From Candidatus Cloacimonadota bacterium (GTDB taxonomy: Bacteria > Cloacimonadota > Cloacimonadia > Cloacimonadales > JAFGVF01), in the NCBI GenBank assembly GCA_016938155.1, contig JAFGVF010000305.1, forward strand, positions 1-7,052: a stretch of 7,052 nucleotides of DNA, read 5' to 3'. Every line of letters begins with the position of its first letter. Position 1 is the stretch's first letter. Made by a program: the position numbers and the translations under genes. The notes below the pieces were generated by a model. The model was not told the DNA's origin and searched no databases. It was given only the letters and a program-made list of their open reading frames with translations. Below are positions 1-7,052 of this stretch, one piece after another.

Positions 1-1115
1 ATTTGTTTGGCATAAAGTCCGTAATCGATAGTTTCTATAAGTTGGTTTTGTTTATAAGAACCGGGAGCAATATAGGTATTTCTCATTCGGGAGGCAGGAG
101 CAAACCTATAACTCTGTCTTCTACCTGAGCCTGTGGGAGTTAAATCCATCTGTAATCCCCCCAGTTTATCAACGATATAAGATTTCAGAATTCCATTCTC
201 GATTAGTACGGTCTTTTCTGTTGGTTTACCTTCATCGTCGATATTAGTAGAACCCCAGAGATTGGTCATGGTCCCGTCATCAATTGCAGTTACTGCTTCA
301 TGAGCAATCTTCTGTCCCAACTTTCCGCTGAATACGCTTGCATTCTTAGCAACGGAAGTTGTTTCGAGGGCATGACCGCAGGCTTCATGAAAAACAACGC
401 CGCCAAAGGCATTTTCGATTACTACCGGAAATCTACCTGACGGGGCATAATCGGCTTGCAACATCTTTACGGCAGTTTCAGCTGCTGCAGCGCCAAGCTC
501 CTCAGGTTTTAAACTTCGTATAAATTCCCATCCGGCGAAAGCTCCCTTGTTCTTTGACGACGATTGTTTCTCATTGCCATTTGTGGCGATTGCATTAACC
601 ATTACCCTTACATACTTTCGTTGGTCTTCTGTCCAAAGTCCTTCAGAGTTCGCAATCAGAACATCCTGAACGACATCTGCGAGGTATGCTTTTACTTGAG
701 ATATATAAGGAGTTACGAGTCGGGCAGCATGGTCAATGCTGTGAAGGAAATCTATTTTCTCTTTTTTGGTTATCCTGTCTGGCTCTATGATAAAGGGATG
801 AATGTTCTCAACATTCCTTACCGTAGATGTATCGAAATGCTTCAGTTTATCCCGCATTACTTTCAACTTCACGGCATCAACGGTTTTCATCAGAGTTTCT
901 TCCGATAAATCGCTCGTGTAGGCATATATGGCTTTTTTACCGTAAAAGACTCGAATACCAATACCCGAGTCTATACCTGCTGTTGCATTTTGTGCTTTAG
1001 AATCAAACAACTGAAGCGTTGAACGATTTGTACTTTCTTGATATATTTCGGCAAAGTCTGCCCCATTTCCTAATGCTCGGTCGATTAATCGCTTTACTAT
1101 GCTCTGATCTAACAT
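1..1115 (-). CDS. tldD: TldD family metallopeptidase (TldD/PmbA system), 3' end outside window
   Basis: This reading frame is open from ATG at 1115 to the left edge of the window, giving 371 codons with no stop seen. Family TldD proteins are zinc metallopeptidases that work in the cytoplasm, usually as a heterodimer with TldE/PmbA, and proteolyse unfolded peptides, modified-peptide (microcin B17-like) precursors and CcdA antitoxin. The metal site HEACGHALE lies at residues 243-251, matching the HExxxH signature of the family. Further family blocks follow: DDGTMTN, then GSGRRQSYRFAPASRMRNTYIAPG near residues 330-353. The N-terminal domain contains the usual SGIGIRVFYG-like strand near residue 50. 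The remaining roughly 90 residues, including the conserved C-terminal Cys ligand, lie beyond the edge. The start follows the tetR stop by 10 nt, and its AGGGGA ribosome binding site overlaps that stop codon, so the two genes are very probably co-transcribed. A pmbA/tldE partner may follow outside the window; that is inference. Confidence 0.95.
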   Translation of the reverse strand, partial: MLDQSIVKRLIDRALGNGADFAEIYQESTNRSTLQLFDSKAQNATAGIDSGIGIRVFYGKKAIYAYTSDLSEETLMKTVDAVKLKVMRDKLKHFDTSTVRNVENIHPFIIEPDRITKKEKIDFLHSIDHAARLVTPYISQVKAYLADVVQDVLIANSEGLWTEDQRKYVRVMVNAIATNGNEKQSSSKNKGAFAGWEFIRSLKPEELGAAAAETAVKMLQADYAPSGRFPVVIENAFGGVVFHEACGHALETTSVAKNASVFSGKLGQKIAHEAVTAIDDGTMTNLWGSTNIDDEGKPTEKTVLIENGILKSYIVDKLGGLQMDLTPTGSGRRQSYRFAPASRMRNTYIAPGSYKQNQLIETIDYGLYAKQ

Positions 1116-1125
1116 TCAGTTTCCC

Positions 1126-1794
1126 CTATATTTCATCTTTCATGCAAGCGGCATCTTTTTCTGCTGCACATTCTTTCAACAGAATGCCTATATTATACTT
1201 ATACCATTCTTCGACATTGGTCGTGATCTCTTCACTATCAAGCAAGCGAACATATCCGCTCAATACTCTGCTGACATTCATGCGGATTGTATATAGAAAA
1301 AAGCTATACCACAGGTTCCAATCCAACTTGCTGTTCAGTGTCTTGTCCTCCAATCCTAAACGAACAATGTCACGAACCATATCGACACCCAACTTATTGT
1401 AATGATTCAGCTCATCAGCAACTTCATCATTGACATTAGCTTCAGTTATAAACCCTACATCCCCCAACAACTGATGTTTCAGTATATAGGGATGAGTTTT
1501 GTAAAATCCATAGTATCCAATCGCAAGAGCTTTTAACTTGCAAAAACCCTTCTGCTCCTGTTCTACTGCAGCCTGTAGGAATTCCAATCGCATCTTCATC
1601 CCCTTGATATACACAAGCACATACAACTCTTCTTTTGAAGTTATGTAAGTGTAGATTGTCTTTTTTGTGTACTCACAAGCATCCGCAATATCATCCATAG
1701 TTACTGTCTCATAACCCTTTTCTCTAAAAACTTCTTCTGCTTTCTCAACGATGTAATGCAACTTCATCTTCTTCATCTCTTCTTGTCGTCCCAT
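1126..1794 (-). CDS. TetR/AcrR family transcriptional regulator
   Basis: This is a 222-residue one-component repressor-type protein. Residues 14-62 form a typical TetR DNA-binding domain: the AEEVFREKGYETVTMDDIA segment (19-37) leads into the helix-turn-helix ACEYTKKTIYTYITSKEEL (39-57). The remaining 160 residues are an all-helical ligand-binding and dimerisation domain that is not conserved enough to name an effector. Length is normal for the family. I chose the ATG at 1794 because AAGGAG stands exactly 7 nt before it; an in-frame ATG at 1821 adds nine residues but has no ribosome binding site. The gene is 10 nt upstream of tldD and probably in the same transcript. A TTGACA box and a 19-bp near-palindrome lie 73-116 nt upstream of the start, so autoregulation is likely. 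The signal it senses is unknown; regulators of this size often control efflux or stress genes, but the only visible target here is tetR-tldD itself. Confidence 0.93.
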   Translation of the reverse strand: MGRQEEMKKMKLHYIVEKAEEVFREKGYETVTMDDIADACEYTKKTIYTYITSKEELYVLVYIKGMKMRLEFLQAAVEQEQKGFCKLKALAIGYYGFYKTHPYILKHQLLGDVGFITEANVNDEVADELNHYNKLGVDMVRDIVRLGLEDKTLNSKLDWNLWYSFFLYTIRMNVSRVLSGYVRLLDSEEITTNVEEWYKYNIGILLKECAAEKDAACMKDEI

Positions 1795-1801
1795 TAAAAA
1801 A

Positions 1802-1807
1802 CTCCTT
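1802..1807 (-). promoter_or_regulatory. Ribosome binding site that fixes the tetR start
   Basis: On the minus strand the sequence reads AAGGAG, then TTTTTTA, then ATG at 1794. The 7-nt spacing is optimal, while the longer in-frame ATG at 1821 is preceded by ACTCCT, which cannot pair with the 16S rRNA tail. This supports the 222-residue form over a 231-residue form. Confidence 0.8.
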
Positions 1808-1865
1808 TCAATCATACTCATAGGAGTAAACTCATCCTGAACCTATCCCACTCCCGGATACTTTC

Positions 1866-1910
1866 AGGTTACTCTGAGTTACCTTTACTCAACCTCAAGA
1901 ATAGTGTCAA
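1866..1910 (-). promoter_or_regulatory. Candidate tetR-tldD promoter with overlapping TetR operator
   Basis: On the minus strand a perfect -35 box TTGACA (1910-1905) is followed after 17 nt by TAAAGG (1887-1882), a poor -10 match with 3 of 6 bases. A 19-bp near-palindrome occupies 1866-1884; its plus-strand sequence is AGGTTACTCTGAGTTACCT. It has the form AGGT-n-ACTC-n-GAGT-n-ACCT, with only one mismatched base pair plus the central base. It covers the end of the -10 box and the expected transcription start near 1875, the classical place for a TetR-family dimer to block its own promoter. Function is inferred from position and symmetry. The alternative is that the palindrome binds another dimeric regulator. 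Confidence 0.55.
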
Positions 1911-2088
1911 CTCTTTTTTTCTTTCATCTGTGAAAATTAAAGTCAAGACTGCTCAAGCTCTGCACTTTTTCATCTAAGTTTTATCCTTTCCATCTGTTTA
2001 TATATACTTAGATTCTCTGACATACAGCATATAAAACTTTAATCAGAGCAGTTTATAATTGCTTGCAGTCCCTACCTGTAGGTTAACC

Positions 2089-2142
2089 GTGATTCAGTGG
2101 TAGGTCTCCGTGGCATTCGCGGGAGACCCAAGGGAGAATCAC
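2089..2142. repeat. Nested stem-loop, possible structured RNA or palindromic repeat
   Basis: Outer arms GTGATTC (2089-2095) and GAATCAC (2136-2142) pair perfectly. Inside is a symmetric 7/7 internal loop (AGTGGTA against CAAGGGA), then a second perfect 7-bp stem GGTCTCC (2103-2109) with GGAGACC (2122-2128), closed by a 12-nt loop GTGGCATTCGCG. A small CACC-AGA-GGTG hairpin (2140-2150) competes with the outer arm, and ACCTGTAGGT lies just upstream. It sits about 180 bp upstream of the candidate tetR promoter and has no gene immediately downstream on either strand, so a riboswitch role is not supported. A dispersed intergenic repeat or a small RNA is possible. Confidence 0.45.
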
Positions 2143-2169
2143 CAGAGGTGAAATTATTAATTATTAAAG

Positions 2170-2213
2170 CAAGATTATGAACTCAACAAGATTCAACAAC
2201 AAGATTCAAGATT
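2170..2213 (+). repeat. Four CAAGATT heptamers
   Basis: CAAGATT occurs at 2170-2176, 2187-2193, 2200-2206 and 2207-2213, the last two abutting. Spacing is irregular (17, 13 and 7 bp). The block is AT-rich and lies directly before the 11-bp inverted array. It may be low-complexity sequence; no role can be assigned. Confidence 0.5.
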
Positions 2214-2246
2214 AACACTATCCAAAGCCTTACAGTTTTGGCAAAA

Positions 2247-2335
2247 TCAACCATGGGTCAACCGTGGATTAACCGTGGGCCGACCGTGGCGACCACGGTT
2301 TGGGCATGGTTGAGGTATGGAGGAACCACGGTTAA
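2247..2335. repeat. 89-bp inverted array of eight 11-bp units (ACCGTGG/CCACGGT)
   Basis: The left half (2247-2290) is exactly four tandem 11-mers: TCAACCATGGG, TCAACCGTGGA, TTAACCGTGGG and CCGACCGTGGC. The right half (2292-2335) carries the unit in inverted orientation, with cores at 2293 (CCACGGTT), 2304 (GCATGGTT), 2315 (GTATGGAG) and 2326 (CCACGGTT), again 11 bp apart. The two halves mirror each other around base 2291, with 28 of 44 positions complementary. The centre is a perfect 7-bp hairpin ACCGTGG-CGA-CCACGGT. A period of 11 is close to one helical turn, so all units would lie on one face of the DNA. It could be a protein-binding array, a cruciform or a dispersed repeat. Function is unknown. 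Confidence 0.7.
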
Positions 2336-2449
2336 AGATATGATTTGTATTGCACTGCATTCAGGACTTTACACTGCTTTATGATCCCCCTCGAGTAATT
2401 CCTATCACTTCATGAGGGAAAATTACGAATGTAGGGTGTCTTAATGCGA

Positions 2450-2500
2450 GTGAATCGTCTGAGCCAATGCGGAAATTGACATAGTCAATTTACTCCATAC
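2450..2500. repeat. 51-bp dispersed repeat, copy A
   Basis: This copy matches 2870-2920 at 44 of 51 positions with no gaps. Weaker similarity extends about 17 bp further upstream, with one single-base shift. It contains a perfect inverted repeat AAATTGAC-ATA-GTCAATTT (2473-2491) with 8-bp arms. It ends in TACTCCATAC in both copies. Confidence 0.7.
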
Positions 2501-2670
2501 AATTGAAATTCAGTCCCGTTCGGGCCAGAAAAGAAAGCATCTGGAGTTTCATTCTTGAACACGATATAATTCTCTTTGTTTGTGCTTTTTGTGATGTTTG
2601 TGGTTGAAAATCTCTCTTTTCTTTTCTCCATCTCTTTCCCATCCAATAAAGAGACAATTCCCATAAGTCT

Positions 2671-2710
2671 CCCGCACTAACCCGGCACTAAGCCTGTACT
2701 GGAGTACGGG
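2671..2710. repeat. Short 11-bp-period array ending in an inverted unit
   Basis: GCACTAA at 2674 and 2685 and the related GTACTGG at 2696 are spaced exactly 11 bp, each following a CC-rich tract. The block begins with CCCGCACT (2671-2678) and ends with AGTACGGG (2703-2710), which are inverted repeats at 7 of 8 positions. GTACT-GG-AGTAC (2696-2707) is also a small perfect hairpin. The design resembles the array at 2247-2335 in period and in having units in both orientations, but the unit sequence differs. Confidence 0.5.
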
Positions 2711-2869
2711 AATCGTGTAAGATTTGTGGGTGCAGCCTCGTGCTTTTTTGTGTTTATTGGATGAGAGAGAGAAGATACGGAAGTCCCTGCTTCGCTATGA
2801 ACTCCCGATTAGAATTGGCAATCCACCATTGCGGAGGTCTATGGACCATTCGCAAGGTGTTTATTTGGA

Positions 2870-2920
2870 GTGCATCGTCTGTGCCGATGCGAGAATTGAC
2901 ACAGTCATTTTACTCCATAC
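2870..2920. repeat. 51-bp dispersed repeat, copy B
   Basis: This is the second copy of the element at 2450-2500, exactly 420 bp away. It contains a perfect stem-loop GCATCG-TCTGTGC-CGATGC (2872-2890), which is degraded in copy A. Its second inverted repeat, perfect in copy A, has a mismatch here. It lies 23 bp beyond the stop codon of the secreted hydrolase gene, so it is transcribed as that gene's 3' region unless a terminator intervenes. Confidence 0.7.
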
Positions 2921-2943
2921 TTTGGGAGTGCTTCATTCAAATG

Positions 2944-3714
2944 CTATTTAAATAGTGTATCAAAGAAAACTAACATGGAAGCCCATGCCATATTGGCTTC
3001 ATCTTTATAGTATGTTTTCCCGTTTGGGTTCGTAAAGTTGTGGGCAGGTAGATTACCATAGATGATAGAGGTGAAATCAGCTTCACATTCTTTCATCTCT
3101 TTCATAAAGGCATTCTGCTTTTCAAGTGGGGCTGCCGGATCTGTGTCTCCCTGGATTGCCAGGATCTTGGTCTTAATATCACCTTTTTTTGCTGTAAGCC
3201 CGGTGTTTATTGAGGAATGAAATCCGACTACACCATCTATATCTGTACCCAGTCTGGCCATATTGAGAACAACTCCTCCCCCAAAGCAATATCCGATGGC
3301 TGCTATTTTATCTGAATCTACATATTCCACCTTCTTCAGGATTGCTAAGGCAGCGTAAAAGCGTTCTTTTATGAGAGGAAAATCTGTACCGACTTCACTT
3401 GATTTCGCTCTGGCTTCCGTTATAGGAATCTCTTTTCCATCTCCATACATATCCAAGGCAAAAGCAACATAGCCCTCTTTGGCCAGTTTCATAGCTCTAT
3501 CCTTTGCATAATCATTGAGACCCTGCCACTCATGGACAACTAAAACTCCCGGGCGTTTTGCCGAGATTGATTTGTCGTATGCTAAGTATCCAACCAGGTT
3601 TTGTCCCTTTACTGTGTAACTTATAGATTCTGTATAGATATTTTTGTCCGTTTTCTGTGCATAAACTAAGGTGATTGATAGAATCAACAACGAAATTGTG
3701 ATTAGTATTTTCAT
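2944..3714 (-). CDS. Secreted dienelactone hydrolase family protein (alpha/beta hydrolase)
   Basis: The 256-residue product has an N-terminal signal peptide: MK, a hydrophobic core over residues 3-17, and a likely cleavage site after VYA at 19. The rest is an alpha/beta hydrolase of the dienelactone hydrolase type. The nucleophile motif GYCFGGG has Cys143 in place of the usual serine, as in true dienelactone hydrolases. Asp192 in GDTDPAAP and His225 in LPAHNFTNP complete the triad, and HEW at 61-63 supplies the Glu found beside the Cys in this family. Length and motif order are normal. Export to the periplasm or outside suggests an esterase or lactonase acting on an extracellular substrate rather than chloroaromatic breakdown; the substrate cannot be told. 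AAGGAG lies 6 nt before the ATG. The gene stands alone, with a spacer of about 350 bp upstream and repeats downstream. Confidence 0.92.
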   Translation of the reverse strand: MKILITISLLILSITLVYAQKTDKNIYTESISYTVKGQNLVGYLAYDKSISAKRPGVLVVHEWQGLNDYAKDRAMKLAKEGYVAFALDMYGDGKEIPITEARAKSSEVGTDFPLIKERFYAALAILKKVEYVDSDKIAAIGYCFGGGVVLNMARLGTDIDGVVGFHSSINTGLTAKKGDIKTKILAIQGDTDPAAPLEKQNAFMKEMKECEADFTSIIYGNLPAHNFTNPNGKTYYKDEANMAWASMLVFFDTLFK

Positions 3715-3745
3715 AGGAATCTCCTTTTAAATCATTATATCTCAA

Positions 3746-3774
3746 AGTATAATGGGAATAAGCCTAACAAACAA
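3746..3774 (-). promoter_or_regulatory. Possible promoter of the secreted hydrolase gene
   Basis: On the minus strand TTGTTT (3774-3769) is followed after 17 nt by TATACT (3751-3746), which would place the transcript start near 3739, about 25 nt before the ATG. A second box, TATAAT at 3739-3734, is a perfect -10 but has no good -35 and would leave only a 13-nt leader. The region is AT-rich, so chance matches are likely. Confidence 0.3.
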
Positions 3775-3820
3775 ATCTTAAATATACCCGTGTGTGTAAA
3801 AAGGGGAATAATCCTCACAC
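3751..3820. repeat. Imperfect 20-bp direct repeat upstream of the hydrolase gene
   Basis: AATGGGAATAAGCCTAACAA (3751-3770) and AAGGGGAATAATCCTCACAC (3801-3820) match at 16 of 20 positions, with starts 50 bp apart. The first copy spans the spacer of the candidate promoter. Both share the core GGGAATAAnCCTnACA. They could be regulator sites, but the AT-rich context makes this tentative. Confidence 0.35.
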
Positions 3821-4015
3821 TAATCTTTTTTTAGATGTTCATACAGATTGATAGCACAATCAAAGCAATTACTCATAATTAACATCATTCATATTGGGAT
3901 GTATAACAATCTTGCAGGTCGTTTAAGGATTATTGAAATCTTATACAAAGAATTGTCATAGTTGGGTATTTGGGCTATTTAGAGGAATTTATTGAGGAGT
4001 AATATCTTAGCTTTT
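3821..4015. other. Intergenic spacer without identified features
   Basis: This AT-rich stretch lies between the hydrolase promoter region and the terminator of the nuo-like operon. I see no open reading frame with a ribosome binding site and family resemblance, and no RNA gene. A weak plus-strand hairpin-plus-T-run (about 3791-3832) stands just before it but does not follow a gene. Confidence 0.5.
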
Positions 4016-4067
4016 GTAAAATAATAAAGGGCTTAATCTCACTTTTGTAAAGAGAGAGTTAAGCCCT
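4016..4067 (-). terminator. Factor-independent terminator of the nuo-like operon
   Basis: On the minus strand AGGGCTTAA (4067-4059) and TTAAGCCCT (4036-4028) form a perfect 9-bp stem. An inner CTC/GAG pairing may lengthen it. The stem is followed at once by the T-rich tail TTATTATTTT. It begins 12 nt after the stop codon of the diiron protein gene, so it should end that operon. CTTTTGTAAA occurs twice (4011-4020 and 4042-4051), once in the loop and once at the end of the tail. Confidence 0.85.
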
Positions 4068-4078
4068 AATAATGATTG

Positions 4079-4531
4079 TTATATCTTTTTTAATCTATTT
4101 TGAATCTTAGTGATATGTCCGACTTCTTGCAATCTAAGTTGCTCAAATATATCAATTGCAACCTCATTTAGAGATGTAAAGGTGAGAAACATTGAATATA
4201 CTTTTTCAGTATTAATCTCTCGCTTTAAGGCAATATTCAAGACTTCAGTGCCTGTGAATCCCGGTTCTATCCTATCGGTATTGACCAGCATTTCAAGGAG
4301 TTCTGAGTCAATTTGGAGTTTCTTTTCCAGATTATCTTTAGATATAGACTCCTCCTCTTCCAGATGTCGTAATCTATTGTAATGATCTGTCTCGTCACTT
4401 GCCAACTGCATCAAAATATCTTTTACATTTTCATCGCTAACTATTTCAGCTGCCTGTTTATAAAAGCCAAAGCTTTCAAATTCAATCTTCTTGGCATAGC
4501 TGATAATCTCTTTCAGATTTAGTTCTCTCAT
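4079..4531 (-). CDS. Rubrerythrin-type ferritin-like diiron protein
   Basis: This 150-residue protein is a four-helix ferritin-like bundle without a rubredoxin domain. Two half-repeats each carry E...Y followed by ExxH: Glu17 with Tyr24 then Glu47-x-x-His50, and Glu105 with Tyr112 then Glu136-x-x-His139. These six Glu/His residues are the expected ligands of a non-haem diiron centre. There is no CxxC, so any electrons for peroxide reduction would have to come from another protein. Relatives act in peroxide or oxygen defence or iron handling, in the cytoplasm; which applies here is unknown. The ATG overlaps the stop of the upstream flavoprotein gene as ATGA (4528-4531), and AAGGAG lies 5 nt before it inside that gene, so translation is probably coupled. 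It is the last gene before the terminator. Confidence 0.88.
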   Translation of the reverse strand: MRELNLKEIISYAKKIEFESFGFYKQAAEIVSDENVKDILMQLASDETDHYNRLRHLEEEESISKDNLEKKLQIDSELLEMLVNTDRIEPGFTGTEVLNIALKREINTEKVYSMFLTFTSLNEVAIDIFEQLRLQEVGHITKIQNRLKKI

Positions 4532-6339
4532 GCTTTCTCCTTATTCCCATTCAAATATTTATCAATAGCATTAGCAGCTATATGCCCGTTGGCAATACCA
4601 TGAATCACATCAGGACCTTGAATAATATCACCCCCGACAAATAGCCATTTCAAATCTGACTGGAAACCATCATTGACTTTAATCCGCCCTCGAGCGTTAA
4701 AATCTAATCCGGCTTTCAGGTTATCGGAAATATAAGAGAGGTCCATCCCCTGTCCTATAGATTCAACTATCATGTCTGCTTCAAAGAATTTCTTCTGATT
4801 ATCATCAAACTTAGGGCTAAAACTCCCGGCTTCATCAAAGACGCTAAGACATTTAACTGCATGTAAACCTTTTATTTGTCCATTCTCAATCTCAATTTCT
4901 TTAGGACCCCAACCAGGAATAATCAGAGCTTTCTCTTCCCTTGCTTCTACAATTTCTTCTCGGTCAGCAGGCATGATATCCTCAGTTTCCAAGGAAGTTG
5001 CCACCACATTCACCTCTCCATAAGCTTGATTCTGCAAACGAGCGAGTGTTCTGGTAATATCCATTGCCACATTTCCACCACCTATAACCACAATCTTTTT
5101 TGCCAAATCAATCTCATTACCTAAGGTTACTTCTCGTAGAAGATCTGTTGCAAAATAGACACGAGCATGTTCAGAACCGGGGATTCGAGTACTTCTACCC
5201 AAATGTAAGCCAGTACCGGCAAAGACTGCATCAAAATCAGCATGGAGCTGTTCAAGAGTTATATCTATACCTATTCGTGTATCAAATTGAACCTCGACCC
5301 CAAGAGACAAGATGTAATCTATATCCTTATCAATCTGCTCATACGGCAAACGATAGTCAGGAATACCGTAGCGCATCATACCACCACTATTAGGCAGAGC
5401 TTCAAATATCTTCACTTGATAGCCCATAACGGCAAGATAGTAAGCAGCAGACAGCCCGGATGGTCCTGCACCTATTATTGCGACCTTCTTATCTAATCTA
5501 TCATCGGCAAGGTGCTCTGTTCCTAATACTTCTGCATATTTTTCAGGTGGTATTTGGTCAGCAATATAGCGTTTAAGCCAACGAATCGCAAGGGCTTCAC
5601 CATTGTGATGCAAGGCACAAGCATCTTCACAGCGATGTGTACAGATACGACCACAAATCTCAGGAAGAGGATTTGTTTCGTATAATATTCTAAAGGCATT
5701 CTCAATATCATCTTCCCTAATTGCAGCAATATATGCCGGAATATCCATGTGAGCAGGACAAGTCGCAGTGCAGAGACCACATTCAAGACAGCGTTCAGCC
5801 TCTTTCATAGCCTGCTCTTTATTATATCCTTTCACAATCTCTATAAATGACTTGTCCCGATTTTCAGGGTGTAACTCACCCATATCTATCCGGTCAAAAT
5901 CGATTAGAGCTATCTTCTCATCACGCTTGTATCCCTTTTCATTATTCTGCCATTTAGTCTTATCACTACCTGGTACAAAACGGAAATCCTCTGCATTGTC
6001 TGAAATCCAAGTATATTCATTTGACATTGTCAATGCACCGGTTGGACATATATCCACACAAAGTGCACACCAGCAACAGCGTCCATAATCTATTTTAGGT
6101 CTTAATCCGCTGTTTCCATCCTTGCTCTCTTGTCCTTCGACAGGCACCATATCAATTGCTGCATTCTGGCAAATCTCTTCACAACTTCCACAACCAATAC
6201 ACTTATCAAAGTTATTTTGATGAAAGCCTCGGTAATTATCAGCACCGGGACGCTCAGTTAAAGGGTTCTTTATCGTCCATGGTTCTTTTGCTGCATGTTT
6301 CCAAACAGATAAAGGATTTATAATATCTTTTAAACTCAT
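4528..6339 (-). CDS. NuoI-like ferredoxin fused to GltD-like FAD/NAD(P) oxidoreductase
   Basis: The 603-residue protein joins two modules. Residues 1-128 resemble complex I subunit NuoI: a YRG motif at 36-38, then two 4Fe-4S sites, Cys47/50/53/57 and Cys88/91/94/98, with an extra Cys89. Residues 170-595 resemble the glutamate synthase small subunit and NfnB-type diaphorases. They carry Cys184/187/190/194 and Cys229/233/237/241, an FAD-binding GAGPSG (290-295), GGMMRYGIP (319-327), an NAD(P)-binding GGGNVAMD (420-427), and a C-terminal VGGDIIQGPDVIHGIANG (568-585) that closes the FAD site. It should pass electrons between NAD(P)H, FAD and several 4Fe-4S clusters. It lies 3 nt after a NuoD-like gene, where nuoH/nuoI would be expected, which suggests it is the electron-input arm of a complex-I-like membrane complex and not a glutamate synthase subunit (no gltB is seen here). 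The GAGAGG ribosome binding site overlaps the nuoD stop. Confidence 0.92.
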   Translation of the reverse strand: MSLKDIINPLSVWKHAAKEPWTIKNPLTERPGADNYRGFHQNNFDKCIGCGSCEEICQNAAIDMVPVEGQESKDGNSGLRPKIDYGRCCWCALCVDICPTGALTMSNEYTWISDNAEDFRFVPGSDKTKWQNNEKGYKRDEKIALIDFDRIDMGELHPENRDKSFIEIVKGYNKEQAMKEAERCLECGLCTATCPAHMDIPAYIAAIREDDIENAFRILYETNPLPEICGRICTHRCEDACALHHNGEALAIRWLKRYIADQIPPEKYAEVLGTEHLADDRLDKKVAIIGAGPSGLSAAYYLAVMGYQVKIFEALPNSGGMMRYGIPDYRLPYEQIDKDIDYILSLGVEVQFDTRIGIDITLEQLHADFDAVFAGTGLHLGRSTRIPGSEHARVYFATDLLREVTLGNEIDLAKKIVVIGGGNVAMDITRTLARLQNQAYGEVNVVATSLETEDIMPADREEIVEAREEKALIIPGWGPKEIEIENGQIKGLHAVKCLSVFDEAGSFSPKFDDNQKKFFEADMIVESIGQGMDLSYISDNLKAGLDFNARGRIKVNDGFQSDLKWLFVGGDIIQGPDVIHGIANGHIAANAIDKYLNGNKEKA

Positions 6340-6342
6340 CTA

Positions 6343-7052
6343 TTACCTCTCTATTTCAGGTGGGCAAGTATGAAGAGAAACCATCAATGTTGCCAAATCA
6401 GAAATTGAAATGTTGGTTGCTAATTTTTCTAATACTGATATCGCGTGCGTATAACTTGCACCTCGAGCATAAACTCTACGAGGGTATTTTGTCCCGTCAG
6501 AAACCATGTAAAACCCATGCTCTCCTCTTGTTGACTCAGCTCTCTTATATGTTTGTCCAGCCGGTATTTTCCAATGCAGAACATTGGGTAGCTTAGCTTG
6601 GATTTCTCCCCCCTCAGGCATTTTATCTAAGATCTGTGAAATCAGATTCAGACTCTGATGAAGTTCGCGATAGCGTAATTTTGCTCGTTCATAAGCATCA
6701 CTTTCAGTACCGGTAATCATCTCCATTTCCAATTCAGGATATTTAAGATAGGGATTTGTGATTCTAATGTCATTTTCTACACCACAAGCTCTGGCATTTG
6801 GACCGGTAATCCCATATTCACTGATCATCTCCTTAGGAATATAACCCAGACCGGTAAGGCGTGACTTCACAATTGCATTGTTAAAAAAGTTTCGTTCCAC
6901 ATCAACAAGTAACTCTTTAGTCTGTTTGATCTGAGCTCTAACTCTATTCCTGAATCCTGACGGCAAGTCTTTACGAACGCCACCTGGTATCATATACATA
7001 TGATAAACTCGTCCTCCCGTCATCTCTTCAAAGAGATCTAACCAAAAGTCTC
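6343..7052 (-). CDS. nuoD: NuoD-like NADH dehydrogenase 49 kDa subunit, 5' end outside window
   Basis: The C-terminal 235 residues are present; the frame is open to the right edge, and the ATG at 7023 is internal, because DFWLDLFEE precedes it in frame. Family blocks are LFEEMTGGRVYHMYMIPGG, GPNARACGVENDIR, the arginine-rich helix ERAKLRYRELHQSLNLI, and ESTRGEHGFYMVSDG. This is the 49 kDa quinone-site subunit of complex I, homologous to the large subunit of membrane-bound NiFe hydrogenases. The C-terminus SLHTCPPEIER has only one Cys where catalytic hydrogenases have DPCxxC, so the NiFe ligands are incomplete and a hydrogenase role is unlikely. The membrane complex could be complex I or an Mbx-like relative. 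It is followed after 3 nt by the NuoI-GltD fusion gene. The rest of the operon is outside the window. Confidence 0.92.
   Translation of the reverse strand, partial: DFWLDLFEEMTGGRVYHMYMIPGGVRKDLPSGFRNRVRAQIKQTKELLVDVERNFFNNAIVKSRLTGLGYIPKEMISEYGITGPNARACGVENDIRITNPYLKYPELEMEMITGTESDAYERAKLRYRELHQSLNLISQILDKMPEGGEIQAKLPNVLHWKIPAGQTYKRAESTRGEHGFYMVSDGTKYPRRVYARGASYTHAISVLEKLATNISISDLATLMVSLHTCPPEIER

Follow-up and report, generated by a model that had tools for sequence, protein, structure and literature searches.

A Fusion of an MbsN/NuoI-Type Iron-Sulfur Subunit With an NfnL-Like Flavoprotein in Mrp-Linked MBS/MBX-Type Operons of Cloacimonadota and Other Bacteria: A Putative NAD(P)H Entry Point

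Introduction

MBS is regarded as an intermediate on the way from hydrogen-evolving complexes to complex I. According to its structural description, it is marked by the absence of the quinone-head residues H38 and Y87 (Nqo4 numbering), and its proximal cluster is bound by three cysteine ligands (MbsJ C28, C93, and C123), with C25 lying nearby and being dispensable (PMC7684303). Several related complexes have been reported in bacteria. The MBX of Thermotoga maritima was named as a 13-subunit complex and drawn as ferredoxin-fed, and its mbxA gene is up 4.36-fold with S0 (PMC9431562). In the Riftia symbiont, Mrp-Mbx is co-expressed with the reductive TCA cycle (PMC11636981, available part). Among Cloacimonadota, the accessible text of one study describes a group 4g hydrogenase with Mrp in Tenebribacter, Stygibacter, and Zophobacter, and its table gives none for Zophobacter (PMC8542988). 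The literature searched, which left aside older MBX reviews and the MBS characterization paper, contained no recognized NuoI/MbsN-NfnL fusion or NAD(P)H-fed MBX. Here we describe such a fusion in a cloacimonadotal contig, and compare its operon, active-site residues and predicted cofactor use with those of the systems above.

Results

The Fusion Protein

The DNA analyzed is a contig of 7,052 bases (hereafter, the window), belonging to a genome (G000) of 2.38 Mb in 427 contigs that is 72% complete. Three of its genes form the subject of this work (Table 1).

Table 1. Coordinates of the features discussed, in positions of the window.
Feature	Position	Strand	Basis
MbsN/NuoI-NfnL fusion, 603 aa, glutamate ("E") type	4528..6339	-	Sequence motifs
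MbsL/NuoD-type large subunit (D), C-terminal 235 aa	6343..7050	-	Complex1_49kDa, 211 bits; top match of relatives is MbsL
Ferritin-like (rubrerythrin-type) protein, 150 aa	4079..4531	-	Start overlaps the stop of the fusion (ATGA)

The largest product is an MbsN/NuoI-type iron-sulfur subunit joined to an NfnL-like flavoprotein. Its N-terminal part carries two [4Fe-4S] motifs (C47, C50, C53, C57 and C88, C91, C94, C98), followed in the middle by two more (C184, C187, C190, C194 and C229, C233, C237, C241), a FAD motif near G290 and a second Rossmann motif, GGGN, at residues 420-423; E451 occupies the place where other copies bear an arginine run (RR-type). The domain traits of NfnL/GltD-type proteins are present, namely two N-terminal [4Fe-4S] clusters together with FAD and NAD(P) Rossmann domains. 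Pfam recognized 4Fe-4S ferredoxin domains, Fer4_20 and Pyr_redox_2; the NuoI and GltD families of NCBIfam match in part, and NF010590 (PRK13984) matches the whole protein (residues 2-600 against profile positions 7-610), yet with 867 bits, under the curated cut-off of 946. In a fold search, whose listed matches all fall on the NfnL part, the FAD domain was nearest to NfnL. A first structure model, built from 14 rows, was poor in the N-terminal part (mean pLDDT 64.9) and was replaced by a later one. The nearest protein relative, 90% identical, belongs to the cloacimonadote Candidatus Zophobacter franzmannii; a plasmid search with the window gave only matches below 60% identity.

An earlier, sequence-only reading of the window had pointed out the four 4Fe-4S motifs, the FAD and NAD(P) folds and the 3-nt distance to a 49-kDa-type gene, all of which hold, but the neighbor proves to be of MBS/MBX type. 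The covalent fusion, where that reading thought the novelty might lie, is already known as a sequence family (NF010590/PRK13984), named "putative oxidoreductase" and without assigned function.

Neighboring Genes in the Window

The fusion starts 3 nt after the stop of the large-subunit fragment, whose 5' end lies past the contig edge and whose C-terminus (...HTCPPEIER) retains one remnant NiFe-type cysteine (CPPEIER). On the other side, the ferritin-like gene is the probable last gene of the operon. With a first profile, built from six Cloacimonadota copies, 24 of 67 loci showed such a gene within 0.6 kb 3' of the fusion (the six seeds and 18 found); a second profile added four loci (L040, partial; L051; L053; L057), and in L068 the gene stands at the opposite end of the operon. 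None of 24 control loci has it. The di-iron ligands E17, E47, H50, E105, E136, and H139 are kept in 28-31 of 32 aligned rows, a set that includes three fused extensions of doubtful assignment. This protein possibly protects or services an open-iron cluster (see Discussion).

Other features were observed around the fusions. Three from Spirochaetota (L029, L035, L070) reach about 750 aa by carrying some 150 additional residues at the C-terminus, whose kinship is uncertain; these stretches were not counted as ferritin-like, as the profile matched only once they had been included in it (BLASTP E 0.62). In some loci (L015/L118, L115, L027) a small CBS-repeat-like protein, recognized by eye, follows the fusion. 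In the window itself, about 1.1 kb (1822-2943) between genes of TetR and dienelactone-hydrolase type holds no convincing gene and contains short near-repeats (ACCGTGG); Rfam gave no match anywhere in the window, this stretch included.

Operon in Relatives

The best 80 of 591 loci, plus relatives, provided 67 non-redundant full-length fusions after 11 duplicates were dropped. The D gene lies upstream of the fusion in 65 of them, the exceptions being L028, which starts inside the fusion, and L040. Where at least 8.5 kb of upstream DNA was available, H, B, C, and D genes plus an Mrp module were encountered in 38 of 40 loci, with L017 (B gene undetected) and L040 (no operon genes) falling short; these genes accompany none of the 24 GltD-like control loci of the same search. 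L040 is a gammaproteobacterial E-type fusion (10001-11800) with no MBX operon within 10 kb upstream and a partial ferritin-like frame behind it, and could represent a remnant, an enzyme acting on its own, or simply an orphan.

In the window, the contig ends before the B, C, H, and Mrp genes are reached, and these were read in relatives and in a paralogous copy of the same genome. This paralogue (contig C330), 52% identical to the window fusion, is of RR-type and follows H, B, C, and D genes; an Mrp set is found on contig C173, separate from the window contig. In another genome of the window's family (G002), the entire operon is present on a single contig (L114). The order MrpE-F-G-B-B-C-D-D-H-B-C-D-fusion in L033 amounts to 13 genes, in agreement with the 13 subunits named for the T. 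maritima complex in the text available (PMC9431562). The operon has 12 genes where the two Mrp/Nuo-type antiporter subunits form one protein of about 1020-1050 aa, as in many loci (for example L015, L018, L030, L043, L095); they are separate in others, such as L025, L033, L065, L066, and several Gammaproteobacteria.

Kinship With MBS and With Complex I

The nearest solved chains to the D and B subunits, in both copies, are MBS L and J, far ahead of all complex I chains, and MBS (PDB 6U8Y) is the best solved match for D, B, and the N-terminal domain of the fusion. Active-site positions were read in relatives and the paralogue, as the D fragment of the window stops short of them. The H38 position is occupied by a residue other than histidine in 61 of 62 readable D proteins (histidine in L049), and that of Y87 by valine in all 62. 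Among 52 B proteins, the cysteines equivalent to MbsJ C28, C93, and C123 are present in 51, 52, and 51; the residue after C28 is glycine in 51, i.e., there is no adjacent cysteine pair, and the C25 position holds glycine in 30 and cysteine in 21. The Mrp-type membrane arm of the operon is likewise a trait of MBS/MBX-type complexes in the broad sense. A search for NuoA in 39 genomes belonging to the window's order detected none, while 9 of the 14 controls were positive. Neither a NuoF-like gene above 45 bits nor a separate nuoI was found in the fusion loci, nuoE and nuoG having no references of their own in this search; one 42-bit match, in L029, covers no more of the NuoF reference than its ferredoxin-like end.

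The sequence-only reading had compared the locus with complex I, an identity contradicted by the absence of NuoA, of the quinone-head residues and of the NuoB tandem cysteine, and by the Mrp/MBS-type membrane arm. Its proposal that the fusion could replace NuoEF, and perhaps NuoG, draws the wrong comparison, as it would be ferredoxin at an MBS/MBX complex that is replaced. Other parts of it fit well: the fusion does occupy the place of the separate NuoI/MbsN-type subunit, its flavin and NAD(P) site would be in line with clusters of N6a/N6b type, and a complete nuoEFG with its own nuoI did not appear in the loci inspected, within the scope of the references given above.

NuoF-family genes exist outside the fusion loci, on contig C310 of the window genome and in all five other carriers searched (3 or 4 matches each), and may provide a partner in trans. 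On C310 (L007, 3-4757), a NuoF-like gene is followed by a 1111-aa protein with an NfnL-like part, a pair that resembles the soluble bifurcating Stn/NfnABC enzymes and represents a further NAD(P)H system in that genome.

Hydrogenase-Like Positions

In the D proteins, the second L1 cysteine of NiFe hydrogenases is replaced by Glu or Asp (62/62 readable), and the remnant L2 residue, Cys or Tyr, is flanked by Leu and Glu at positions -3 and +3 (57/57 readable, of 65); with L1 and L2 ligand positions replaced, the complex is not a hydrogenase. No NiFe large-subunit family was found in the five genomes of the window's order searched, and in two genomes (G033, G001) each 49-kDa-type gene found is the D gene of a fusion operon. 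The Mrp-linked "group 4g hydrogenases" reported for some Cloacimonadota may concern the MBS/MBX-type fusion complex instead. Hyf/formate-hydrogenlyase-like membrane genes were seen by eye on contig C299 of the window genome (L096); no large subunit to go with them turned up in this incomplete assembly.

Two Predicted Cofactor Classes and Their Distribution

In flavoproteins of this fold, the 2'-phosphate of NADPH is bound by arginines that follow the second Rossmann strand, and an acidic residue there favors NADH. At this place, 22 of the 67 fusions show YRRR or a similar motif (RR-type), and the remaining 45, the window's included, xSLE/xALE or the like with a longer helix (E-type). In homologue sets gathered with two seeds, and therefore not an unbiased sample, the cofactor position was Glu throughout one set (123 of 123) and Arg throughout the other (117 of 117). 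In the column of the loci, exceptions were Ser in two of the 45 E-type copies, probably an alignment shift because all E-type rows were sorted by their LE motif, and Thr in one of the 22 RR-type. Following the arginine/acid rule of related flavoproteins, we predict NADH as the cofactor of E-type copies and NADPH as that of RR-type copies; the donor of the window copy would thus probably be NADH, and the RR-type copy of the same genome would prefer NADPH.

The E/RR split corresponds to one fully supported branch in a quick tree (SH-aLRT only), and persists with the motif masked (support 94 for E and 95 for RR) among the 56 of 67 fusions kept, 11 fusions and 8 of 24 outgroup loci having been removed by a motif/length rule. 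In the masked tree, one change parts the fusions from 16 GltD-like rows, which is compatible with a single origin, and the fusion may have arisen once; the CLE motif also occurs in some GltD-like controls, so that the E motif is not exclusive to fusions. On the tree of the D subunit (6 of 67 left out as too short), the E/RR label changes five times, indicating that large subunits and cofactor types were exchanged; strict co-inheritance of the two was not found.

Fusions were present in 13 of 39 genomes of the window's order (8 E-type, 8 RR-type), with both types together in G000, G001, and G005, and, going by record titles, they span at least 12 phyla within the best 80 of 591 loci plus relatives. 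In two Thermotogota (L065, L066) the fusion lies within the operon. T. maritima alone among 14 control genomes has a NF010590 match at E 1e-200, over the curated cut-off, and was not met by name among the 120 matches listed in a Thermotogota-seeded protein search; by analogy, its NF010590 protein would be an MBX subunit.

Discussion

Proposed Mechanism

The fusion and the fold predicted for it, the operon seen in relatives, the loss of the quinone residues, the three kept cysteines and the two clades lead us to a reading that we hold to be somewhat favored: the fusion makes an Mrp-linked MBS/MBX-type complex oxidize NAD(P)H directly instead of ferredoxin, probably NADH in the window copy. What we infer from those observations comprises the donor, cofactor preference, acceptor, direction, pumping and every catalytic step. 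The hydride of NADH would enter at the FAD of the NfnL part, from which single electrons would pass through its two [4Fe-4S] clusters and then through both clusters of MbsN/NuoI type, reaching the proximal cluster in the NuoB/MbsJ-type subunit. For this last cluster, three cysteine ligands are predicted, which would leave one iron open, as in MBS; it would cleave sulfane sulfur (polysulfide), with the coupled Mrp-type membrane arm pumping H+/Na+. By textbook potentials, the drop from NADH to polysulfide amounts to some 50-60 mV, so that forward pumping would be marginal and the complex may work near equilibrium, reversibly. Points that speak against direct oxidation of NAD(P)H are this small energy yield, the five label changes on the D tree, the locus without operon (L040), the histidine at H38 in L049, the NuoF-family genes found elsewhere in carriers, and an NfnS-NfnL pair in two Thermotogota loci.

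Alternative Explanations

NfnL flavins bifurcate, and the FAD domain of the fusion is nearest to NfnL; the module could accordingly deliver NAD(P)H electrons both to the MBS-type chain and to ferredoxin or an NfnS-like partner. In L065 (11842-14090) and L066, NfnS (in L065 matching 4ylf_A, E 5.5e-109) and a separate NfnL follow straight after an operon with an RR-type fusion, an arrangement suggestive of some connection with bifurcation in these loci. An NfnS-like gene, however, occurs in 3 of 67 loci only (the third, L051, distant and on the opposite strand), and the Thermotogota NfnS is accompanied by its own NfnL; we regard bifurcation as improbable in general, and as a live rival mainly in Thermotogota. 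The clusters of NfnL also exchange electrons with ferredoxin, which might then still enter at the MbsN part, leaving the NfnL part to act as a ferredoxin:NAD(P)+ oxidoreductase attached to an ion pump; MbsN of P. furiosus takes electrons from ferredoxin, according to the text available (PMC7684303). Such an arrangement leaves the three-cysteine site and the sulfur response of T. maritima without explanation, and appears highly unlikely. In part of its range, the complex might also run opposite to the preferred direction, an ion gradient driving electrons from sulfide/polysulfide via the proximal cluster to NAD+ in E-type complexes, free of quinone. By record title, E-type operons occur in Thiodiazotropha, Sedimenticola, a Lamellibrachia symbiont and Halochromatium, lineages known as sulfur oxidizers, making sulfide-driven NAD+ reduction plausible enough to consider, and the small potential gap would permit both directions. 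In favor of this reading, too, the study of the Riftia symbiont places its MBX with the complexes whose function or direction is unknown (PMC11636981). MBS, on the other hand, is known as a reductase, and Cloacimonadota are described as fermenters in the accessible text of one study (PMC8542988); reverse flow seems unlikely, if less so than bifurcation.

A quinone-reducing complex I in which the fusion takes the place of the NuoEFG arm would agree with D, B, C, and H being homologous overall to subunits of complex I. This candidate was rejected, and is in our view very unlikely, on account of its active-site residues (the quinone-head His and Tyr and the Cys pair are missing), the greater closeness of MBS for all three subunits compared, and the absence of NuoA (0/39). 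Database names such as "glutamate synthase small chain" suggest a soluble glutamate-synthase-type subunit beside an unrelated operon. A group 4 [NiFe] hydrogenase is suggested by the Ace Lake MAGs, for which the accessible text reports a group 4g Mbh associated with Mrp (PMC8542988). The former is ruled out by the operon linkage (65/67 loci), and the latter by the metal-ligand positions (Glu/Asp at L1 in 62/62; Leu and Glu as L2 partners in 57/57) and the family searches (no NiFe family in 5/5 genomes), leaving both with next to no probability.

Significance

Direct oxidation of NAD(P)H thus being preferred for the window copy, a much wider proposition can be put forward tentatively, and we doubt it in its full extent: the fusion complexes might constitute a widespread and overlooked pump, carrying out reversible NAD(P)H-sulfane exchange without quinone or ferredoxin, in NADH and NADPH classes that stand side by side in some genomes, by which fermenters would dump reductant on sulfur and sulfide oxidizers would make NADH from sulfide. 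If MBS has a form that contains its own NAD(P)H dehydrogenase, a relative of complex I would have acquired the use of NADH independently, through NfnL rather than NuoEFG. If true, the electron bookkeeping proposed for sulfur reduction in T. maritima would change, and the Mrp-Mbx of sulfur symbionts would gain a testable donor.

Comparison With Known Systems

The MBS of P. furiosus is alike in its lost quinone residues, its three kept cluster cysteines and the presence of an Mrp-type arm next to H, B, C, and D. It differs in being ferredoxin-fed via a stand-alone MbsN, the strict trait of such complexes, whereas the corresponding subunit is here covalently joined to an NfnL-like FAD/NAD(P) module; moreover, in the fusion operons a single protein often combines both antiporter subunits. 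With respect to the NfnL of NfnI (PDB 5JFC/5JCA/4YLF), the fusion carries an additional MbsN/NuoI domain and is rarely accompanied by an NfnS-like gene, and its E-type copies are devoid of the arginine run of the RR-type. Another known system likewise does without NuoEFG, but it was proposed as an entry point to the quinone chain with ferredoxin as donor, unlike the complex described here. The MBX of T. maritima and the Mrp-Mbx of the Riftia symbiont are Mrp-linked complexes of the same kind; the former is presented as ferredoxin-fed (PMC9431562) and the direction and function of the latter as unknown (PMC11636981), and the available portions of both papers make no mention of an NAD(P)H module or of cofactor classes, the two features by which the fusion operons are distinguished here.
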